The position numbers and the translations under genes are program-made. DNA of 64,000 nt from Burkholderia sp. BCC0322 (lineage in GTDB: Bacteria; Pseudomonadota; Gammaproteobacteria; Burkholderiales; Burkholderiaceae): assembly GCF_902833045.1 (NCBI RefSeq), contig NZ_CADFDU010000016.1, positions 92,261 through 156,260 on the forward strand, written 5' to 3'. The notes under the pieces are model-generated. The model was not told where the DNA came from, did no database searches, and saw only the letters and a program-made list of their open reading frames with translations. This document shows positions 1 through 64,000 of the stretch, one piece after another; the stretch's first letter is position 1, and every line of letters starts with the position of its first letter.

Positions 1-228
1 AACCTGATCGTGCAGATCGCGCGCGGCAGCCGCACGCTCGATCCGCGCTCGCGACATCTGCTGCTCGGCTGGCTCGCGATCTTCGCGATCGGCAGTCTCG
101 CCAATTCGCTCTTGCTCGATTTCGCCGAAGGGCACCTGATCGTGCTGCTGACCGGCATCCTGCTCGGCTGCGGCGAGCGCGCCGAGGCGCTGCCGCGCGA
201 AACGTCGGCGATCCGGCGCAGCGCGTAA
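1..228 (+). CDS. O-antigen ligase/polymerase-family protein, C-terminal fragment (cut by window edge)
   Basis: The frame is open from the first base and ends at TAA near 228, so only the last ~75 residues are visible. They contain a hydrophobic stretch (LLLGWLAIFAIGSLANSLLL), a short loop with FAEGH, and a second hydrophobic stretch (LIVLLTGILLG) before a polar tail. The NSLLLDFAEGH pattern followed by a final membrane helix is typical of the C-terminus of Wzy/WaaL-type O-antigen polymerases and ligases, which act in the inner membrane on undecaprenyl-linked polysaccharide. The two GT9 glycosyltransferases that follow on the other strand fit an LPS neighbourhood. Whether it is a ligase or a polymerase cannot be told from this fragment. 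Confidence 0.6.
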   Translation, partial: NLIVQIARGSRTLDPRSRHLLLGWLAIFAIGSLANSLLLDFAEGHLIVLLTGILLGCGERAEALPRETSAIRRSA

Positions 229-367
229 CGCGCAGCGGCCTACGCTCCGCCGGCGGACGGCTTCGGCCACCTCGGCGTTCGCGATCTTCGAAGGAAACGG
301 GCCGTACGGCCGGCTCGTCGCAAGACAAGCCGCCTGTAACCGGCAGGAAACGCGCGTTGCCCGCGCG

Positions 368-1546
368 TCAGTCGGATCCCGTGCGATGCAGTCGCGACGT
401 ATCGACCACGGCTTCGGCCGGGCCCGGCGGGCGCAGCCCGAGCATCTCGGCCGCCGCGATTTTCACGCGCTGCGCACCGAGATTGACGAGGCAGTCGCTG
501 CGGCTGTCGACCTTGCGCTCGCAGCCCTCGTGCCTGCAGGGCACGCAATCGCCCTCCCCCTGCAGCAGCCACACGTTGCCGTGCCGGCCCGAGCCGCGCA
601 GCGGCCACGGATTTTCGGCGGCCGGCCAGTGCTGCGGCCACGGCCCCCAGCGGACGGGGTCGGACGGGCCGAACAGCGCGATCGTGTCGGTGCCGGTCGC
701 GGCCGCGACGTGCGTCGCGCCGGTGTCGGGCCCGATGAAAAGCCGTGCGCGCCGCACGAGTTCGGCGCTTTCGCCGAACGTCAGGCGACCGACCAGATTC
801 AGCACGTCGCCGCCCGCTTCGGCCGCAATCTGCTCCGCATACTCGCGCTCGCTGTCCGCCGGGCCGCCCGACAGCGCGATTGCGAAGCCGTGCTCGCGCA
901 GCCAGCCGATCATTTCGACCCAGCCATCGAGCCGCCATTGCTTGTAACGGAACATCGGATACGGATGCAGGACGACCAGCGGCTTGCCGGCGCGGATCGC
1001 CGACGATTCGGCAAGCCACGCGTCGAAGCGCGCGCGCCGCGCCGGATCGTCGCCGATGCCGGGCGCGACGACCTCGGATACCGGCTCGATGCCGATCACG
1101 GGGGCAAGCGCGAGCGTGCTGACGACCGTATGCGCGGATTCGTGGTGATTGATCGCGATCCCGTTCAGCATCAGTCGCGTGAGCCACGTCACGCGGTTCG
1201 GATCGACGAGGCCCACCCGCTTGCGGCCCGCGAACCAACTGTAGAAACGCGGCCGGTCGGAACTCAGCGCCGCGCACGCGAGATCGTAGCGTCGCCACAT
1301 CGACAGCGCGTCGCGCAGTCGCTCGCGGAACCCCGCGCGCTGCGCGACGACGATCACGCGCCGCACGTCCGGATTGTGCTCGAGCACGCCTTCGGTGCCG
1401 CGAAACACCAGCATGTCGATCTGCGCTTCCGGCCAGCGGGCCTTCAGCGAACGGACGAGCGGCGTCGTCAGCAGCACGTCGCCGATGCGACGCGGTGCGG
1501 CGACGAGGATGGTTCTGGGCGGGCGGGCGGAAGAAAACAGGGCCAC
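368..1546 (-). CDS. Glycosyltransferase family 9 (heptosyltransferase-like)
   Basis: A GT9 protein of the ADP-heptose:LPS heptosyltransferase superfamily, probably adding a sugar to the LPS core on the cytoplasmic face of the inner membrane. The N-terminal Rossmann domain starts with a RIGDVLLTTPLVRSLK motif. The C-terminal domain carries the sugar-nucleotide motif PDTGATHVAAATGT followed by ALFGPSDP, and the C-terminus has the cysteine pattern (PCRHEGC ... DCL) seen in WaaQ/RfaQ-like members. I chose the GTG at 1546 (392 aa); the frame stays open to a TTG at 1585 that would add 13 residues. No clear Shine-Dalgarno decides between them. The acceptor sugar cannot be predicted. Confidence 0.85.
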   Translation of the reverse strand: MALFSSARPPRTILVAAPRRIGDVLLTTPLVRSLKARWPEAQIDMLVFRGTEGVLEHNPDVRRVIVVAQRAGFRERLRDALSMWRRYDLACAALSSDRPRFYSWFAGRKRVGLVDPNRVTWLTRLMLNGIAINHHESAHTVVSTLALAPVIGIEPVSEVVAPGIGDDPARRARFDAWLAESSAIRAGKPLVVLHPYPMFRYKQWRLDGWVEMIGWLREHGFAIALSGGPADSEREYAEQIAAEAGGDVLNLVGRLTFGESAELVRRARLFIGPDTGATHVAAATGTDTIALFGPSDPVRWGPWPQHWPAAENPWPLRGSGRHGNVWLLQGEGDCVPCRHEGCERKVDSRSDCLVNLGAQRVKIAAAEMLGLRPPGPAEAVVDTSRLHRTGSD

Positions 1547-1724
1547 GGCGATGGGTGTGTCTGGCTGGCTGAACAAGGCTGGCAATGTACAGGATTTTGC
1601 CGCAGCCGGCGCGACATGGCGAACCGGCCGTGCGGTTGCCCTGATACGGCCCCGCTCGCGAGCTGCACCGCGGCAGGCGCACCGCGCGCCGGTGGCATAC
1701 GCGGTGCTTGCAATGCCCGTGGTG

Positions 1725-2816
1725 CTACGAAGCGACGGTCATGATCACCGGCGTCGCAGCGGCAGCAGCCGGCCGCGCGTGTGCTGCGTCAGCCAACGGT
1801 TCGTCGCGATGCGTGGCCTGCTGTAGCAAATGATTCGCCGCACGTTCGACCTCGTCGACGCCGATCGCGTCGACGGTCGCACCGGCGCGCAGGATCACAT
1901 GCGGCACACCGAGCGGATGCCAGCGCAGGTATTTTTCGGGACGGTCCTCGAACAGCGCGGCGACGGGCACGCCGAGCGCCGATGCGAGATGCACGGGGGC
2001 GCTGTCGGCGGAGACGATCACATCGAGCAGGCTCGCCGCGGCCACCAGCTCGGAGACCGACGACGGCGCGACATGGCGCGCGCGCACGTCGCGCCACGAG
2101 TCGTCCTCGGGGGCATGGCCGACGGCCGGGTCGCGAAACACGATAACGTCGGCGTGCGGCGCAAGCCGCTCGGCGAGATCACGCCAGCGATCCGCCGGCC
2201 AGCGACGCTCGGCCGCCTTGTTCGTCACGAACAGTCCGATGCGCGGCTTCGTGCGCGCGCCGAGCAGCCGATGCCACGCGTCCTGCAGCGCGCGGTCGGG
2301 ATGAACCGACAACGCGAGGCGGTCGACGTCGGCGCGGCCGAGTTCGGGTACGAGCCGGAAACCCGACAGCGCTTCGTGGCACATCGGCCGCTGCGCGACG
2401 TGATTGGGCTTGCGATCGTCGAATTCGGTCTCTGCATCGTGCCAGCGGCAATCCTTCGCGCCGATCTGGCGCGCGAACTGCACGCTGCTGCGATGCATGC
2501 CGCCGTTCGGCACGACCACGAGGTCGAACCGCAAGCGACGCAGGCGGCGCACGAGTCGCAGCCGGTCGAAGAACGCGCGCATCCGCCCGGGACGGTCGTT
2601 ACGCTCGCATTGACGGCTATAGACGTAGGTGTGGATCAGGTCCACGTCCGGGTTTCCGGCCAGCGCGGCCGCGTTGTAGCGGTTCGCGACCACATGGAGT
2701 TCCGCGCCGGGCCAGCGCTCCTTCAGCGCGCGGAGAAACGCCGTTGTGCAAAGCATGTCGCCCAGAAAATCAATCCGGATCACGAGGATCCGCTGCGTCG
2801 GGTTCCCATTGGCCAT
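1725..2816 (-). CDS. Glycosyltransferase family 9 protein
   Basis: A second GT9 protein (about 363 aa), co-directional with the one downstream. The start region reads RILVIRIDFLGDMLCTTAFL, the classical GT9 N-terminal nucleotide-binding strand, and the C-terminal half carries VSADSAPVHLASALGVPVAALF, the conserved donor-site motif. ATG 2816 is chosen because it lies just before the conserved domain; an in-frame ATG at 2822 is equally possible. The frame open to 3068 is upstream leader without similarity to the family. A sigma70-like promoter lies about 185 bases upstream. The role is inferred to be LPS-core or O-antigen related from the neighbours. Confidence 0.82.
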   Translation of the reverse strand: MANGNPTQRILVIRIDFLGDMLCTTAFLRALKERWPGAELHVVANRYNAAALAGNPDVDLIHTYVYSRQCERNDRPGRMRAFFDRLRLVRRLRRLRFDLVVVPNGGMHRSSVQFARQIGAKDCRWHDAETEFDDRKPNHVAQRPMCHEALSGFRLVPELGRADVDRLALSVHPDRALQDAWHRLLGARTKPRIGLFVTNKAAERRWPADRWRDLAERLAPHADVIVFRDPAVGHAPEDDSWRDVRARHVAPSSVSELVAAASLLDVIVSADSAPVHLASALGVPVAALFEDRPEKYLRWHPLGVPHVILRAGATVDAIGVDEVERAANHLLQQATHRDEPLADAAHARPAAAAATPVIMTVAS

Positions 2817-3001
2817 GGTCATGTGGTGACTGTCAGTTTTTTGTCGTCGCGACGGGCCATTCCACCGCATCCGGTTCCGGGATGGCCTGGTCGCATGTCG
2901 CCGCTCGCCGCGCGGATCCGCCCCCCCGTTTATATGCGCGATACCGGCGCCACCCGCCGGACAGGCGGCTGTCAGCGCCGCGTTCGTGCGGCCAGCGCCG
3001 G

Positions 3002-3030
3002 ATTGTATAGCGTCCGGATGGCCAGCCCAA
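3002..3030 (-). promoter_or_regulatory. Sigma70-like promoter for the GT9 gene
   Basis: On the minus strand a TTGGGC hexamer (3025-3030) is separated by exactly 17 bases from TACAAT (3002-3007). Together with the terminator just behind it at 3052-3093, it gives the GT9 genes their own transcript separate from dnaE. The leader would be about 175 nt. Confidence 0.45.
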
Positions 3031-3051
3031 GACCCGTTTGCGTGAACATGC

Positions 3052-3093
3052 AAAACGGCCCGCCGCACCGCGCGATGGCGACGCGACGGGCCG
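3052..3093 (-). terminator. Rho-independent terminator of dnaE
   Basis: Reading the minus strand, a GC-rich inverted repeat closes with CGGCCCG/CGGGCCG arms (3056-3062 and 3087-3093) and is followed by TTTT (3052-3055). It lies 30-70 bases beyond the dnaE stop codon. The inner part of the stem is imperfect. Confidence 0.55.
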
Positions 3094-3125
3094 CATGGCG
3101 CGACAGCCGTCCGGCTAAGGCGCGA

Positions 3126-6100
3126 TCAGTACGTGATTTCGACGACGCTGCCGTCGAACGTCGCACGCAACTCCGCGAGCAGCACGTCGCTCGGCTTCAC
3201 GCGCCATGCGTCGCCGAGGCGCATTTCACCCTGTGCCCGCGCGTTGCTGTAGTGGATCTGGACCGCGAGCCCGTTCGGCAGCGGCGCCTGCGGGCGACGA
3301 CCGCCATCGCGCCCGGCGCCGCGCGGCGCGGGCGCTTCGGCCACGTTCACCGCCGCCGGATCGTCCTTGGACACGTGCGGCTCGAGCACGCGGCGCAGCG
3401 CGGCCGCGTCGGCGTTGCCGTTCATCGTCAGCCGCACGGCCTGCGCATAGCGGCTGCGCGCGCGTTCGAGATCCATCACGGTATCGGCAGTGAAGCGGAT
3501 GCCGCCCGTGAACGCATCGTTGCGCGCCTGCCCCTGCACGATCAGCAATTCATCTTCCTTGAACAGCGCCTTGTTCGCCTCGAACTGCTCGTTGAAGATC
3601 GTGATCTCGCACTGGCCCGAACCATCGTCGAGCAGCGCGATCAGCATCTTGCCGCGCTGGGTCATCTGCGTGCGCAGCGACGCGATGATGCCGGCCACGA
3701 GCTTGTCGCGCCCTTCCTTCAGGTCGCCGACCTTCTGCCGCACGAAGCGTCGGACCTCGTCGCGATACGCGTCGAACAGGTGCCCGGACAAGTAGAAGCC
3801 GAGCGCGCCCTTTTCTTCCTGCAGGCGGCGCTTGTCGTCCCATGCGGGCTCGTCGACGAGCGCATGCGCGTGCGGCGACTCGGCGCCCATGTCGAACAGG
3901 CCGGCCTGCATCGCGTTCGCCTCGGCCTGGTCGGCCGCTTCCATCGCCAGCGGCACCGACGCGATCAGCTGCGCACGGTTCGTGGTCAGCGAATCGAACG
4001 CGCCGGCACGGATCAGCGCCTCGACCGTGCGACGGTTGACGACGCGCCGATCGATCCGCTCGCAGAAGTCGAACAGGTCGGTGAACGGTTTTTCCTCGCG
4101 GGCGCGCAGGATTTCCTCGATCGCGTTCTGGCCGCTGCCCTTCACCGCGCCGAGACCGTAGCGGATCGTGCGCGAACGCTTGCCATCGGCTTCGGCGACC
4201 GGCTCGAAGCGGTAATGCGACTGGTTGATGTCGGGCGGCAGCACGACGAGGTTGTTCACGACGCAATCGTCGAACAGGATCTTCACCTTGTCGGTGTCGT
4301 CCATCGCGAGCGTCATGTTGGCCGCCATGAATTCGGCCGGATGGTGCGCCTTCAGCCATGCCGTGTAGTACGCGAGCAGCGCATAGGCGGCCGCGTGCGA
4401 CTTGTTGAAGCCGTAGCCCGCGAACTTCTCCATCAGGTCGAAGATCTCGTCGGACTTCTCGCGCGTGAGGCCGTTCTTCGCCGCACCCTCGGCGAAGATC
4501 TCGCGGTGCTTGACCATCTCCTCGGGCTTCTTCTTGCCCATCGCGCGACGCAGCAAGTCCGCGCCGCCGAGCGAGTAGCCGCCGATGATCTGCGCCATCT
4601 GCATCACCTGCTCCTGATAGACCATGATGCCGTAGGTCTCTTTCAGGACGGGTTCGACGCGCGGATCCGGATACTCGACCTTCTCGCGGCCGTGCTTCCG
4701 TGCGCAGAAGCTCGGGATCAGGTCCATCGGGCCCGGACGGTACAACGACACGAGCGCGATGATGTCCTCGAAGCGGTCGGGCTGCGCATCCTTCAGCATG
4801 CCCTGCATCCCGCGGCTTTCCAGCTGGAACACCGCGACCGTGTTGGCCTTCTTCAGGATCTGGAACGAGGCGGGATCGTCGAGCGGCACCTGCGCGAGCG
4901 ACCAGTCGGCCTTCGACGGATCGAGGCGGCGGATGTAGCGCTCGGCCCAGTCGAGGATCGTCAGCGTCGTGAGACCCAGAAAGTCGAACTTCACGAGGCC
5001 GACGGCTTCGACGTCGTCCTTGTCGTACTGGCTGACGACGCCGCCGTCGTCGCCCTGCGTATACAGCGGGCAGAAATCGGTCAGCTTGCCGGGCGCGATC
5101 AGCACGCCGCCCGCGTGCATCCCGACGTTACGCGTGAGGCCCTCGACGCGCTGCGCGAGATCGAGCAGCTGGTGCACCTCGTCCTCGTGGTCGTAGCGCT
5201 CCTGCAGCTGCGGCTCCTCCTTCATCGCATCGGCGATCGTCACGTGCTTGCCCGGCTTGAACGGGATCAGCTTCGCGACGCCGTCGGTGAACATGTAGCC
5301 GAGGTCGAGCACGCGGCCGATGTCGCGCACGGCCGCCTTCGCGGCCATCGTGCCGAAGGTGGCGATCTGCGACACGGCGTCCGCGCCGTACTTCTCCTTC
5401 ACGTACTGGATCACGCGGTCGCGGCCGTGCTGGCAAAAGTCGATGTCGAAGTCGGGCATCGACACGCGTTCCGGGTTCAGGAAGCGCTCGAACAGCAGGT
5501 TGTAGCGCAGCGGGTCGAGGTCGGTAATACCGAGCGCGTACGCGACCAGCGAACCGGCGCCCGAACCGCGGCCCGGACCGACGGGCACGCCGTTGTTCTT
5601 CGCCCAGTTGATGAAGTCCGCGACGATCAGGAAGTAGCCCGGGAAGCCCATCTTCGTGATGGTCCCGCACTCGAATTCGAGGCGCTTGTAATACGTGTCG
5701 CGCTGCGCTTCGCGTTCGGCTTCGACCGGATACAGCTGCGCGAGACGGGTCTCGAGCCCTTCCTTCGACAGCTGGACCAGGTAGTCGTCGAGCGACATGC
5801 CGTCCGGCGTCGGGAACAGCGGCAGTTTCGGCTTGCCGAGCTCGAGCTTCAGGTTGCAGCGCTTCGCGACTTCGACCGTGTTCGCGATCGCCGACGGCAG
5901 GTCGGCGAACAGCGCAACCATGTCGGCCTGCGTGCGGAAATACTGGTCGGTCGTGAAGCGCTTCTGGCGCCGCGGGTTCGCGAGGATGTCGCCTTCCGAG
6001 ATACACACGCGCGCCTCGTGCGCGGTGAAATCGTCGTCGGTCATGAACTGCGTCGGGTGCGTCGCGATGACCGGCAGCTTCAGCGCCGCGGCGAGCGTCG

Positions 6101-6659
6101 CGGCCTGCTGGATGTAAGCCTCGGCGCCCGGCTGGCCGTAACGCTGCAGCTCGATGTAGAAGCCGCCCGGGAACACCTTCGCCCAGCGCTCGGCGTGACG
6201 GCGCGCGGCTTCTTCGTTGCCCGCGGCAAGCGCGAGCCCGATGTCGCCCTGTTGCGCGCCCGACAGCGCGAGCAGCCCTTGCGCGAGCTCGCCGTCGAGC
6301 CAGCTCGCGTCGAGTTCCGCACGGCCGCGGTACTGGTTCGTGAGCCACGCCTTCGACAGCAGCTCGCAGAGATTCAGGTAGCCGACCTTGTCCTTGACGA
6401 GCAGCAGCAACCGCGACGGCTTGTCGCGGTCGTCCGGATTGGCGATCCAGACGTCGCAGCCGGCGATCGGCTTGATGCCCTTGCCGCGGGCTTCCTGGTA
6501 GAAACGGACGAGGCCGAATGCGTTGCCGAGATCGGTGAGCGCGAGCGCACCCTGACCGTCTGCGGCCGCCGCCTTGACGATGTCGTCAATGCGCACGATG
6601 CCGTCGGCAATCGAGAATTCGGAGTGAACGCGAAGATGGACGAAGCGGGGATCTGACAT
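3126..6659 (-). CDS. dnaE: DNA polymerase III alpha subunit
   Basis: Replicative polymerase catalytic subunit, about 1177 aa, the normal size for proteobacterial DnaE1. The N-terminus begins with the PHP domain ([15 protein letters not shown]). The polymerase active-site aspartates are in [16 protein letters not shown], preceded by [18 protein letters not shown]. The C-terminus holds the helix-hairpin-helix region and an OB-fold. The start at 6659 follows from the family N-terminus MSDPRFVHL; the frame continues upstream to 6890 without homology. It is divergently arranged with trhO over a ~217-base gap and ends before its own terminator. Confidence 0.97.
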
Positions 6660-6876
6660 GGGCGCTATTGTAGCCGCCCCGCCGCGCAGCCTGCCCAAAA
6701 AATCCCCGCGCCGGCCATTCGGCCAATGCACGCGACCGCACGTCGCGCGGCTGGCCAAACGGCTGGATGCCGGCCTGAGCGCGGTTTGCGGGATAATACG
6801 GTTTTTCGAATCAACGCCCCGGCTTCGCACCCCTTTTTTGCGGGCCGCCGTGCGGCCGTTTTCCCGTCGGACCATC

Positions 6877-7731
6877 ATGACCATCGTCAACCTCGCCGCC
6901 TACCACTTCGTGTCGCTCGACGCGAACGAGCACTGGCGCCCGCTCGTCACCGCCCGCTGCAACGAACTCGGCCTGCGCGGCACGATCCTGCTCGCGCCGG
7001 AAGGCATCAACCTGTTCGTCGCCGGCACGCGCGAAGCCACCGACGCGTTCATCGCGTACCTCCGCCACGATCCGCTGTTCGAGGGCAAGTTCGCGTCGCT
7101 GCAGTTCAAGGAAAGCCTGTCCGACTCGCAGCCGTTCCGCCGCATGCTCGTGCGCCTGAAGCGCGAGATCATCACGATGAAGAAGCCGGCGATCAAGCCG
7201 GAACTCGGCCGCGCGCCGTTCGTCGACGCGCAGACGCTGAAGACGTGGCTCGACCGCGGCCACGACGACACGGGTCGCCCGGTCGTGATGCTCGACACGC
7301 GCAACGCATTCGAAGTCGACGTCGGCACGTTCGACGACGCGCTCGACTACCGGATCAACAAGTTCAGCGAATTCCCGGAAGTGATCGACGCGAACCGCGC
7401 CGACCTCGAAGGCAAGACGGTCGTGTCGTTCTGCACGGGCGGCATCCGCTGCGAGAAAGCCGCGATCCACATGAAGGAAATCGGCATCGAGAACGTGTAC
7501 CAGCTCGAAGGCGGGATCCTGAAGTATTTCGAGGAAGTCGGCGGCGCGCACTATCACGGCGACTGCTTCGTGTTCGACTACCGCACCGCGCTGAATCCGC
7601 AACTCCAGCCTACCGAGAACGTCACGTGCTTCGCGTGCCGTGCGGTCGTCACGCCGGACGCGCAACAGTCGCCAAGCTACGTGCCCGGCAAGTCGTGCCC
7701 GGCCTGCGCACCTGCAGCCAGCGCCGCGTAA
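6877..7731 (+). CDS. trhO: tRNA uridine(34) hydroxylase TrhO, rhodanese-like (UPF0176)
   Basis: 284 aa, matching the TrhO/YceA family, which uses prephenate-dependent or O2-dependent chemistry to make 5-hydroxyuridine at wobble U34. The N-terminal domain begins [11 protein letters not shown] and contains [16 protein letters not shown]. The rhodanese domain has the catalytic cysteine in [13 protein letters not shown], with [15 protein letters not shown] following. Four C-terminal cysteines (CFAC and CPAC) form a probable zinc site. The ATG at 6877 matches the family start; the upstream open frame is spurious. A GATAATAC sequence near 6790 could be the -10 element. The gene is followed after 22 bases by gluQ, another tRNA-modification gene. 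Confidence 0.93.
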
Positions 7732-7753
7732 GCGCGCGCGGCCCCGCGCCCCG

Positions 7754-8647
7754 ATGAGCGCCTATCGCGGCCGCTTCGCGCCTTCGCCCACCGGCCCGCT
7801 GCATTTCGGATCGCTGGTCGGCGCGCTCGCGAGCTGGCTCGACGCGCGCGCACACGGCGGCACATGGCTCGTGCGCATCGAGGATCTCGACGGCCCCCGC
7901 ACGGTGCCCGGCGCCGCCGACGACATCCTCGCGACGCTCGCGCATTTCGGCATGACGCCCGACGAGCCGCCCGTCTGGCAAAGCACGCGCGATGCCGCGT
8001 ACACGGCCGCGCTAGAACGGCTCGTCGCGGCCGGGCTCGTCTATCCGTGCGGCTGCACGCGCAAGGAAATCGCCGATTCGCTGCGTGCCGCGCACGAGCG
8101 CCACACGACGCTCGCCTACCCGGGCACCTGCCGCACCGGCCTGCACGGCAAGCCCGCGCGCGCATGGCGGCTGCGCGTGCCGGACGGCGACGATGCGATC
8201 GTCACGTTCGACGATCGCTGGCAGCACACGCAATCGCAGAACCTCGCGACCGAGGTCGGCGATTTCGTGCTCAAGCGTGCGGACGGACAATGGGCCTATC
8301 AGCTCGCGGTCGTCGTCGACGACGCCGATGCGCACGTCACGCACGTCGTGCGCGGCGCCGACCTGCTCGACTCGACCGCGCGCCAGATCCACCTGCAGCA
8401 CTGCCTCGGCGTGCCGACGCCGCAATACCTGCATGTGCCCGTCGTCGTCGATGCGAACGGCGAAAAGCTCAGCAAGCAGACCGGCGCGACCGCGCTCGAA
8501 CGCGACGATCCGCTGCCGGCGCTGCAGGCCGCGGCCGCGCACCTGGGCCTCGCGCCCGGCGGCGCGCTCGCATGCACGACCCTCGATGCGTTCTACGCAG
8601 CCGCAACGGCCGCGTGGGCGACGCGCTTCGGGCGGCAGGCCGGCTAA
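7754..8647 (+). CDS. gluQ: Glutamyl-Q tRNA(Asp) synthetase
   Basis: 297 aa, the size of GluQRS, a truncated GluRS paralogue lacking the anticodon-binding domain. It attaches glutamate to queuosine in tRNA-Asp. The opening [20 protein letters not shown] contains the HIGH-type signature (HFGS), and EKLSKQTGA is the KMSKS-type signature. A CGCTRKE element belongs to the zinc site typical of this family. The ATG at 7754 is the family start. It follows trhO by 22 bases and is likely cotranscribed, so the pair forms a small tRNA wobble-modification unit. Confidence 0.94.
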
Positions 8648-8745
8648 GCGCACGGCAGCCGCGGCGATCGGGCAGCGGCCGGATGCCACTTGCATCGCCC
8701 GCCGCCTGCGCCCCACTCCGCCCCCAATCAAACCGCAGCCCCAAT

Positions 8746-8778
8746 GAAAAACGGGCACATGCTCATCGCATGCACCCG
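8746..8778 (-). terminator. Rho-independent terminator of the RNA helicase gene
   Basis: Minus-strand hairpin with arms at 8752-8762 and 8768-8778 (nine pairs around a 2x2 mismatch, five-base loop), followed by a T-run at 8746-8751. It sits about 45 bases after the helicase stop codon. Confidence 0.7.
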
Positions 8779-8823
8779 CATTTCCTGCAGCGCTCGCGCG
8801 CTGCGCCGTCACATCCGCCCGGC

Positions 8824-10326
8824 TTACACCGACGGCTTGCGCGGCATCCCGAACCCGCCGAGCAGTGCGGCAACCTGACGCTTCGGCCCCTTCTTCTCGG
8901 GCTGCTGCGCGGGCTGCGCGTCGTCGTGCTGCTTCGCCGACGCCGACGGCTCGTACGGCTTCAGGAAAAAATCGTCGACCGGCGCTTCGTGGCGACGGTG
9001 ATGACCGCGCTCGGAACCGCCCGGCCGGCGCCCCGACGCGCCACGATGCTCGTCGCGATCGCGACGGCCGCCTCGTTCGCCGCCCCGCTCGGCACCGCGC
9101 TCGCTGTTGCGATCGCCGCCGCGGTCGTTGCCGCGCTCGTCGTGACGATGGCGCGCGGGCTTGTCGAGCGTGAGCGTCTGCACTTCGAGCGGACGCTTGA
9201 TCAGCTTCTCGATATCGGCGAGCTGCTTGCGCTCGTTCGGGCTGCACAGCGACAGCGCGTCGCCCGTCGCACCCGCACGGCCGGTACGGCCGATCCGGTG
9301 CACGTAGTCTTCCGCACTGAACGGCAGGTCGAAGTTGATCACGGCCGGCAGTTCGGCAATGTCGAGGCCGCGCGCGGCCACGTCGGTCGCGACCAGCGCC
9401 TCGATCTCGCCGCGCTTGAACGCGTCGAGTGCCTGCATCCGCTCGATCTGCGTCTTGTCGCCGTGGATCGCCGACGCGACCACGCCGTCGCGCTCGAGAT
9501 TGCGCGCAAGGCGGCTTGCGCCGATCTTGCTGTTGCAGAACACGATGACCTGCTTGAGGCCGCGATCGCGCAGCAACTGCACGACGGCCGCCTGCTTGTC
9601 GCCTTCGGCGACGTCGTAGACGATCTGCGTGACGTTCGCGTTCGTCGAGTTGCTGCGTGCGACTTCGATCGTCTGCGGGTTGCGCAGGTAGGTCGACGCA
9701 AGCTTCTTGATTTCCGGCGAGAAGGTGGCCGAGAACAGCAGCGTCTGGCGCTCCTTCGGCAGCAGGTTCAGGATGCGCTGCAGATCGGGCAGGAAGCCCA
9801 TGTCGAGCATCCGGTCGGCTTCGTCGAGCACGAGGATCTGCACCTGGCCGAGATTCGCCGTTTTCTGCTGCACATGGTCGAGCAGACGGCCCGGCGTCGC
9901 GATCAGGATCTCGACGCCGCGGCGCAGTTCGGCCATCTGCGGGTTCATGTCGACACCGCCGAACACGACCGCGCTGCGCAGCGGCGTGTGCTTCGCATAC
10001 GCGTGCACGTTCGCGGCGACCTGGTCGGCGAGTTCGCGGGTCGGCGTGAGGATCAGCGCACGCACCGGGTGGCGCGCCGGAGACGCGCTCGTGTTGGCCT
10101 GCGGCAGCAGGCGCTGGATGATCGGCAGCGAGAAACTCGCGGTCTTGCCGGTACCCGTTTGCGCGGCGCCCATGACGTCGCGGCCGGCGAGCACGACCGG
10201 AATGGCCTGCGCCTGGATCGGCGTCGGCGTCGTGTAACCCTGCTCCGCAATGGCTTTCAGGATATCGGCGGCAAGGCCGAATTGATCGAAGGTTGCGTCG
10301 ACGGGCTTGGCGACAGAATCGGACAT
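8824..10326 (-). CDS. rhlE: DEAD-box ATP-dependent RNA helicase, RhlE type
   Basis: 500 aa. The Q motif and Walker A (AQTGTGKT, residues 55-62) are followed by PTRELA, VLDEADRMLDMG, LFSATF and HRIGRTGRAG, so both RecA-like domains are complete. From about residue 385 on, the protein is a polar, disordered tail rich in R, G, E, D and H (repeated ERGG/DRGG units) before a short conserved FFLKPYEP element. Such tails bind RNA and help target RhlE-type helicases to ribosomal or degradosome RNA. The start at ATG 10326 fits the family N-terminus. A TACAAT -10-like element on the minus strand at 10526-10531 would give a ~190-nt leader. Confidence 0.92.
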   Translation of the reverse strand: MSDSVAKPVDATFDQFGLAADILKAIAEQGYTTPTPIQAQAIPVVLAGRDVMGAAQTGTGKTASFSLPIIQRLLPQANTSASPARHPVRALILTPTRELADQVAANVHAYAKHTPLRSAVVFGGVDMNPQMAELRRGVEILIATPGRLLDHVQQKTANLGQVQILVLDEADRMLDMGFLPDLQRILNLLPKERQTLLFSATFSPEIKKLASTYLRNPQTIEVARSNSTNANVTQIVYDVAEGDKQAAVVQLLRDRGLKQVIVFCNSKIGASRLARNLERDGVVASAIHGDKTQIERMQALDAFKRGEIEALVATDVAARGLDIAELPAVINFDLPFSAEDYVHRIGRTGRAGATGDALSLCSPNERKQLADIEKLIKRPLEVQTLTLDKPARHRHDERGNDRGGDRNSERGAERGGERGGRRDRDEHRGASGRRPGGSERGHHRRHEAPVDDFFLKPYEPSASAKQHDDAQPAQQPEKKGPKRQVAALLGGFGMPRKPSV

Positions 10327-10803
10327 GGTGGCGTTTCGCTCAAAAGGCGCGGCGGGGACATCGTGCGTCAGGCCAGCCGGGCCTGCGCTCATCACAATTC
10401 GGAAATAGACGGAGCCGCGGCGCGCCGCGCGGCGCCGCTCTGGCGCTTGGGACCGGTTCAATGCGAACGCTGGACGCCAGGCCGTGCGGACTCCGTTCGG
10501 CGCGAATGCCGACGGAAAGGGTCGTATTGTAGCACTGCGCAGCCATCTGTCCGTGACAACGCCGCGAACGGCCGCAACGGCGGTTCACGCGGCGGGCCCG
10601 GGCAGGCCCGTGCGGCAGACGAATGACCCGATCGGACTCACCCGATCGGCCCACGGGTGATTTCAGGGGGCTGATCCCGGATCGTCTTGCGCGGTCGCCC
10701 GCTGCCAGCCCGCTTGCCGGGCTGTCAGGCCCGGGAGCCGGCCGCCAGCAGGCCCCGGTAGGCCCGCAGGCCCGGCAGCACGATCCACGTTCCCGCCCGG
10801 CGC
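10327..10803. other. Intergenic region between helicase and mliC-like genes
   Basis: About 480 bases with no supported gene; open frames here overlap in all phases without family features. It holds the probable helicase promoter (-10 at 10526-10531, minus strand) and, at 10690-10790, several copies of an AGGCCCG-like string that can fold but lack a T-run. Confidence 0.4.
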
Positions 10804-11184
10804 TCAGCCCTTCTTCTTTTTCTTCTCGACCTGTACGCAGTCACCCAGCAGCGGCGGCGCGTTCTGGTCAGCGATCTCGTCGCGCAGCGTCGCTTCCTTG
10901 CCCTTCGTCCACCACGTATAGCGGCCGGCCTGGTAGCGCGCGCCCGACGCCGACACGGTGTCGACGAACAGCATCTGCTTTCCGTTGACCGGCACGAGCG
11001 CGAAGCTCTGGCCGTTGCCTGCGAGCCAGTACGACACGCGCACCGGTTGCTTCTGGTTCGCGCACTGGTAGACGGTGAACTGGCGCGAATCGGCGTCGAT
11101 CTCCTCGACGGTCAGTTGCGCGGCATGCGCGACTGAAACGGCCGTGCCGGCGAGCGCGAGCGCGGCGAGGGTTTGGCGAATCAT
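10804..11184 (-). CDS. Periplasmic MliC/PliC-type lysozyme inhibitor
   Basis: 126 aa with a cleavable signal peptide ending AVSVAHA-AQ and no lipobox cysteine, so it is predicted to be soluble in the periplasm (PliC-like rather than lipid-anchored MliC). The mature part shows the family layout: FTVYQCANQ, a VRVSYW strand, then the conserved SASGARYQAGRYTWWTKG loop that inserts into the lysozyme active site, and a second cysteine (GDC) that can pair with YQC. It ends in a run of five lysines and a glycine. A GAGAGGACC ribosome-binding site precedes the ATG. It is probably cotranscribed with purT and the small lipoprotein. Confidence 0.85.
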   Translation of the reverse strand: MIRQTLAALALAGTAVSVAHAAQLTVEEIDADSRQFTVYQCANQKQPVRVSYWLAGNGQSFALVPVNGKQMLFVDTVSASGARYQAGRYTWWTKGKEATLRDEIADQNAPPLLGDCVQVEKKKKKG

Positions 11185-11265
11185 GCAGGTCCTCTCACGA
11201 GACGGGTGAAAACGCGCCCTCGCGGGGCGCGCGATTATTGCGGGCGATCGGGACGGGTATCGTGA

Positions 11266-11451
11266 TCAGGGATCGATGACGTCGGCACACGCGTCGGTCG
11301 GTGCGGCCGCGACATGGCCGACGAGCGGCACGATCTTGAGCCCGGCCGAGGCGACCCGGCACGGTGCGGCCGCGAGGCCGCAACCCGCGAGGTTCACTGC
11401 AAGCGCCAGCGCGGCGGCCAGCTTTCCGATACGCAGCCACTTCGGCGTCAT
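11266..11451 (-). CDS. Small lipoprotein (DUF6726-like)
   Basis: 61 aa. A positively charged N-terminus (MTPKWLRIGK), a hydrophobic core and a lipobox (NLAGC) predict export and lipidation at Cys24. The mature part is only ~38 residues and contains two further cysteines that could form one disulfide. A clear GGAGAGGA ribosome-binding site lies before the ATG. It sits 18 bases after purT and 81 bases before the lysozyme-inhibitor gene, all in the same direction. I recall such short lipoproteins beside purT in Burkholderia, but the family name is from memory. Function unknown. Confidence 0.7.
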   Translation of the reverse strand: MTPKWLRIGKLAAALALAVNLAGCGLAAAPCRVASAGLKIVPLVGHVAAAPTDACADVIDP

Positions 11452-11469
11452 CGTCCTCTCCTGGTTGCG

Positions 11470-12684
11470 TCAGCGGGCCGACACGGGCCGGACGGCCGCG
11501 GCGGCACGCTTCGCGCGTTCGCGCGCTTCGTCGACGGTCGCGCCGGTCGCCAGCGCGACGCCCATGCGCCGCTTCGCAAAACTTTCCGGCTTGCCGAACA
11601 GGCGCAGGTCCGCGCCCGGCACCGCGAGCGCGTCGCGCACGCCCTCGAACGCGATCCCGCGCTCGTCGAGCCCGCCGTAAATCACGGCCGACGCGGCCGG
11701 CGTACCCAGCGCCGGATCGACCGGCAGCCCGAGAATCGCCCGCGCGTGCAGCTCGAATTCCGACTGGCGCTGCGACGCAAGCGTGACGAGGCCCGTATCG
11801 TGCGGCCGCGGGCTGACCTCGGAGAACCATACGTCGTCGCCGCGCACGAACAGCTCGACGCCGAACATCCCGCGCCCGCCGAGCGCCTCGGTGACCTTGT
11901 GCGCAATCTCGCGCGACTTCTCGAGCGCCGCCGCGCTCATCGGCTGCGGCTGCCACGACTCGACGTAGTCGCCCGCGACCTGCACGTGGCCGACCGGCTC
12001 GCAGAAGTAGGTGCGCGTGGCGTCCGTCGCCGGATCGATCGCGCGCACGGTGAGTTGCGTGATCTCGTAATCGAAGTCGATGAAGCCCTCGACGATCACG
12101 CGGCCGTGGTTCACTCGTCCGCCCGCCATCGCGTAGTCCCACGCCGGCTTCACGTCGGCTTCGGTCTTCACGACCGACTGCCCCTTGCCCGACGACGACA
12201 TCACGGGCTTCACGACGCACGGCATGCCGATCTTCGCGATCGCCGCGCTGAACGCCTCGAACGAATCCGCGAACGCATACGGCGAGGTCGGCAGGCCGAG
12301 CTCCTCGGCCGCGAGCCGGCGGATCCCTTCGCGGTTCATCGTGAGCTGCGTCGCGCGTGCGGTCGGGATCACCTCGGCAAGGCCGGCCGCCTCGATCGCC
12401 GCGAGCGCGTCGGTCGCGATCGCCTCGATCTCGGGCACGATCAGGTGCGGGCGCTCGGCTTCGACGATCGCCCGCAGCGCGGCGGCGTCCGTCATGTCGA
12501 TCACGTGCGCGCGATGCGCGACCTGGTGGCCCGGTGCGTCCGGATAGCGGTCGACCGCGACGACTTCGACGCCGAGCCGCTGCAACGCGATGATGACTTC
12601 CTTGCCGAGCTCGCCGGCGCCGAGCAGCATGACGCGCGTGGCCGAGGGTGAGAGCGGCGTACCGAGCCGCTGACCGATCTGCAT
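11470..12684 (-). CDS. purT: Formate-dependent phosphoribosylglycinamide formyltransferase
   Basis: 404 aa, normal for PurT, which converts GAR, formate and ATP to formyl-GAR, the folate-independent third step of purine synthesis. The N-terminal pre-ATP-grasp domain starts [13 protein letters not shown]. The ATP-grasp fold follows with [17 protein letters not shown] as the P-loop-like lid, and [14 protein letters not shown] as the metal and substrate site. The ATG at 12684 fits the family. It is the first gene of a likely three-gene unit with the small lipoprotein and the lysozyme inhibitor. Confidence 0.96.
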
Positions 12685-12897
12685 GTGATTACCCGCTTCT
12701 GGTGGAGGACGAAAACGGCTCCGATGTTAACACGCGCCACGGCACCGGATTTGCGCGTTTCGCCGCGCCGGCGCCCGGCCGCGGGCCGCTCGCAAGCGGG
12801 CTGCGAACGTTTTCACGCGTGAAGTGTCGGCTCGCCTGCCGCGGGGCGGGTGCGTTACTCTTACGCCTTGATCAGAATCCGATGAGGAACGAGGCTC

Positions 12898-13443
12898 ATG
12901 TCCCACCTGTCCGCCGCCGCACGTGCACGCACCGGCCTGCTTCGCCCGTTGCGCGCGCCGCTTTGCGCGTTGACGCTTGCCACGCTTCTCGCCGCCTGCG
13001 CGATGCCGACCCACCCCGATTCCGCCGCCCCCGCGCCCGACCCGTACAATCCGGCCGCCGTCCAGCTGCTCGACGACACGAGCTGGGAACTCACCAGCTG
13101 GCTGAATGCCGACGGCACGCAGCGCGCGATCCCGCACGGCGACAACGGCGAGCCGATCAAGCTCGCGCTGTCGACCGACTCGGGCATCCGGCGCGCCAGC
13201 GGGTTCTCGGGCTGCAATCGCTACATGGGCACCTACGCGATCAAGAACGGCCTGTTGAGCTTCGGGCCGCTCGCCGGCACGCGGATGGCCTGCCCGAATA
13301 CGCTCGGCGGCCAGCTCGAAACCGCGTACCTCGACGCACTCGCCCACGTCGACAAGACCGGCGTGCAGATGCGCGAACCGCGGCAATTGCAGATCGTGAC
13401 CACTTCCGGCGCAACGCTGACCTTCACGCACCGGAGCCCCTGA
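12898..13443 (+). CDS. META/HslJ-domain lipoprotein
   Basis: 181 aa. The N-terminus has a positively charged region and a lipobox (LLAAC, around residue 39), so an outer-envelope lipoprotein is predicted. Residues ~58-180 form a META domain: LDDTSWELTSWLN, SGFSGCNRYMGTY and TRMACPNT are the family signatures (HslJ in E. coli, linked to novobiocin resistance and heat shock). Two cysteines in GCN and MAC could pair. A GAGGAACGAGG ribosome-binding site precedes ATG 12898. Precise role unknown. Confidence 0.85.
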   Translation: MSHLSAAARARTGLLRPLRAPLCALTLATLLAACAMPTHPDSAAPAPDPYNPAAVQLLDDTSWELTSWLNADGTQRAIPHGDNGEPIKLALSTDSGIRRASGFSGCNRYMGTYAIKNGLLSFGPLAGTRMACPNTLGGQLETAYLDALAHVDKTGVQMREPRQLQIVTTSGATLTFTHRSP

Positions 13444-13620
13444 TGCACGGCGCGCGCGAAGGCCGACCGACCGCCTTCGCACGGCGCGCCACGCGCGTGT
13501 ATCGCGCGCACGCGTCACGCGACGTGAATCGGATGCACGCCGCGTTAGAGTCTTGTTCGCCGGCCGGTTAAACTCGGCGGGTCGCGCCCCGCGCGCCCCT
13601 CCCCACTCCTGTTTCAAAGC

Positions 13621-16600
13621 ATGCACACGGTTGTCTTCGGCTGGTTCGGCATCTCCGCCGTCTGGTTCCTCCTTCTCTTCTGGCGTCTCGTGCAGGCGAT
13701 GCTGCCCGGCGGCGGCGGGCTCGCCGGCCGCGGCTCGATCCGCCTGTGGCTCGGCTTCGCCGCCGTGTTCGTGGCCAGCTGCACGCTGACGAGCCCACTG
13801 TCGGGCCCCGACACGAACGCGCTCGGCCATGCGTTCTCCGCAGGCTTCGCCCACGTGCTGGGCCCGATCGGCACGCCGGTCGCGATGGTCGTGCTGTTCT
13901 TCGCCGGGTTGCCCTGGCTGACCGGCATCGGCTGGCGGCAGTTCGCCGCGTGGGTCGATACGTCGTTCGGCGTCAAGCTGGCGCGCGACGGCGGTGACGA
14001 CGAAGCGCGCGGCATCGCCGACCTGCCGCGCAGCGCGTTGCATCGCGACGACGATATCGTCCAGCCGACCACCGCGCATACCGTCAATTCGATGGCGCCG
14101 CGCCAGAACGGCCGATATTCGCGCCCGACGCTGTGGAAACCCGACCCGCAGGCGCGACTGAAGCCACGCAGCAGCACGCCTGCCCGTCCGCACGTGGAAC
14201 CTGTTGCGCCGTCGGGCTGGTTGAAGCCGGCCGCGCCCCAGCGCAGCATGCCGACACCGCCCGCGCCGATCCCCCCGGCCAGCGCAATGCCGCCGCCGAC
14301 GACCGGCAGCACCGCCAGCCTCGCGCGCGCAGCGGCAAACTCACAAGTCCCGCGCCCCGATCCAGCCCCGCTTCCTGCCGGATTCCAACCCGTCCGCCCG
14401 CGGCCGACTGCCGCGCGACCGGCCACTGCCGCGTTGAAGCCGACCCCGCCGCGCACCACGGTCACGCCGCGGCCGGCCACCACGCAGCCGCAGCGCCCGC
14501 CGGTACGCCCCGCCGCAGGAGCCGGTTCGGCCGGCCTGCCGTCGGATGCGGCACGACGTCGCCCGGCGCAGCAAACGCCGGCGCGCCCACCGCTGTATGC
14601 GTGGACGGAAAAACCCGCTGCACCGATCACGCCGGCGCCGAGCGTGCACGACACGCTGCGCTCGATCGAGGCCAGCACCGCGCAATGGGCGACGCTGGGT
14701 GGTGCGCAGTCGGACGGTGCCGGGCATGCGGCGGCAGCCGCAACCGTGGCCGGTGTGGCCGCGGCAGCAGCCGGCATGGCAGCGCCGGCCGCAGCGACCG
14801 TGCCGACCGGGTTCGCCTCCGCGGCCCACGGCCTAGCGGCGCATGACGCCAGTGTTCCGCTCGCACACGATGCGCCCCCCGCGTACGACGACAACGCACC
14901 GATCATGCTCGACGCGTTCGTGCCGGCAGCACCCGCCGTCCATGCACCGGTTGCCGATGCGGGCGCCGTGGCGTTCGACGCCGCCGCACCGCACGCGGTG
15001 TCGAATGCCGGCAGCGACGCCGCCGCGTTCTCGCATCACGCCGATGACGAAATCCGGCACGCCGACGATGCCGTTGCCGCACCGGCATCGGGAATCACGC
15101 CCGCGCCGGCGTTCGACGCGCCCATCGACCTCGCGCCGTGGGAAGACCTCGCCAGCCAGCCGGTTTACGGGTTCGACGCGTCCGCGTGGCACCCGGTCGC
15201 CACGCCGTCGACGGCTGTGACGGGATCGGAACCGGCCAACGCCGCCTCTGCGCAACCGACGACCGAGGTGGTTCACGACATCGCCGCGAGCAACCCGCCG
15301 GCATCGTTCGACACTGACGACAAGTACACGACGAAACCGGCTGCTGCGATCGATCGCACGGCGTCGGCCCGCATGCCGCAGGGCATCGCCGACGCGCACG
15401 CCGACGTGAAGCCCGCCGGGAGCGTCGCGCCGTTCGCGGCCCTCCCCTCCTCTCCGATCGCCGAAACGACATCGCGCACAAGTGCCGAAACTCGGCCGTT
15501 TGCAGCGGCGTCGGCACCGTCCGCATCGAGTGCCGCACTGGAAGCAGCCAAGTCGGATACGGTGGAACCTGCCGCGCCGCTGACGGCAATCGCTCAAGAC
15601 ACCGCACCGGCGGCGGCATGGACGTGGGCGCCTGCAACGGCGCAACCGGCCACGACGAATACGCCCGTCACCTCGGAATTGCCGAAATCGCCGGTTACGG
15701 CTCAACCGTTTGCCGCCGCGCAAGCTCCGTCGACGAGTGCTGCGTCGCCGCTCGTCGGCACCGCCCACGGTTCGACCGCGCAAGCGCCTGCATCCGCATC
15801 GGGCAATGCGCCTGTCGCCGTCACCGCTCTGTCGGACAGTGCGATCGGCACGGCATCCGGTTCGCTCGCTCAACCGGCTGAGTCGAACGCTGCATCCGTC
15901 GCGCCGGCATCCCCGATCGGCGTGACCAGCGCTGCGTCGGCTCCGCTTTCGCAGCCGGCCACTTCGGCATCGAACGCTGCATCCATCGCGCCGGCGGCTC
16001 CGGCCAGCGTTGCGGGCACGACTGACGGTTCGCCCCTCCGCGCATCGACACTCGCGTCGTCCGCCGCGCCTGCCATGACGCCTTCGACGGCCGGCACGTC
16101 GGCTTCGACTTCCGGTTCGACCGCGCCGGCGATCGCTGCCACGACACCCGTCAATGTCGTGTCGGGCCCGATCACTGCACCGTCCGCGCCCGCCCCGACG
16201 CTTCAGGCCAACCCGGCAACCTCGCCGACGGGTACGACATTTGGCGCATTCGGCACGTCGGGCGCAGTCGCACCGCAGCCGAGCGCAAGCCTGCCCGTAC
16301 CACCGGCCGCTTTCGGCACAACTGCACCGACCTCCGCCCCGATCGCATCGATCGCCACGGCGGCAGCAACGCCAGCGCAACCGATCGCCAGTTCGCCCGT
16401 CGCTCCGGCCGGCTCGCTGACGTCCTTCGGCATGACCACCGCGACGCTGGCTCCGACGATCGCTTCCGCACCTGCGGCAATCGAAGCCACGACGTTCGCC
16501 CCCCCGCCCGCCTCGGCCTCGTCGCCGGCAAGCTGGTCCGCGTCGAATGTCTCCGCGGCACCGGCAGCCCCATTGGCCGCGGCACCGCAACCCCCGGCAA

Positions 16601-18279
16601 CGATCCCCGGCGAGAGCCTGTCCGCACCGGCGGCGCTCGCGCCCGCACCGGCGATGCCCGTTGGCCAGCCGGCCGAGGCAGCCACCGCCGCCGCGATCGA
16701 ACCGGCCGCGCCGATCGAAGCCGCATCGCCGCCGCCCGCCGACACCCCCGCCCGCCCACCGCGCCCGAACGCGTTCGAATTCCACGCGCCCGCGTCGTTC
16801 AACGTCGAACTGCCGACGCTCGACCTGCTCGAGCCCGCGTCCGACGACGTCGAAATGATCACCGAGGAACACCTCGCGCAAACGGCACAGGTGATCGAAC
16901 AGCGGCTGCAGGAATTCAAGGTGCCGGTGACGGTGGTCGGCGCATCGGCCGGCCCCGTGATCACGCGCTTCGAGATCGAACCCGCGCTCGGCGTGCGCGG
17001 CAGCCAGATCGTCGGGCTGATGAAGGACCTGTCGCGCGGCCTCGGCCTCACGTCGATCCGCGTCGTCGAGACGATTCCCGGCAAGACCTGCATGGGCCTC
17101 GAACTGCCGAACGCGAAGCGCCAGATGATCCGCCTGTCGGAAATTCTCGAGTCGCGCCAGTACCAGCACTCGGCCTCGCAGCTGACGATCGCGATGGGCA
17201 AGGACATCACCGGCCACCCGGTGGTCACCGATCTCGCGAAGGCGCCGCACATGCTCGTCGCGGGCACGACGGGCTCGGGCAAGTCGGTCGCGATCAACGC
17301 GATGATCCTGTCGCTGCTGTACAAGGCGACGCCGGAAGACGTGCGGCTCATCATGATCGACCCGAAGATGCTGGAGCTGTCGGTCTACGAAGGCATCCCG
17401 CACCTGCTCGCGCCGGTCGTCACCGACATGAAGCTCGCGGCGAACGCGCTGAACTGGTGCGTCGGCGAGATGGAGAAACGCTACCGGCTGATGTCGGCCG
17501 TCGGCGTGCGCAACCTCGCGGGCTTCAACCAGAAGATCCGCGACGCCGAAGCGAAGGAAAAGAAGATCGGCAACCCGTTCTCGCTGACGCCCGAGGATCC
17601 GGAGCCGCTGTCGACGCTGCCGCTGATCGTCGTCGTGATCGACGAGCTGGCCGACCTGATGATGGTCGCAGGCAAAAAGATCGAGGAACTGATCGCGCGC
17701 CTCGCGCAGAAGGCGCGCGCGGCCGGCATCCACCTGATTCTCGCGACCCAGCGCCCGTCCGTCGACGTGATCACGGGACTGATCAAGGCGAACATCCCGA
17801 CGCGCGTCGCGTTCCAGGTGTCGTCGAAGATCGACTCGCGCACGATTCTCGACCAGATGGGTGCCGAGTCGCTGCTCGGGATGGGCGACATGCTGTTCCT
17901 GCCGCCGGGCACCGGTTATCCGCAGCGCGTGCACGGCGCGTTCGTCGCCGACGAGGAAGTGCACCGGATCGTCGAATACCTGAAGCAGTTCGGCGAGCCG
18001 CAGTACGAGGAAGGGATCCTCGACGGCCCGGCCGCCGACGGCGCGACGCAGGACCTGTTCGGCGATGCGCCTGACGCGGAAGCCGATCCGCTGTACGACG
18101 AAGCCGTCGCGTTCGTCGTGCGCACGCGGCGCGCGTCGATCTCGTCGGTGCAGCGGCAGTTGCGCATCGGCTACAACCGCGCCGCGCGCCTCGTCGAGCA
18201 GATGGAGGCGGCCGGGCTCGTATCGGCGATGGGCATCAACGGCAGCCGCGAGGTGCTCGTGCCGGCCGCGGCCGACTGA
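13621..18279 (+). CDS. ftsK: DNA translocase FtsK with very long low-complexity linker
   Basis: 1552 aa. The N-terminus has only three obvious membrane segments (about residues 5-27, 38-58 and 75-103) instead of the full four-helix FtsK module; an in-frame TAG at 13546 and no start codon between exclude an upstream extension. Residues ~115-1040 are a Pro/Ala/Ser/Thr-rich linker. The motor starts near 1045 ([15 protein letters not shown]), with Walker A GTTGSGKS near 1215, Walker [12 protein letters not shown] near 1336 and [10 protein letters not shown] winged-helix gamma domain (~1485-1552: [19 protein letters not shown]) would read KOPS sites and activate XerCD. It acts at the septum in chromosome dimer resolution. 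Confidence 0.93.
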
Positions 18280-18340
18280 GCGCGGCGGCCGGTCGGCCGC
18301 CGGCAACCGATACGGGCGCACCGGGAAACCGGCCGCCCCA

Positions 18341-18372
18341 AGAAAGGGCGCTGCATCGGCAGCGCCCTTTCT
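18341..18372. terminator. Bidirectional terminator between ftsK and the lactonase gene
   Basis: A perfect 14-bp inverted repeat (18341-18354 and 18359-18372) with a four-base ATCG loop. The outer arms are AGAAA/TTTCT and T-rich on the plus strand, A-rich reading back, so it can serve both convergent genes. It begins about 60 bases after the ftsK stop. Confidence 0.8.
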
Positions 18373-18375
18373 CCT

Positions 18376-19620
18376 TTACTGCACCGGCACCAGCTTGAAG
18401 TCGACCGGCTTGCCGACCGCCACCTTCTGCGGATTCGGGCCGAGCTGCCCCGTTTCGACATGGCGGCTGAACACGTAGAACGTATCGCTGTCCTGGTTGC
18501 CGACGATCAGCCACTTGCCGGTCGGATCGATCAGGAACTCGCGCGGCGTCTTGCCGAGGCTCGACTGGCGGCCGACCTGCTTCAACCGGCCGTCCGCCTG
18601 GTTCACCGCGTAGATCACCAGGTCGTTCGCGTCGCCGCGGTTGCTCGCGTAAAGGAAGCGGCCGTCCGGCGACAGATGGATCGCACCGCCGCCGACCTTG
18701 CCCTTGAAGCCCGGCGCGGTCATCGACACGGTCTCGACCGGCGTCAGCCTGCCGTCGTGGTAGCCGAACACCTCGACCGACGCGTTGAGCTCGCTCGTCA
18801 CGTACGCGTACCGGCCATCGGCGCTGAATACCATGTGACGCGGGCCCGAGCCCGCCTTCACCGGCGTGTAGCGCGTGTCGGTCGGGCTGATCAGCCCGCG
18901 GCTGCCGTCCACCGTGTAGCGGTAGCCGTAGATCTTGTCCGCGCCGAGATCCTGCACGAACAGGTAACGGCCGTCCGGCGAAAACACCGTCGAATGCACG
19001 TGCGCGCCGTCCTGGCGGCCCTTCACGGGCCCCGTGCCTTCATGGTGCACGGTCAGCACGGCCTGACCGACCGCGCCGTCGTCGCGCAGCGGAAACACCG
19101 CGAAGCTGCCGCCCGGATCCTTCGCGACCGAGTAGTTGGCCGTCACGAGGTATTTGCCGTCCGGCGACAGCGCGAGGTAGCAAGGATCGTTCCCTTCCGA
19201 CGACACGCGGTCGATGAAGCTCAGCGCGCCCGTCTTCGCGTCGAAGCGGAATGCGCTGACGCCGCCGCGCTGCGTCGCCGGGCCATCGTCGCCGGGCAGT
19301 TCGTTGACCGCGTAGACGGTGCGACCGTCGCGGCTCGGCAACAGGTACGACGGATTCACGGTCTTCGCCGACGACACGGGCGCGACGCTGCCGGTTTTCG
19401 TATCGAAGCGGTAAACATAGATGCCGTCGCTGCCGCCCCCCGTATAGGTGCCGACGAGCAGGTTGTAGACGCCATCGGCCGGGGCGGGCGATTGCTGCGC
19501 AAATGCGTGGGTCGCGGAAAGGGAGAGCACGATCGCGAAACCTTTCATCCAGTGAGCGAGCCTAAGCGGGAACCCTCGTGTCGAAGCGCGTGCGTCACGC
19601 TCGCGTAAACGGTTGGGCAT
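18376..19620 (-). CDS. Secreted lactonase-family beta-propeller protein
   Basis: 414 aa. An N-terminal export signal (KGFAIVLSLSATHAFA) precedes a seven-bladed beta-propeller of the 6-phosphogluconolactonase (Pgl/YbhE) type: LLVGTYTGGGSDGIYVYRFD starts blade 1, and SPDGRYLFVQDLGADKIYGY, FSADGRYAYVTSELNASVEVF and LSPDGRFLYASNRG are the repeating blade signatures. ATG 19620 is preceded by a strong AAGGAGGA site; an ATG 24 codons later also precedes a complete signal peptide. Export argues against a cytoplasmic pentose-phosphate role; an extracytoplasmic lactonase or a binding function is more likely, but the substrate is unknown. Confidence 0.85.
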   Translation of the reverse strand: MPNRLRERDARASTRGFPLRLAHWMKGFAIVLSLSATHAFAQQSPAPADGVYNLLVGTYTGGGSDGIYVYRFDTKTGSVAPVSSAKTVNPSYLLPSRDGRTVYAVNELPGDDGPATQRGGVSAFRFDAKTGALSFIDRVSSEGNDPCYLALSPDGKYLVTANYSVAKDPGGSFAVFPLRDDGAVGQAVLTVHHEGTGPVKGRQDGAHVHSTVFSPDGRYLFVQDLGADKIYGYRYTVDGSRGLISPTDTRYTPVKAGSGPRHMVFSADGRYAYVTSELNASVEVFGYHDGRLTPVETVSMTAPGFKGKVGGGAIHLSPDGRFLYASNRGDANDLVIYAVNQADGRLKQVGRQSSLGKTPREFLIDPTGKWLIVGNQDSDTFYVFSRHVETGQLGPNPQKVAVGKPVDFKLVPVQ

Positions 19621-19786
19621 TGAATCCTCCTTGCATCGATTCGCTTCAAGTGTTGAGATAGGACGAAACGCCGGCCGTTCATGCGCTCCGCCGCCCGGCC
19701 GAGTATACGGGGCGCGGCGCCAGCGCGTGAAGCCTTGGCCACCGCCGTCCGCATTGTGAACTCGAATACCCAAGGATCGCCTGCCC

Positions 19787-21616
19787 ATGCCCGCCCTGAT
19801 CGAAGACTATGCCCTCGTCGGCGACGGCCATACCGCCGCGCTGATCGCTAAAGACGGCTCCGTCGACTGGCTGTGCTGGCCCCGCTTCGATTCGGGCGCC
19901 TGCTTCGCGGCGCTTCTCGGCACGCCCGAGCACGGCCGCTGGCTGCTCGCACCGGCCGCCGACGCCGCGATCACGCACACGACGCGCCGCTATCGCGGCG
20001 ACACGCTGATTCTCGAAACCGACTACGAAAGCGCCGACGGCGCCGTCACCGTGATCGACTTCATGCCGCCCGGCAACGGCTGGTCCGAACTGGTGCGGAT
20101 CGTCGTCGGCCGCCACGGCACGATGAAGATGCGCATGGAGCTGGTGCTGCGCTTCGACTACGGCTTCTCGGTCCCGTGGGTCACGCAGCTGACCCGCGAG
20201 GACGGCATGAAGGCGATCGCGGGCCCCGACACCGTCGTGCTGCGCACGCCGGTGCCGCTCACCGGCGAAAACCTCCATACGCTCGCGGAATTCACGGTGA
20301 ACGCGGACGAGCGCGTGCCGTTCTCGCTGAGCTATGCGGCATCGCACCTGCGGCTGCCGCCCGCGCGCGATCCGCTGTCGATGCTCGCGCGCACCGAGAA
20401 CTACTGGCTCGAATGGTCGGGCCGCTGCCAGGTGCAGGGCCGCTACGCGGGCGCGGTGCGCCGTTCGCTGATCACGCTGAAGGCGCTCGCGTACGAGCCG
20501 ACCGGCGGCATCGTCGCGGCGCCGACCACGTCGCTGCCGGAGAAGATCGGCGGCAACCGCAACTGGGACTACCGCTATTGCTGGCTGCGCGACGCGACGA
20601 TCACGCTGCTCGCGCTGATGCGCGGCGGCTATTACGACGAGGCGCGCGCGTGGCGCACGTGGCTGGGCCGCGTGATGGCCGGCTCGCCCGAGCAGATCCA
20701 GATCATGTACGGGATCGCCGGCGAGCGCCGGCTGCCGGAAATGGAGCTCGACTGGCTGCCCGGCTACCAGGACTCGAAGCCGGTGCGCATCGGCAACGGC
20801 GCCGCGAACCAGCTGCAGCTCGACGTGTTCGGCGAGGTGATGGCCGCGCTGCACCTGGCACGGGTGGGCGGCCTGCAGGCCGACGACACGGTCTGGTCTG
20901 TGCAGTGCGCGCTGCTCGACCATCTCGAGAAGATCTGGCAGGAACCCGACGAAGGCATCTGGGAAACGCGCGGCGGCCGCCGCCATTTCACGTTCTCGAA
21001 GGTGATGGCGTGGGTCGCGTTCGACCGCGCGATCAAGTCGGCGGAGATGTTCCGGCTGCCCGGCTCGCTCGACCGCTGGCGCGCGCTGCGCGACCAGATC
21101 CATGCCGACGTGTGCAACAACGCGTGGCACGAAAGCAAACAGGCATTTGCACAGAGCTACGGCAGCGACGAGCTCGACGCGAGCGTGCTGCTGATGCCGC
21201 TGCTCGGCTTCCTGCCGCCGGAAGATCCGCGCATCGTCGGCACGGTCGAAGCGATCGAGCGGGAATTGCTGCACGACGGGCTCGTGCTGCGCTACCGCAC
21301 GACCGACTACGACGACGGCCTGCCGCCCGGCGAAGGCACGTTTCTCGCGTGCAGCTTCTGGCTGGTCGACAACTATGCGCTGCTCGGCCGGATCGACGAC
21401 GCGCACCGCCTGTTCAGCCGGCTGCTCGCGCTGTCGAACGACCTCGGGCTGCTCGCGGAGGAGTACGACCCGGTCGCCGGACGGCTCGTCGGCAACTTCC
21501 CGCAGGCGTTTTCCCATGTGGCGCTCGTGCATACCGCGATGAACCTGATGCACCACGAGGACGCGATGGCGCGCGCCGCCGGCCAGCCCGCGCCGGCGGT
21601 CGCGACGGGGCGCTGA
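19787..21616 (+). CDS. Glycoside hydrolase family 15 protein (glucoamylase/trehalase-like)
   Basis: 609 aa, cytoplasmic (no signal peptide). An N-terminal beta-sandwich domain opens with IEDYALVGDGHTAALIAKDGSVDWLCWPRFDS, the trehalase-like N-domain signature. The (alpha/alpha)6 catalytic barrel follows with NWDYRYCWLRDATITL and the C-terminal GEGTFLACSFWLVDNYALLGR motif that carries a catalytic acid in GH15. These features fit glucan 1,4-alpha-glucosidase or alpha,alpha-trehalase. An AAGGA site precedes ATG 19787. It is divergent from the lactonase gene over ~166 bases. Confidence 0.9.
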   Translation: MPALIEDYALVGDGHTAALIAKDGSVDWLCWPRFDSGACFAALLGTPEHGRWLLAPAADAAITHTTRRYRGDTLILETDYESADGAVTVIDFMPPGNGWSELVRIVVGRHGTMKMRMELVLRFDYGFSVPWVTQLTREDGMKAIAGPDTVVLRTPVPLTGENLHTLAEFTVNADERVPFSLSYAASHLRLPPARDPLSMLARTENYWLEWSGRCQVQGRYAGAVRRSLITLKALAYEPTGGIVAAPTTSLPEKIGGNRNWDYRYCWLRDATITLLALMRGGYYDEARAWRTWLGRVMAGSPEQIQIMYGIAGERRLPEMELDWLPGYQDSKPVRIGNGAANQLQLDVFGEVMAALHLARVGGLQADDTVWSVQCALLDHLEKIWQEPDEGIWETRGGRRHFTFSKVMAWVAFDRAIKSAEMFRLPGSLDRWRALRDQIHADVCNNAWHESKQAFAQSYGSDELDASVLLMPLLGFLPPEDPRIVGTVEAIERELLHDGLVLRYRTTDYDDGLPPGEGTFLACSFWLVDNYALLGRIDDAHRLFSRLLALSNDLGLLAEEYDPVAGRLVGNFPQAFSHVALVHTAMNLMHHEDAMARAAGQPAPAVATGR

Positions 21617-21685
21617 ACGGGGGCGCGAGCGACTTGGTCAGAGAACGTCAAATCGCAAAACTTTGATGAAAAATCGGGGAAATGT

Positions 21686-21747
21686 TGCATTGCACCACCC
21701 ATCGTTGTCCGATATGATCGACGCGATTGTCCGGCTGCAGTGCACCA
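21686..21747 (+). promoter_or_regulatory. phaZ promoter with paired 12-bp repeats (candidate operator)
   Basis: Two near-identical direct repeats, TGCATTGCACCA (21686-21697) and TGCAGTGCACCA (21736-21747), lie exactly 50 bases apart, about five helical turns. The first overlaps a possible -35 (TTGCAC, 21690-21695), which is 17 bases from a TATGAT -10 (21713-21718). TGC-rich repeats are the known style of PhaR-type regulator sites in PHA genes; binding here is inference. Confidence 0.45.
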
Positions 21748-21828
21748 TGGCCGGGCGCTGACCCACACGGCACGCCGCGACGCCCCACGCCGCCCTTGCG
21801 CACCGTCCCCCACGCGGGAGTAGCCTGC

Positions 21829-23313
21829 ATGCTTTACCAATTGCACGAATTCCAGCGGGCGATGCTGAGCCCGCTCACGGCCTGGGCCCAGGCCGCGTCC
21901 AAGTCGTTCGCCAATCCGTCCAGCCCGTTCTCGCTGATGCCGGGCGCGACGCGGATGGCCGCCGCGTACGAACTGATGTATCGGCTCGGCAAGGATTACG
22001 AGAAGCCCGAATTCAACATTCATCAGATCGTCAAGGACGGCCACAACATTCCGATCGTCGAGCAGACGATCGTCGAGAAGCCGTTCTGCCGGCTGCTGCG
22101 TTTCAAGCGCTATTCGGACGACGCCGACGCCGTCACGCAACTGAAGGACGAGCCGGTCGTGCTGGTCTGCGCGCCGCTGTCGGGCCACCATTCGACACTG
22201 CTGCGCGACACCGTGCGCACGCTGCTGCAGGATCACAAGGTCTACATCACCGACTGGATCGACGCGCGGATGGTGCCGGTCGAAACCGGCCCGTTCCACC
22301 TGCACGACTACATCGCGTACATCCAGGAGTTCATCCGTCACATCGGCGCGCGCAACCTGCACGTGATCTCGGTGTGCCAGCCGACGGTGCCGGTGCTCGC
22401 GGCGATCTCGCTGATGGCGAGCCGCGGCGAGGACACGCCGCTCACGATGACGATGATGGGCGGCCCGATCGATGCGCGCCGCAGCCCGACGTCGGTGAAT
22501 TCGCTCGCCACGCAGCACTCGACCGCGTGGTTCGAGAACAACGTGATCCACACGGTGCCCGCCAACTATCCGGGCGAAGGCCGCCAGGTGTATCCGGGCT
22601 TCCTGCAGCACACGGGCTTCGTCGCGATGAACCCGGAGCGGCACGCGCAATCGCACTGGGATTTCTACCAGAGCCTGCTGCGCGGCGACGAGGATGACGC
22701 CGAAGCGCACCGCCGCTTCTACGACGAGTACAACGCGGTGCTCGACATGGCCGCCGAGTATTACCTCGAGACGATCCGCATCGTGTTCCAGGAATTCCGC
22801 CTGGCCGAAGGCACGTGGGACGTCGAAGGCGAGCGTGTGCGTCCGCAGGACATCAAGCACACCGCGCTGATGACGATCGAGGGCGAACTCGACGACATCT
22901 CCGGCAGCGGCCAGACGCACGTCGCGCACGAGCTGTGCACGGGTATCCCGCAGGACCAGCGCCGCAGCCTGACCGCCGAGAAGTGCGGTCACTACGGGAT
23001 TTTCTCGGGCCGCCGCTGGCGCACGATCATCTATCCGCAACTGCGCGACTTCATCCGCGAGCATGCACCGGAGCCGAAGCACGGCGCGACGAAGGATGTC
23101 CCGGAAGCACCGGCGGCCAAGACGCTCGTGGCCGTACCGGCCAGCAACGCGCCGGCCGAAACGACCCGCGCCGCCACGGCGAAGCGCACGCGCGCGAAGG
23201 CGCCGGCGAAAGCCGCCGCCCCCGCCAAGGCCGCGCCGGCCGCACCGGCCACGAAACGCGCCGCCGCCGGCAGCCCACGCGCAAAGGCCGTGCGCCCGCG
23301 CAAGGCCGCCTGA
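21829..23313 (+). CDS. phaZ: Intracellular polyhydroxyalkanoate depolymerase with H1-like tail
   Basis: 494 aa. Degrades stored PHB/PHA granules. The alpha/beta-hydrolase core (about residues 1-410) has the catalytic cysteine in ISVCQPTVPVL at residue 183, an aspartate at 355 (EGELDDISG) and a histidine at 388 (KCGHYGIFSG). These are the same residues and numbers reported for PhaZ1 of Ralstonia eutropha. Homologues end near residue 415-420; here ~80 extra residues rich in Ala, Lys, Pro and Arg follow (KRTRAKAPAKAAAPAKAA and similar), resembling histone H1 or the tail of phasin PhaF. ATG 21829 has a GGGAG site; the upstream open frame is not family-like. Confidence 0.94.
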   Translation: MLYQLHEFQRAMLSPLTAWAQAASKSFANPSSPFSLMPGATRMAAAYELMYRLGKDYEKPEFNIHQIVKDGHNIPIVEQTIVEKPFCRLLRFKRYSDDADAVTQLKDEPVVLVCAPLSGHHSTLLRDTVRTLLQDHKVYITDWIDARMVPVETGPFHLHDYIAYIQEFIRHIGARNLHVISVCQPTVPVLAAISLMASRGEDTPLTMTMMGGPIDARRSPTSVNSLATQHSTAWFENNVIHTVPANYPGEGRQVYPGFLQHTGFVAMNPERHAQSHWDFYQSLLRGDEDDAEAHRRFYDEYNAVLDMAAEYYLETIRIVFQEFRLAEGTWDVEGERVRPQDIKHTALMTIEGELDDISGSGQTHVAHELCTGIPQDQRRSLTAEKCGHYGIFSGRRWRTIIYPQLRDFIREHAPEPKHGATKDVPEAPAAKTLVAVPASNAPAETTRAATAKRTRAKAPAKAAAPAKAAPAAPATKRAAAGSPRAKAVRPRKAA

Positions 23314-23331
23314 CGCACCGCGTTCCGACGA

Positions 23332-23368
23332 AAAAACGCCGCCGTTGCCTGCGCACGGCGGCGTTTTT
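23332..23368. terminator. Bidirectional terminator between phaZ and the TetR gene
   Basis: Nine-bp GC stem CGCCGCCGT/ACGGCGGCG (23337-23345, 23355-23363) flanked by an A-run (23331-23336) and a T-run (23364-23368). It works in both directions between convergent genes. Confidence 0.85.
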
Positions 23369-23400
23369 ACATCGGGCGGCGCTTCGGCGCGGTCAGCGCA

Positions 23401-24033
23401 TCAGCGCCGCAGCAGATACGCGAGCAGCACTTCGGTGTTCATCCGGACCATCTCGGCCCGCTCGTCGGCATCGGTGAAATCGCGGCCGAGCGTCGCGGCG
23501 AGCGTGAAGCGGTTCGACACGATGTAGTAGCCGAGCCCCGACAGCGTCACGTAGAAGCGCAGCGGATCGACGTCGGTGCGGAACAGCCCGGCCTTCTGGC
23601 CGCGCGTCAGCACGTTGCCGAGCTTCGCGACGATCGGCGACATCATCTCGCGGATCCGCGTCGACTTGTGCAGGTAGCGCGCTTCGTGCAGGTTCTCGTT
23701 GTTGATGAGCCTGAGCAGTTCCGGATGGTCGCGGTAGTAGTCCCAAACGAAATGCGCAAGCCGCGTGACGGCTTCGACCGGCGCGACACCGTCGAGATCG
23801 AGCTCGCGCTCGGCCTCGGTCAGCGCGGAGAACGCGTGTTCGAGCACGGCCGTGAACAACTGCTCCTTGCTGCCGAAGTAGTAATAGAGCATGCGCTCGT
23901 TGGTTTCGGCCCGGCGCGCGATCTGGTCGACGCGTGCGCCGAACAGCCCTCCAGTCGCGAACTCTTCGGCTGCCGCCATCAGGATGCGGCGCCGCGTACC
24001 TTCAGGATCTCTTTTGATTTTTGGCTGATTCAT
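23401..24033 (-). CDS. TetR/AcrR-family transcriptional regulator
   Basis: 210 aa. The N-terminal helix-turn-helix (TRRRILMAAAEEFATGGLFG ... QIARRAETNERMLYYYFGSKEQL) is a textbook TetR domain, and the C-terminal half resembles the CerR/RutR-like TetR_C domain with FVWDYYRDHPELLRLINNEN. It is divergent from rsxB-nth over ~250 bases and convergent with phaZ. Its target is unknown; it may regulate itself. No convincing palindromic operator was seen in the GC-rich upstream region. Confidence 0.9.
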   Translation of the reverse strand: MNQPKIKRDPEGTRRRILMAAAEEFATGGLFGARVDQIARRAETNERMLYYYFGSKEQLFTAVLEHAFSALTEAERELDLDGVAPVEAVTRLAHFVWDYYRDHPELLRLINNENLHEARYLHKSTRIREMMSPIVAKLGNVLTRGQKAGLFRTDVDPLRFYVTLSGLGYYIVSNRFTLAATLGRDFTDADERAEMVRMNTEVLLAYLLRR

Positions 24034-24285
24034 GGTGGCGTTTTGCTATGTGAGCCGCGTGATCCGGACCGGCACCCCCACCGCCTCGGCGCCGGCCGCC
24101 GTGGAACTGGCGCGCCGCGGGCGGCCGCCCTCCTGCTGAGCCCCTGCAAAAAAGCGGTTCGATTATGCGCACAGACGGCGTCCAGCGCAATGCGGGAAAT
24201 CGGCGATAATCGAGCTTTGGCAAACCTTTCCGGCCGCGCCCGACGTGGCCGAGAGCCATTCGGCGCCGCTGCGCCCGTTGTCACC

Positions 24286-25182
24286 GTGACCGATTCCAAA
24301 ACACTCGCAGATCGCATCGAAGATCTGCTTCCCCAGACGCAATGCACGAAGTGCGGCTATAACGGCTGCCGCCCGTACGCCGAGGCGATCGCCGCCGGCG
24401 ACGCGAACTACAACCAGTGCCCGCCCGGCGGCGCCGAAGGCATCGCGCGCCTGTCGAGCCTGCTCGGCAAACCGGTGATTCCGCTGAACCCCGTCAACGG
24501 CAGCGAGCATCCGCGCGCGGTCGCCTTCATCGACGAAAGCCTGTGCATCGGCTGCACGCTGTGCATGCAGGCGTGCCCGGTCGACGCGATCGTCGGCGCG
24601 CCGAAGCAGATGCATACGATCATCGAATCGCTGTGCACGGGCTGCGACCTGTGCGTGCCGCCCTGCCCGGTCGACTGCATCGCGATGCTGCCGGTGACCG
24701 GCGAACGCACCGGCTGGGACGCGTGGTCGCAGGAACAGGCCGATGCCGCGCGCGAACGCCACGATCTGCGGCTCGCGCGCCAGCGCCGCGAACGCGAGGC
24801 CGCCGAAGCACGCGCGGCCGCACGCCGCGCGGCCAGTGCCGCGAAGCCGGCTGCGGCACCAGCGGAAACGCAATCCGCCGCCCCGGCCACGGACGACGCC
24901 GAAGCGAAGAAGCGCGCGATCATCGCCGCCGCGCTCGAACGGGCGCGCAAGAAGAAGGAAGAGCTGTCCGGGCAAGGCGCCGGGCCGAAGAACACCGAAG
25001 GCGTGAGCGCGGCCGTCCAGGCGCAGATCGACGCGGCCGAGGCGCGCCGCAAACGGCTCGCCGAACAACAGGCCCAACGCGACGCCGAAGCGGCAGCCGC
25101 GAGCGGCACCGACGAAGTGAACGACGCAGGCAACGACGGCCCAGGCGGCCCGTCCGCACCGCCCGACCAGAACGCTCCATGA
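24286..25182 (+). CDS. rsxB: RsxB/RnfB-type iron-sulfur electron transfer protein
   Basis: About 298 aa, starting at GTG 24286. The N-terminus carries the [4Fe-4S] domain of RnfB (CTKCGYNGC ... NQCPPGGAEGI), followed by two ferredoxin motifs (CIGCTLCMQACPVD and CTGCDLCVPPCPVD). The N-terminal membrane helix of canonical RnfB is absent, so it should be soluble. Residues ~155-298 are a charged Ala/Arg/Glu-rich coiled-coil-like tail. No other rnf/rsx genes are nearby. It overlaps nth by four bases, so the two are translationally coupled. In E. coli rsxB and nth share an operon, which supports this pairing as a remnant of the ancestral arrangement. Confidence 0.9.
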   Translation: MTDSKTLADRIEDLLPQTQCTKCGYNGCRPYAEAIAAGDANYNQCPPGGAEGIARLSSLLGKPVIPLNPVNGSEHPRAVAFIDESLCIGCTLCMQACPVDAIVGAPKQMHTIIESLCTGCDLCVPPCPVDCIAMLPVTGERTGWDAWSQEQADAARERHDLRLARQRREREAAEARAAARRAASAAKPAAAPAETQSAAPATDDAEAKKRAIIAAALERARKKKEELSGQGAGPKNTEGVSAAVQAQIDAAEARRKRLAEQQAQRDAEAAAASGTDEVNDAGNDGPGGPSAPPDQNAP

Positions 25183-25823
25183 ACGCCAGCAAACGACGCG
25201 CGATCTACGAAACGCTGCAGAGCCTCAATCCGCATCCGACCACCGAGCTCGAATACTCGACGCCGTTCGAGCTGCTGATCGCCGTGATGCTGTCCGCGCA
25301 GGCGACTGACGTATCGGTCAACAAGGCGATGCGGAAGATGTTTCCGGTCGCGAACACCCCGCGACAAATCGTCGCACTCGGCGAAGAAGGCGTCACCGAG
25401 TACATCAAGACGATCGGCCTGTACCGGACCAAGGCGAAGAACGTGGTCGCGACGTGCCGGATCCTGCTGGAGCGCTATGACGGCGAGGTGCCGGCCGATC
25501 GCGAAGCGCTCGAAGGGCTGCCTGGCGTCGGCCGCAAGACCGCGAACGTCGTGCTGAACACCGCGTTCGGCCAGCCGACGATCGCGGTCGACACGCATAT
25601 CTTCCGCGTCGCGAACCGCACCGGGCTCGCGCCGGGCAAGGACGTGCGCGCCGTCGAGGCCGCGCTCGAGAAGTTCACGCCGAAGGAATTCCTGCAGGAT
25701 GCGCATCACTGGCTGATCCTGCACGGGCGCTACGTGTGCAAGGCCCGCAAGCCCGAATGCTGGCACTGCGCGATCGAGCCGCTGTGCGAATTCCGGCCGA
25801 AGACGCCGCCGCCGAACGAGTGA
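25179..25823 (+). CDS. nth: Endonuclease III
   Basis: 214 aa DNA glycosylase/AP lyase for oxidised pyrimidines. The helix-hairpin-helix with the catalytic lysine is GLPGVGRKTANVVLNTAFG, and the catalytic aspartate is in VDTHIFRVANRTG. The C-terminal cluster ligands follow the C-X6-C-X2-C-X5-C pattern (CKARKPECWHC, then C after AIEPL), so the [4Fe-4S] cluster is present. ATG 25179 overlaps the rsxB stop (ATGA). Confidence 0.97.
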   Translation: MNASKRRAIYETLQSLNPHPTTELEYSTPFELLIAVMLSAQATDVSVNKAMRKMFPVANTPRQIVALGEEGVTEYIKTIGLYRTKAKNVVATCRILLERYDGEVPADREALEGLPGVGRKTANVVLNTAFGQPTIAVDTHIFRVANRTGLAPGKDVRAVEAALEKFTPKEFLQDAHHWLILHGRYVCKARKPECWHCAIEPLCEFRPKTPPPNE

Positions 25824-25972
25824 CGCGCAACCGCGGCTGACGTGGCGCAGCCGCCCGGCGCCATGCGGTCGGACGCACGTCGCACGCCGCGTCGGTCGTT
25901 GCTCGGCCGGCAAACCGCAGCCACGACAGCGCGTCGCCACCCGCGCCATCGCCCCCGCGGTCCCCGTTCAAA

Positions 25973-26455
25973 CTACGCGCTGGACGTCGCCGTCGCATCG
26001 TCCGCCGCCACATCGCCCGCACGCACCAACGCCAGCACGGCTGCCGGAATCGCGACGCCACCCGCCCACTGCAGCGGCGACAGCGCCTCACCGAACGGCA
26101 GCGCCGCAAGCGCGACTGTCACGACCGGTTCGAGCGCCGACGGCATCGACGCGCACGCAGCCCCGAGCCGTTCGAGCCCGGCACGGCATGCGAGCATCGC
26201 CGCGACCGTCGACACGAGCGCGATCGCGAGCATCGACGCCCAACCGCCGGCCGTCGCGGGCCAGCGCGGCGGCGCGCCGGACGCGGTGGTTCGCACGGCG
26301 GCGATCGCCACGAGCGTCGCGGTCGCCGACAGGCGGATGATCGCGGTGGTCGGGAGCCGATCGACGCCGCGCGTCGCCTTCGTGCCGCCGACGATGTCCA
26401 GCGAATAGATCACCGCGGCGGCCAGCGCGCGCAATCCGCCCCCGCCCCCGCCCAC
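25973..26455 (-). pseudogene. Truncated EamA/DMT-family permease (C-terminal half only)
   Basis: The 160-residue frame, starting at GTG, contains only the second EamA repeat: LRALAAAVIYSLDIVGGTKA is the first helix of a C-terminal EamA domain, and SALEPVVTVALAALPFGEALSPLQWAGG is the hallmark end. DMT permeases need two such domains (ten helices); the first is missing, and the sequence runs directly into the promoter region of the divergent DUF1841 gene. A deletion remnant is the simplest reading. A run of GGGGGC repeats lies at the broken edge, which could have promoted the deletion. Confidence 0.65.
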
Positions 26456-26532
26456 GACCAGCGCCGTCCGCCGACCCGGCGTACAATGCGCGACGCGGCA
26501 TCACGCCGTCCGAATCACGACGTTTCCCCACC

Positions 26533-26967
26533 ATGTTCAATCCAAGTCGCGACGAAGTGCGTCGCTTTTTCACCGAGACCTGGCGCAAGCAGCGCGCGGG
26601 CGAGATCCTGACGCCGCTGGAAGCGATGGCAGCCGACTGGATCGTCGAGCACCCCGAATACCACGACGAACTCGCCGACGCCGATGGCGCCACCGCGCGC
26701 GAGTACACGCCCGAGGAAGGCCGCACGAACCCGTTCCTGCACCTGTCGATGCATCTCGCGATCAGCGAGCAGTTGTCGATCGACCAGCCGCCCGGCATCC
26801 GTGCCGCGCACGACAAGCTCGCGGCCAGGCTCGACTCGACCCACGACGCGCAGCACGTGATCATGGAATGTCTCGGCGAGACGATCTGGGAAGCCCAGCG
26901 CACCAACACGCCGCCCGATACCGACGCGTACCTGCAGCGCATCCTGCGCCGCGCGTCGCGCGACTGA
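26533..26967 (+). CDS. DUF1841 family protein
   Basis: 144 aa, matching the beta/gamma-proteobacterial DUF1841 family in length and sequence: MFNPSRDEVRRFFTETWRKQ at the start, NPFLHLSMHLAISEQLSIDQP with conserved histidines, and HDAQHVIMECLGETIWEAQR. The histidine and glutamate pattern (HLSMH ... HxxMECLGE) suggests a metal site, but no function is established. It has its own TACAAT -10-like element (26482-26487) and ends before a strong terminator. Confidence 0.9.
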   Translation: MFNPSRDEVRRFFTETWRKQRAGEILTPLEAMAADWIVEHPEYHDELADADGATAREYTPEEGRTNPFLHLSMHLAISEQLSIDQPPGIRAAHDKLAARLDSTHDAQHVIMECLGETIWEAQRTNTPPDTDAYLQRILRRASRD

Positions 26968-27005
26968 GCGCCGCGGCTGCGGCCCGCGGGCGCCGGCGCG
27001 CGGAC

Positions 27006-27037
27006 AAAAAAATACCCCGCCTCGGCAGGGTATTTTT
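27006..27037. terminator. Bidirectional terminator between DUF1841 and cytochrome c genes
   Basis: Ten-bp stem AAAAATACCC/GGGTATTTTT (27008-27017, 27028-27037) with an inner GCC/GGC pair. The A- and T-rich flanks allow function in both directions. Confidence 0.8.
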
Positions 27038-27066
27038 GCTGCGCGGGCCCGTCGGGCCCGTCGCGC

Positions 27067-27426
27067 TTACTTCTTGAACACCAGATCGGTTTCTTTCAGC
27101 GACTCGATGTAGGCCGCGATGTCCTTCATGTCGCTGACCGACAGGCTCTGCACCTGTGCCTGCATGATCGCGTTGTTGCGACCGATCAGCGGATTCGTCA
27201 GGCCCATCTGGTACTGGCGCATCGCCCACACGAGGTAGTCGGCATGCTGGCCGGCGAGGCGCGGATATTCGGCGTTGATCGGCTTGTTCATCTGCGCGCC
27301 GTGGCAGGCGGCGCAGTTGTGCGATTCGACCAGTTCCTTGCCCTTCGTGATGTCCGCCGCGTGCGTGGTACCGATCGCGAGGCCGGCCGCCAGTGCAACC
27401 GCCGCCGTCTTGAATGCGTTGTTCAT
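27067..27426 (-). CDS. Class I cytochrome c (periplasmic, monohaem)
   Basis: 119 aa. A signal peptide ends GTTHA-AD. The haem site is NCAACHGAQMNKPINAEYPRLAGQ, with the axial methionine candidate in NAIMQAQVQSLSVSDMKDIAAYI, as in half of cytochrome c4 or c5-like proteins. It is the second of two small cytochromes on the same strand, 39 bases after the first, so they are probably one transcript. It likely shuttles electrons to a terminal oxidase or another periplasmic partner; the partner is not in this window. Confidence 0.9.
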   Translation of the reverse strand: MNNAFKTAAVALAAGLAIGTTHAADITKGKELVESHNCAACHGAQMNKPINAEYPRLAGQHADYLVWAMRQYQMGLTNPLIGRNNAIMQAQVQSLSVSDMKDIAAYIESLKETDLVFKK

Positions 27427-27465
27427 GAATGCTCCTGTCCCGCCGGAGAGATCGGCGGCGCGCGC

Positions 27466-27825
27466 TTACTTGTAGGGGTTGTCCTTCGAGTCGGCCTTCT
27501 GGGCGGCGTAGTACGCCGCCAGATCCGCGATGTCCTGGTCCGTCAGCGAACCGGCAATCGCATTCATCGACGGGAAGTGACGATCCTTCTTGCGGTAGGC
27601 CTTCAGCGCGTTCTCGAGATATTGCTGGTTCTGGCCGCCGAGGACAGGCACCCGGTAGACCTCCGGGTACGCCGCGCGGTAGTCCTGGATGCCGTGGCAA
27701 CCGATGCACATGGCGACCTTGCTCGCCCCGTCCTTCGGGTTGCCGACCACACCGGCCGCCTGCGCGCTGCCCGCGAGCGCCACGAGCGCTGCGACAACGA
27801 CGTGTTTGCCGACGAATTTGTTCAT
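27466..27825 (-). CDS. Class I cytochrome c (periplasmic, monohaem)
   Basis: 119 aa with a signal peptide ending GSAQA-AG and a CIGCHGIQ haem-binding motif. HFPSMNAIAGSLTDQDIADLAAYYA provides the axial methionine and the closing helix. It is paralogous in layout and identical in length to the downstream cytochrome; together they resemble the two halves of a dihaem cytochrome c4 split into separate genes. A TACAAT-like -10 on the minus strand near 27930 would serve both. Confidence 0.9.
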   Translation of the reverse strand: MNKFVGKHVVVAALVALAGSAQAAGVVGNPKDGASKVAMCIGCHGIQDYRAAYPEVYRVPVLGGQNQQYLENALKAYRKKDRHFPSMNAIAGSLTDQDIADLAAYYAAQKADSKDNPYK

Positions 27826-28071
27826 AGCTCTTGTAACCTAGCTTGAGGGGAAACTGGCGCCGAAGCGGCAACGGCCCGCGCCGTTTTGCTTATCGGATCG
27901 CCACGCAGGCCAAAAAAAACGGCCAGATTGTACCGCGTCGGCGGGGAACGCGTCCATAAGGCGCCCCGGTTCGCCCCGCCACCGTCCCGCAACGATACGC
28001 GGGCACGGCCCAACCGGACAGCCCTTCTGACTTATACTGGGTTTTTTTCCCCGATTGAGAAGAGCGCCGCC

Positions 28072-28914
28072 ATGCGTTTCGAAGGGTCCTCGCACTACGT
28101 CGCCACCGACGATCTGAAGCTCGCGGTCAATGCCGCGCTGACGCTGCAACGCCCGCTGCTGATCAAGGGCGAGCCCGGCACCGGCAAGACCATGCTCGCC
28201 GAGGAAGTGGCCGCCGCGCTCGACATGCCGCTGCTGCAGTGGCACATCAAGTCGACCACGAAGGCGCAGCAGGGCCTGTACGAATACGACGCCGTGTCGC
28301 GGCTGCGCGATTCGCAGCTCGGCGACGAGCGCGTGAAGGACATCTCGAACTACATCGTCAAGGGCGTGCTGTGGCAGGCGTTCGATGCCGAGCACCCGAG
28401 CGTGCTGCTGATCGACGAGATCGACAAGGCCGACATCGAATTCCCGAACGACCTGCTGCGCGAGCTCGACCGGATGGAATTCCACGTGTACGAAACACGG
28501 GAAACGGTCCGCGCGAAGCATCGCCCGCTCGTCATCATCACGTCGAACAACGAAAAAGAGCTGCCCGACGCATTCCTGCGGCGCTGCTTCTTCCACTACA
28601 TCCAGTTTCCCGATCCGGCGACGATGCAGAAGATCGTCGCGGTCCATTTCCCGGACATCCGCGAGGAGCTGCTGCGCGCGGCCCTCGAGAGTTTCTTCGA
28701 ATTGCGCGGCGTGTCGGGCCTGAAGAAGAAGCCGTCGACGTCCGAGCTGCTCGACTGGCTGAAGCTGCTGCTCGCCGAGAACATCCCGGCCGACCAGTTA
28801 CGCGGCGCGGATGCGAAGCAGATCGTGCCGCCGCTCGCGGGCGCGCTGCTGAAGAACGAGCAGGACCTGAGCCTGCTCGAACGGCTCGTCTACATGAACC
28901 GGCACAACCGGTAA
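28072..28914 (+). CDS. MoxR-family AAA+ ATPase
   Basis: 280 aa. Walker A is GEPGTGKTMLAEE, Walker B is VLLIDEIDKADIEFPNDLL, and sensor 1 and arginine-finger regions follow (IITSNNEKELPDAFLRRCFFHY). MoxR ATPases act as chaperone-like maturation factors together with a von Willebrand A protein, here the next gene. ATG 28072 is the family start (MRFEGSSHYV); a TATACT -10-like element is at 28033-28038. It is 27 bases ahead of the VWA gene and clearly in one operon with it. Confidence 0.93.
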   Translation: MRFEGSSHYVATDDLKLAVNAALTLQRPLLIKGEPGTGKTMLAEEVAAALDMPLLQWHIKSTTKAQQGLYEYDAVSRLRDSQLGDERVKDISNYIVKGVLWQAFDAEHPSVLLIDEIDKADIEFPNDLLRELDRMEFHVYETRETVRAKHRPLVIITSNNEKELPDAFLRRCFFHYIQFPDPATMQKIVAVHFPDIREELLRAALESFFELRGVSGLKKKPSTSELLDWLKLLLAENIPADQLRGADAKQIVPPLAGALLKNEQDLSLLERLVYMNRHNR

Positions 28915-28941
28915 TCCTCTCCCACCCGCGAAGGCCCGGCC

Positions 28942-30117
28942 ATGCTGCTCAATTTCTTCTACGCGCTGCGCGCAGCCAAGCTGCCCGTCTCGGTGAAGGA
29001 ATACCTGACGCTGCTCGAATCGCTGAAGGCCGGGCTGATCTCGCCGTCGATCGACGCGTTCTACTTCCTCGCGCGGATGACGCTCGTCAAGGACGAGCAG
29101 TACTTCGACAAGTTCGACCAGGCGTTCGGCGCGTATTTCCACGGCGTGTCCGCACTGCCGTCCGAAGCATTCGACATTCCGCTCGACTGGCTCGAGAAGC
29201 GCCTCGAGCGCGAGCTGTCGCCGGAGGAGAAGGCGCAGATCGACGCGATGGGCGGGCTCGACAAGCTGATGGAGCGCTTGAAGGAACTGCTCGACGAGCA
29301 GAAGGAGCGCCACGAAGGCGGCAACAAGTGGATCGGCACCGGCGGCACGTCGCCGTTCGGGCACGGCGGCTACAACCCGGAAGGCGTACGCATCGGCGGC
29401 CCGTCGAACGGCAACCGCACCGCGGTGAAGGTGTGGGAAGCACGCGCGTATCGCGACTACGACGATTCCGTCGAGATCGGCACGCGCAACATCAAGGTCG
29501 CCCTGCGGCGGCTGCGACGCTTCGCGCGCGAAGGCGCCGCCGAGGAGCTCGACCTGCCCGGCACGATCCGCAGCACCGCCGCGAACGCGGGCTGGCTCGA
29601 CCTGCGAATGGTGCCCGAGCGCCACAACAACGTGAAAGTGCTGATGCTGCTCGACGTCGGCGGCTCGATGGACGATCACATCAAGCGCACCGAAGAGCTG
29701 TTCTCGGCCGCGAAGGCCGAATTCAAGCACCTGGAGTTCTTCTACTTCCACAACTGCGTGTACGACCACCTGTGGAAGAACAACCGCCGCCGCCACTCGG
29801 AACGCACCGCGACGTGGGACGTGCTGCACAAGTTCACGCCCGACTACAAGCTGATCTTCGTCGGCGATGCAACGATGAGCCCGTACGAAGTGCTGCAGCC
29901 CGGCGGCTCGGTCGAGTACAACAACCCGGAAGCCGGCGCCGTGTGGCTGCGTCGCCTCGCCGACCAGTTCCCCCACCATGCGTGGCTGAACCCGGAGCCC
30001 GAGCGGCTATGGGAATACCGGCAGTCGGTCGCGGTGATCCGCGACCTGCTCGGCCATCGCATGTATCCGCTCACGCTCGCGGGTCTCGAAACCGCGATGC
30101 GCGCACTCAGCAAGTAA
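28942..30117 (+). CDS. VWA domain protein (CoxE-like), partner of MoxR
   Basis: 391 aa. The N-terminal half is helical (LLNFFYALRAAKLPVSVKEYL), and the C-terminal half is a VWA/CoxE domain with KVLMLLDVGGSMDDH as the MIDAS strand, then DYKLIFVGDATMSPYE. The MIDAS motif is DVGGS rather than the usual DxSxS, so one metal-coordinating serine is replaced by glycine. MoxR-VWA pairs promote metal insertion or assembly of enzyme complexes; no client gene is adjacent here, so the target is unknown. Confidence 0.92.
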   Translation: MLLNFFYALRAAKLPVSVKEYLTLLESLKAGLISPSIDAFYFLARMTLVKDEQYFDKFDQAFGAYFHGVSALPSEAFDIPLDWLEKRLERELSPEEKAQIDAMGGLDKLMERLKELLDEQKERHEGGNKWIGTGGTSPFGHGGYNPEGVRIGGPSNGNRTAVKVWEARAYRDYDDSVEIGTRNIKVALRRLRRFAREGAAEELDLPGTIRSTAANAGWLDLRMVPERHNNVKVLMLLDVGGSMDDHIKRTEELFSAAKAEFKHLEFFYFHNCVYDHLWKNNRRRHSERTATWDVLHKFTPDYKLIFVGDATMSPYEVLQPGGSVEYNNPEAGAVWLRRLADQFPHHAWLNPEPERLWEYRQSVAVIRDLLGHRMYPLTLAGLETAMRALSK

Positions 30118-30166
30118 CCCCCCCAAGACTCGAAGGCCGCGCCCGAGCGGCTCCCCCGGAGATAGC

Positions 30167-31378
30167 ATGAACCCCTCCCCCACCGCGAGCGTCAGCCGCG
30201 CCGGCGGCCGCCGCTTTTTCGCCGATACTTCCGTCTCGGCGCTCGTCGCCGGCTTCGTCGCGATGATGACGGGCTACACGAGCTCGCTCGTGCTGATGTT
30301 CCAGGCCGGCCGCGCCGCCCACCTCACCGATGCGCAGATCTCGTCGTGGATCTGGGCGCTGTCGATCGGCATGGCGCTGACGACGATCGGCCTGTCGCTG
30401 CGCTTTCGCGCGCCCGTCGTCGTCGCGTGGTCGACGCCCGGCGCCGCGCTGCTGATCTCGTCGCTGCCGGGCATGCCCTATCCCGAGGCGATCGGTGCGT
30501 TCGTCGTCTGCGCGGTGCTGCTGACGGCCGTCGGCGTGAGCGGCCTGTTCGACACGCTGATGCGCAAGATTCCGGCCGGCATCGCCGCCGCGCTGCTCGC
30601 GGGCATCCTGTTCGAGATCGGCATCGAGATCTTCCGCGCCGCGCAGTTCCAGACGGCGCTCGTGCTCGCGATGTTCTTCACGTACCTGATCGTCAAGCGG
30701 CTCGCGCCGCGCTATGCGATTCCGACGACGCTGATCGTCGGCACGGCGGTCGCCGGCGGGCTCGGCCTGCTCGACTTCAGCGGCTTTCACATCGCGTTCG
30801 CGAAACCCGTGTTCACGATGCCCGCGTTCTCGATCGCGTCGATCGTCAGCATCGGCATTCCGCTGTTCGTCGTCGCGATGGCGTCGCAGAACGTGCCGGG
30901 CATCGCGGTGCTGCGCGCGGACGGCTATCAGACCCCGTCGTCGCCGCTGATCGCGACCACCGGCCTCGCGTCGCTGCTGCTCGCGCCGTTCGGCTCGCAC
31001 GGCGTCAACCTCGCTGCGATCACGGCCGCGATCTGCACGGGCCCGGAAGCGCACGAGGATCGCGCGAAGCGCTACACGGCCGCCGTGTGGTGCGGCACGT
31101 TCTACCTGATCGCGGGGATCTTCGGCGCGACGATCGCCGCGCTGTTCGCGGCGCTGCCGAAGGCGCTCGTCGTCTCGGTCGCCGCGCTCGCGCTGTTCGG
31201 CTCGATCATGAGCGGCCTCGCGAACGCGATGCAGAACGTGAAGCAGCGCGAAGCCGCGCTCGTCACGTTCATGGTCACCGCGTCGGGCCTCACGCTGCTG
31301 TCGATCGGCTCGGCATTCTGGGGGCTCGTCGCGGGGATCGTCACGCAGGTGATCCTGAACGCGCGCCGCCCCGCGTGA
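30167..31378 (+). CDS. benE: Benzoate/H+ symporter BenE family
   Basis: 403 aa inner-membrane transporter with about 12 helices. BenE signatures are visible: TGYTSSLVLMFQAGRAAHL near the N-terminus, VVVAWSTPGAALL, VVAMASQNVPGIAVLRADGY, and APFGSHGVNLAAITAAICTGPEAHED, the conserved loop of the family. It follows the MoxR-VWA pair by 50 bases with a CCGGAGATA site before ATG. No benzoate catabolic genes are in the window, so the substrate may be another aromatic acid. Confidence 0.88.
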   Translation: MNPSPTASVSRAGGRRFFADTSVSALVAGFVAMMTGYTSSLVLMFQAGRAAHLTDAQISSWIWALSIGMALTTIGLSLRFRAPVVVAWSTPGAALLISSLPGMPYPEAIGAFVVCAVLLTAVGVSGLFDTLMRKIPAGIAAALLAGILFEIGIEIFRAAQFQTALVLAMFFTYLIVKRLAPRYAIPTTLIVGTAVAGGLGLLDFSGFHIAFAKPVFTMPAFSIASIVSIGIPLFVVAMASQNVPGIAVLRADGYQTPSSPLIATTGLASLLLAPFGSHGVNLAAITAAICTGPEAHEDRAKRYTAAVWCGTFYLIAGIFGATIAALFAALPKALVVSVAALALFGSIMSGLANAMQNVKQREAALVTFMVTASGLTLLSIGSAFWGLVAGIVTQVILNARRPA

Positions 31379-31546
31379 CGCGGCACGGCGCCCGCCGCTG
31401 CGGCCATCGGACACGCCAGAACGTGCCCGACACGAATCGGGCCTAGAATAGCGGATCGAAGGCGGTGCCCGGCGCCGCCTCGCTTCGCCGCCGCGTTCGC
31501 GCGGCCCGTGAGAACCCGGCGCGTTGCGCCCTTCTTCCGAATCGCC

Positions 31547-32500
31547 ATGACTACCGCACTCGACCAGCTGAAGCAGTACACGACCGTCGTCGCCGACACG
31601 GGCGATTTCCAGCAGCTTGCGCAATACCAGCCGCGCGACGCGACCACGAACCCGTCGCTGATCCTGAAGGCCGTCCAGAAGGATGCGTACAAGCCGATCC
31701 TCGAGAAAACCGTCCGCGATCATCGCAACGAAAGCACCGATTTCATCATCGACCGCCTGCTGATCGCATTCGGCACCGAGATCCTGAAGCTGATCCCGGG
31801 CCGCGTGTCGACCGAGGTCGACGCGCGCCTGTCGTTCGACACGCAGCGCTCGATCGACAAGGGCCGCGAGCTCATCAAGCTGTACGAAGCAGCCGGCATC
31901 GGCCGCGAGCGCATCCTGATCAAGCTCGCGTCGACGTGGGAAGGCATCCGCGCGGCCGAAGTGCTGCAGAAGGAAGGGATCAAGTGCAACATGACCCTGC
32001 TTTTCTCGCTCGTGCAGGCCGCCGCGTGTGCGGAAGCCGGCGCGCAGCTGATCTCGCCGTTCGTCGGCCGCATCTACGACTGGTACAAGAAGCAGGCCGG
32101 CGCGGAGTGGAATGAAGAGAAGGACGGTGGTGCGAACGATCCGGGCGTGCAGTCGGTACGCCGCATCTACACGTACTACAAGACGTTCGGCTACAAGACC
32201 GAAGTGATGGGCGCGAGCTTTCGCACGACCAGCCAGATCACCGAACTCGCCGGCTGCGACCTGCTGACGATCAGTCCCGATTTGCTGCAGAAGCTGCAGG
32301 ACAGCAACGAGACCGTCACGCGCAAGCTGTCGCCGGAAGCGCTGCAGGACAAGCCCGCCGCGCGCGTCGAGATCGACGAGGCCGCGTTCCGCTTCCAGCT
32401 GAACGACGACGCGATGGCGACCGAAAAGCTCGCCGAAGGCATCCGCGTATTCGCCGCCGATGCGGTGAAGCTCGAGAAGCTGATCGACTCGCTGCGCTGA
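31547..32500 (+). CDS. tal: Transaldolase
   Basis: 317 aa, the length of TalB-type transaldolase, an enzyme of the non-oxidative pentose phosphate pathway. The N-terminus reads [20 protein letters not shown], followed by [10 protein letters not shown]; the Schiff-base lysine is in [17 protein letters not shown], and [34 protein letters not shown] is the classic barrel signature. A TAGAAT -10-like element lies at 31444-31449 and a terminator follows the stop, so it is probably transcribed alone. Confidence 0.97.
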
Positions 32501-32563
32501 GCCGCGACACGCGTCAGCGGCTGTCAGCAACACTGGCAACAGCCGTCAGCACGCACCCCGCAT

Positions 32564-32596
32564 ACGGCCGCGAACGTCATGTTCGCGGCCGTTTTT
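32564..32596 (+). terminator. Rho-independent terminator after tal
   Basis: Perfect 12-bp stem ACGGCCGCGAAC/GTTCGCGGCCGT (32564-32575, 32581-32592), five-base loop, T-run to 32596. Confidence 0.88.
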
Positions 32597-32744
32597 ATTT
32601 TTCATTCCATCGTCAAGCGCGCGCACTACAATCCACGTCACGGGTGCGTCGGCCGCCTCCCGAGGCCCCCTTTCCCAGTCAGTCTCGCACGACGCCGAAC
32701 CCGCGCGGATGCGCAGGACGGCTCCCCCACTACAGGAGACAACG

Positions 32745-33200
32745 ATGCAAGTCCAACCGTACCTGACGTTCTACGGTCGCGCCGACGAAGCCCTTCAGTT
32801 CTACGAAAAGGCACTCGGTGCGAAGACGATGTTCAAGATGCACTTCAAGGACGCGCCGCCGAATCCCGACTACCCGATGAAGCCGGAGATGGCCGACAAG
32901 GTGATGCACGCAAGCTTCACGATCGGCGACTCGATGATCATGTGCTCGGACGGCGACTGCAGTCAGCCCGGCGGCGGCACGCATGCCGGTTATTCGCTGT
33001 CGCTGAACCCGGCGACGGTCGAGGAAGGCCAGAAGCTGTTCAATGCACTCGCCGACGGTGGCGAAGTGACGATGCCGTTCGGCAAGACGTTCTGGGCGCT
33101 CGGCTTCGGGATGGCGAAGGATCGTTTCGGCGTGCACTGGATGGTCAACGTCGAGGACCTGTCGCAGCGCGAGGACCTCGCGCAACGCGCGGGCCAGTAA
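32745..33200 (+). CDS. VOC-fold protein, PhnB/YjdN-like
   Basis: 151 aa. The vicinal-oxygen-chelate fold of the PhnB (YjdN) group is seen in MQVQPYLTFYGRADEALQFYEKALGA at the start, HASFTIGDSMIMCSDG in the middle and GKTFWALGFGMAKDRFGVHWMVN at the end. An AGGAGA site precedes ATG 32745. Members lack a firm function; some are annotated 3-demethylubiquinone methyltransferase-like by structure only. Confidence 0.9.
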   Translation: MQVQPYLTFYGRADEALQFYEKALGAKTMFKMHFKDAPPNPDYPMKPEMADKVMHASFTIGDSMIMCSDGDCSQPGGGTHAGYSLSLNPATVEEGQKLFNALADGGEVTMPFGKTFWALGFGMAKDRFGVHWMVNVEDLSQREDLAQRAGQ

Positions 33201-33212
33201 CGCACGCGTCAG

Positions 33213-33250
33213 CCGCCCGGACCGCCGCGCAGCCGCGGCGATCCGGGCGG
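33213..33250. terminator. Long GC hairpin after the VOC gene
   Basis: A 16-bp stem with one mismatch (33213-33229 and 33234-33250) and a CAGC loop, between convergent genes. It lacks a T-run, so termination is plausible but not assured. Confidence 0.45.
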
Positions 33251-33255
33251 GACCG

Positions 33256-33498
33256 TTACTTGCGCAGCACCTCCACCAGCGCCTGCTCGAGCGTGTCGTT
33301 CGGGCGGCACGCGACGCGCGCGCCCTTCTGCTTGCCGGCCGCATGGAACTGCGCAACCGCCGCCCACACTTCGTCGTACTTGCGATCGCCGATCACGATG
33401 CGCGATGCGGCGCCACCCTTTGACGCGCTGGACGCGCCGGACGCATCGTCGGCCGCGAAACGAGCACACGGCCACACGCGGCGTTCGCGGCGCACCAT
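33256..33498 (-). CDS. Small hypothetical protein
   Basis: 80 aa. The second half looks like a folded domain (RIVIGDRKYDEVWAAVAQFH ... KGARVACRPNDTLEQALVEVL), with regular hydrophobic spacing and a strand-helix pattern; the first 30 residues are Arg/Ala/Ser-rich. I do not recognise the family. It is convergent with the VOC gene and sits just past the symporter terminator, so it would need its own promoter. Real coding status is moderately supported by codon-position composition and by the hairpins on both sides. Confidence 0.45.
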   Translation of the reverse strand: MVRRERRVWPCARFAADDASGASSASKGGAASRIVIGDRKYDEVWAAVAQFHAAGKQKGARVACRPNDTLEQALVEVLRK

Positions 33499-33500
33499 GC

Positions 33501-33528
33501 AAAACGCCCGCGATTTGCATCGCGGGCG
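33501..33528 (-). terminator. Rho-independent terminator of the symporter operon
   Basis: Minus-strand 10-bp stem CGCCCGCGAT/ATCGCGGGCG (33505-33514, 33519-33528) with a four-base loop, then TTTT at 33501-33504. It lies ~30 bases after the symporter stop. Confidence 0.75.
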
Positions 33529-33560
33529 TCGTGTCGAAACTGCGACAGAAGACCGGGGAA

Positions 33561-35111
33561 TCAGCCCTCGACGACGTCGAGATAGTCCTCCGGCCGCGTG
33601 CGATCCTCAGCATGCGCCATGCCCATCACGCGCACCAGCACGCTCACCACCACGGCCACCACCAGGTTCACGATCAGCGACCACACGGCTGCATAGCCGG
33701 GAATCGCGAGGCCGAACAGGTGGATCGTGAAGATCGATCCGGCCAGCTTCAGCGAGATCGCCATCCACGTGCCGCACACGATGCCGGCCGCCCAGCCGGC
33801 CAGCAGGCCGCGATGGTCGAGCACGCGCGTGTACAGGCCGAGCACGATCGCGGGCAGCGTCTGGATGATCCAGATCCCGCCGAGCAGCTGCAACTGGATC
33901 GCATAGGTCAGCGGCAGTCCGAGAATGAACGCGACGGCGCCGACCTTCACGATCAGCGACACGAGCTTCGCGACGTGCGTTTCCTGCTCGTGCGACATGT
34001 TGCGGTTCACGAACTCGCGGTGAATGTTGCGCGTGTACAGGTTCGCGGCCGCGATCGACATGATGGCGGCCGGCACCAGCGCGCCGATGCCGATCGCCGC
34101 GAACGCGACGCCGACGAACCACGACGGGAAATACTGGAGGAACAACGCGGGCACCGCGAAGTTCGGGCCGAACGCCTTGAAGTACGGCGCGTACTGCGGC
34201 ATGTCCTTCACGCCGGAAGCGAGCGCCATGTAGCCGAGCAGCGCGAGCAGTCCGAGCACGAACGAATACGCCGGCAGCATCGCCATGTTGCGGCGGATCG
34301 AGTTGCCGGACGACGACGACAGGATCGCCGTCACCGAGTGCGGATACAGGAACAGCGCAAGCGCCGAGCCGATCGCGAGCGTCGCGTACGCACTGTAGCC
34401 GTTCAGGCTCATCGCGTCGGGCGCCTTCAGCAGCAGCTTCGCGGGCGGCACGCTCGCGAAGATGTGCCCGAAGCCGCCGAGCTTCGCCGGGATCACGATG
34501 ACCGCCGCGGCGATCGTGATGTAGATCAGGACGTCCTTGACGATCGCGATCATCGCGGGCGCGCGCAGGCCCGACGTGTACGTGTACGCGGCGAGGATCG
34601 CGAACGCGATGATCAGCGGCAGGTCGCCGACGAAACCGGTCGTATCGAAGCCGAGCGCGCCGATCACCACTTCGATGCCGACGAGTTGCAGCGCGATATA
34701 CGGCATCGTCGCGACGATGCCCGTCACCGCGATCGCGAGCGCGAGCATCCGGCTGCCGTAGCGCGCGTTGACGAAGTCGGCGGCCGTCACGTAGCCGTGC
34801 CGCTTCGCGATGCTCCACAGCTTCGGGAACACGACGAACGCGAACGGATAGATCAGGATCGTGTACGGCAGCGCGAAGAAGCCCATCGCGCCGGCGCCGA
34901 ATACGAGCGCGGGCACCGCGACGAACGTGTAGGCCGTATAGAGGTCGCCGCCGAGCAGGAACCACGTGACGATCGTGCCGAAGCGGCGGCCGCCGAGGCC
35001 CCATTCGTCGAGATGGGCGAGATCGCCGCGGCGCCAGTTCGCGGCCAGGAAACCGATGATCGTGACGCCGATGAACAGCAGGACGAAGACGAAGGTTGCA
35101 CCGAGATTCAT
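33561..35111 (-). CDS. Sodium:solute symporter family permease (MctP-like)
   Basis: 516 aa with about 13 membrane helices. SSS-family features include NLGATFVFVLLFIGVTIIGF at the start, WGLGGRRFGTIVTWFLLGGD, GYVTAADFVNARYGSR and the QLQLLGGIWIIQTLPAIVLGLY helix. The overlapping upstream DUF3311 gene marks the MctP/PanF-like branch that carries monocarboxylates such as lactate, pyruvate or acetate. The frame extends upstream to 35144, but ATG 35111 overlaps the DUF3311 stop as ATGA and is the natural start. Confidence 0.88.
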   Translation of the reverse strand: MNLGATFVFVLLFIGVTIIGFLAANWRRGDLAHLDEWGLGGRRFGTIVTWFLLGGDLYTAYTFVAVPALVFGAGAMGFFALPYTILIYPFAFVVFPKLWSIAKRHGYVTAADFVNARYGSRMLALAIAVTGIVATMPYIALQLVGIEVVIGALGFDTTGFVGDLPLIIAFAILAAYTYTSGLRAPAMIAIVKDVLIYITIAAAVIVIPAKLGGFGHIFASVPPAKLLLKAPDAMSLNGYSAYATLAIGSALALFLYPHSVTAILSSSSGNSIRRNMAMLPAYSFVLGLLALLGYMALASGVKDMPQYAPYFKAFGPNFAVPALFLQYFPSWFVGVAFAAIGIGALVPAAIMSIAAANLYTRNIHREFVNRNMSHEQETHVAKLVSLIVKVGAVAFILGLPLTYAIQLQLLGGIWIIQTLPAIVLGLYTRVLDHRGLLAGWAAGIVCGTWMAISLKLAGSIFTIHLFGLAIPGYAAVWSLIVNLVVAVVVSVLVRVMGMAHAEDRTRPEDYLDVVEG

Positions 35112-35350
35112 CGCGCACCTCCCTGCGGGCCGCTCGCCTTCCACGCGTTCTTGGTCTTGAAGTACACGAACGCCGTGATCACCGCGCTAATGAAGACCCA
35201 AAGCAGCTGGTACCAGTAGAAAAACGGAAAACCCAACCATTGCGGTTCGATCTTGCTGTACGACGGTACCCAGACCATCGCAATCAGCGGCAGCACCAGC
35301 AGCCAGAGCCAGCGCTTGGCGGCCCGGTTGGCGTCGGCATCGTGAGCCAT
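35108..35350 (-). CDS. DUF3311 small membrane protein, symporter partner
   Basis: 80 aa with two membrane segments (WLWLLVLPLIAMVWVPSY and FPFFYWYQLLWVFISAVITAFVYF) separated by a short loop with PQWLGFPFFYWYQ, the DUF3311 signature. These proteins are encoded immediately upstream of SSS permeases and are thought to be accessory subunits, as DUF485 is for ActP. It overlaps the permease gene by four bases, implying coupled translation. Confidence 0.9.
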   Translation of the reverse strand: MAHDADANRAAKRWLWLLVLPLIAMVWVPSYSKIEPQWLGFPFFYWYQLLWVFISAVITAFVYFKTKNAWKASGPQGGAR

Positions 35351-35518
35351 GACGTCTCCTCTTCTATCCCGGTTATCGATCTTGTTGAGCGGGTACGGCG
35401 CCGAGAGGAGCGCAAAACGGGTAGGCTGCGGCTCCCCTGGCTTCGCGCCAGTATAGGAGCCGCCAGCACGCGGTCAAGCGGGGGCGAACCCGAGGTGATC
35501 CGCCCCTTGTCGCGAGGT

Positions 35519-35541
35519 TGCACCGGCATGCCGCCGGTGCA
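35519..35541 (-). terminator. Hairpin after the spermidine-synthase-like gene
   Basis: Nine-bp perfect stem TGCACCGGC/GCCGGTGCA with a five-base loop, 8 bases beyond the stop codon of the minus-strand gene. No T-run follows, so only a weak terminator call. Confidence 0.4.
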
Positions 35542-35548
35542 CGAAGCG

Positions 35549-36466
35549 TCAGATCGCGAACGAGGTGTCGCGTGCGCCGGTCGTTTCTTTCAAAGCTTTC
35601 ATCCACTTGCGTGCGGGCAGCTTCAGCGTGTCCTCGATCAGCTTCGCACGTTCGTCGAGCTGCGCGAACGACACGTCGAGCGCGGGGCCCGAGAACGCGA
35701 TCGCGATCCGGTTGCCGTCATGCACTTCCGGCAGCGCGATCACGCGATGATCGAACGCCGCGTTCAGGTGCTTCATGTTGCGCACGAAGCTCGGATGATC
35801 GCCGAACAGGTTGATCGTCGCGATGCCCGCATCGGCGAGACAACCGCGCACCGCGCGGTAGAACGCGACGCTGTCGAGCACGGGGCCGCGCGCGGTCGCG
35901 TCGTACAGGTCGATCTGGATCGCGCCCGTCGTGCCGCGGTTGGCCGGATCGTTGACGAAATCCCAAGCGTCGGCTTCGTGCACGGCAAGACGTGCATCGT
36001 CGGGCGGCAGTGCGAACATCGTGCGCGCGGCGACGATCACGGCCGGGTTCAGCTCGACGGCCTCGACCTTCGCGTGCGGCAGGAAGCGATGCGAGAACTT
36101 GGTCAGCGCGCCGGTGCCGAGCCCGAGCTGGACGATCCGCCCGGGCGTTTCGAGGAACAGCAGCCACGCCATCATCTGTTGTGCGTACTCGAGCTCGATA
36201 TGCAGCGGCTTCGAGATCCGCATCGCGCCCTGCACCCATTCGGTGCCGAAGTGCAGGAAGCGCACGCCGCCCTCTTCGGAGAACGTGACGGGCGCGAAGC
36301 GCGGCTTGCGCGGCGCTTCGAGCACGGGCACATCGTCGTGTTCGTCGATGTCCGGGCGGCGCTTCAAGCGCGGCGGCTGGAGTTTCTCGGAGCCGTTGTA
36401 GGCGGACGGCTTGCTGCGCTTGGACGCGCGCGCCTCGGCGGACGCGCGCTTGATCAGTCGGGTCAT
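35549..36466 (-). CDS. Spermidine synthase-like methyltransferase-fold protein
   Basis: 305 aa. A basic, lysine/arginine-rich N-terminus (about 55 residues) is followed by a Rossmann methyltransferase-like fold: QMMAWLLFLETPGRIVQLGLGTGALTKFSHRFLP is the nucleotide/dcSAM-binding glycine loop, VEAVELNPAVIVAARTMF the acidic strand, and IQIDLYDATARGP the catalytic-loop region. It resembles PABB/SpeE-like proteins without the N-terminal beta domain of true spermidine synthase, so polyamine synthesis is not assured. ATG 36466 chosen; the frame is open upstream but the extension looks non-coding. Confidence 0.8.
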   Translation of the reverse strand: MTRLIKRASAEARASKRSKPSAYNGSEKLQPPRLKRRPDIDEHDDVPVLEAPRKPRFAPVTFSEEGGVRFLHFGTEWVQGAMRISKPLHIELEYAQQMMAWLLFLETPGRIVQLGLGTGALTKFSHRFLPHAKVEAVELNPAVIVAARTMFALPPDDARLAVHEADAWDFVNDPANRGTTGAIQIDLYDATARGPVLDSVAFYRAVRGCLADAGIATINLFGDHPSFVRNMKHLNAAFDHRVIALPEVHDGNRIAIAFSGPALDVSFAQLDERAKLIEDTLKLPARKWMKALKETTGARDTSFAI

Positions 36467-36687
36467 GTGTGAATCTCGCTGGGTGAAGCTGGTTTTAGCG
36501 GACGAGAGGATAGCATTGGCGACGATCCCGCCGCCGGACCGACACGCCTTCGCCACGTCCGCGCCATTGCCGTCGGATTCGTCACCACTCGCATGAAAGG
36601 ACCTGGAGGTAGCCGTCGGCGCGCCATGCCTCGATCGGATTCGGCGCACAATGCGATCAGGTGTCCGCGCGGCGTCGAGGAGGTTCC

Positions 36688-36942
36688 ATGGAGTCGATCC
36701 ACAAGAAGATCTGGTTCCCGGCGAAACGCTACGGCTGGGGATGGGGGTTGCCGGTCGCGTGGCAAGGCTGGGTCGTCCTGCTGCTCTTTGTGCTCGGGAT
36801 CGTCGCGGTTGCGACGCACGTCTCGCCCGCCCGGTCACCGCTGGCGTTCGCGGCATGCATCGTAGCGCTGGTGGCTGCGCTCACAGTCGTGTGCTGGCTG
36901 AAGGGCGACAAGCCGAAATGGCGCTGGGGCAAGGACGAATGA
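36688..36942 (+). CDS. Small membrane protein, unknown
   Basis: 84 aa with two predicted membrane helices (GWVVLLLFVLGIVAVATHV and LAFAACIVALVAALTVVCWL) and a basic, tryptophan-rich C-terminus (KGDKPKWRWGKDE). A perfect GAGGAGG site precedes ATG 36688. The N-terminal KKIWFPAKRYGWGWGLPVAWQG is found in small proteobacterial membrane proteins of unknown function. It stands alone between divergent and convergent neighbours. Confidence 0.8.
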   Translation: MESIHKKIWFPAKRYGWGWGLPVAWQGWVVLLLFVLGIVAVATHVSPARSPLAFAACIVALVAALTVVCWLKGDKPKWRWGKDE

Positions 36943-36961
36943 GGGACGATCCGTCAATGCG

Positions 36962-37438
36962 TCACGCGCGAATCCCGTGCCACTGCACCAGCTTCTGCTC
37001 GAACGTCAGCATCGCATTCGCCGGGCTCGACGAAGGCAGCACAAGCGTGTCGTACCCCGCCGCGCCGATCACCTCCGCAAACCGCCCCGCCGTCTTGCCG
37101 TTGAAGCAGACCTTCTTCAACAGCGGCGCATGCTCACGCAATGAGTCGAAGTCGTTCGGCTTCGCATTCCGAATCGCCGAATCGAGGCTGCCCTCGCGAT
37201 GGCACGCGGCCAGTACGTCCCAGATGCCGATCCCGTGCGACAGCACGCATTCGAGCCGCGCGTCGTACGCGAGTTCGTGCAGCCCGTGCTCGCCGAGCAC
37301 CGTGCCTAGCAGCCGCCAGAACTGGTTGCGCGGATGCGCGTAGTACTGCGCGGCATCCAGCGACGCCTCGCCCGGAAAGCTGCCGATGATCATCGTGTGC
37401 GTATTCGCCGTGACGACCGGCGGGAAACCCCGCAACAT
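36962..37438 (-). CDS. DNA-deoxyinosine glycosylase (UDG superfamily, family 6)
   Basis: 158 aa. Motif 1 is IIGSFPGEASLDAAQYYAHPRNQFWRLLG, the hallmark of hypoxanthine-DNA glycosylases (UDG family 6), with the conserved asparagine in HPRNQFW. The C-terminal motif is VLPSSSPANA. It removes deaminated adenine from DNA. Its ATG overlaps the ubiC stop as TAATG, so translation is coupled. Confidence 0.88.
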   Translation of the reverse strand: MLRGFPPVVTANTHTMIIGSFPGEASLDAAQYYAHPRNQFWRLLGTVLGEHGLHELAYDARLECVLSHGIGIWDVLAACHREGSLDSAIRNAKPNDFDSLREHAPLLKKVCFNGKTAGRFAEVIGAAGYDTLVLPSSSPANAMLTFEQKLVQWHGIRA

Positions 37439-38046
37439 TACGCGCCTCCGCCCGGCCCGCCCGAGCGCGGCCCGTCGCCGTGCGCATCGAGATGGCGCCA
37501 CAGCGCGGGCAGCATGCACTCGGTGACCATCAACGGCTTGCCGTGACGCTGGAACACCGAGCGCCGTGCGACGAACGCATGCGGCGCTCGCGCACCGCCA
37601 AGCGCATGGGTCGCCAGCGCATACAGCGGATGGCCGGCGATCACGCGCCGGCTGACGAGCGCCGAACGCTCGACCTGCGGATCGCTGTACAGCAGCTCCG
37701 CGAGCGGCCGCGTGCGCAGCCGCCGCATGGCCTGCCATACCCCCTTGCTGGCGGAAAGCGGCGCGATGCTGTGCGCGGCGACGAACGGCGCGCCGTCGAC
37801 CGAGAGGATCACCTCGCGCACCCACATCGGCGCGCGCGGTGCACTGGCGACCGCGTCCGGCTCGTCGAACCACGGACAGTCGACGGCCTCGCGCGTCACG
37901 CGCACGCTCACGCGGCCGAGCCGCGCGAGGTGCGCGGTCAGCGATCCGCCGCGCGTCAGCCAGTCGCGCTGGTCGAGCGTGCAGCCAGGCCGCGGCGTCT
38001 CGCGCCAGCCGGCCTGACCGCCGTCGAATCGCAGGCGCGTCTTCAC
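37438..38046 (-). CDS. ubiC: Chorismate lyase
   Basis: 202 aa. Converts chorismate to 4-hydroxybenzoate and pyruvate, the first step of ubiquinone synthesis. [18 protein letters not shown] and [19 protein letters not shown] are UbiC signatures, and [16 protein letters not shown] and the glutamate in VTECMLPAL complete the active-site shell. GTG 38046 overlaps the htpG stop (GTGA), which fixes the start; the longer frame open to 38310 runs over htpG. The C-terminus is Gly/Pro-rich. Confidence 0.9.
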
Positions 38047-39941
38047 GCGGCGCGCGACAGCAGCAGCGCGTTGGTCCGCTTCACGAAGCTCGCCGGATCG
38101 TCGAGCATGCCGCCTTCGGCCAGCAGCGCCTGATCGAACAGCAGATGGCACCAGTCGCCGAAATCGGCGCTGTCTGCGTTCAACTGCTTCACGAGCGCGT
38201 GCTCCGGATTGATCTCGAGGATCGGCTGCATCGCCGGCGCGTTCTGGCCAGCCGCCTTCAGCATCCGCTGCAGGTAGCCGCTCATGTCGTTGTCGTCGGC
38301 AACGAGGCACGACGGCGAATCGGTCAGGCGGAACGTGACGCGCACTTCCTTCACCTTGTCGCCGAGCGCTTCCTTCATCTTCTCGACGACGGGCTTGATC
38401 GCCTCGCCCGCTTGTTCCTGCGCCTTCTTCTCTTCGTCGTTCAGCTCGCCGAGGTCGAGATCGCCGCGCGCGACGCTTGCGAGCGGCTTGCCGTCGAATT
38501 CATGCAGGAACGACAGCATCCATTCGTCGACGCGATCGGTCAGCAGCAGCACCTCGACACCCTTCTTGCGGAACACTTCGAGATGCGGGCTGTTCTTCGC
38601 CGCTTGCCACGTATCGGCCGTCACGTAGTAGATCTTGCTCTGCTCGGGCTTCATGCGCGACACGTAGTCGGCAAGCGACACGTCCTGCGCGTCGGTATCG
38701 CCGTGCGTCGACGCGAAGCGCAGCAGCTTCGCGATGCGCTCGCGGTTCGCGTGATCCTCGCCGAGGCCTTCCTTCAGCACCTGGCCGAATGCGCCCCAGA
38801 ACGTCTTGTACTTTTCCTTGCCGGCATCCTCTTCCGCGTTCGCGAGCTCTTCGAGCATCGACAGCGCGCGCTTCGTCACGCCTTCGCGGATCGCCTTCAC
38901 GTCGCGGCTTTCCTGCAGGATCTCGCGCGACACGTTCAGCGGCAGGTCGGCCGAATCGACGACGCCCTTCACGAAGCGCAGGTATTGGGGCAGCAGTTGC
39001 TCGGCGTCGTCCATGATGAACACGCGCTTCACGTACAGCTTCAGGCCGCCGCGATAGTCGCGGTTCCACAGGTCGAACGGTGCGTGCGACGGCACGAACA
39101 GCAGTTGCGTGTACTCGCTGCGGCCCTCGACGCGGTTATGCGTCCACGTGAGCGGATCCTGGTGGTCGTGCGCGATGTGCTGGTAGAACTGCGTGTACTG
39201 CTCGTCGGTGACGTCGCCCTTCGAACGCGTCCACAGTGCGCTCGCCTGGTTGACGGTCTCGCCCTCGTCCTTCAGGACCATCTCGCCCTTTTCCTGATCC
39301 CATTCTTCCTTCTGCATCAGGATCGGCAGCGCGATGTGGTCGGAGTACTTCTGGATGATCGACTTCAGGCGATGCGACGACAGCAGTTCGTCCTCGCCTT
39401 CGCGCAGGTGCAGCGTGATCGTCGTGCCGCGCTGCGCGCGCTCGATCGCGTCGATCGTGAAATCGCCTTCGCCCGCGCTTTCCCAGCGCACGGCCTCGCT
39501 CGCCGGCAGGCCCGCGCGACGCGTCTCGACGGTGATCTTGTCGGCGACGATGAAGCCCGAATAGAAACCGACACCGAACTGGCCGATCAGCGCCGCATCC
39601 TTCTGCTGGTCGCCGGACAGCTTCGTGAAGAATTCCTTGGTGCCCGAGCGCGCGATCGTGCCGAGGTTCGCGATGGCTTCATCGCGGCTCATGCCGATGC
39701 CGTTGTCGTCGATCGTGATCGTGCGCGCGGCCTTGTCGTAGCCGATGCGGATGCGCAGGTTCGGATCGTTTTCGTACAGCGCGTTGTCCGCGAGCCCCTC
39801 GAAACGCAGCTTGTCGGCCGCGTCGGACGCGTTCGACACCAGTTCGCGCAGGAAGATTTCCTTGTTGCTGTAGAGCGAATGGATCATCAGGTGGAGGAGT
39901 TGCTTGACCTCTGCCTGAAAGCTCATCGTTTCATGTGCCAT
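38043..39941 (-). CDS. htpG: Hsp90-family chaperone HtpG
   Basis: 632 aa, full length. The GHKL ATPase domain has [33 protein letters not shown] and [17 protein letters not shown]. The middle domain follows ([24 protein letters not shown]), and the C-terminal dimer domain ends at residue 632. It folds clients under stress. An AAGAGGAAA site precedes ATG 39941. No clear sigma32 promoter was seen in the ~160 bases upstream. It is the first gene of an overlapping run with ubiC and the DNA glycosylase. Confidence 0.97.
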
Positions 39942-40100
39942 GGATGCTGTTTCCTCTTACTTGAACTTGGATGGTGTGGCGCAGGCGGCCGGCGCGCGAT
40001 GCCGCGAGGCCCGCGAACGGGCGACCGCCCGGCGCCGGCGGTTCGCGCGCCTATCTGGGGGCGGCACATGCGATTTCAAGGGCCGGCGTGCGGCGCCGCG

Positions 40101-41561
40101 TCACGACGCGCGTCGCACGGCCGAGTCGATATAGCGCGCGAGAAACCCCGGCAACGCCGGATCGCCGCAGTTCGCGACGTTGAAGCGCGTCCACGTCGAC
40201 GACGACTGCTGCGGCGAAAACAGGCTGCCGGGCGTCAGCAGGAATCCCGCTTCGTGCGCGGCGGCCGCGAGCGCGTCCGAATCGACGCCCGTGTCGGCCC
40301 ACAGGAACATCCCGGCCGCAGGCATCGTGAACAGCCCCAGCCCGGTGCGCTCCAGCATCCGCGCGGTCTTGTCGCGCACGCCGTCGAGCCGCGCGCGCAG
40401 CCGCTCGACATGGCGCCGGTAATGCCCTTCGGTCAGGATCTTGTACAGCACGCGCTCGTTGAGCTCGGGCGTCGTCATCCCGACCAGCATCTTCTGGTCG
40501 GTGATCGCCTTCGCGATCTCCGGCGCGCACGCGACGTAGCCGACCCGCAGGTTCGCGGCGAGCGTCTTCGAATAGCTGCCGAGGTAGATCACGCGCTTGA
40601 GCTGGTCGAGGCTCGCGAGGCACGTGGCCGGATAGCTCGGCGGGCACAGGTCGCCGTACACGTCGTCCTCGACGACGAGGAAGTCGTACGCCTCCGCGAG
40701 CTTCAGGATCCGGAACGCCTGCGCGGCCGACAGCGACGTGCCGGTCGGGTTCTGCAGCACCGAGTTGATCACGAGCATCTTCGGCCGCCACATCTGCACG
40801 AGCGTCTCGAGCGCGTCGAGATCGGGGCCGTCCGGCGTGTACGGCATCCCGACGAGCTGCGCGCCCTGCGCCGCGAAGCGGCCGAACATCTGGAACCACG
40901 CAGGATCGCCGACGATCACCGCATCGCCGGGCTTCACATAGATTCGCGAGATCAGGTCGATCGCCTGCGTGATCCCCGACACCAGCACGATCTGTTCGGG
41001 CTTCGCGCCGATCTCCACTTCGGCGAGGCGCGTCTGCAATTGCTGGCGCAGCGGCAGGAAGCCCTGCGCGGTGCCGAAGCCGAGCATCTGCGCGCCGGAC
41101 TGGCGCCCCAGCGCGCGCAGCGCGCCGGTGATCAGCTCGCCGTCGAGCCAGCGGCCCGGCAAATAGCCGAGACCCGGCCCCTTTTCCGGGCTGACGGTGT
41201 GCAGCATGTTGCGCAGCAGCCAGACGACGTCGATCGTGTTGTGCACCGGCGCGGCCTCGGCCACGCGTGCGACGCTGTCGGCCAGCTGCGGGCCGGCGGC
41301 CGTGCGCTCGCGCACGTAGAAGCCCGAGCCGCGCCGCGAGTCGAGGTAGCCCTGTGCGACGAGGCGCTCGTAAGCCTCGACGACGGTGAAGCGCGACACG
41401 CTTTTGTCGAGCGCGAGCTTGCGGATCGACGGCATCCGCATGCCGGGCCGGAACACGCGTTCGTCGATGCGCCGCCGCGCCCACTGGACAAGCTGGTCGA
41501 CGAGCGTGAGCGTGGCAGTGTCGTGCGGCACGGGAATCTGGGCGAGTGGGACGGTGGACAT
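40101..41561 (-). CDS. MocR-type (GntR + aminotransferase-like) transcriptional regulator
   Basis: About 486 aa. The N-terminal GntR winged helix is LVQWARRRIDERVFRPGMRMPSIRKLALDK ... TVVEAYERLVAQGYLDSRRGSGFYV. A fold-type I aminotransferase domain follows, with PLP-site features NPTGTSLS, EDDVYGDL and YLGSYSKTLAANLRVGY, where the lysine in SYSKT binds PLP. MocR proteins sense PLP or amino-acid adducts. It is divergent from the VOC/EamA/aminotransferase run, and a set of direct repeats lies in its leader. ATG 41561 is preferred over ATG 41576, which would overlap the first repeat. Confidence 0.9.
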   Translation of the reverse strand: MSTVPLAQIPVPHDTATLTLVDQLVQWARRRIDERVFRPGMRMPSIRKLALDKSVSRFTVVEAYERLVAQGYLDSRRGSGFYVRERTAAGPQLADSVARVAEAAPVHNTIDVVWLLRNMLHTVSPEKGPGLGYLPGRWLDGELITGALRALGRQSGAQMLGFGTAQGFLPLRQQLQTRLAEVEIGAKPEQIVLVSGITQAIDLISRIYVKPGDAVIVGDPAWFQMFGRFAAQGAQLVGMPYTPDGPDLDALETLVQMWRPKMLVINSVLQNPTGTSLSAAQAFRILKLAEAYDFLVVEDDVYGDLCPPSYPATCLASLDQLKRVIYLGSYSKTLAANLRVGYVACAPEIAKAITDQKMLVGMTTPELNERVLYKILTEGHYRRHVERLRARLDGVRDKTARMLERTGLGLFTMPAAGMFLWADTGVDSDALAAAAHEAGFLLTPGSLFSPQQSSSTWTRFNVANCGDPALPGFLARYIDSAVRRAS

Positions 41562-41575
41562 GGGCGGCAGCTCCA

Positions 41576-41618
41576 ACTGTACCGAAGGCTATCGTGCCGA
41601 TTGTACCGTTACTGTGCC
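41576..41618. promoter_or_regulatory. Direct-repeat array in the mocR/VOC divergent region (candidate MocR operator)
   Basis: Four copies of an AYYGTRCC-like octamer in one orientation: ACTGTACC (41576-41583), ATCGTGCC (41591-41598), ATTGTACC (41600-41607) and ACTGTGCC (41611-41618), spaced 15, 9 and 11 bases. MocR/PdxR regulators are known to bind short direct repeats in divergent promoters. The array sits just upstream of the regulator's start. Assignment is inference. Confidence 0.45.
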
Positions 41619-41791
41619 GGTAGCGACGATTACAGTTGACCGGAATGGCGACGGTGCGGCCACCGTCTCGGCCCCGCCGCACCTGGCACCGCGCCCGCCG
41701 GCCTGCATTGCGGCCGGTACGCCGGCCGGTCCGGCCACCGCCCCGCGCGTCGCCTGCCCACCATGACACTTTCGCTTCCTGACCGACGTTC

Positions 41792-42484
41792 ATGCCAGCC
41801 CGCTCCCTGACACTCGACCATCTCGTGATCGCCGCGCGCACGCTCGACGAAGGCGTACGCCATGTCGCCGACGCGCTCGGTATCGAACCGGCCGGCGGCG
41901 GCCGCCACCCGTTGATGCGGACCCACAATGCGCTGTTCGGCGCGTGGGGCGGGCTCTACCTCGAAGTGATCGCGATCGATCCCGATGCGCCGGCGCCGAA
42001 CGACGGCGCGCAGCCGCCGCGCGCACGGCTGTTCGGGCTCGACGACCCGGCCATGCACGCGCGGCTCGCGCAAGGCCCATTTCTCGCGCACTGGGTCGCG
42101 CGCGTCGACCGTCCGCGCCAGCTCGCGCTGTGGCAGCGCCAGTATCCGGCGCGCATCCCGCCGGTCGTCGCGATGCGGCGCGGCGACCTGAGCTGGGGCC
42201 TCACGGTGCCCGATGACGGCACGTTCCCCGCATGGCAAGGCGCAGGCGATGGCCTCCTGCCGTCGCTGATCCAGTGGGACAGCGCGCGCCACCCGGCCGA
42301 ATCGCTGCCGGGCGACGGCGTCGCGCTGACGGCGCTCAAGGGCACCCACCCGCATGCGGACGCGATCCGCAAGCAGCTCGACTGGCTCGGCGCCGCCCAC
42401 CTGCTCGACCTCGAAGCCGCCGACGGCCCGCCCGCGCTGGTCGCCGAATTCGACACGCCGCAGGGCGCGCGCACGCTGCGCTGA
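41792..42484 (+). CDS. VOC-superfamily protein (Glyoxalase_3-like)
   Basis: 230 aa. LTLDHLVIAARTLDEGVRHVADALGI is the first VOC module, and MRTHNALFGAWGGLYLEVIAID follows with the typical metal-face glutamate. The second half (GDLSWGLTVPDDG ... LLPSLIQWDSARHPAESLP) matches the glyoxalase-like domain of PF13468-type proteins. No substrate is known. It is the first gene of a plus-strand run that starts in the regulator's divergent promoter region. Confidence 0.82.
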   Translation: MPARSLTLDHLVIAARTLDEGVRHVADALGIEPAGGGRHPLMRTHNALFGAWGGLYLEVIAIDPDAPAPNDGAQPPRARLFGLDDPAMHARLAQGPFLAHWVARVDRPRQLALWQRQYPARIPPVVAMRRGDLSWGLTVPDDGTFPAWQGAGDGLLPSLIQWDSARHPAESLPGDGVALTALKGTHPHADAIRKQLDWLGAAHLLDLEAADGPPALVAEFDTPQGARTLR

Positions 42485-42539
42485 GCGCCTCGCCGCCCCT
42501 TCGACTACACCGACACTGCAACACGGAGACACCCACGAC

Positions 42540-43448
42540 ATGAATTCGCGCGAAACCCGGGGCATGCTGCTCGGCCTCATCGGCGTGATGATCTTCAGCC
42601 TGACGCTGCCGATGACGCGTATCGTCGTCTCCGAACTCCATCCGCTGCTCAACGGGCTCGGCCGCGCGCTCGCCGCCGCGGTGCCGGCGGGCCTGCTGCT
42701 GTGGTGGCGCCGCGAGCCGCTGCCGACCCGCGCGCAGCTGAAAAGCCTCGCGATCACGTCGGCTGGCGTGATCATCGCGTACCCGGTGTTCTCCGCGTGG
42801 GCGATGAAAACGGTCCCGGCCTCGCACGGCGCGGTGGTCAACGGCCTGCAGCCGCTGTTCGTCGCGCTGTACGCGGCCTGGCTGTCGCACGAGCGGCCGT
42901 CGAAGGCGTTCTGGGCCAGCGCGGTGGCCGGCAGCGCGCTCGTGATCGCGTTCGCGCTGCGCGACGGCGGCGGCACCGTGCAGGCCGGCGACGCGCTGAT
43001 GCTCGTCGCGGTCGGCATCGGCGCGCTCGGTTATGCGGAAGGCGCGCGCCTCGCGCGCCAGATCGGCGGCTGGCAGGTGATCTGCTGGGCGCTCGTCGTG
43101 TCCGCGCCATTCCTCGTGCTGCCGGTCGGCTGGCTCGCGTGGATGCAGCATGCCGCGCATCCGGGCCCGCTCGCACTGCGCACGTGGCTCGCATTCGGCT
43201 ACGTGACCCTCTTTTCGCAATTCATCGGCTTTTTCGCGTGGTATGCGGGGCTCGCGATGGGCGGCATCGCGCGCGTCGGCCAGGTGCAACTGCTGCAGAT
43301 TTTCTTCACGATCGCCTTTTCCGCGCTGCTGTTCGGCGAAACGGTGACGCCGTCGACGTGGCTGTTCGCCGCCGCGGTGATCGCCACCGTGGTGCTCGGG
43401 CGCCGCTCGGCGGTCGCCGCCGCCCCGCAACCGGCTCGCGCCGGCTGA
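42540..43448 (+). CDS. EamA/DMT-family transporter
   Basis: 302 aa with ten predicted helices in two EamA repeats (MLLGLIGVMIFSLTLPMTRI ... and VQAGDALMLVAVGIGALGYAEGARLARQIGG ...). VVNGLQPLFVALYAAWLSHERPS and VGQVQLLQIFFTIAFSALLFGETVTPSTWLF are the closing signatures of each half. The context (MocR regulator, aminotransferase, RidA) suggests amino-acid or metabolite export, but the substrate is not predictable from sequence. ATG 42540 follows an ACGGAGA site. Confidence 0.92.
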   Translation: MNSRETRGMLLGLIGVMIFSLTLPMTRIVVSELHPLLNGLGRALAAAVPAGLLLWWRREPLPTRAQLKSLAITSAGVIIAYPVFSAWAMKTVPASHGAVVNGLQPLFVALYAAWLSHERPSKAFWASAVAGSALVIAFALRDGGGTVQAGDALMLVAVGIGALGYAEGARLARQIGGWQVICWALVVSAPFLVLPVGWLAWMQHAAHPGPLALRTWLAFGYVTLFSQFIGFFAWYAGLAMGGIARVGQVQLLQIFFTIAFSALLFGETVTPSTWLFAAAVIATVVLGRRSAVAAAPQPARAG

Positions 43449-43599
43449 ACAGCTGCGCCATAATGGACGTTTTGCCTGATCGGTTTGCCCACCCGGCCGC
43501 GAAGGCTCGATCGCGCTCGTGCCTGCCCACCCGGCGGCGTCGAAGCGATTTGCCCGAACGACCTTTCTTGACTGACCACGATATCCGAACGAGGAGACT

Positions 43600-44781
43600 A
43601 TGAATCCGAGCGACCTGCATCCGCCGCACTGGCAGCTTTCCGAACGCGCACGCAAGCTGACGAGCTCTGCGATCCGCGAAATCCTGAAGGTCACGGAACG
43701 CCCCGAGGTCATCTCGTTCGCCGGCGGCCTGCCCGCCCCTGCCACGTTCCCGGCCGAGCGCATGCGCGCGGCCGCCGATCGCGTGCTGCGCGACGCGCCG
43801 GCCGCCGCGCTCCAGTACAGCGCGACCGAAGGCTACCTGCCGCTGCGCGAATGGATCGCCGAGCGCTACAGCGTGCGCGTGTCGCAGGTGCTGATCACGA
43901 CCGGCTCGCAGCAGGCGCTCGACCTGCTCGGCAAGGCGCTCGTCGATCCGGGCAGCCCGATCCTCGTCGAAACCCCGACCTACCTCGGCGCGCTGCAGTC
44001 GTTCTCGCTGTACGAACCGCGCTACGTGCAGGTGCCGACCGACGAGCAGGGCCTGCTGCCGGACGGCCTCACGCCCGAACTCACGCAAGGCGCGCGCCTG
44101 CTGTACGCGCAGCCGAACTTCCAGAACCCGACCGGCCGCCGCCTGCCCGTCGAGCGCCGCCGCGCGCTTGCCGCGTTCGCGCAGTCGAGCCCGTTCCCGG
44201 TGCTGGAAGACGATCCGTACGGCGCGCTGAACTACCGCGGCGAGCCGCTGCCGACGATGCTGTCGATGGCGCCGGACCACATCGTGCACCTCGGTACGTT
44301 CTCGAAGGTGCTCGCGCCGGGCCTGCGGATCGGGTACATCATCGCGCCCGAGGAACTCCACTTCAAGCTCGTGCAGGCCAAGCAGGCCACCGACCTGCAC
44401 ACGCCGACGCTCACGCAGCGCATCGCGCACGAAGTGATCAAGGACGGCTTCCTCGACGAGCACATCCCGACGATCCGCGAGCTGTACAGCGCGCAGTGCG
44501 ACGCGATGCTCGGCGCGCTCGAGCGCCACATGCCGGCAGGCGTCACGTGGAACCGCCCGGAAGGCGGGATGTTCATCTGGGTGAACCTGCCGGGGCAGAT
44601 CGACAGCATGAAGCTGCTCGCCGCGGCCGTCGACAACCACGTCGCGTTCGTGCCGGGCGCGCCGTTCTTCGCGGACAACGCGCAGCAGAACACGCTGCGC
44701 CTGTCGTTCGTGACGGTGCCGCCCGAGAAGATCGAGGAAGGCGTCGCGCGCCTCGGCAAGCTGCTGCGCGAGCGCCTCTGA
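43600..44781 (+). CDS. PLP-dependent aminotransferase (class I/II, LysN/AAD-like)
   Basis: 393 aa fold-type I enzyme without a GntR domain. Key features: REILKVTERPEVISFAGGLPAPATFP at the start, LQYSATEGYLPLREWIAERY, QPNFQNPTGRRLPVERR, VLEDDPYGALNYRGE and HLGTFSKVLAPGLRIGYI, where the lysine in TFSKV binds PLP. This is the 2-aminoadipate/aromatic/branched-chain transaminase group. A GAGGAGACT site precedes ATG 43600. It is followed 42 bases later by RidA, which detoxifies the enamine/imine by-products of PLP enzymes, so the pairing is functional. Confidence 0.92.
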   Translation: MNPSDLHPPHWQLSERARKLTSSAIREILKVTERPEVISFAGGLPAPATFPAERMRAAADRVLRDAPAAALQYSATEGYLPLREWIAERYSVRVSQVLITTGSQQALDLLGKALVDPGSPILVETPTYLGALQSFSLYEPRYVQVPTDEQGLLPDGLTPELTQGARLLYAQPNFQNPTGRRLPVERRRALAAFAQSSPFPVLEDDPYGALNYRGEPLPTMLSMAPDHIVHLGTFSKVLAPGLRIGYIIAPEELHFKLVQAKQATDLHTPTLTQRIAHEVIKDGFLDEHIPTIRELYSAQCDAMLGALERHMPAGVTWNRPEGGMFIWVNLPGQIDSMKLLAAAVDNHVAFVPGAPFFADNAQQNTLRLSFVTVPPEKIEEGVARLGKLLRERL

Positions 44782-44823
44782 TCCCCTTTTTCCTGTCACG
44801 ACCCTTTACGAGGAATCGAACAC

Positions 44824-45282
44824 ATGGCTAACGTCTACGACAAGCTGAAGTCGCTCGGCATCGAGCTCCCGACCGCCGGTGCACCGGCCGCCGCCTACGT
44901 GATGAGCGCACAAAGCGGCAACACGGTCTACCTGTCGGGCCACATCGCGAAGAAGGACGGCAAGGTCTGGGCCGGCAAGCTCGGCGCGGATCTGCAGACG
45001 GAAGACGGCAAGGCCGCCGCCCGCTCGATCGCGATCGACCTGCTCGCGACGCTGCACGCCCACACCGGCGACCTGAACAAGGTCACGCGCATCGTCAAGC
45101 TGATGAGCCTCGTCAACTCGACGCTCGACTTCACCGAACAGCACGTCGTGACGAACGGCGCGTCGGAACTGATCGCGGAAGTGTTCGGCGACGCAGGCAA
45201 GCACGCGCGCTCGGCGTTCGGCGTTGCGCAGATCCCGCTCGGCGCGTGCGTCGAAATCGAACTGATCGCCGAAGTTGCGTAA
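44824..45282 (+). CDS. RidA family enamine/imine deaminase
   Basis: 152 aa, the longer YjgH/Rid-related type. YVMSAQSGNTVYLSGHIAKKDGKVW, LLATLHAHTGDLNKVTRIVKL and the C-terminal HARSAFGVAQIPLGACVEIELIAEVA match the family. The arginine that binds the substrate carboxylate in RidA is preserved in HARSAFG. It probably clears reactive intermediates from the aminotransferase upstream. A GAGGAA site precedes ATG. Confidence 0.9.
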   Translation: MANVYDKLKSLGIELPTAGAPAAAYVMSAQSGNTVYLSGHIAKKDGKVWAGKLGADLQTEDGKAAARSIAIDLLATLHAHTGDLNKVTRIVKLMSLVNSTLDFTEQHVVTNGASELIAEVFGDAGKHARSAFGVAQIPLGACVEIELIAEVA

Positions 45283-45295
45283 CGGACGCACCGTG

Positions 45296-46177
45296 ATGTC
45301 CGGTCATCGGGTCCGCTTCAAGCAGGTCGACGTGTTCACGTCGGTGCCGTTCAAGGGCAACGCGCTCGCCGTGGTGTTCGACGCCGATTCGCTCGGCGAC
45401 GCCGACATGCTCGCCATCGCCCGCTGGACGAACCTGTCGGAAACGACGTTCGTCTGCACGCCGACCGATCCGGAAGCCGACTACCGCGTCCGGATCTTCA
45501 CGACGGAGGGCGAGCTGCCGTTCGCCGGCCACCCGACGCTGGGCACCGCGCATGCGTTCCTGGAAAGCGGCGCACAGCCGCGCACGCCGGGCCGGCTGAT
45601 CCAGCAGTGCGGGGTCGGCCGGGTCGCGCTGCGCGAGCAGGCCGACGGCTGGGCGTTCGCCGCGCCGCCGGCCCGCGTCACGCCGCTCGACCGTTCGGAC
45701 TACGCGGCACTGGCTGCCGCGTTGCGCAGCGACGCGCTCGATCTGGATGCCGAGCCTTGCGCGGTCGACAACGGCGCACCGTGGCTGGTCGTGCGGCTGA
45801 AGTCGGCAGACGCCTGCCTCGGCCTGACGCCCGATCCGGCCGCGCTGGCGGCGCTCACGCGCCGCTACGACACAGACGGCGTCGCGCTCTACGCGCCGCA
45901 CGCCGAAGGCGGCCCCGCGACGTTCGAAATCCGCTGCCTGATGACGGGCGGCAACTTCGGCTTCGGCGAGGATCCCGTCACCGGCAGCGCAAACGCCGCG
46001 CTCGCCGGGTTGCTGACGCGGCAGGAACGCCGCCCCGGCCAGTCGTATACGGCCCGCCAGGGTACGGCGATCGGCCGCGACGGCCGCATCTTCGTCAGCT
46101 ACGACGAAGACGGCACCACGTGGGTCGGCGGCCATGTCGTCACGGTCGTCGACGGCACCTTCCTGTCACCCGCCTGA
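45296..46177 (+). CDS. PhzF-family epimerase/isomerase
   Basis: 293 aa with the diaminopimelate-epimerase-like fold. FKQVDVFTSVPFKGNALAVVFDADSL opens the protein, the catalytic glutamate is in NLSETTFVCTP, ELPFAGHPTLGTAHAFLE is the first-half hallmark, and GFGEDPVTGSANAALAGLL the second. Substrates of non-phenazine PhzF proteins are unknown; no phenazine genes are nearby. ATG 45296 is preferred; a TTG at 45275 would overlap RidA. It is only 13 bases after RidA, so the two are cotranscribed. Confidence 0.92.
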   Translation: MSGHRVRFKQVDVFTSVPFKGNALAVVFDADSLGDADMLAIARWTNLSETTFVCTPTDPEADYRVRIFTTEGELPFAGHPTLGTAHAFLESGAQPRTPGRLIQQCGVGRVALREQADGWAFAAPPARVTPLDRSDYAALAAALRSDALDLDAEPCAVDNGAPWLVVRLKSADACLGLTPDPAALAALTRRYDTDGVALYAPHAEGGPATFEIRCLMTGGNFGFGEDPVTGSANAALAGLLTRQERRPGQSYTARQGTAIGRDGRIFVSYDEDGTTWVGGHVVTVVDGTFLSPA

Positions 46178-46194
46178 CATTTCGCGATGTGCGA

Positions 46195-46217
46195 CGGCGC
46201 CGGTCCGTCCGGCGCCG
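46195..46217 (+). terminator. Hairpin after the phzF-like gene
   Basis: Nine-bp stem CGGCGCCGG/CCGGCGCCG with a five-base loop, 17 bases after the stop codon. No T-run. Confidence 0.4.
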
Positions 46218-46395
46218 CCTACGATTTGCCCGGCTATCGCAAAAACGTTCCAGCCAGTAATATCGGGCCTAATCCGTTGTTTCGGAGGTCTGTCCATGGT
46301 TGCGTGTCCCGCGAACGAACAGACGTCGGGACAACCCGAACCATAGCCAGCCATCCGGACGGATGGCGCACGCGAGCAGGACGCCACCCTCTTCG

Positions 46396-48735
46396 ATGAG
46401 CTCCGCCCGGTCCAACCACACGCCGCCGACCCGGCCGCTACGCGCGCCGCGCAGATCGCGCCGGCGTGCGCTATTTGCGATCCCGCTGCTCGGGATGCTG
46501 GCGCTTGCGCTGCTGTGGGCCGTGATCATCGCGCGTCTGTCGGTGGAAAAGGACAGCGCGTACAAGGAAGCGGCGGCTTCCGCGGCGATCCTGTCCTCCG
46601 CGCTCGAGCAGCATACGGTCAAGGCGATCCACCAGGTCGACCAGATCACCCGCTTCGTCAAGTTCGAATTCGAGAAGTCGCCGGCCCGCTTCAACCTCGC
46701 CAGCGCCGTCGAGAAAGGCGTCGTGCCGAGCGACACGCTGATCCAGGTGTCGCTCGTCAACGCGAAGGGCATCCTGTTCGCGAACACGGCCGAGCTTCAC
46801 CCGCAGCCGATCAACCTGTCCGACCGCGAGCACTTCAAGGTCCACCTCGCGCACAACGACGACCGCCTGTTCATCAGCAAGCCCGTGCTCGGCCGCGTGT
46901 CGAGCCACTGGACGCTGCAGATGACGCGGCGCCTGAACAACCCGGACGGCAGCTTCGCGGGCATCGTCGTCGTGTCGGAAGACCCGAGCTATTTCACGAA
47001 CGACTTCTACAACAACGCGGCGATCGGCAAGGAAGGCGTGATCGCGGTCGTGTCCGACACGGGCGCCGTGCTCGCGCGGCGCACGGGCTCGCTCAGCAAC
47101 GCACCCGGCGCGTTTTCGGCGTCGGGCGTCTACCCGATCGCCGAGCGCGTGACGGGCACGATCATCGACCCGATCGACGGCGTGACGCGCATCGTGTCGT
47201 ACCGCCACCTCGACGGCTACCCGCTCGCGGTGATGGTCGGGCTGTCGCAAACCGAGGAATTCGCGGACTACTACCACACGCGCAACGTCTACCTGCTGAT
47301 GACGAGCTTCATCACGCTCGCGATGCTTGCGTTCTTCGGCGTCGCAACGGGCCTGATCGGCAAGCTGCTCGGCCGTGAGCGCGAAATGACGCAGCTCGCC
47401 GAATACGACCTGCTCACCGGCCTCGCGAACCGCTACGCGACGCTGCGCGGGCTGCGCAACGACGTGTCGATGCCGACGAGCCTGTCGCGGCTCGGGCTGC
47501 TGTTCATCGATCTCGACAACTTCAAGACCGTCAACGACACGCTCGGCCACAACGCCGGCGACATCGTGCTGCAGATGACCGCGTCGCGCCTGTCCGATGC
47601 GGTCGGAGACGAAGGCTCGCTCGCGCGCATCGGCGGCGACGAATTCGTCGTCGTGATGAAGGGCGACGACGTCGAGCGGCGCGCGGTGCGACTCGCGGAG
47701 GCGATCATCCGGATGTTCGGCGACCCGTTCGACGTGCGCGGCAGCTCGTTCGTGCTGCATGCGAGCATCGGCATCGCGCTGCACTCCGTCGCGAACGAAA
47801 GCGAGATCGACCTGCTGAAGAAGGCCGACCTGGCGATGTACAGCGCGAAGGACGCCGGCAAGAACTGTTACCAGTTCTATGCGCCGCACCTGTCGCACCG
47901 CGCCGACCACCTGATGCGCTGGGAACAGCAACTGCGCGTCGCGCTCGCCGAGGGGCAGCTGTTCCTCGCGTACCAGCCGAAGATCGACCTCACGCACCGC
48001 CACATCACCGGCTTCGAGGCGCTCGCGCGCTGGGATCACCCCGAGCACGGGATCATCTCCGCGAACGAATTCATTTCGATCGCCGAATCGACCGGCCTGA
48101 TCGTGCCGATCGGCGACTTCGTGATCCGCACCGCGTGCGAGCAGATCGCGCGCTGGCGCGACGAGGGCCACGACACGCTGACGCTCGCGGTCAACATCTC
48201 GCCCGTGCAGTTCTGGCGCGGCGACCTGATCGAGACGATCTCGCGCACGCTGCAGGAAACCGGCATCGACGCGAACCGGCTCGAAATCGAGATCACCGAA
48301 ACCGCGATGATGGAATATCCGGAGCTCGTGTCCGAGAAGATCGTCGCACTGAAGAAACTCGGTATCCGGATCGCACTCGACGATTTCGGCACCGGCTATT
48401 CGTCGCTGTCGTACCTGCACCGCTTCTCCGTCGACACGCTGAAGGTCGACCGCTCGTTCGTGCAGGCCATCCCGAACGACCGCAGCGTATGCGTGATGGT
48501 GTCGTCGATCGTGCATCTCGCGCGCTCGCTTGGCCTGACCGTCGTCGTCGAAGGCACGGAAACCGAGGAGCAGATCACGTGGCTGGCCGCGCTCGGCGAG
48601 ATCGAGGCGCAGGGCTTCCTGTTCTCGCGACCGGTGCCGGCCGACGCGATTCCTGCGCTGATCGCGCGCTTCGGCGTTCGCGGCGACTCGCCGAACGTGA
48701 TCGCGCACCGCGCGACCGGCAGCACGGGCGCGTAA
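46396..48735 (+). CDS. Membrane GGDEF-EAL protein with periplasmic Cache-like sensor
   Basis: About 779 aa from ATG 46396. An Arg-rich N-terminus leads into a first helix (~22-45). A periplasmic sensor of ~250 residues resembles a double-Cache/PDC domain, and a second helix lies at ~298-322. The GGDEF domain has RIGGDEFVVV intact near residue 413, but the RxxD inhibitory site nine residues upstream is absent (GDEG). The EAL domain has GFEALARWDHPEHG near 539, EITETAMM and DDFGTGYSSLSYL, all catalytic residues present. Both synthesis and hydrolysis of c-di-GMP are possible. An alternative in-frame ATG lies at 46363. Confidence 0.92.
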   Translation: MSSARSNHTPPTRPLRAPRRSRRRALFAIPLLGMLALALLWAVIIARLSVEKDSAYKEAAASAAILSSALEQHTVKAIHQVDQITRFVKFEFEKSPARFNLASAVEKGVVPSDTLIQVSLVNAKGILFANTAELHPQPINLSDREHFKVHLAHNDDRLFISKPVLGRVSSHWTLQMTRRLNNPDGSFAGIVVVSEDPSYFTNDFYNNAAIGKEGVIAVVSDTGAVLARRTGSLSNAPGAFSASGVYPIAERVTGTIIDPIDGVTRIVSYRHLDGYPLAVMVGLSQTEEFADYYHTRNVYLLMTSFITLAMLAFFGVATGLIGKLLGREREMTQLAEYDLLTGLANRYATLRGLRNDVSMPTSLSRLGLLFIDLDNFKTVNDTLGHNAGDIVLQMTASRLSDAVGDEGSLARIGGDEFVVVMKGDDVERRAVRLAEAIIRMFGDPFDVRGSSFVLHASIGIALHSVANESEIDLLKKADLAMYSAKDAGKNCYQFYAPHLSHRADHLMRWEQQLRVALAEGQLFLAYQPKIDLTHRHITGFEALARWDHPEHGIISANEFISIAESTGLIVPIGDFVIRTACEQIARWRDEGHDTLTLAVNISPVQFWRGDLIETISRTLQETGIDANRLEIEITETAMMEYPELVSEKIVALKKLGIRIALDDFGTGYSSLSYLHRFSVDTLKVDRSFVQAIPNDRSVCVMVSSIVHLARSLGLTVVVEGTETEEQITWLAALGEIEAQGFLFSRPVPADAIPALIARFGVRGDSPNVIAHRATGSTGA

Positions 48736-48920
48736 GCGCCCCGCGGCCGTGGCGCGCCGTCATTGTTTCGTTTTCCGATCCGATTGCCTGGTTCATGAAC
48801 TAGCGTTTTCGCGCATGGCAGTGTCACGGTGCGCGGCGGACAATCGGGAGGGCCAAGGTGTCGGCGGGCCGCCGGCATGGCCACACGCGAGAGATCGGGC
48901 CCCTTGCCCACACCACCAAC

Positions 48921-50129
48921 ATGACCACCGTCGAAATCGAAGCGACCGATGATGTCGAACAGGCGCAGGCTTCCCTGTGGGACCTGTTCAAGGTCGTCGC
49001 CAGCATTTCGGCGGTTTCGTGGGGCGGGCTGTCGATGATGGCGCAGCTCGAACGCCACTACGTGGAACGGCTGCGGCGCATCGAGCCCAACGTATTCGGC
49101 GATCTCGTCGCGCTTGCCTGGCTGGTGCCGGGCCCCGTCGGCTGCAACGTTGCGGTGCAGGTCGGCCAGATCCTGCACGGCCGCGTCGGCGCGTGGATCG
49201 CCGGCATCGCCAGCGTGCTGCCGTTCTCCATCCTGATGACGCTGTTCGCGATCTTCTATCGCACGCCGCTCGTGCGCTCGCTGGCCGCGCCGATGCTGAT
49301 CAATCACTTCGGGATGGTGCTCGCCGCGCTGATCGGCGTCACGTGGGCCAAGCAGCTGCGCTCGCTCGCGCGCACGCGGCGCGAACAACTGATCGCCGCA
49401 CTGTCGACGATTCTGCTCGCTTTCGCGCATAATGCGGCCGCTTTCGTCGGGATTCTCTTCGCGGCATTCGCGGCGGGCTGGCTGACGGGACCGCCGCAAC
49501 GCGACGCAGTCGATTTCACGCTGTCGACCCGCGACCGCAACCTGCTCGTGCTGCTCGGCGTGCTCGTCACGCTGTTCGCGGTGCCGCTGCCCGGCGATTA
49601 CCAGGCGACGCTGCTGTGGCCTCGCCTCGCCGGCGCCGGCATGACGCTGTTCGGCGGCGGCTTTTCCGCGCTGCCCGTGCTCAAGACGTTGTTCGTCACG
49701 CCCGCAACGGGCATCTCCGATCACGACTTCACGCTTGCGTTCGCACTGTCCCCTGTCGCGCCGGGACCGCTGCTGAACGTCGTGCCGTTTCTCGGCTACC
49801 TGACCGACGGCTGGGTCGGCGCGCTGCTCGCGACGGCCGCGCTGTTCATTCCGTCGGGGTGCCTCGTCGTGTTTGCGCAGAACCACCTGTTCCGGCTCAA
49901 GCGCCACTCGCGCTTCGAGCACGGGATGCGCCTGCTGCGTGCCGCGACGACGGGCTTTCTCGTCGTCGCCGTCGTGAAGATCCTGTACCGCGAACCAGCC
50001 GACCCCGTTTACTGGCTGACGGGCGCGTTCGCGACGCTATGCTTTGCGCGCTTCAAGGTGCCCGTCTATGCCGTGTACGGCACGGTCGCGGTTGCGTGCG
50101 GCGTGTGGCTGCTGGCCGCCGCGCGCTGA
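48921..50129 (+). CDS. chrA: Chromate transporter family protein
   Basis: 402 aa, long-chain CHR type with two homologous halves. The first half has ISAVSWGGLSMMAQLERHYVERLR and LAWLVPGPVGCNVAVQVGQ; the second has GAGMTLFGGGFSALPVLKTLFV and FALSPVAPGPLLNVVPFLGYL. The paired PGP motifs are the family signature. It exports chromate in characterised members. No chrB regulator is adjacent. ATG 48921 lies within the family start region; the open frame extends upstream to 48858. Confidence 0.88.
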   Translation: MTTVEIEATDDVEQAQASLWDLFKVVASISAVSWGGLSMMAQLERHYVERLRRIEPNVFGDLVALAWLVPGPVGCNVAVQVGQILHGRVGAWIAGIASVLPFSILMTLFAIFYRTPLVRSLAAPMLINHFGMVLAALIGVTWAKQLRSLARTRREQLIAALSTILLAFAHNAAAFVGILFAAFAAGWLTGPPQRDAVDFTLSTRDRNLLVLLGVLVTLFAVPLPGDYQATLLWPRLAGAGMTLFGGGFSALPVLKTLFVTPATGISDHDFTLAFALSPVAPGPLLNVVPFLGYLTDGWVGALLATAALFIPSGCLVVFAQNHLFRLKRHSRFEHGMRLLRAATTGFLVVAVVKILYREPADPVYWLTGAFATLCFARFKVPVYAVYGTVAVACGVWLLAAAR

Positions 50130-50190
50130 CGGGCGACCGCCGCCGCCCCGCCGGGTGCTACCGGCATTCGCCCCTCTCGCCCGTGCGTCT

Positions 50191-50637
50191 TCAACCTGCC
50201 TGCACCGCGACCCGGCGCGCCATCCAGCGGGCGCGCAACGCGTCGTACGCGAGGTTGAAGCAGAACGTGTAAGGCAGGAAGAACAGCACGATGCCGAGGT
50301 CGAGCAGCAGCGCCTCGACGAGGCTCACGTTCAGCCACCACGCGGCTACCGGCACCACCATCGCGACGAGGCCGAGCTCGAACATGACCGCATGCGCGAT
50401 CCGCATGCCGAGCGTGCGCTTCAATCCCGCCCGCCGCTCGAAGCGGTCGAACAGCGTGTTGAACGCCATATTCCACGCCATCGCGATCAGCGACACCATC
50501 ACCGTCAGCACGCCAACGTGCGCCACCGGCATGTCGAGCAGCCACGCGCCGATCGGCGCGCACAGCGCGATCGCAACCAGCTCGAACGTCAGTGCATGCA
50601 GCAGCCGTTCCGTCACCGTTTTGTTGACCTGTTTCAT
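50191..50637 (-). CDS. PACE-family efflux transporter (AceI-like)
   Basis: 148 aa with four helices in two tandem BTP repeats, each about 70 residues (ERLLHALTFELVAIALCAPIGAWLLD ... and MRIAHAVMFELGLVAMVVPVAAWWLN ...). The conserved glutamate in each first helix (FELVA, FELGL) is the proton-coupling residue known from AceI, which exports chlorhexidine and short-chain diamines. A GGAGGGA site precedes the ATG. The gene is divergent from a LysR regulator, the usual PACE arrangement, with a shared operator candidate between them. Confidence 0.92.
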   Translation of the reverse strand: MKQVNKTVTERLLHALTFELVAIALCAPIGAWLLDMPVAHVGVLTVMVSLIAMAWNMAFNTLFDRFERRAGLKRTLGMRIAHAVMFELGLVAMVVPVAAWWLNVSLVEALLLDLGIVLFFLPYTFCFNLAYDALRARWMARRVAVQAG

Positions 50638-50713
50638 GATTCCCTCCGATTCGTGTACTTCACTGATGGCAGCCATTTTGATCGGCGAAACCGTGTGAAT
50701 CCAGTTTGATATC

Positions 50714-50728
50714 ATCGGTTTCACCGAT
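50714..50728. promoter_or_regulatory. LysR-type T-N11-A operator between PACE and LysR genes
   Basis: A perfect palindrome ATCGGT-TTC-ACCGAT (50714-50728) centred 30 bases before the lysR ATG contains the T-N11-A consensus. It lies in the 113-base divergent region, where LysR proteins normally bind to control both genes. Confidence 0.6.
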
Positions 50729-50750
50729 ATATCGCCATCCGGAGCGCCGC

Positions 50751-51635
50751 ATGCGCCATACACCCGAAGCCCTGCTCGCATTCGCCGAAGCCGCCTCGCT
50801 CGGCTCGTTCACGGCCGCTGCGCGCAAGCTCGGCAAGCGCCAGTCGACCGTGTCGGAGGCGATCGCGAACCTCGAGATCGATCTCGGCGTGCAGTTGTTC
50901 GACCGCTCGACGCGCGCGCCGACGCTGACCGACGCCGGGCGCGCACTGTTGCCGCAAGTGCAGCGCGCGCTCGAAGCCGGCGCGGCGATCGACCGCACGG
51001 CCGCGCGGCTGGCGCGTGGCGAAGAAGCACGGCTGACGCTGGTCGTATCGGATACGTACCAGTCGAAGCGCTACGAGGAAACGTTGCTGGCGCTCGAACA
51101 GCGCTTTCCGGCGCTCGAGCTCGAATGCCAGATCGCCGAGCACGACGACGTGCTCGACCTGATCCAGCAGGGGCGCGCGCAGCTCGGGCTGATGGCCGCG
51201 CGGGCGAGCTACCCGGCCGATATCGGCGCGGCGACGATCGCGGAGGAGTCGGAGATCGGGCTGTTCGTCGGCCGCACGCACGCGCTCGCCGCATACGGCG
51301 ATGCCGACGTGCCGCACGCCGCGCTGCGCGACGTGCGCGAACTGCGCCTCAATACCTATGTGAAAACGGAAGGCCGCGGCGCCGACGACCGGATCGTCGT
51401 CGGCACGCAGCACTGGCTGGCGCCGAGCTACCTGATGCTGCTGGAGATGGCCGTGCTGGGATTCGGCTGGGCCGAACTGCCGCGCTGGATGGTCGACCAC
51501 TTTGCGCGCGATCGCCTGTGCGAGCTGTGTGCACGCGGCTGGCCTCGCCGCGTACGGGTCGATGCGGTCTGGTCGCGCAACCGGCCGCTCGGCCCGGTCG
51601 GCTCATGGCTGCTCGATGCGATGCTGGCCGCGTAA
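50751..51635 (+). CDS. LysR-family transcriptional regulator
   Basis: 294 aa. The N-terminal helix-turn-helix (PEALLAFAEAASLGSFTAAARKLGKRQSTVSEAIANLEIDLGVQLFDR) is typical. The effector domain follows (LTLVVSDTYQSKRYEETLLALEQRFPALELEC). ATG 50751 places the palindromic operator upstream; an ATG at 50706 would put it inside the coding region. Divergent placement makes it the probable regulator of the PACE pump. Confidence 0.93.
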   Translation: MRHTPEALLAFAEAASLGSFTAAARKLGKRQSTVSEAIANLEIDLGVQLFDRSTRAPTLTDAGRALLPQVQRALEAGAAIDRTAARLARGEEARLTLVVSDTYQSKRYEETLLALEQRFPALELECQIAEHDDVLDLIQQGRAQLGLMAARASYPADIGAATIAEESEIGLFVGRTHALAAYGDADVPHAALRDVRELRLNTYVKTEGRGADDRIVVGTQHWLAPSYLMLLEMAVLGFGWAELPRWMVDHFARDRLCELCARGWPRRVRVDAVWSRNRPLGPVGSWLLDAMLAA

Positions 51636-51688
51636 CAGCGCTTGCCGGTGCAGCGGCGGCTGCACGCGAGCCGGCCAGCCCCGGTCGA

Positions 51689-52147
51689 TCAGAACCCGCG
51701 CGACAGCACCGCCGCGCCGATCGTGACGACGCCGAGCACGAGGTTCACGAGGACGAGCAAGCGCACCGTATTCACCGCGCGCGCGCCGTCCGGCCACTTC
51801 TGTGCCTGCACGGCACGGCGGATGCGTGGGAACAGCGCGAACCGGATATACCCGAAGATCAGCATCATCACGACGCCGAGCCCGGCCATCGCGTGCAGCG
51901 ACCACGTCGCGTGCGCGCCGCCGAATTCCACGAGCAGGAAGCCGCCGGACAGCAGGATCACGATCACGGAACCCGAAACCCAGTTGAAGAAGCGGCCGAA
52001 CACGCCTTCGATCAGCGGCAACCGAAGCTGCGGCGACAGGTCGGACAGCGCCGGACGCAGGCAGAAGTTGGCGAAGACCATCCCGCCCACCCACACGGCG
52101 ACGGCCAGCAGATGAAGAAACAGCGCGACGGAGACAGCATGGGACAT
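51689..52147 (-). CDS. CopD-like membrane protein
   Basis: 152 aa with four membrane helices. SVALFLHLLAVAVWVGGMVFANFCLRPAL is the CopD/PF05425 opening, with the conserved histidine and WxGG. HAMAGLGVVMMLIFGYIRFALFP and VRLLVLVNLVLGVVTIGAAV complete it. No copC or copper regulator is adjacent, so a copper role is not assured; related stand-alone proteins have no known function. ATG 52147 is chosen over the spurious upstream frame. Confidence 0.82.
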   Translation of the reverse strand: MSHAVSVALFLHLLAVAVWVGGMVFANFCLRPALSDLSPQLRLPLIEGVFGRFFNWVSGSVIVILLSGGFLLVEFGGAHATWSLHAMAGLGVVMMLIFGYIRFALFPRIRRAVQAQKWPDGARAVNTVRLLVLVNLVLGVVTIGAAVLSRGF

Positions 52148-52313
52148 GACGGCGATCCTGTGAGGAGTTGGGTGCGGCGAACGGCCGCGTCGCACGCGGC
52201 TCAAGCGACGTTCGACCGGATTGTCGCTGTACGGTTCAGACCCCAGGCGCGATTTCACAGTATTTTGCAAGTTCCGCGCGACAGCGCCACACTTGCTTAC
52301 CCGAATCGTCCCT

Positions 52314-52358
52314 CCAAAAGGAAAGGCCGCACGTCCGCCGAAGCGGAGGTGCGGCCTT
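52314..52358 (-). terminator. Rho-independent terminator of parC
   Basis: Minus-strand stem AAGGCCGCAC/GTGCGGCCTT extended by TCCGC/GCGGA around a stable TTCG tetraloop (one G-G mismatch), followed by a T-rich run (CTTTCCTTTT). It lies ~40 bases after the parC stop. Confidence 0.75.
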
Positions 52359-52396
52359 CGATCGCGGCCGAGCCGGACGATCGAACGTGCGCAGCG

Positions 52397-54718
52397 TCAG
52401 CCGAGTAGCGGACGCAGTTCGCTGACGACCTTGAGCTTCGTGTCGGGCGCGCGGCCCTTGCGTGCGCGCTTGCCGACGTGCGGCGCCAGCCCAGCATACG
52501 ACAGCGTCTCGTCCATCGCCTTGCCGCCGCGGCCGGTGCCGATCAGCACGACGCCCGCCGGATCGATCGCGAGCGCCTGAACGAGCGTTTCCTTGTCGTC
52601 GAGCGCCATCAGGATCACGCCGCGCCCGCCGCCGGACAGCGTCTTCATCTCGTCCATCCCGAACACGAGCAGGCGGCCGCCGCTCGACAGGCACGCAATC
52701 TGCGTTGCATTCGGCAGCACGGGCATTGGCGCGAGCGGCACCGCGCCTGCGTCGATCGTCATGAATGCCTTACCGGCCTTCACGCGGCTCACCATGTCAC
52801 CGACCTTCGCGAGGAAGCCGAAGCCGTTGCTCGATGCGAGCAGCAGTTGCTGGTCGGCCGGCGCCGCGAAGTAATGCATCAGGTGCGAGCCCGATTCGAG
52901 CTCGATCAGCGACGTGACAGGCACGCCGTCACCACGCCCGCCCGGCAGCACCGACACGTCGACCGAGTACACGCGGCCGCTGCTGCCCCACGCGATCAGG
53001 CGGTCGGGCGTGCGGCACTGGAACGCCGCATACAGATGGTCGCCGGCCTTGAACGTGAAGCCGGCCGGGTCGAGCCCGTGGCCCTTCAATGCACGCACCC
53101 AGCCCTTCTGCGACACGACGACCGTCACCGGTTCGTCGACCACCTTCGCCTCGAACGTCGCGCGCTTTTCCTGCTGGATCAGCGTACGGCGGTCGTCGCC
53201 ATACTGCTTCGCGTCGGCCTCGATCTCCTTGATCATCAGCCGCTTCATCGCGCTTTCGTTCGCGAGCAGTTCCTCGAGCTTCGCCTTTTCGTCGCGCAGC
53301 GCTTCGAGTTCCTTCTCGATCTTGATCTTCTCGAGCCGCGCGAGCTGGCGCAGGCGGATTTCGAGAATGTCTTCCGCCTGCCGTTCGCTGAGGCCGAACG
53401 CGCTCATCAGCGCGGCCTTCGGCTCGTCCGACTCGCGGATGATGCGGATCACCTCGTCGATGTTCAGGAAGACGATCATCCGCCCTTCGAGGATGTGGAT
53501 GCGGTCGTCGACCTTCGCGAGACGATGGCGGCACCGGCGCGTCATCGTCAACTGGCGGAACTTCACCCACTCGTCGAGGATCGTCAGCAGGCCCTTCTGG
53601 CCCGGCCGGCCATCGGCGCCGATCATCACGAGGTTCAGCGTCGCGTTCGATTCGAGGCTCGTATACGCGAGCAGCGTGTTCACGAATTCCGTCTGGTCGA
53701 TCGTGCGCGACTTCGGCTCGAACACGAGCCGCACCGCCGCTTCCTTGCCCGACTCGTCGCGCACTGCGTCGAGCAGGTCGAGCATCGCCTTCTTCGTGTT
53801 GAGCTGCTCGGGCGTGAGCGTCTTCTTGCCGAGCTTGAGCTTCGGGTTCGTCAGCTCCTCGATTTCCTCGAGCACCTTCTGGCCCGACGTGCTCGGCGGC
53901 AGCTCGGTGACGACGAGCTGCCACTGGCCGCGCGCCAGATCCTCGATCTTCCATTTCGCGCGCACCTTCAGGCTACCGCGACCGGTTTCATAGGCCGCCG
54001 CGATTTCCGTGTCGCTCGAGATGATCTGGCCGCCGCCCGGGAAATCCGGGCCGGGAATCAGGTTCATCAGCTCCGCGTGCGTGAGCTTCGGATTGCGGAT
54101 CAGCGCGACCGCCGCCGCCGCGACTTCGCGCAGGTTGTGCGAAGGGATTTCGGTCGCGAGACCGACCGCGATGCCCGACGCGCCGTTCAGCAGCACGAAC
54201 GGCATGCGGCTCGGCAGCGTCTTCGGCTCCTCGAACGAGCCGTCGTAGTTCGGCATGAAGTCGACCGTGCCCTGGTCGATCTCGTCGAGCAGCAGCTTCG
54301 CGATCGGCGTGAGGCGTGCTTCGGTGTATCGCATCGCCGCCGCGCCGTCGCCGTCGCGCGAGCCGAAGTTGCCCTGCCCGTCGATCAGCGGGTAGCGCAG
54401 CGAGAAATCCTGCGCGAGACGCACCAGTGCGTCGTACGCCGACTGGTCGCCGTGCGGGTGGTATTTACCGAGCACGTCGCCGACCACGCGCGCCGACTTC
54501 ACCGGCTTCGCGTCCGGGCCGAGGCCCATTTCGTTCATCGCGTAGAGAATCCGGCGCTGCACCGGCTTCTGGCCGTCGCACACGTCGGGCAGCGCGCGGC
54601 TCTTCACGACGCTGACCGCGTAGCTGAGATACGCCTGCTCCGCGTAGTTGCCGAGCGTCAGCGCTTCGGCGTCCGGTGCATCGGAACCGGCGAAGAGATC
54701 GGAAGTGTTGTCGTCCAT
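52397..54718 (-). CDS. parC: DNA topoisomerase IV subunit A
   Basis: 773 aa. The breakage-reunion domain carries the catalytic tyrosine in [14 protein letters not shown] and the quinolone region [22 protein letters not shown]. The C-terminal beta-pinwheel has blades such as [13 protein letters not shown] and [18 protein letters not shown]. In the quinolone pocket the usual serine after HPHGD is glutamine, and the acidic position four residues on is aspartate. It decatenates chromosomes together with ParE, which lies 69 bases upstream in the same direction. Confidence 0.96.
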
Positions 54719-54787
54719 CTGAATTCCGTATTCGTAAGTGGCGTGAGGCCGGGCCGGGTGTCATCCGCGGCCGCGCGGGCGCTCGGC

Positions 54788-56770
54788 TTAGATATCCGCT
54801 TCGACGTCGTTGCCCTTTTCCTCGAGCCAGCCGCGCCGCGCGGCTGCCTCGCCCTTGCCCATCAGCATCGTCATGCGCGCGACGGTCGCCTCGTAGTCGA
54901 GCTCGCCGAGCTTCACCGGCATCAGGCGGCGCGTGTCGGGGTTCATCGTCGTATCCCACAGCTGCTCGGCGCTCATTTCGCCGAGACCCTTGAAGCGGCT
55001 GATGCTCCATTGCGTCTCGCGCACGCCGTCCTTGCGCAGCTTGTCGAGGATCGCTTCGAGTTCGCCGTCGTCGAGCGCATAGAGCTTCTGCGCGGGCTTC
55101 TTGCCGCGCGCGGGCGCATCGACGCGGAACAGCGGCGGACGCGCGACGTACACGTGGCCGCGCTCGATCAGTTGCGGGAAATGCTTGAAGAACAGCGTGA
55201 GCAGCAGCACCTGGATGTGCGAGCCATCGACGTCCGCGTCCGACAGGATGCAGATCTTGCCGTAGCGCAGGTTCGACAGGTCGACGGTGTCGTCCGGGCT
55301 GTGCGGATCGACGCCGATCGCGACCGAGATGTCGTGCACCTCGTTGTTCGCGAACAGGCGGTCGCGCTCGGTTTCCCATGTGTTCAGCACCTTGCCGCGC
55401 AGCGGCAGGATCGCCTGATATTCCTTGTCGCGGCCCATCTTCGCTGAGCCGCCCGCCGAGTCGCCCTCGACGAGGAACAGTTCGTTGCGCGCGATATCTT
55501 CCGTCTCGCAATCGGTCAGCTTGCCGGGCAGCACCGCGACGCCCGAGCTCTTGCGCTTCTCGACCTTCTGGCCCGCACGCGTGCGCGCCTGCGCCTGCTT
55601 GATCACCAGTTCGGCGAGCTTCTTGCCGTGCTCGACGTGCTGGTTCAGCCACAGCTCCAGTGCCGGACGCGAGAACGACGACACGAGCTTCACCGCGTCG
55701 CGGCTGTTCAGGCGTTCCTTGATCTGCCCCTGGAACTGCGGATCGAGCACTTTTGCGGACAGCACGAACGACACGCGCGCAAACACGTCTTCCGCGAGCA
55801 GCTTCACGCCCTTCGGCTGCAGGTTGTGCAGTTCGACGAAGCTTTTGACCGCCTGGTAGAGACCGTCTCGCAGGCCGGATTCGTGTGTGCCGCCGGCCGG
55901 CGTCGGGATCAGGTTCACGTACGACTCACGCACGAGCGAGCCTTCCTCGCTCCATGCGACGACCCACGACGCGCCCTCGCCTTCGGCGAAGGTGTCGTCG
56001 CCCGAACGCGAATCGGCGAAACGCTCGCCTTCGAACAGCGGGATCAGCAGCTCGCTGCCGTTCATTTCGTCGAGCAGGTAGCCGCGCAGGCCGTCCTCAT
56101 ATTTCCACGTCTGGCGCTCGCCGGTCTTCTCGTTGACGAGCACGACCTCGACGCCCGGCAGCAGCACGGCCTTCGAGCGCAGCAGGCGCTGCAGTTCGCC
56201 GAGCGGCAGGTTCGGCGAATCGAAGTACTTCGGATTCGGCCACACCTGCACGCGCGTGCCGGACTTCTTCTCGCCGCGGCCCGCACCTTGCGTCGCGAGC
56301 GGCTTCACCACATCGCCGTCGGCGAAGCCGAGTTCCGCGATCTTGCCGTCGCGCCAGACCGTCACGTCGAGGCGCGTCGCCAGCGCGTTCGTCACCGACA
56401 CGCCGACGCCGTGCAGGCCGCCGGAGAACGTGTAGGCGCCGCCCGCGGCCTTGTCGAACTTGCCGCCCGCGTGCAGGCGCGTGAAGACGATCTCCACGAC
56501 CGGCACGCCCTCTTCCGGGTGCATGCCGAACGGGATGCCGCGGCCGTCGTCCTCGACAGATACCGACTGGTCCGCGTGCAGCGTGACCGTGATCTGCTTG
56601 CCGTAGCCGCCGAGCGCCTCGTCGGACGCGTTGTCGATAACTTCCTGGATGATGTGAAGCGGATTCTCGGTACGGGTGTACATGCCGGGGCGCTGCTTGA
56701 CCGGCTCGAGACCCTTGAGCACCTTGATCGATGCTTCGCTATAGGCCGCGCTGGGTTTCTTCGTTGACAT
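54788..56770 (-). CDS. parE: DNA topoisomerase IV subunit B
   Basis: 660 aa. The GHKL ATPase starts with YSEASIKVLKGLEPVKQRPGMYT, followed by EVIDNASDEALGGYG and VEDDGRGIPFGMHPEE. The transducer and Toprim domains have LVEGDSAGGSAKMGRDKEYQ and SDADVDGSHIQVLLLTLFF. The C-terminus is LKGLGEMSAEQLWDTTMNPDTR. It forms an operon with parC; the ATG at 56770 fits the family start (MSTKKPSAAYSE). Confidence 0.97.
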   Translation of the reverse strand: MSTKKPSAAYSEASIKVLKGLEPVKQRPGMYTRTENPLHIIQEVIDNASDEALGGYGKQITVTLHADQSVSVEDDGRGIPFGMHPEEGVPVVEIVFTRLHAGGKFDKAAGGAYTFSGGLHGVGVSVTNALATRLDVTVWRDGKIAELGFADGDVVKPLATQGAGRGEKKSGTRVQVWPNPKYFDSPNLPLGELQRLLRSKAVLLPGVEVVLVNEKTGERQTWKYEDGLRGYLLDEMNGSELLIPLFEGERFADSRSGDDTFAEGEGASWVVAWSEEGSLVRESYVNLIPTPAGGTHESGLRDGLYQAVKSFVELHNLQPKGVKLLAEDVFARVSFVLSAKVLDPQFQGQIKERLNSRDAVKLVSSFSRPALELWLNQHVEHGKKLAELVIKQAQARTRAGQKVEKRKSSGVAVLPGKLTDCETEDIARNELFLVEGDSAGGSAKMGRDKEYQAILPLRGKVLNTWETERDRLFANNEVHDISVAIGVDPHSPDDTVDLSNLRYGKICILSDADVDGSHIQVLLLTLFFKHFPQLIERGHVYVARPPLFRVDAPARGKKPAQKLYALDDGELEAILDKLRKDGVRETQWSISRFKGLGEMSAEQLWDTTMNPDTRRLMPVKLGELDYEATVARMTMLMGKGEAAARRGWLEEKGNDVEADI

Positions 56771-57012
56771 AGGCGCTGAATTTCGTCATTCATCGGGACG
56801 TTGTCCACACCTCGTGTGGATAACGTCGTGGACAAAACGTTGAGTTCCGTAAAAAAGCGAATCGAAACAACGGTGTGCTTGGACTGCTCCGAAAGCGGGC
56901 GCGCGGCGTGCGCTGCGCTGCCCGGGACGCGCGGTATTTTACTGGTTCCGCGTGGCACGCCAATCGCGGAATCGCGCGCGGCGGCCGCCGGCCGCGCGAC
57001 GCGTCAAGCGTT

Positions 57013-58962
57013 TTACGCGGGCTTGCGCTTCGCCTCGAGCGTTTCCCACCGTTCGAGCGCGGCGAGCAATTCGTCGTCGATCGCCGCGAACCGCTCGGTC
57101 AGGCGCGTGCCTTCCTGCGGATCCTTCGCGAAGATCGAGCCGTCTTCGAGTTGCGCATTGATCGTCTTCTGCTCCTCTTCGAGCGCGGCAATCTTCTCCG
57201 GCAGCGAATCGAGCTCGCGCTGCTCGTTGAACGACAGCTTCACCGTGCGTTGCGCGTTGCGGCCCGCAGCGCTTTTCGCGGCCTCTTCCTTGACGGGCGC
57301 CGCGTCCTTGACCACGCGCTTTGCCGCTTCCTGCTGCGCGAGCTGATCCGCACGCGCACTCTGGATCTGCCAGTCGGTGAAGCCGCCGACATACTCGCGC
57401 CACTTGCCGTCGCCCTCGGCCGCGATCACCGACGTCACGACGTTGTCGAGGAACGCGCGATCGTGGCTGACGAGCAGCACCGTGCCGTCGTAGTCGGCCA
57501 GCAGTTCTTCGAGCAATTCGAGCGTCGGGATGTCGAGGTCGTTGGTCGGTTCGTCGAGCACCAGCACGTTGGCCGGACGCGCGAACAGGCGCGCGAGCAG
57601 CAGCCGGTTGCGCTCGCCGCCCGACAGCGACTTCACCGGCGAACGCGCGCGTTCCGGCGCGAACAGGAAATCGCCGAGATAGCTCATCACGTGCTTGCGC
57701 ACGCCACCGATCTCGACCCATTCGCTGCCGGGGCTGATCGTATCCGCGAGGCTCTTTTCCTGGTCGAGCTGCGCACGCATCTGGTCGAAATACGCGACCT
57801 GCAGGTTCGTGCCGGTGCGCACCGTGCCTTCGTCGGGCTTCAGTTCGCCGAGAATCAGCTTGAGCAGCGTCGTCTTGCCGGCGCCGTTCGGGCCGATGAA
57901 GCCGATCTTGTCGCCGCGCATCACCGTCGTCGAGAAGCGATCGACGACCGTGCGGCCGCCGTAGCGCTTCGTCACGTCGGTCAGCTCCGCGACGATCTTG
58001 CCGGACTTCTCGCCCTGCGCGACGTCGAGCTTCACGTTGCCCTGCGCGTTGCGGCGCTCCGCGCGCTCGTTGCGCATCTGTACGAGCCGCGCGATGCGGC
58101 CGACGCTGCGCGTACGGCGTGCTTCGACGCCCTTGCGGATCCACACTTCCTCCTGCGCGAGCAGCTTGTCGAACTTCTCGTTTTCCACGCGCTCGATTTC
58201 GAGCTGCTGCGCCTTGCGCGTCTGGTACGCGGAGAAATTGCCCGGGTACGACAGCAGCCGGCCGCGATCGAGATCGACGATGCGCGTCGCGACGCGGTCG
58301 AGAAACGCGCGATCGTGCGTGATGAACAGCAGGCCCGCGCGCTGCGCGACGAGCAGCTCTTCCAGCCAGCGGATGCCGTCGAAGTCGAGGTGGTTGGTCG
58401 GTTCGTCGAGCAGCAGCACGTCGGGCTGCAGCACCAGCGCGCGCGCCAGCGCGACGCGCTTCTGCATCCCGCCCGACAGCGCGTCGACCGGCGCGTCGAC
58501 GTCCGCCAGGCCGATCTGCGCGAGCGTCATCGACACGCGCGTGCGCCAGCTCCACGCGTCGTGCGCATCGAGCGACGACTGCAGTGCGTTCATCCGCGCG
58601 AGCAACGCATCGTGCTCGGCGCCTTCGGGGATATCCGCGAGGCGGTGCGCGATCGAATCGTATTCTTCGAGCAGTTCGCGCGTGTGCGCCAGCCCCGATG
58701 CCACTGCGTCGAACACCGTCGCGCCCGGCTCGAATTCAGGCTCCTGCGGCACATAGACGGTCACGAGCTCCTGCTGGCGCGTGACCAGCCCGTCGTCGGG
58801 CTTCGCGAGCCCGGCGACGATCTTCAACAGCGACGACTTGCCCGCGCCGTTGCGGCCGATCAGGCCGACGCGCTCGCCGGCTTCCAGCGAGAAATCCGCG
58901 TGATCGAGCAACGCGACGTGACCGAACGCGAGTTGCGCGCCGGAAATGGAATAGAGCGACAT
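57013..58962 (-). CDS. uup: ABC-F ATPase, Uup type
   Basis: 649 aa with two ABC domains in tandem and no membrane segments. Walker A motifs are GRNGAGKSS and GPNGAGKTT, signatures are LSGGMQKRVALA and LSGGERNRLLLA, and Walker B motifs are LLDEPTNHLD and VLDEPTNDLD. A linker between the domains carries the Arg/Lys-rich P-site tRNA interaction region, and a C-terminal coiled coil after about residue 560 (ERFAAIDDELLAALERWETLEAKRK) marks the Uup branch, linked to ribosomes and to precise transposon excision. ATG 58962 is the family start. Confidence 0.92.
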   Translation of the reverse strand: MSLYSISGAQLAFGHVALLDHADFSLEAGERVGLIGRNGAGKSSLLKIVAGLAKPDDGLVTRQQELVTVYVPQEPEFEPGATVFDAVASGLAHTRELLEEYDSIAHRLADIPEGAEHDALLARMNALQSSLDAHDAWSWRTRVSMTLAQIGLADVDAPVDALSGGMQKRVALARALVLQPDVLLLDEPTNHLDFDGIRWLEELLVAQRAGLLFITHDRAFLDRVATRIVDLDRGRLLSYPGNFSAYQTRKAQQLEIERVENEKFDKLLAQEEVWIRKGVEARRTRSVGRIARLVQMRNERAERRNAQGNVKLDVAQGEKSGKIVAELTDVTKRYGGRTVVDRFSTTVMRGDKIGFIGPNGAGKTTLLKLILGELKPDEGTVRTGTNLQVAYFDQMRAQLDQEKSLADTISPGSEWVEIGGVRKHVMSYLGDFLFAPERARSPVKSLSGGERNRLLLARLFARPANVLVLDEPTNDLDIPTLELLEELLADYDGTVLLVSHDRAFLDNVVTSVIAAEGDGKWREYVGGFTDWQIQSARADQLAQQEAAKRVVKDAAPVKEEAAKSAAGRNAQRTVKLSFNEQRELDSLPEKIAALEEEQKTINAQLEDGSIFAKDPQEGTRLTERFAAIDDELLAALERWETLEAKRKPA

Positions 58963-59273
58963 GGGGAGACGGCGATGAGAGAAATCGGAAGCGCCCATTG
59001 TACCGGTCGCGGGCGACGCCACCGGTATGGCCGGACGGATAAGCCCGGCAAACGGGTCGAGGGGCGGGTTGGAACGCGCCTTCGACGGCTGGCAGGCCGT
59101 GTCCAGCGAAGCGCGTCGATGCGATGCGATCGTACACCGGGTGCGCCCGGCTGCCGGTCGCAGACGCCGGGCGCGGGTTCCGGGCAAAAGGCCCGCGTCG
59201 GCCGGATGCCCAAGGCCGGCCGATCGATCATTCCGCGCCGGACGCCCAAGGCGCCCGTACGCGGCATACGCGC

Positions 59274-59678
59274 TTACTTCACATTGATCGAGATCGTCGA
59301 GCTCAGTTCGGGGCCGTACGACCGGTGCATGCCGTCGCCGAACTGTAGCGTCAGCGTATGTTGGCCGGGCGGCAGCTTGATATCGGTTTCGGTCTGCGCC
59401 TTGCCGAAGTGCAGCGAACGTTCGCTCGCGGGAATCACGTCGCCCTTCGGAATCGGCCGGCCGTCGATCAGCAGGTGATGATGGCCGGTATTCGGCGTCA
59501 TGTCGCCGGCCGGTCGAAGTTCCATCCCTTCGACCCCGAACTTCACGTGCACCGGGTTCGACACCGTCGCGCCTTCGCTCGGCGCTTCGAAATACACGCG
59601 CGCCTCGGCCCGCGCCATCGTCGACACGGCCATCGCCGCCACACACACCGCACCCGCGATCCACTTTCTGTTCAGCAT
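59274..59678 (-). CDS. DUF4399 periplasmic protein
   Basis: 134 aa with a signal peptide ending STMARA-EA. The mature domain matches DUF4399: VYFEAPSEGATVSNPVHVKFGVEGMEL, then the histidine-rich TGHHHLLIDGRPIP and GQHTLTLQFGDGMHRSYGP. The conserved histidines suggest metal or rod-shape-independent ligand binding, but function is unknown. A GGAGAA site precedes ATG 59678. Confidence 0.88.
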   Translation of the reverse strand: MLNRKWIAGAVCVAAMAVSTMARAEARVYFEAPSEGATVSNPVHVKFGVEGMELRPAGDMTPNTGHHHLLIDGRPIPKGDVIPASERSLHFGKAQTETDIKLPPGQHTLTLQFGDGMHRSYGPELSSTISINVK

Positions 59679-59878
59679 CGCATTCTCCTTATGATTGGAC
59701 AGCCCGGGAAGCATACACCGCACGCAAGGCACATGTGTTTCGGTTGCGTTGTTCGCGATGCGTACGTTTAACACGACGTTGCGGAGCCGTTCGGCGAAAT
59801 TCCGGTACCATTGCGCCTTTCGTCCGCCGGCCAGGCCGCGGACGGCATCACCGGATTTCCATTTTTCCCGAGCGCTAC

Positions 59879-60061
59879 ATGAGCGAAGTAACCGAATACC
59901 AGAGCTGGGTCTGCCTGATTTGCGGGTGGGTCTACAACGAAGCGGAAGGGCTGCCCGACGAAGGCATCGCGCCCGGCACCCGTTTCGCCGACATTCCCGC
60001 CGACTGGCGCTGTCCGCTGTGCGATGTGGGCAAGGACGATTTTGTTGTCGTCGATTTCTGA
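59879..60061 (+). CDS. Rubredoxin
   Basis: 60 aa single-domain rubredoxin. The iron is held by CLIC and CPLC (residues 12-15 and 45-48), and the family features GWVYNEAEG, DEGIAPGTRF and PADWRCPLC are intact. A small electron carrier, often serving alkane hydroxylase or reducing oxygen species. No partner reductase gene is adjacent. It lies just before the tRNA gene that marks the island junction. Confidence 0.95.
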   Translation: MSEVTEYQSWVCLICGWVYNEAEGLPDEGIAPGTRFADIPADWRCPLCDVGKDDFVVVDF

Positions 60062-60152
60062 TTCGCTGATTCTTTGATTTTCCGGTCGCGGCCGATTGCG
60101 CGATCACACGCGTCGGCGTGCATTCCGCCCCGCCGACGCGCCGCGTGTTTGC

Positions 60153-60158
60153 TATACT
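60153..60158 (+). promoter_or_regulatory. -10 element of the tRNA-Arg gene
   Basis: TATACT about 60 bases upstream of the mature tRNA end. No good -35 was identified. Confidence 0.4.
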
Positions 60159-60217
60159 CTGCGCGCTGTCCACACCGCCGTCCGGTTCGCGTGTTTTGCG
60201 ATTACCCGGACATGGCT

Positions 60218-60292
60218 CTCCCCGTAGTTCAATGGATAGAACAAGCGCCTCCTAAGCGCTAGATACAGGTTCGATTCCTGTCGGGGGGACCA
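60218..60292 (+). tRNA. tRNA-Arg (anticodon CCU); integration site of the island
   Basis: 75 nt cloverleaf with encoded CCA. The acceptor stem pairs CTCCCCG (60218-60224) with CGGGGGG (60282-60288), discriminator A and CCA following. The anticodon loop is CTCCTAA between AGCGC and GCGCT arms, giving CCU for AGG codons. The T arm is ACAGG-TTCGATT-CCTGT. A tyrosine integrase gene begins about 170 bases downstream, so the 3' end of this gene is the probable attachment core, with the intact tRNA restored by the element. Confidence 0.93.
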
Positions 60293-60310
60293 AACAAGTT
60301 CCCATCGTCT

Positions 60311-60387
60311 CCCATGGTTACCCAAAAGGTCGCACACAGCCTTGTGTCGCCCGGACTTTCGCTGCCATCATTGCCCAAGGTTACCCA
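60311..60387 (+). repeat. Paired 14-bp repeats at the left end of the island (candidate integrase arm sites)
   Basis: CCCATGGTTACCCA (60311-60324) and CCCAAGGTTACCCA (60374-60387) differ at one base and start 63 bases apart, six helical turns. Between them is a small palindrome ACACA-GCCT-TGTGT. Such repeats beside the core are typical arm-type binding sites of tyrosine integrases. Confidence 0.45.
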
Positions 60388-60459
60388 CTACAAGCAACCT
60401 AACTTGGGGGCATCTTTTGGGACATGCCTCCATGCCCCCAAACTCGATGCCCCCACGCC

Positions 60460-61689
60460 ATGCCGAAGCGCGCTACTCCGCTGACCGAGATGCAGATCCG
60501 CAAGGCCAAGCCGGCCGACAAGCCCTACCGCCTAGCTGACGGCAAGGGCTTGTATCTCGAGGTCATGCCGAATGGATCAAGATACTGGCGGATGAAGTAT
60601 CGATTCGACGGCAAAGAGAACCGCGCCGCCTTCGGCGTCTATCCAGAGGTGACACTGGCTGAGGCTCGACAGGCCTGCCTCAATGCGCGGAAGCAACTGG
60701 CCGCCGGCACCGATCCCACCGAGCAGAAGCGGGAAGTTAAACGCACCCGGGCAATCGAAGCCGCGTCGACGTTTGAAGCCGTCGCGCGCGAGTGGTTTGT
60801 GACCCAGAAGGATGGCTGGACCGAAGTGTATGCCGGCAAAGTGATCAATTCGCTTGAGGTCGATGTTTTCCCCCGAATCGGCCACCGTCCGATCCGAGAC
60901 ATCGAGGCGCCCGACATGCTCGAGATCCTGAGAGCTGTCGAATCTCGCGGTGTGCGAGAGACAGCAAGGCGCATCCTCCAGCGCTCGCGGGCGGTGTTCC
61001 AGTACGGAATCATGACGGGGCGATGCCCTCGCAACCCCGCTGCCGACATCGACGCCGAGACTGTTCTCAAGAAAGGTAGTGGCGTCAAACACATGGCGCG
61101 GGTCAAGCCCGTTGAAATCCCGCAACTCATGAGAGACATCGCCGCGTACCAAGGCGATCTCGTCACGCGGCTGGCGCTCCGCTTCATGGCACTGACGTTC
61201 ACTCGAACAACCGAGATGATCAACGCGGAGTGGGATGAGTTCGACGAACGTGCCGCCGAGTGGCGGATTCCTCCCGAGCGGATGAAGATGCGCGACCCGC
61301 ACATTGTCCCGCTGTCGCGTCAGGCTCTCGACACATTGGCCGCCTTGCGTGAGCTGAACGGCGCCCACCGGCATGTGTTCTATAGCGTCCAAGGTCGAAG
61401 CCACATCTCGAACAACACCATGCTCTACGCGCTCTATCGCATGGGCTACAAGTCGCGAATGACCGGCCACGGATTCCGCGGCTTGGCCGCAACCGTGCTA
61501 AGGGAACTCGGTTACAGTCGAGACGTCGTCGATCGTCAGCTCGCGCATGCGGAACGCAATCAAGTCACTGCCGCATACGTGCACGCCGAATTCCTGCATG
61601 AGCGCCGAAAGATGATGCAGCACTGGGCAGATCACCTCGACGCCCTTGAGGCTGGCGCTTCGGTCATCCCGATCAACGTTGGGCGATAG
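60460..61689 (+). CDS. P4-type tyrosine recombinase (island integrase)
   Basis: 409 aa. The N-terminal DUF4102 arm-binding domain is MPKRATPLTEMQIRKAKP ... LYLEVMPNGSRYWRMKYRFDGKENRAAFGVYPEV. The catalytic domain has the first arginine in FTRTTEMINAEW, HGFRGLAATVL for the HxxR box, a histidine in QLAHAERN and the nucleophilic tyrosine in AAYVHAEF. All are present, so it should be active. ATG 60460 is preferred over an in-frame ATG at 60424. It points away from the tRNA gene, as usual for elements that integrate at tRNA 3' ends. Confidence 0.95.
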   Translation: MPKRATPLTEMQIRKAKPADKPYRLADGKGLYLEVMPNGSRYWRMKYRFDGKENRAAFGVYPEVTLAEARQACLNARKQLAAGTDPTEQKREVKRTRAIEAASTFEAVAREWFVTQKDGWTEVYAGKVINSLEVDVFPRIGHRPIRDIEAPDMLEILRAVESRGVRETARRILQRSRAVFQYGIMTGRCPRNPAADIDAETVLKKGSGVKHMARVKPVEIPQLMRDIAAYQGDLVTRLALRFMALTFTRTTEMINAEWDEFDERAAEWRIPPERMKMRDPHIVPLSRQALDTLAALRELNGAHRHVFYSVQGRSHISNNTMLYALYRMGYKSRMTGHGFRGLAATVLRELGYSRDVVDRQLAHAERNQVTAAYVHAEFLHERRKMMQHWADHLDALEAGASVIPINVGR

Positions 61690-61748
61690 CTAGGCTTAGG
61701 TGGAATGGAGCAAATCTGCACGAGGATATGAACATTCAGTGCGCTACT

Positions 61749-63197
61749 TCATGCCAAGAGCCCGGTTTCCCGAAATGCGTGCAGTACCTCGTGTGATTTG
61801 GGTCCATCGAACAACCATTGCTTAGTCTGTTCCATATCGACGCCAATCTCCTTTAGCAGCAGTGCATGGTACATGTACGCCACAGCCTCCGTTTTCATTG
61901 CTACATCCTTGACGAAGTCTTGATATTTCCCCTCGTGACGTTGACCTCCAAAGTGCGAAATATCGTTGCGGGCCTTAGCACACGCAGCACAAAAATTTTG
62001 CAAATTCACATCGAGAAAATCGAGCGGAAGCGCGCGGAACATCTCGAACAGTCGTTCCTGCAACGATGGCTCGCTTGCATTTTTAAGTCGGCCTTCAAGC
62101 CAACTACGATCACGTTTGTTAGCAACTTGCCCCAAGATGCGCTGAATCTTTTCCTGCAACTTCGGAGCAGGCGCGAAATTTCCTTCCTTACGACGATGGA
62201 GTGACTCAAGGCCCCAGATGAGATTCACAAACCGATGCTCGACATACAATTGCATACCACGGCGCGTACCAAGATACAGGTAGAAACCGGGCCCAAATTC
62301 GCTATGCTTTTGTCGCCAAGCATCGAATACCCTCCCGAAACTTTCTCGCAATTGAATAAAATTTGTCCAGCAGTCTCGCCACTCCGGCATCTCTGAAGAC
62401 CGACGCTGGCCGTAAAAGTACACGTCAAAAATACTACGATTGGCCTTTAAGCGCGGCCGCGCCAGCGAGTAATTTGAACCTGTAAGCAAGATGAACAAGT
62501 CCTGAACAAGTCGATACTCTTCGAGCATTTCGTCCAGCGAACGTTTCTGCTTGTACTTCACGCGAATGAACGCGCTCTCGACGAGTCGGAGCTCATGCGA
62601 TCGATGTACATGAGAACTCGGAAACGGCGCCAAGATGTCATAGCGCACTGACAGTGCACAATCACCGAGCTCATATAGACAAGGCTTCGGAAGACGATGT
62701 TTCGCGGCGACGCTTGATCTCGTTCGCTTCGTCTCAATACTGCCGAGTCTCAACCACCCCTCGAACCCGTCCATGTCGACGTCCATTGTGTCGAAAAGAA
62801 TCGGCTTCACGCCAAATGGTCTGGTCAACCGCGAGATCAAACAGTAGTCGGCTGCAAAGCCGTCGAATGAGACGCCGTTGCTGCTAAATCTCCCACCGCG
62901 TCGCCGCAAGCTAAGCAACAGTACGCATTTGTTGCTGTCTATGAGTCGCCCCTGGATAGTCCTGTCGGGAGGCAACTCCTGCGCTCCTGAAACTAGCACT
63001 GCCATGGGACCATGTTCGTTATCGAAGTAGTTGTCGAGCTTAAGCCGAATTCGCCCGCTCTCATCGATAGAAAGCGTACCCGTTATGGCTTCCGGCGGTG
63101 CAAAGTGATTGTCCGGCAGCGGTGTGTCGTTCCACCAGAAGTAGCCCCGCTCTTCGAGTATTTTTGTGGTCAAAATCAACTCTTCATTTGGTTTCAC
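61749..63197 (-). CDS. apeA: ApeA-like HEPN anti-phage protein
   Basis: 482 aa, starting at GTG 63197; an in-frame TAG four codons upstream limits extension. The N-terminal region has the ApeA-NTD pattern (GYFWWNDTP ... ITGTLSIDESGRIRLKLDNYF, then repeated beta-strand units). The C-terminal ~200 residues are helical and carry the HEPN ribonuclease motif R-x4-H in KARNDISHFGG (about residues 410-415). ApeA is a single-gene abortive-infection defence protein in which the HEPN domain cleaves RNA on phage sensing. Codon use is AT-richer than all neighbours, consistent with transfer. The integrase lies on the opposite strand, tail to tail. Confidence 0.75.
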   Translation of the reverse strand: MKPNEELILTTKILEERGYFWWNDTPLPDNHFAPPEAITGTLSIDESGRIRLKLDNYFDNEHGPMAVLVSGAQELPPDRTIQGRLIDSNKCVLLLSLRRRGGRFSSNGVSFDGFAADYCLISRLTRPFGVKPILFDTMDVDMDGFEGWLRLGSIETKRTRSSVAAKHRLPKPCLYELGDCALSVRYDILAPFPSSHVHRSHELRLVESAFIRVKYKQKRSLDEMLEEYRLVQDLFILLTGSNYSLARPRLKANRSIFDVYFYGQRRSSEMPEWRDCWTNFIQLRESFGRVFDAWRQKHSEFGPGFYLYLGTRRGMQLYVEHRFVNLIWGLESLHRRKEGNFAPAPKLQEKIQRILGQVANKRDRSWLEGRLKNASEPSLQERLFEMFRALPLDFLDVNLQNFCAACAKARNDISHFGGQRHEGKYQDFVKDVAMKTEAVAYMYHALLLKEIGVDMEQTKQWLFDGPKSHEVLHAFRETGLLA

Positions 63198-63225
63198 AAA
63201 GATCGTCTAAAAATACGAAACATCC

Positions 63226-63513
63226 CTAATCACGGACAGGCAGCTCAAAGAACATGATCCTGTCGGATCTAGGTTCAATCTGTTTTGCCCGCGGCATCTC
63301 CTCGATCATCAGTGAATCAATAACATCGTTTCCAAGCAATGCCGTCAAGACCGCGACAACGTAGTCGCTATACAAGCCGGCGACCTCGACGACCTCTTGC
63401 ACGACTAGCCCGAACGCTTTGCCGGCGTTCGCCTCCTCGGTAATCGAGGCCAGCCGATTTATCGCCGCCAGTTCCGATACGAAGATCAGGTTGTGACCAT
63501 GATTCTGCGACAT
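63226..63513 (-). CDS. Unknown protein upstream of apeA, possibly truncated
   Basis: 95 aa from ATG 63513 (HNLIFVSELAAINRLASITEEA ... VVAVLTALLGNDVIDSLMIEE ... DRIMFFELPV). I do not recognise it. It has a plausible helical core and no membrane segment or signal. It ends 28 bases before apeA on the same strand, so both could be one transcript. Its start falls at the edge of an IS3 transposase remnant on the other strand, so its true N-terminus and its promoter may have been lost. Base composition matches apeA rather than the chromosome. Confidence 0.45.
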   Translation of the reverse strand: MSQNHGHNLIFVSELAAINRLASITEEANAGKAFGLVVQEVVEVAGLYSDYVVAVLTALLGNDVIDSLMIEEMPRAKQIEPRSDRIMFFELPVRD

Positions 63514-63954
63514 GTACACGCGCGAGTGCCTGGTCATCGAGGTCGATACTTCGCTGCCGGGCTTACGAGTGCAGCAAGTGCTCGAGCAGCTCAAGGAGAT
63601 GCGAGGCTTACCCGCATCCATCACGGTCGACAACGGGCCGGAGTTCGCTGGTAAGGTGCTGGATGCATGGGCCTACGAAGCCGGTGTCACGCTGTCGTTC
63701 GTTCGGCCTGGCAAGCCGGTGGAGAATGCCTATATCGAGAGCTTCAACGGGCGGTTCCGCGATGAATGCCTGAACGAGCACTGGTTCGTCTCGATGCGCC
63801 ACGCCAAGCGGCTGATTGAGGAATGGCGTATCGAGTACAACACCGACCGCCTCATAGTTCGCTCGGCTATCTGACGCCTGCGCAGTTCACCCGGGCGCAC
63901 GACACGAAGCAGCAGTTTTTTGAGCGGCCCCCAGTAAACAGTGCCATGATGTAA
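63503..63954 (+). pseudogene. IS3-family transposase (OrfB) remnant, frameshifted
   Basis: Only the C-terminal part of the rve integrase core remains: YTRECLVIEVDTSLPGLRV, ITVDNGPEFAGKVLDAWAYE (second catalytic aspartate) and NAYIESFNGRFRDECLNEHW (catalytic glutamate). Upstream sequence is lost at about 63503. A one-base deletion near 63849 breaks the frame; the conserved ending (PHSSLGYLTPAQFTRAH) continues in the next frame to a stop at 63952-63954. The element cannot encode an active enzyme. Confidence 0.85.
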
Positions 63955-64000
63955 GCGAGTTTTCGGCGGACTTTTTCAGTATGAAAGGAGCCGTACGATG
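63951..64000 (+). mobile_element. Possible left end of another IS element
   Basis: A sequence beginning GTAAGCG is followed by a GGAG site (AAAGGAGCC) and ATG at the window edge (63998). IS66-family termini start GTAA-GCG and are followed closely by the first gene, so this may be such an end. Only 50 bases are visible. Confidence 0.25.

Follow-up and report, generated by a model that had tools for sequence, protein, structure and literature searches.

A probable single-gene ApeA-type HEPN defence locus in exchangeable cargo beside a tRNA-Arg integrase of Burkholderia

ApeA, known from the work of Gao and colleagues in 2020, is reportedly a single-gene anti-phage HEPN protein. A section of PMC7699616 lists it among the HEPN systems taken from Gao et al. 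2020 and calls the ApeA HEPN domains putative Cas13 ancestors; the relevant part of PMC12165695, which deals with Cas13an, traces the origin of Cas13 to AbiD/F in text where the word ApeA does not occur, and we claim no Cas13 ancestry for the protein described here. According to an excerpt of PMC3710099, ApeA-NTD1 is a domain of about 300 amino acids, mostly beta, with conserved aromatics and fused to the Apea HEPN domain, and HEPN RNases carry an Ex3[KR] motif together with an R-[polar]-x3-H pair. As for the signal, deoxydinucleotides are named as the ApeA activator in the title of a 2026 preprint cited in PMC13405049. PADLOC further holds PDC-S58, a candidate single-gene defence family, named in a portion of PMC11514479 for a Streptococcus thermophilus locus.

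In this study, we examined a gene in a window of 64,000 nucleotides (the whole stretch of DNA analysed) from Burkholderia sp. BCC0322. The gene and its two domains are:

61749..63197, minus strand: ApeA-type HEPN gene, a 482-codon open frame from GTG (Pfam ApeA_NTD1 and HEPN_Apea; PADLOC PDC-S58)
62316..63152, minus strand: ApeA N-terminal domain 1, residues 16-294 (Pfam PF18862), mostly beta in the model, presumed sensor
61827..62225, minus strand: HEPN domain, residues 325-457 (Pfam PF18739), in the C-terminal half that was modelled alone, presumed RNase

Both halves score far over the curated Pfam cut-offs (ApeA_NTD1: 2e-21, 77.1 bits against 25.5; HEPN_Apea: 2.7e-13, 51 bits against 24.4), and chance is thereby excluded. 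PDC-S58 is matched at 5e-41 (residues 14-462 against profile positions 4-440 of 461) and the PADLOC Cas13-ApeA models match the C-terminal part of the protein (4.2e-21); NCBIfam and PHROGs scans of the protein gave no match. In the predicted model the N-terminal half is rich in beta structure and the C-terminal half is helical, with the R-x4-H stretch at model residues 399-404, the end of a predicted helix (385-405). Folded alone, the C-terminal half returned solved HEPN proteins as its top matches, at middling Z (best 7.3). The first-pass annotation had recognised an ApeA-type N-terminal domain by an FWW near its start (here residues 20-22) and a C-terminal HEPN domain by its R-x4-H (R410-H415), and had proposed as a check a search against the two profiles, with a predicted structure lacking the HEPN four-helix bundle counting against it; the domains stand, both profiles match above their cut-offs, and the predicted fold agrees in placing solved HEPN chains first. 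The ApeA/HEPN reading of 61749-63197 is thus correct, as Pfam, PADLOC, the predicted model, its matches to HEPN structures and the conservation of R410 and H415 concur, and the gene is an ordinary, well-supported ApeA-type member, not a new system. Its start is uncertain, GTG at 63197 or TTG at 63173 (codon 9); TTG is a fair alternative, since three relatives (L012, L013, and L017) begin in alignment with codon 9.

To place the protein among its kin we used an alignment of 22 ApeA-type proteins, 15 rows of an FWW-bearing subfamily and seven others, in which three motifs stand out:

63132..63140, minus strand: FWW motif, present in 15/15 subfamily rows and in 0/7 other ApeA-type rows
62193..62207, minus strand: E-x3-R motif, E331 to R335, invariant in 15/15 subfamily rows
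61953..61970, minus strand: R-x4-H motif RNDISH, R410 to H415, with R and H invariant in 22/22 rows

Likewise invariant across the 15 subfamily rows are H334, N411, and D412, among 48 invariant positions overall, and E331/R335 with R410/H415 agree with the HEPN RNase motif pair as excerpted from PMC3710099. These rows represent 14 distinct members, as L019 and L086 are 99.6% identical. The constancy of FWW in L012-L019 is partly a matter of selection, because one of the two search patterns contained FWW; the profile search yielded five rows (L085-L089), and these all carry the motif as well. Left out of the alignment were fragments (L003 and L021), a called frame comprising the last 331 amino acids only (L020), the same gene in another record of the species (L006, equal to L005) or at the same place (L010, equal to L019), short stretches of places covered by L014, L015, L085, L086, L019, L087, L088, and L089 (L073-L080), partial matches (L081 and L082), and seven other plasmid matches. 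By sequence, the window protein belongs to the FWW-bearing subfamily, distinct from the seven other ApeA-type proteins compared.

The gene is sparse. A scan with the single protein found no relatives in the genome contig set and none in genomes near that of the window (0/61), and a three-row alignment search of the contig set returned 10 loci. The nearest relative is in Trinickia dabaoshanensis (62% identity), followed by Pseudomonas gingeri, Pseudomonas sp. FEN, and a Pandoraea MAG (51-53%); in a plasmid set, tblastn matched 11 records, led by one from Methylocella tundrae (41%, with 96% of the query covered). A nine-member profile hit 8 of the 398 genomes searched in the window's family (Burkholderiaceae), all eight labelled as other genera, and 2 of 369 genomes drawn from the class, both by partial matches. 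A blastn search with the genes of two relatives against 20,395 E. coli records gave no match. The aligned subfamily members span beta-, gamma-, and alphaproteobacteria. Such sparse and patchy presence fits the expectation for a mobile defence gene. Among three close members, of which two are from Pseudomonas and one is from Pandoraea, dN/dS is about 0.29, 0.17, and 0.20; between the window copy and Trinickia, dS is saturated. Within the window's genus, where an ApeA-type gene is here confirmed, the PF18862 profile was found in 3 of 65 genomes, one with a fragment only. A fragmentary ApeA N-terminal domain, apparently a decayed copy, lies at L003:1207-1713 in another genome of the genus, near an integrase-like frame named by eye.

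The location of the gene is mobile in character, as shown by three further features:

60218..60292, plus strand: tRNA-Arg (CCT), found by ARAGORN and Rfam (RF00005), the same tRNA as beside related integrases, presumed integration site
60424..61689, plus strand: tyrosine integrase of the island (Pfam Phage_integrase, 1.4e-19)
61679..63214: cargo segment with the ApeA-type gene, without a counterpart in genome G006, its flanks 85-87% identical on both sides (blastn against L053)

Here, too, the first reading holds: it had put the gene on a tRNA-Arg island, in AT-richer DNA directly behind a tyrosine integrase, and GC indeed drops from about 0.60 across the integrase (about 0.61-0.71 further left) to 0.50-0.54 across the ApeA-type gene. 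The island was followed up to the end of the window at 64000. At the DNA level the integrase is 86-89% identical in G074, G080, and G006 and 79% in G065, and all four of these relatives adjoin the same tRNA. A 621-base query around the tRNA-Arg (CCT) matched in every one of the 65 genomes searched in the genus, some of the matches not spanning the tRNA. At eight sites we read the frames behind the integrase and scanned some of them. In G006 a HepT-like gene (PF01934) adjoins the integrase, with a weak PDC-S09 match (4e-6) in the slot and an Abi_alpha gene (PF14337; PDC-S47) further in; in G074 it is an Mrr-type nuclease, with Septu PtuB about 4 kb in (9.7e-85). The slot holds a helix-turn-helix gene without clear defence assignment in G080, an acyltransferase in G065, and Abi_alpha with an Mrr-type gene in G016, where the integrase is broken; G019, G084, and G088 each have an integrase that is either partial or more distant, and one neighbour in G084 had no Pfam match. 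We read the tRNA-Arg integrase slot as a place where cargo, often defence-like, gets swapped. The sites where the cargo differs from that of the window are L053, L066, L067, L068, and L070. The Mrr-type nucleases at L066:6311-7153 (G074 slot) and L084:4232-5029 (near the Trinickia ApeA gene) have visibly similar N-termini.

We consider it probable that the gene acts on its own in abortive infection, is of the ApeA (Pfam) or PDC-S58 (PADLOC) type, and encodes a latent HEPN RNase carried in exchangeable cargo. The analysis shows the arrangement of domains, the conservation of the RNase motifs, a predicted HEPN fold, the lack of a recurring neighbour, and the variability of the slot; we infer RNase activity, dimerisation, autoinhibition, and a phage trigger. 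The gene would have been acquired as swappable cargo beside the tRNA-Arg integrase; its beta-rich N-terminal domain would sense an infection product and otherwise hold the C-terminal HEPN domain silent. Upon binding of the signal, a HEPN dimer would cut RNA via R410 and H415, helped by E331/R335, translation would stop, and the cell would stall or die before the phage matures, with no partner protein needed. Because the title of the 2026 preprint names deoxydinucleotides as the ApeA activator, short DNA fragments such as these are, by analogy, the likeliest trigger; if that activation applies to this subfamily, the signal would be short DNA from phage breakdown of host DNA. It is unlikely, if worth bearing in mind, that the FWW subfamily forms an ApeA class with a function of its own. 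Its N-terminal domain, barrel-like and with the FWW strand in its pocket, would in that case read a signal other than the one recognised by the experimentally tested ApeA, such as a different nucleotide or a structural protein of the phage.

Two elements upstream of the gene bear on whether this copy is intact and on whether it acts alone:

63226..63516, minus strand: short upstream gene, no partner but what is left (95 aa, the 3' part) of a gene of 244 aa
63512..63874, plus strand: IS3-family transposase fragment (NCBIfam transpos_IS3, 5.8e-29)

The transposase match covers profile positions 242-356 of 369 only and scores 101.5 bits, below the cut-off of 160. Such IS debris and a truncated gene next door, a search that found no promoter-like site for the ApeA-type gene, and the fragmentary ApeA N-terminus near an integrase-like frame in L003 are what a decaying, unexpressed copy of the same family, stranded in the island, might look like; yet the frame is open and all conserved motifs are present, and we hold this explanation to be quite unlikely for the window gene. 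Equally improbable, in our estimate, is that the HEPN RNase serves a role other than phage defence, such as addiction to the mobile element or exclusion of rival plasmids. The mobile location and the HepT and helix-turn-helix genes in the same slot of other genomes would suit such a role; however, addiction normally requires an antitoxin, no conserved neighbour was found, and several relatives adjoin phage-defence genes. The latter come from a chosen sample of neighbours (six proteins compared with PADLOC and nine with Pfam), which is not an enrichment count: L016 adjoins AbiEi/AbiEii, L088 adjoins Druantia DruE, L084 is near an Mrr-type nuclease, and L087 is near a UvrD/GajB-like helicase. 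The plasmid stretch L005 carries annotated TIR-domain and HEPN/Toprim-associated genes. No Pfam match was obtained for L013:8963-10258 and L084:5026-5460, and two neighbours in L018 gave below-cut-off matches only, one of them integrase-like. L085 adjoins a block of phage tail genes ending in gpD, and at L085:4793-7483 the ApeA-type gene lies beside the gpD-type prophage tail gene; the spot beside such a gene is a frequent home of accessory genes.

The stand-alone reading of the window gene also agrees with what surrounds its relatives. Across 15 loci (frames of at least 80 aa, blastp 1e-5; in the window the test covered 800 bases upstream, and L015/L084 and L017 lie near a contig end) none of the window gene's neighbours turns up again around its 14 relatives. 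What similarity the flanks share is confined to one 96% frame between L019 and L086, the pair with near-identical ApeA genes, one 77% frame between L087 and L089, and weak 28% matches between L089 and L013. A separate comparison of the window with 12 relatives again found no recurring neighbour of the window gene; its common flanks were those of L010/L019 (same place) and L005/L020 (same species). Judged from these sequences, the gene appears to be a single one with no obligatory partner, though a partner that is smaller, dissimilar in sequence, or further away may have escaped the comparison.

The upstream frame, as called, spans 63226-63633, overlapping the IS3 fragment, and is without a Pfam or PADLOC match. 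Its 95-aa part, searched in 65 genomes of the genus, has one match, in G006 (87% identity), which is the C-terminus of a 244-aa frame (L053:12479-13213) in an island at the same tRNA-Arg, and the DNA homology between the window and G006 reaches 63516. The 244-aa frame has no Pfam match above cut-off; it contains an R-x5-H stretch, RNGFAFH, reminiscent of the HEPN motif and absent from the window's 95-codon remnant. The variant two-gene system suggested at first is thus unsupported, and it is scarcely credible that the window gene is a toxin half with the short frame as antitoxin, chaperone, or sensor: the two share a strand, with 28 bases from the short frame's stop to the GTG, but the short frame is a C-terminal remnant whose homology runs out at the start of the IS3 fragment, G006 keeps the 244-aa gene open without a detectable match to the window protein or the PF18862 profile, and relatives of the short frame are absent around the 14 other family members.

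Overall, this compact, well-conserved subfamily should help to clarify the way in which infection is sensed by the N-terminal domain of ApeA, and the variable tRNA-Arg integrase slot is of general use for finding further such genes. When compared with known systems, the window gene departs from HepT/MntA (8xeh, 7ae8, and 6m6u), in which an MNT antitoxin accompanies HepT: it has no adjacent antitoxin gene, the upstream frame being a remnant and no neighbour being conserved, and its protein has a large beta-rich N-terminal domain. Unlike the Cas13 and Csm6 HEPN effectors, the protein has one HEPN domain per chain, and Rfam returned only the tRNA, with no CRISPR-type RNA family, across 60000-64000. 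With ApeA, as compared by Pfam architecture, it shares a solitary gene in which an ApeA N-terminal domain is followed by an Apea-like HEPN domain in one protein; the window copy is of the FWW-bearing subfamily. From the candidate single-gene family PDC-S58 we found no difference: the window protein matches its profile end to end, as do nine of nine subfamily members match this profile.
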